This document shows positions 1-7,199 of a stretch of 7,199 nucleotides of DNA, in pieces (position 1 is the first letter of the stretch; each line of letters begins with the position of its first letter). The notes beneath the pieces were generated by a model, which had not been told where the DNA came from, did no database searches, and saw only the letters and a program-made list of their open reading frames with translations. The stretch spans positions 1 to 7,199 of the forward strand of contig CAMLOZ010000172.1 of the NCBI GenBank assembly GCA_946481625.1, in the 5' to 3' direction. A program made the position numbers and the translations under genes. Source of the stretch: an uncultured Haloferula sp. GTDB lineage: Bacteria > Verrucomicrobiota > Verrucomicrobiae > Verrucomicrobiales > Akkermansiaceae.

Positions 1-1
1 G

Positions 2-106
2 CTCACGCCGGAGGATGTCGCCTGCGCAATCCTCACCATCCTGGACGCCCCTCCCCATGTGGAGATCGGGGATATCCTGCTGAGAAGTTCGGACCAAAGG
101 ATGTGA
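2..106 (+). CDS. Short-chain dehydrogenase/reductase, C-terminal fragment (5' end outside window)
   Basis: An open frame enters from the left edge and ends at TGA 104-106, giving 34 residues that begin LTPEDVACAIL and end SSDQRM. The pattern LTPEDVA...I/V..L..PPHVEI.D.L.R..DQ is the typical C-terminal end of classical NAD(P)-dependent short-chain dehydrogenases of the YdfG/serine 3-dehydrogenase type: a helix after the substrate loop, then the 'P.HV.I..(L/I).(I/M)RP..Q' strand. The Rossmann fold, Tyr-Lys catalytic pair and substrate loop all lie outside the window, so substrate and cofactor cannot be told. It converges on folC, whose stop lies 80 bp away. The family call rests only on this short tail and is therefore moderate. 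Confidence 0.65.
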   Translation, partial: LTPEDVACAILTILDAPPHVEIGDILLRSSDQRM

Positions 107-186
107 ATGGAGACGCTCGCGGAAATTGAAGAGTTCCGCCACCCCGGGAGCGCGCCCCGGTCAAGGTAAGTCGCCGTTGAACGTCT

Positions 187-1407
187 TCACTGCATGCTCG
201 GCTGGAAATTCCCGCCCTGCAGCCTCGCCTTGGCTTCCCCCACCAGGAAGAGCGAGCCGGCCACGAGGATCGGGCCTTCCGCGAGCATCGCGGCGTCGAA
301 GGCGGCATCGAAGCCGGTATGGCATTCGTACGGCGGGGCTCCGGCAGGCAAGCTCGCGGCAAGTTCCTCCGCAGGCAGGGCCCGCGGGGTATCGACCGGA
401 CAAAAGTGGATCCTTGACGCCACGGGAACGAGCAGGGCGAGGATGCCACTCACGTCCTTCGCAGCCACGGCGCTGAAAACGAGCACCGCCTTGCGGTCGC
501 AGTACTGTTCGCGCCAGGTATTCGCCAATACCTCGGCCCCCTGGGGGTTGTGTGCCCCGTCGAGGATCACCTCGCGCCCTGCATGGGAGAAGATCTCGAA
601 GCGTCCGGGCCAGCGGACCGTCGAGAGCCCGTGATGCACCACCCCGTAGTCGAGATGGATGCCCGCGGCGTGAAGACATTCCAGCGCGAGCGCGGCATTC
701 CAGCGCTGGTGGGCTCCCGGCAACGCGACCGGATAGCCTTCCAGCGGAGCCTCGATGAAGCGCAGCGGCGAGCGGCGTTCGTTCGCCTCTTTCTCCATGA
801 CACGTCGCACCCCGCTTTCCTGCGGCGCGCAGATGGCCGGCTTGCCCTCCACAAAGATCCCGGCCTTCTCGGCGGCGATCTGTTCGATCGTTTCGCCCAG
901 CCACTGCATGTGATCGAGACCTATTGGCGTGATGGCACAGACGTCCGCCGGTACCGCGGTGGTCGCATCGAGTCGTCCCCCCATGCCGGTCTCCAACACG
1001 ATGATCTCACAATCCCGCTCGCGGAACCAGCGCATCGCCAGCACCAGGGCGATCTCGAAGAAGGTCGGATGCGGGTCCAGCGTGGCGCAAAGCGCGCGCA
1101 ATTCCGTGAGCATCGCCGCGCAATCCTCCTCCGGGATTTCCACGCCCGAAACGCGGATCCGCTCGCGGAAATCGATGAGATGCGGCGAGGTGAAGAGGCC
1201 CGTGCGGTTCCCCGCGGCACGCGCCACCGCATCGATCATCGCGCAAGTACTACCCTTCCCGTTGGTCCCGGCCACATGGATGACCTTCACCCCGTGGTCC
1301 GGATAGGCCAGATACTCCTTGAGCAAGCGCCGCGGCCCGTCCAGCCCGAGCTTGATCCCGAAGAGCTGGGTGGAGAACAGCCAGTCGATGGATTCGGAGT
1401 AGGTCAT
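187..1407 (-). CDS. folC: Folylpolyglutamate synthase / dihydrofolate synthase (Mur ligase superfamily)
   Basis: Cytosolic ATP-dependent ligase that adds glutamate to reduced folates, and in many bacteria also to dihydropteroate; the sequence does not show whether this copy is bifunctional. It has 406 residues, a normal length. Visible motifs: P-loop GTNGKGS (47-53), FTSPHL (72-77), ETGMGGRLDATT (139-150), GLDHMQWLG (163-171), AAEKAGI (178-184, holding the lysine that is carbamylated in this superfamily), WPGRFE (266-271) and the C-domain DGAHNPQG (283-290). I chose ATG 1405-1407 because the family consensus begins there (MTYSESIDWLFS, matching the usual 'Y..a..yL' opening). The frame stays open to 1524, but the extra 39 codons overlap the toxin gene and look like nothing in the family. 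The start overlaps the toxin stop as ATGA and has no clear Shine-Dalgarno sequence, which suggests translation by re-initiation. Last gene of the minus-strand cluster. Confidence 0.96.
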   Translation of the reverse strand: MTYSESIDWLFSTQLFGIKLGLDGPRRLLKEYLAYPDHGVKVIHVAGTNGKGSTCAMIDAVARAAGNRTGLFTSPHLIDFRERIRVSGVEIPEEDCAAMLTELRALCATLDPHPTFFEIALVLAMRWFRERDCEIIVLETGMGGRLDATTAVPADVCAITPIGLDHMQWLGETIEQIAAEKAGIFVEGKPAICAPQESGVRRVMEKEANERRSPLRFIEAPLEGYPVALPGAHQRWNAALALECLHAAGIHLDYGVVHHGLSTVRWPGRFEIFSHAGREVILDGAHNPQGAEVLANTWREQYCDRKAVLVFSAVAAKDVSGILALLVPVASRIHFCPVDTPRALPAEELAASLPAGAPPYECHTGFDAAFDAAMLAEGPILVAGSLFLVGEAKARLQGGNFQPSMQ

Positions 1408-1718
1408 GGGGAGTCCGGGGGAAGGTTGCGACCCATTCCAAGCGACGGATGTAGCAATCGATGTCTCACGACGACGACCCAAATGGCCGAATTCTGCCGA
1501 TCGATCCGATGAACCACCGACCACGGCAGGGTCCTGAACAGGGCCTTCCGAAACAAGTCCCCCACGGGAAACCCGAACTCGGGATGCCTTGCGGGTTTTG
1601 CAACCACTCCTTCCAACTCCAACTCGAAGCGTCTCGCGGTGAGAGGGGACCTCTCCTCCAGGTAGGCAATAGTCTCCCGGACATCGCCAATCGCGTCTTC
1701 GATGTAGCGGATTTCCAT
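1404..1718 (-). CDS. Type II toxin-antitoxin system toxin, RelE/ParE superfamily
   Basis: A 104-residue protein, the usual size for RelE/ParE toxins. Seen in the sequence: an N-terminal strand (MEIRYIEDA), two helices with ETIAYLEERSPLTARRFE (15-32), the middle 'P.RHPEFGFPVG..FRKALFRTLPW' stretch (42-66) and the terminal strand pair ending VVVRHRLLHPSLGMGR (82-97), which matches the 'v.H.RR.P.YW..R' signature of the PF05016 family. Family members either cleave mRNA at the ribosome or poison gyrase; the sequence does not decide which. ATG 1716-1718 is preferred over an in-frame start at 1793, which would overlap the antitoxin. The antitoxin stop is 2 nt upstream, so the pair is translationally coupled. 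The toxin's TGA overlaps the folC ATG. Hand-counted GC is about 57% over 1561-1800, against about 67% in a stretch of accD, which fits acquisition by transfer. Activity is inferred. Confidence 0.85.
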   Translation of the reverse strand: MEIRYIEDAIGDVRETIAYLEERSPLTARRFELELEGVVAKPARHPEFGFPVGDLFRKALFRTLPWSVVHRIDRQNSAIWVVVVRHRLLHPSLGMGRNLPPDSP

Positions 1719-1720
1719 CC

Positions 1721-1933
1721 TCAACGTCGAAGCGACTTCATCAAGTCTTCGTGAGTCATCCAAGACCCGCCTGCTGACTCGAACTTGCTCCAACGCGCCT
1801 CAGCCAATTCGAGCAATTCCGCATCTTCGTCCGACTCCTGAACGCGGGAGAGAATCTCTTCGGCGACCGCCCTGCGTTCCGCGGGATCAAGCGCCATGAT
1901 CTTCTCAAGAAGCTCCATTCCCGTTTCACTCAT
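1721..1933 (-). CDS. Antitoxin, 'putative addiction module component' family (PF09720-like)
   Basis: A 70-residue acidic protein. The segment LDPAERRAVAEEILSRV (15-31), then an acidic linker, LAEARWSKFES (43-53) and the tail WMTHEDLMKSLRR (58-70) follow the layout of small antitoxins in PF09720 (a leading 'L..eER..la..LL.sl' helix, an 'aW..E...R...' helix and a closing '(i/p)..e(e/d)....lr' segment). Its partner is the RelE/ParE-like protein encoded directly downstream, and antitoxin-first order is the usual one. ATG 1931-1933 is chosen because homology begins near it; M6 (ATG ending at 1918) is an alternative. AGGTG lies just 2 nt before the ATG, too close for an ideal ribosome site. It follows accD by 41 nt. 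I see no DNA-binding domain, so autoregulation is not evident. Family call is good; neutralisation of the neighbour is inferred from context. Confidence 0.8.
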   Translation of the reverse strand: MSETGMELLEKIMALDPAERRAVAEEILSRVQESDEDAELLELAEARWSKFESAGGSWMTHEDLMKSLRR

Positions 1934-1974
1934 GGCACCTAAATAGCACGGTATTCCGACCGCGTCCATCCGCC

Positions 1975-2805
1975 TCACGCCGGCATCATGTAGCCGAGCA
2001 ACTGGGCCAGCTTGTCCCGCAGCTTCGTGCGCGGCACGATCGCATCGACCAGGCCGTGCTCGAGCATGAACTCGGCGGTCTGGAAGCCGGGCGGCAGGTT
2101 CTGGTGGGTCGTCTCCTTCACCACCCGCGGGCCGGCGAAACCGATCATGCACTTCGGCTCGGCGAGGTTGATGTCGCCGATGGTCGCGAAGGATGCGGTG
2201 ACCCCACCCGTGGTGGGATGGGTCATCACGGAAATGTAGGGCAGTCCGGCCTCCGAGAGACGGGCGAGCGCGCCGCAGGTCTTGGCCATCTGCATCAGCG
2301 AGAGCATGCCTTCCTGCATCCGCGCGCCGGAGGATGCGGACACGATCACCACGCCGCGCTTCTCGGCGATCGCCAGTTCCACCGCACGGGTGATCTTCTC
2401 ACCGACCACCGAGCCCATCGAACCGGCGAAAAACTTGAAATCCATCACCGCGATCATCGCGGGAGCGCCGCCGATGTTCAGGCGCCCGGTCACCACCGCA
2501 TCGTCGAGGCCGGTCTTCTCGCGCATGCCGCCGACTTTCTCGCGGTAGTTGGAGAACCCGAGCGGGTTGGCGGAAATCATCCCCTGCTCGGTCTCCGCGA
2601 AGCTGCCCGGATCAGCCAGCAGTTCGATCCGCTCGCGCGAATCCATCAGGAAGTGGTAGCCGCAGTGGTGACAGGTCTGCAGGTGCTGCTTGAGCTCCAG
2701 CTTGTGGAGCATGGCCCCGCAGTCGGGACATTTGGCCCAGAGGCCCTCCGGCATGTCATCGCGGCCGCGGCCGGGGCGGAGGGGTGGCTTGTTGAAGATG
2801 CCCAT
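1975..2805 (-). CDS. accD: Acetyl-CoA carboxylase carboxyltransferase subunit beta
   Basis: Beta subunit of the carboxyltransferase that moves the carboxyl group from carboxybiotin to acetyl-CoA, making malonyl-CoA for fatty acid synthesis; it works in the cytosol as an alpha2beta2 complex with AccA, which is not in the window. The 276 residues are typical. A four-cysteine zinc ribbon lies at C26-P-D-C29 and C45-H-H-C48. The crotonase-like core shows AGSMGSVVGEKI (127-138), SASSGARMQEG (156-166), THPTTGGVTASFA (195-207), GDINLAEP (210-217) and IGFAGPRVV (221-229). S159 stands where SASGGARMQE-type family members usually have glycine. ATG 2803-2805 gives the standard MGIF...K start; the frame is open further up to 2922 but that part overlaps comF. 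It follows comF by 19 nt and precedes the antitoxin by 41 nt. accD next to folC is a known bacterial arrangement; here the toxin-antitoxin pair separates them. Confidence 0.97.
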   Translation of the reverse strand: MGIFNKPPLRPGRGRDDMPEGLWAKCPDCGAMLHKLELKQHLQTCHHCGYHFLMDSRERIELLADPGSFAETEQGMISANPLGFSNYREKVGGMREKTGLDDAVVTGRLNIGGAPAMIAVMDFKFFAGSMGSVVGEKITRAVELAIAEKRGVVIVSASSGARMQEGMLSLMQMAKTCGALARLSEAGLPYISVMTHPTTGGVTASFATIGDINLAEPKCMIGFAGPRVVKETTHQNLPPGFQTAEFMLEHGLVDAIVPRTKLRDKLAQLLGYMMPA

Positions 2806-2824
2806 GGATTCGTGAGGCGCGACG

Positions 2825-3619
2825 CTAACCGCGCATGACAGTGACGACAACCACCTTTTGAACTCCTTCGCGGCGCAAGATGCGGGCACACTCCCCGGTG
2901 GTTGCGCCGGTGGTGAAAACATCGTCCACCAACAGGGCTCCGGCCGGGCGTTCCTTGAAGAAAGCCCGGCCGGCGCGGGAAATATCGAAGGCTCCGCGCA
3001 GGTTCTTCAGGCGCTGGGCCCGGCTCAGCCGCGTCTGGCTGTCCGTGCCGCGCCGCCGCAGCAGCCCCTTGAGCAAAGGTAGCCCGGTGAGGCGGGACAT
3101 CGGCAGGGCGATTTCCTCGGCCTGGTTGAAGTGCCGCCACAGCTTCCTGCGCCGGTGCAGGGGAACAGGGACCAGCGGCCATTTCCGGTCCAATGCCTCC
3201 AGCAGGCGCGGGTCCTCGTCGAAAGGACGGACCGCCAGACGGCCCAATTCCGGTGCCAGATGGATCCGGCGCTGGTATTTGAGCTGGTGGATCATGTCCA
3301 GAACCACCGGTTGATTCGCGATCGCCGGACGGGCGAACTCGAAGGCGAAGTCCAGATTCCGGCAGTTCGGGCACTCGAAATCCGTCTCGATCCGCCCGTC
3401 GAAGGGTTCGGCGCAGCGCAGGCAAAAGGGCGATTCCAGCGAGGGAATCGCTCCTTGGCAGGCCTCGCACAGAGAGCGGTCACCGGCGATCCCGGTCCCG
3501 CAGGCATGGCACACCGCAGGGAAAAGCAGGTCGAGCGCTCCGGACCACAGGCGGCTCAAGCCAGCGGCGCGAACCCTCTCTCCCGCCGCTTCAGCTACGG
3601 TAGTCCGCCACTTGTTCAC
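2825..3619 (-). CDS. ComF family phosphoribosyltransferase-like protein
   Basis: A 264-residue protein of the ComF/GntX family, linked to DNA uptake in competent bacteria; its exact reaction is unknown. The N-terminal part has two pairs of CxxC knuckles: C37/C40 with C51/C54, and C66/C69 with C83/C86, together likely holding zinc. The middle has the family signature PVPLHRRRKLWRHFNQAEEIA (151-171 region), with RHFNQ in place of the more usual RGFNQ. The C-terminal half is a type I phosphoribosyltransferase fold with the PRPP-binding loop LLVDDVFTTGATTGE (229-243). The listed start is GTG 3617-3619, overlapping the CPBP gene by 29 nt. It is uncertain: a purine-rich stretch GGGAGAGAGG inside the beginning of this frame lies 15 nt before a TTG at 3557-3559, so the protein may start about 20 residues later. 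Nineteen nt separate it from accD. Confidence 0.9.
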   Translation of the reverse strand: MNKWRTTVAEAAGERVRAAGLSRLWSGALDLLFPAVCHACGTGIAGDRSLCEACQGAIPSLESPFCLRCAEPFDGRIETDFECPNCRNLDFAFEFARPAIANQPVVLDMIHQLKYQRRIHLAPELGRLAVRPFDEDPRLLEALDRKWPLVPVPLHRRRKLWRHFNQAEEIALPMSRLTGLPLLKGLLRRRGTDSQTRLSRAQRLKNLRGAFDISRAGRAFFKERPAGALLVDDVFTTGATTGECARILRREGVQKVVVVTVMRG

Positions 3620-4655
3620 GTTCGCGGGTCATCGCGTGGACCAGGAATCCCGTGACGGCGATCACGGAGAGCGGCAGCAGCCCTTCCTTCAAAGTCTCCC
3701 CCACGAACCAGTGGAGTTCCCTGGGCAGCCCCGGCACGGGCCAGGTGGCCGCCTTGAAAACCTTCTCCCCGAAGACCCAGCCGAAATGCAGGCCCACCGG
3801 CAGCCACAGCGAGGCCGTGCGGTAGCGGGAATATGCCAGCACGATCCCCACTCCCGAAAGCACCAGGAAGGTGGAAACCATCGGCATGGGATCGGTAAAG
3901 CGCCCGAAAATCTTGCCCAGCAGGAAGAAGCCCGCGCCCGCCGACTCCGGGTCCGGAACGATCACCCCGACCGGCGGCGCCATGAAGTGCACGAAGGCGA
4001 AGAGGAAGGAGAGCAGCGCGATCGCCACCGGTGGCCGCATCGCCCGCAGGAAGATCCCCAAGAGCACGCCCCGGAACAAGACCTCCTCGATCAAGCTGAC
4101 CACCAGCGCGGCGGGCAGCGCCTTCCGCACCGCCTTGAGCCAGTCGATGCTCTCCACGAACTTGTTCGGCACGCCGCGCGCGGAGACCGGAGCATCGCGC
4201 CAGACGAAGCAGCCGGACTGGATCATCACCCAGCCGGAAAAAAGCAGAAGCCCGGCGGCGATGAAGAAGCCGGTCCCGAACTGGAGCCAGCCTTGCCGGT
4301 TGCGCTGCAGGGGCTGGCCGAGGTTCGACAGCACCGCATGGTCGGGCAAACGCAGCGACCAAGGCGTATCGCGGTAGGAACCCGGCGGGCGCCCCAGCCG
4401 GAGCCATCCCATCAGGGGAAACAACAGCACCACCGCGGACAAGAGGACCGCACGGTTGAAAAAGCGCGGGAAATCCGAGCGTCGTGCGGCATCCGCCACC
4501 GTCTCGATCATCCAGTTGCCGTCCTTCTCGGCGAAGACCTCCCCCAAGCCTTTGCCCATTTGATAGAGCCACGGCGCGGTCAGGGCACCGAGAAGCAGCA
4601 CGGCTGCCACATAGGCGAAGATTTTGAAGACATCGCTCTGCAAGCCGCGCCGCAC
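3591..4655 (-). CDS. CPBP family intramembrane glutamic endopeptidase
   Basis: A polytopic membrane protein of the CAAX-protease/bacteriocin-processing (CPBP, ABI) family. With a GTG start at 4653-4655 it has 354 residues. Hydrophobic segments are near 12-32, 69-87, 124-145, 178-202, 209-226, 260-276, 283-299 and 325-341. The catalytic motifs are EEVLFRG (190-196, the EExxxR motif) and FAFVH (219-223, FxxxH). A third motif, GLHFGWV (288-294), has V294 where an Asn is usual after H290. Substrate is unknown; relatives cleave prenylated proteins or peptides within the membrane. The start is doubtful: the frame stays open to an ATG at 4725-4727, but those extra 24 codons are mostly translated heptad-repeat DNA (spelling WNLELFTWDF), so I prefer GTG 4655. 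An ATT in TTCATTC just upstream is another possibility. Its stop overlaps the comF start, and it heads the minus-strand gene cluster. Confidence 0.87.
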   Translation of the reverse strand: MRRGLQSDVFKIFAYVAAVLLLGALTAPWLYQMGKGLGEVFAEKDGNWMIETVADAARRSDFPRFFNRAVLLSAVVLLFPLMGWLRLGRPPGSYRDTPWSLRLPDHAVLSNLGQPLQRNRQGWLQFGTGFFIAAGLLLFSGWVMIQSGCFVWRDAPVSARGVPNKFVESIDWLKAVRKALPAALVVSLIEEVLFRGVLLGIFLRAMRPPVAIALLSFLFAFVHFMAPPVGVIVPDPESAGAGFFLLGKIFGRFTDPMPMVSTFLVLSGVGIVLAYSRYRTASLWLPVGLHFGWVFGEKVFKAATWPVPGLPRELHWFVGETLKEGLLPLSVIAVTGFLVHAMTREREQVADYRS

Positions 4656-4663
4656 GGCATGGA

Positions 4664-4705
4664 GAATGAAGTCCCAAGTAAAAAGTTCCAAGTTCCAAGT
4701 TGGAA
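4664..4705 (-). repeat. Heptanucleotide repeat tract A (six TTNNNNC units)
   Basis: Read on the minus strand the tract is six contiguous 7-bp units: TTCCAAC, TTGGAAC, TTGGAAC, TTTTTAC, TTGGGAC, TTCATTC. Every unit begins TT and ends C, while the middle varies. A looser copy (TTGGAGT) lies just upstream at 4709-4715. The array points into the 5' end of the CPBP gene and ends 8 bp before its proposed GTG. Confidence 0.85.
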
Positions 4706-4763
4706 TAACTCCAAGGGAACACGTCATGCAGCCGTCGAGCCGCTACCTTGGAACTTGGAACTT
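4683..4763. repeat. Perfect 17-bp inverted repeat flanking the centre of the divergent spacer
   Basis: The arm at 4683-4699 (AAGTTCCAAGTTCCAAG) is exactly complementary to the arm at 4747-4763. The 47-nt loop contains a smaller hairpin, TTGGA at 4700-4704 with TCCAA at 4710-4714. It arises because two heptad arrays face each other. A transcript crossing the whole spacer in either direction could form a long stem. Confidence 0.85.
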
Positions 4764-4812
4764 CCCCCCATTGGCACTTGGCACTTCTGCCTTGGAACTT
4801 CAGGCTTCCGGC
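4748..4812 (+). repeat. Heptanucleotide repeat tract B (nine TTNNNNC units with one 2-nt interruption)
   Basis: Plus-strand units are TTGGAAC, TTGGAAC, TTCCCCC, then CA as an insertion, then TTGGCAC, TTGGCAC, TTCTGCC, TTGGAAC, TTCAGGC, TTCCGGC. The last unit ends at 4812, and the ATG of the small downstream gene begins at 4813. The consensus is TTGGMAC, with TT at positions 1-2 and C at position 7 invariant. Confidence 0.85.
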
Positions 4813-5061
4813 ATGGAGACCCACGAGTGGCGCGAGCGGACGGAAGAAGGACTGCGCTTCTGGCGCGCATCCCGCCACGCGAACCGCTGGGCCTTCCAAA
4901 CCACCCTCAAGACCGACCCCGACTGGACCCCGGTGGACCCGGTTCCCCGCGAGTTGTGGGCCGAGTTACGGGAAATCCTGTGGCGGAAATACCAGCGCAA
5001 GCGTTGCCCGTGGGAGTGGATCGAGGCGATCGACAAGATGCTCGCCGAAGAAGAAGGGTAG
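4813..5061 (+). CDS. Small hypothetical protein, 82 aa, Trp/Arg/Glu-rich
   Basis: I do not recognise a named family. The 82 residues start METHEWRERTEEGLRFWRA and end IDKMLAEEEG. It is soluble (no hydrophobic segment or signal peptide) and unusually rich in tryptophan (eight: positions 6, 17, 25, 36, 47, 53, 66 and 68) and arginine. Predicted layout from reading: an N-terminal helix, a short strand-like piece with DPDWTPVDPVP (33-43), a helix around ELWAELREILWRKYQRKR (45-62), then a closing helix WEWIEAIDKM (66-75). The compact, patterned composition looks like a genuine folded protein. It is the only complete plus-strand gene in the window and is divergent from the CPBP gene. The ATG at 4813 is chosen because upstream in-frame codons translate repeat DNA; tract B ends exactly at this ATG and no Shine-Dalgarno sequence is seen. 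Confidence 0.7.
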   Translation: METHEWRERTEEGLRFWRASRHANRWAFQTTLKTDPDWTPVDPVPRELWAELREILWRKYQRKRCPWEWIEAIDKMLAEEEG

Positions 5062-5066
5062 CCGGT

Positions 5067-5089
5067 CCGGCGCAAGCCCCGCTTGCCGG
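5067..5089. terminator. GC-rich hairpin between convergent genes, possible bidirectional terminator
   Basis: GCAAGC (5072-5077) and GCTTGC (5081-5086) form a 6-bp stem around a CCC loop; CCG (5067-5069) and CGG (5087-5089) extend it past a 2-nt bulge. It begins 6 bp after the stop of the small gene and lies 51 bp beyond the gspF stop. No T-run follows on either strand, so intrinsic termination is uncertain. The sequence GCCGGTCCG also occurs twice here (5061-5069 and 5085-5093). Confidence 0.35.
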
Positions 5090-5139
5090 TCCGCCCGGGT
5101 TCGAGGCCGTGCGCATGATCGGCCGGATCGCCAGCCTGC

Positions 5140-6447
5140 TCAGTGCTGCAGGTTCTTGATGGTCTGGAAGATCGCCGTGATCATCAGGTAGGCCATGGTG
5201 CCGATCAGGCCAGCCATGATGATGAGGATCGTCGGCATGATCAGGGCCATGATCCGGGAAAGGCTCTTGTCGAGTTCCTTGTCATAGCGCTCCGCGGCCC
5301 GGCGCAATGAGAGATCGAGTTTGCCGGTCTGCTCGCCCACCGAGACCATGTCGATGAGGAGTGCCGGGAAAGCACCTGTGCGGATCAGGGCCTTCGAGAA
5401 GGCGCGGCCGTCGCCCACCTGGTCGATCACCGTGTTGAGATTGTTCCGCAGGGCCAGGTTCTGCGTCGCATCCCGGGACAATTCGAGGGCGCGCAGAAGC
5501 GGCAGGCCGTTGCCCGCGAGATTTGCCATCGTTTCGAGGAACTGGACGTAGAAGCGGCTCGACACCACCGGCCCCATCAGCGGGGCGCGCAGCTTGAAGG
5601 TGTCCCAGGTCAGGCGGTTGTCCGGATTGTCCTTCCAGGCCTTGAAGAACAGGCCCGCCGCCACCAGCAGGATCAGGATGACATACCAGTAGGACTTGAT
5701 CAGACCGACCACCTTCATCATGAGCTGGATCGGCAGCGGCAGCTTGCCGCCCGGCGTGCTCTCGATCAGCGTGGTGAGCTGGGGAATGAGGATGGTGACG
5801 AACACCACCGCCACGCCGATGCCCGCCAGGATGAGGAAAGCGGGATAGATCATCGCCAGGATGAGGCGGCCCTGGAGCTCGGCCAGCGTCTTCAGGTAGT
5901 GGGCCTGGCGCTTGAGAATGGTATCGAGCGCGCCCGAAGCCTCGCCCGCCGCAGCGAGCGAGCAATAGAGCGGACCGAAGCTGGGGCTCACGCGCTTGAG
6001 CGCGGTGGAGAAGTTCATGCCGTCGCGCACCAGTTGGCGAATGCGGCTGGCCACCTCCTTGAGGCCGCCGAGCTCCTGGCGGTTCTCCATCGACTGGAGC
6101 GCCGGTTCGAGTTGCAAGCCCGCGCCAAGCATGTCCGAAAGCTCCTCGGTGAACATGATCACCTCCGGTCGCTTCAGCTTGAGCGGTCCCTCGGGCGTCT
6201 TGTCGTCGACCTCCCTGAGCTTGTCCTTGGCGGCCGCCTTCGATGACGGCTTGGCGGCTGCCGAAGCGTCGGGCTTGGCTTTCTTCGCCGCGGCGGCGGA
6301 AGATGCCGAGACGGACTCCTTCAAACTCACCGGCTGCAAGCCGCGGCGGTCGAGCACGCGCAAGGCTTCCGGACGATCCGCGGCATCCACCTCCCCGGTC
6401 TGCACGCCGCCGGAGGCACTCAGGGCTTTGTAAGAGAAGACTGGCAC
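5140..6447 (-). CDS. gspF: Type II secretion system F family protein (GspF/PilC inner-membrane platform)
   Basis: Inner-membrane platform protein around which the pilus or pseudopilus is assembled, partnered by the GspE/PilB ATPase encoded just upstream. The 435 residues open with the classic MPVFSYKAL...G....GEVDA.....A...L...GL.PVSL (1-42) cytoplasmic segment. A low-complexity Ala/Lys/Ser linker follows (about 45-76). Two T2SSF domains come next, roughly 95-222 and 297-422, each with the GLPL/GLQLEPAL..S type helices and VSVGEQTGKL (368-377) or AAAGEASGAL (165-174). Hydrophobic segments lie near 196-222, 253-268 and 399-425. The start is GTG 6445-6447, supported by the canonical N-terminus, with no clear Shine-Dalgarno sequence. 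The sequence alone does not separate GspF of a type II secretion system from PilC of type IV pili. It is separated from gspE by 125 bp of partly repetitive DNA. Confidence 0.94.
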   Translation of the reverse strand: MPVFSYKALSASGGVQTGEVDAADRPEALRVLDRRGLQPVSLKESVSASSAAAAKKAKPDASAAAKPSSKAAAKDKLREVDDKTPEGPLKLKRPEVIMFTEELSDMLGAGLQLEPALQSMENRQELGGLKEVASRIRQLVRDGMNFSTALKRVSPSFGPLYCSLAAAGEASGALDTILKRQAHYLKTLAELQGRLILAMIYPAFLILAGIGVAVVFVTILIPQLTTLIESTPGGKLPLPIQLMMKVVGLIKSYWYVILILLVAAGLFFKAWKDNPDNRLTWDTFKLRAPLMGPVVSSRFYVQFLETMANLAGNGLPLLRALELSRDATQNLALRNNLNTVIDQVGDGRAFSKALIRTGAFPALLIDMVSVGEQTGKLDLSLRRAAERYDKELDKSLSRIMALIMPTILIIMAGLIGTMAYLMITAIFQTIKNLQH

Positions 6448-6470
6448 GGGAAGCGGGATAGAAGATATAA

Positions 6471-6486
6471 GATCGATGATCGATGA
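6471..6486 (+). repeat. Short tandem GATCGAT repeat in the gspE-gspF spacer
   Basis: GATCGAT occurs twice in tandem, followed by GA and then the looser seven-base run GAAACTT, GAGACCT. The unit length is again 7 bp, though the sequence differs from the TTGGAAC tracts. It lies about 23 bp upstream of the gspF start on the minus strand. Confidence 0.5.
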
Positions 6487-6543
6487 AACTTGAGACCTCG
6501 GATTTCAGAATCGGCAACCAGTGATCCGCATCGGGCTCGAAAT

Positions 6544-6573
6544 TTGGAACTTGGACCTTCCGACTTGGCACTT
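6544..6573 (+). repeat. Heptanucleotide repeat tract C (four TTNNNNC units)
   Basis: Plus-strand units TTGGAAC, TTGGACC, TTCCGAC and TTGGCAC follow one another without gaps, then TT at 6572-6573. The next seven bases (TTCACTC, 6572-6578) also fit TTNNNNC and contain the gspE stop codon, so the tract abuts or slightly enters the end of that gene. Confidence 0.8.
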
Positions 6574-7199
6574 CACTCCGTGGCGATGTCGGTCGAGGTC
6601 ACGGAGATCACTTCCTCGATGGTCGTCTGGCCCTGCATCACCTTGATCCAGCCGTAACCGCGCATCGGGATGAATCCCTCCTTCACCGACTGGGCGCGGA
6701 TGTCCGGGGCGCTGGCACCGTGGGCGATCATGTCCTGCATCGCCTGGCTCAGCACGACGACCTCGTAAATGGCGAGACGGCCTTGGAAGCCCGTGCCCCG
6801 GCAGCGGTCGCAGCCCTTCGCAACGAAAGCCTGGCCCTCGAGGTTCATCGGAATGCCCAGTTCGCGGCGGTCGTCCATGGTCACCTCCCGCGGCACCTTG
6901 CAGTGCGGGCAGAGCCGGCGGACAAGGCGCTGGGCCAGGAAGGCTCGGACGGCCGCGGAAACGAGGAAGGGCTCCACGCCCATGTCGATCAAACGGCTGA
7001 TGCCGCCCAGCGCATCGTTGGTGTGGAGGGTGGAGAACACCAGGTGACCGGTGAGCGAGGCGCGGATGGCGATTTCCGCGGTCTCGAGGTCGCGGATTTC
7101 CCCGATCATCACCACGTTCGGGTCGGCACGGAGAATGGAGCGGAGTCCGGCGGCGAAGGTGAGGCCGATGTCCGACTTCACCGCGATCTGCATCACGCC
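6573..7199 (-). CDS. gspE: GspE/PilB-family secretion or pilus assembly ATPase, C-terminal part (5' end outside window)
   Basis: Cytoplasmic hexameric ATPase that powers pilus or pseudopilus assembly on the GspF/PilC platform. The visible 208 residues start in the middle of the ATPase domain ([20 protein letters not shown]); the N-terminal domains, Walker A and Asp box lie outside. Seen here: Walker [10 protein letters not shown] (29-37 of the fragment), the His box [15 protein letters not shown] (49-63), and the tetracysteine zinc motif C97-PH-C100 with C130-DR-C133 inside an RLCPHC...[12 protein letters not shown] frame. The zinc motif is typical of GspE/PilB and absent from PilT-type retraction ATPases. 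The end reads VTSTDIATE before TGA 6573-6575. The gene precedes gspF in the same direction. Whether the machine is a type II secretion system or a type IV pilus cannot be told here. Confidence 0.95.

Follow-up and report, generated by a model that had tools for sequence, protein, structure and literature searches.

What produces, and what maintains, the runs of degenerate TTNNNNC heptads between two back-to-back genes of a Verrucomicrobial genome? An earlier note on this DNA had proposed either decay under a constraint or a mode of copying in which TT and C are retained. We analysed the window, by which we mean the whole stretch of 7,199 nucleotides, together with related loci and genomes. The explanation that we favor has two layers, and we give it as a whole a probability of about 0.64: the heptads would have been born by slippage, and a few of them would be held in place by promoter function.

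The divergent spacer and its heptad arrays

The window belongs to the vicinity of Haloferula and Luteolibacter (Verrucomicrobia), its GspF being 87% identical to that of Haloferula sp. BvORR071. A Pfam search identified a Mur-ligase family protein, a ParE-like toxin, a carboxyl-transferase (AccD-like), a double-zinc-ribbon protein, a CPBP (Rce1-like) protease, T2SSF (GspF), and T2SSE (GspE), gene starts being taken from a simple caller written for this analysis. The spacer with the TTNNNNC heptads lies between the gene of the CPBP membrane protease (Rce1-like, PF02517; 3591 to 4655, minus strand, GTG start placed by homology) and that of a small conserved protein of 82 amino acids (4813 to 5061, plus strand), for which the Pfam search gave no family. 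Many of the relatives fetched have an open reading frame similar to the latter (91 to 39% identity) adjoining their CPBP gene and, judged by homology, the two genes form a conserved divergent pair. Synteny between the CPBP gene and gspF was found only in L020 and L081 among the 81 loci searched, L081 having been fetched for TTGGAAC. Elsewhere in the window, a ParE-like toxin gene (PF05016, E = 3.7e-07) overlaps a short upstream open reading frame without a Pfam match (1404 to 1793 and 1721 to 1933, minus strand); situated between the Mur-ligase family (folC-like) and accD-like genes, they look like a toxin-antitoxin pair.

We recovered all 15 units of the earlier note, in two opposed arrays. 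Six are on the minus strand, the sense strand of the CPBP gene (TTCCAAC, TTGGAAC, TTGGAAC, TTTTTAC, TTGGGAC, TTCATTC; 4664 to 4705), and this array ends 8 bp ahead of the GTG start, the first base of which is 4655. The nine plus-strand units are broken by a 2-bp CA at 4769 to 4770. Three of them (TTGGAAC, TTGGAAC, TTCCCCC; 4748 to 4768) occupy the outer part of the predicted plus-strand promoter region, and the remaining six (TTGGCAC, TTGGCAC, TTCTGCC, TTGGAAC, TTCAGGC, TTCCGGC; 4771 to 4812) abut the ATG at 4813. The window holds two more sets of heptads that were absent from the earlier finding: a fourth TTNNNNC array (TTGGAAC, TTGGACC, TTCCGAC, TTGGCAC, TTCACTC; 6544 to 6578), which is read on the plus strand and overlaps the stop codon of gspE, the genes being on the minus strand, and, in the gspE-gspF spacer, heptads of another wording (CATCGAT, CATCGAT, CTTATAT, CTTCTAT, C; about 6457 to 6486, minus strand), in which ATC recurs every 7 bp.

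The TTNNNNC arrays of the window are real and not due to chance. Three arrays of at least three units occur in positions 4656 to 4812, while 1,996 of 2,000 dinucleotide shuffles had none and 4 had one. Over the whole window, the four real arrays of this size compare with none in 393 of 400 shuffles, one in 6, and two in 1, and the three arrays of at least five units have no counterpart in any of the 400. For the pattern TTNNNNCTTGR, the window has 8 occurrences versus 1.06 expected, all of them inside the four arrays. TT and C, described as fixed, are indeed present in all 15 units, but the observation is partly circular, since the units were picked by that pattern. Eight of the 15 resemble one another as TTGGNNC units; the other seven do not, their cores being unlike GGNN.

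The opposed arrays also contain a perfect 17-bp inverted repeat (4747 to 4763 with 4683 to 4699), and one might take them for a functional hairpin or cruciform, be it a terminator, a recombination element, or a phase-variation element. L122 likewise has an inverted repeat of 17 bp, but among the five spacers compared those of L121, L123, and L127 reach only 8, 5, and 7 bp, for shuffled means of 5.4 to 6.2, and we consider such a function very improbable. In L122 (1362 to 1497), the repeat is unlike that of the window and is formed by the same TTGGCGCTTGGAAGTT on both divergent promoters; conversion between the two arms is possible.

Seven-base-pair periodicity in the relatives

Two samples of relatives were analysed: 80 GspF loci (1.35 Mb), which were chosen by protein and not by repeats, and eight genomes (G006, G257, G078, G137, G001, G004, G119, and G030), which were picked for their TTGGAAC matches. 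In the GspF loci, runs of at least three TTNNNNC units stood at chance level (9, shuffled mean 8.6), so that an excess over shuffled sequence was not borne out there; runs of at least four numbered 2 versus 0.3. The picked genomes show that the arrays are not confined to the window locus: runs of at least three exceeded the shuffled mean in G006 (22 versus 2.2), G257 (5 versus 0.4), G078 (5 versus 0.6), and G137 (4 versus 0.7). The corresponding values were 3 versus 0.9 in G001, and those at or near the shuffled level were 2 versus 0.8 in G004, 1 versus 0.8 in G119, and 0 versus 1.1 in G030. Because TTNNNNC runs are at chance in the 80 loci and uneven among genomes, the TT/C frame is patchy.

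The constant in the relatives is instead the period of 7 bp, of which the pooled data show an excess. Degenerate segments in the 80 GspF loci numbered 33 at period 7, versus 1, 1, 5, 4, 2, and 0 at periods 4, 5, 8, 10, 11, and 13, with 6 at period 14. Exact runs of at least 11 matches, counted in the 80 loci plus the window, gave 28 at period 7 and 2, 1, 5, 2, 2, and 1 at the same comparison periods; there were 12 at period 14, and periods 6, 9, 12, and 15 were also raised (9, 14, 9, and 11), as coding sequence would give. The eight genomes (1.915 Mb) contained 44 period-7 segments, 31 of them in G006, versus 0 at period 4, 2 at 5, 3 at 8, 4 at 10, 0 at 11, 1 at 13, and 8 at 14. Outside G006, the number of period-7 segments per genome was 0 to 5, in about 200 kb of each; G030 had none in the 200 kb scanned, despite 60 TTGGAAC matches genome-wide. 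Chains of four or more occurrences of any trinucleotide at a constant step, with overlapping chains counted so that they are not independent arrays, numbered 356 at 7 bp in G006 (10.5 expected) and 458 in nine other sets (56 expected), while steps of 4, 5, 8, 10, 11, and 13 gave 6 to 12 in G006 and 52 to 102 in the nine others, with the highest value at 8. A small control, 100 kb of Escherichia coli K-12, yielded 2 period-7 chains, versus 0 to 1 at other periods, and not a single segment at any of the eight periods tested. CTT is among the ten leading period-7 trinucleotides in G006 and not in the other sets.

The arrays of G006 (L101 to L120 and L221 to L230) are exceptionally dense: 557 kb contain 31 segments. 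A GGGGATT block among them resembles the Nostoc unit, and this genome is a candidate model for period-7 slippage.

How the units relate to one another bears on the way in which they were made. When chains in 3.2 Mb of relatives were split by the likeness of their 4-base cores, the period-7 excess was limited to related cores: three-unit chains numbered 248 versus 9 to 18 in G006 and 389 versus 91 to 143 elsewhere, and four-unit chains 170 versus 0 to 2 and 214 versus 38 to 54. Chains with unrelated cores had no clear period-7 excess over periods 8, 10, 11, and 13, whether of three units (136 versus 88 to 128 in G006, 651 versus 602 to 655 elsewhere) or of four (3 versus 0 to 3 and 8 versus 9 to 13). 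The degeneracy therefore looks like duplication followed by divergence. It does not look like templated copying of a new kind that keeps TT and C and draws new cores, the second option of the earlier note; the seven window units with cores unlike GGNN speak for such copying, but it should have left fixed-trinucleotide chains with unrelated cores, and we give it next to no credence. Together with the shuffle-level runs in unselected loci, the trinucleotide chains and the unrelated-core test rule out TT/C as a privileged frame.

The objection that slippage gives identical units holds for fresh arrays only. More than one unit type was present in 46 of the 62 intergenic arrays detected, by a detector that penalises mismatches and thus misses more divergent arrays. 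Units switch in frame, for example from AACATCG (twice) to AACCTTG (eight times) and GAACTTG (six times), from TCGGATT (eight) to GGGGATT (five), or from GATCGTA (three) to GATAGAA (six). According to the two-layer explanation, slippage during replication that favors a 7-nt step would generate period-7 tandem repeats of almost any unit in the spacers of the order, and mutated units would be amplified again, giving degenerate arrays that stay in frame. Slippage is, we infer, the cause of the arrays.

Placement was followed in ten sets, with L006 and L007 left out as kin of G006. Of 75 period-7 arrays, 13 were coding by our own gene calls and 62 mostly outside genes; 59 lay in spacers between two called genes. 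Compared with the numbers expected from spacer length, co-directional spacers had 47 arrays (35.1 expected), divergent ones 9 (14.0), and convergent ones 3 (9.8), and the quartiles of co-directional spacers, from stop to start codon, held 15, 19, 9, and 4. Arrays in general thus do not favor promoters but co-directional spacers and the side of the stop codon. A general start-codon or 5'-leader element, which some arrays suggest, was dropped on account of this stop-side bias. Several TTGGAAC arrays of G006 are located 12 to 25 bp ahead of a start codon, and no -10 box is apparent there. The gspE-gspF spacer, inspected by eye, carries differently worded heptads in the window, L005, L006/L007, L009, and L012 and none in L001 to L003, which shows turnover between species. 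In two places in G004 (L083 and L097), TTGGAAC heptads flank a hairpin-like stretch, rich in GC and containing CCCCCG...CGAAGGGGG, which resembles a dispersed repeat.

Predicted leaderless promoters within the arrays

At the window locus, the arrays overlie what appear to be the divergent promoters of the CPBP gene and the small conserved gene. From their upstream sequences, both genes look leaderless, with a -35 box TTGGMA, 16 to 18 bp, a -10 box YANNNT, and 6 to 8 nt before the start codon. For the small gene, the predicted boxes are TTGGCA (4778 to 4783, plus strand), at -35 from the ATG and preceded by the heptad TTGGCAC at -42, and CAGGCT (4801 to 4806), after a spacer of 17 and six bases before the ATG, so that the last two plus-strand units, TTCAGGC and TTCCGGC, coincide with the predicted -10 box and the six nucleotides between it and the ATG. 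For the CPBP gene, they are TTGGAA (4686 to 4691, minus strand), at -36 from the GTG and preceded by the heptad TTGGAAC, and CATTCT (4663 to 4668), again with a spacer of 17. TGGCAC is also the -24 box of sigma-54 promoters; this candidate was set aside, the site being at -35 with a -10 box at -12.

These elements are conserved among orthologues. We compared 16 CPBP upstream regions with starts placed by homology, namely the window, its 14 closest loci (L121 to L134), and L081, leaving out 16 more distant loci (L135 to L150) and second copies in a genome. All 16 have a GTG start and a TTG[GA] -35 box 34 to 37 bp before it. A -10 box YANNNT follows at a spacing of 16 to 17 bp in 15 of them, including the window, and L126 has none in range. 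A TTNNNNC heptad directly precedes the -35 box in 11 of the 16 (L123, L128, L131, L132, and L133 lack it), with cores as varied as GGAA, GGCA, GGCG, CGCT, CAAA, and ATCA. Decay under a constraint accordingly fits the -42/-35 heptads, whose core varies but whose TT and C are retained, and only this one position. For the 82-amino-acid gene, of which 9 of the 16 upstream regions were counted, the TTG[GA] box is present in 7, a TTNNNNC just upstream of it in 5, and a -10 box in 5, at a spacing of 17 to 18, the window included. The full set is thus found in only 5 of the 9; L130 and L134 have the box only, and L132 and L133 have none in range. Between the window and L121, the heptads at -42, -35, and -14 are unchanged; that at -7 differs by one change and those at -28 and -21 by several.

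The -10 position of about 12 bp before the start (15 of 16 CPBP and 5 of 9 small-gene upstream regions) and the -35 spacing of 16 to 18 bp match leaderless promoters of the sigma-70 type as outlined in PMC3160421, where TANNNT is placed about 12 bp before the start. Cappable-seq of Akkermansia muciniphila is reported to have shown 10% of its transcription start sites to be leaderless (PMC4782308). These promoters and the predicted ones share the -10 position, the spacing, and the lack of a leader; the TT....C heptad that immediately precedes the -35 TTG is extra here, relative to what those sources describe.

If both genes are leaderless, as they appear to be, the arrays would be outside the mRNA. 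This weighs against a role at the RNA level, in which heptads in 5' leaders would bind a posttranscriptional regulator. Such a role has been proposed for the TAACTGA repeats of Beggiatoaceae (PMC4679880), a precedent that the arrays just before some start codons bring to mind, but arrays in co-directional spacers are biased toward the stop codon, and array units vary widely. We regard it as quite improbable.

A sequence-specific regulator, for which the TTGGMAC heptads would be tandem operators that co-regulate both divergent genes, arrays elsewhere being other sites, would account for the like heptads on both promoters, for the 17-bp inverted repeats between the two sides in the window and in L122, and for two upstream regions of G257 in which TTGGCAC/TTGGAAC units recur in similar phase over a -10 box TAGGCT. 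In L129, L130, and L134, however, TT....C is retained although the cores are unrelated, and array units differ between spacers and species, an observation on heptad arrays in general and not on the TTGGMAC subset. Moreover, the exact pattern TTGGAACTTGGAACTT occurs in 20 of the 288 genomes of the order (with 72 matches, overlapping ones included, in G006 and 60 in G030), versus 154 of 288 with a CPBP homologue at E <= 1e-30. A regulator of this kind thus seems unlikely to us.

According to the two-layer explanation, conserved letters of the promoter would lie in the -42 and -35 heptads (TT, with C ahead of TTG); selection for binding by RNA polymerase would keep this pair, promoter selection would keep the -10 heptad, and the remaining heptads would be drifting by-products. 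The use of the predicted promoters is probable on this account. Promoter signals are visible beyond the locus, in 614 upstream regions from seven genomes (the eight less G030), 462 of them from genomes other than G006; single genomes are too thin for positional profiles of their own. YA[GAT]NNT at -15 to -11 was present in 85 of the 614, versus 27 to 46 in thirteen other 5-bp bins, and TTG peaked at -38 to -35 with 24 to 33 per position versus about 10 elsewhere. The pattern TTNNNNCTT was found 18 times at -45 to -41 in the 462 non-G006 regions, versus 54 over sixteen other bins. With G006 excluded, TT exactly 7 bp before TTG was present in 17 of 101 upstream regions with TTG at -38 to -34, for a control of 4.5 scaled from TTG further upstream; in the same 101, TT was 8 bp away in 11 and 6 bp away in 6. 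A second set of 587 upstream regions from 78 loci, which share many orthologues and exclude L006 and L007 as kin of G006, gave a peak of TTNNNNCTT as well (16 in one 4-bp bin versus 0 to 9 in others). Here, TT preceded TTG with the heptad gap of 5 bases in 13 regions and with 3-, 4-, and 6-base gaps in 11, 11, and 9; because these other gaps are also raised, the 7-bp spacing may be loose. The upstream TT at -42 may be read by polymerase, for example by the alpha subunit.

A bolder proposal, which we make tentatively and hold to be rather doubtful, is that the core promoter of Verrucomicrobiales is itself a 7-bp module (TTNNNNCTTG, with TT at -42, C at -36, and TTG at -35) that both seeds period-7 slippage and selects the surviving heptads. 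Tandem heptads would then be a mutational route to extended, shifted, or new promoters, and polymerase would contact the -42 TT as an extended -35 element.

Relation to known heptanucleotide repeats

The heptanucleotide tandem repeats of cyanobacteria known as STRR can be likened to the present arrays by repeat type. The earlier note had held consensus and degeneracy to differ from those of STRR; the unit here does differ from known heptads, but the class is of the same kind, and as far as we have seen the host group and the overlap with predicted promoters are the additions. Heptanucleotide repeats are over-represented in bacterial genomes, and slippage has been proposed for them (Mrazek and colleagues 2007, as cited in PMC4692102 and PMC4679880). 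The long simple sequence repeats of this class, as summarised there, share with our arrays the prominence of period 7, the proposed slippage, and the intergenic location, and we found both over-representation of period 7 and mainly intergenic placement (62 of 75). Unlike those repeats in the same summaries, the units here are degenerate, numerous per genome, and switched in frame, and some of them at the window locus are predicted promoter elements.

A parallel in degeneracy is offered by the GGGAATC and GGGGA(C/T)T heptads of Xanthomonas and Nostoc, which, in the part of PMC4692102 that treats them, combine conserved and variable positions and are placed like the period-7 arrays here; Calothrix heptanucleotides are mentioned there too. 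They are described as one G-rich, quadruplex-forming unit type, whereas TTGGMAC has no G-runs: TTGGGAC alone among the 15 window units has three G in a row, and GGGRATY pairs were found in none of the window and in 3 of 232 loci. The TAACTGA repeats of Beggiatoaceae are likewise tandem intergenic heptamers but, as PMC4679880 presents them, consist of a single fixed unit located mostly just before start codons, unlike the arrays here; TAACTGA pairs were absent from the window and from all 232 loci. In the literature searched, which most subscription journals fall outside, we found no description of heptad repeats in Verrucomicrobia. Such repeats may be tabulated in a survey of 2014 with Verrucomicrobia in its phylum table (PMC4060949), in a 2025 survey that reports enrichment of a subset of 6- to 9-bp units in prokaryotic phyla (PMC12699852), or among the 54 short tandem repeats of Methylacidiphilum (PMC4210602).

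For the preference of bacterial spacers for 7 bp, polymerase slippage is still only a proposal in the passages of PMC4692102 and PMC4679880 that discuss it. The Verrucomicrobia group offers a clean case for such models, with one genome at about 34 times the expectation for period-7 chains; the other tested periods being near expectation and the units switching in frame, slippage models become testable. The arrays also lead to a concrete hypothesis, namely that leaderless promoters of Verrucomicrobia may contain an extended -35 element.
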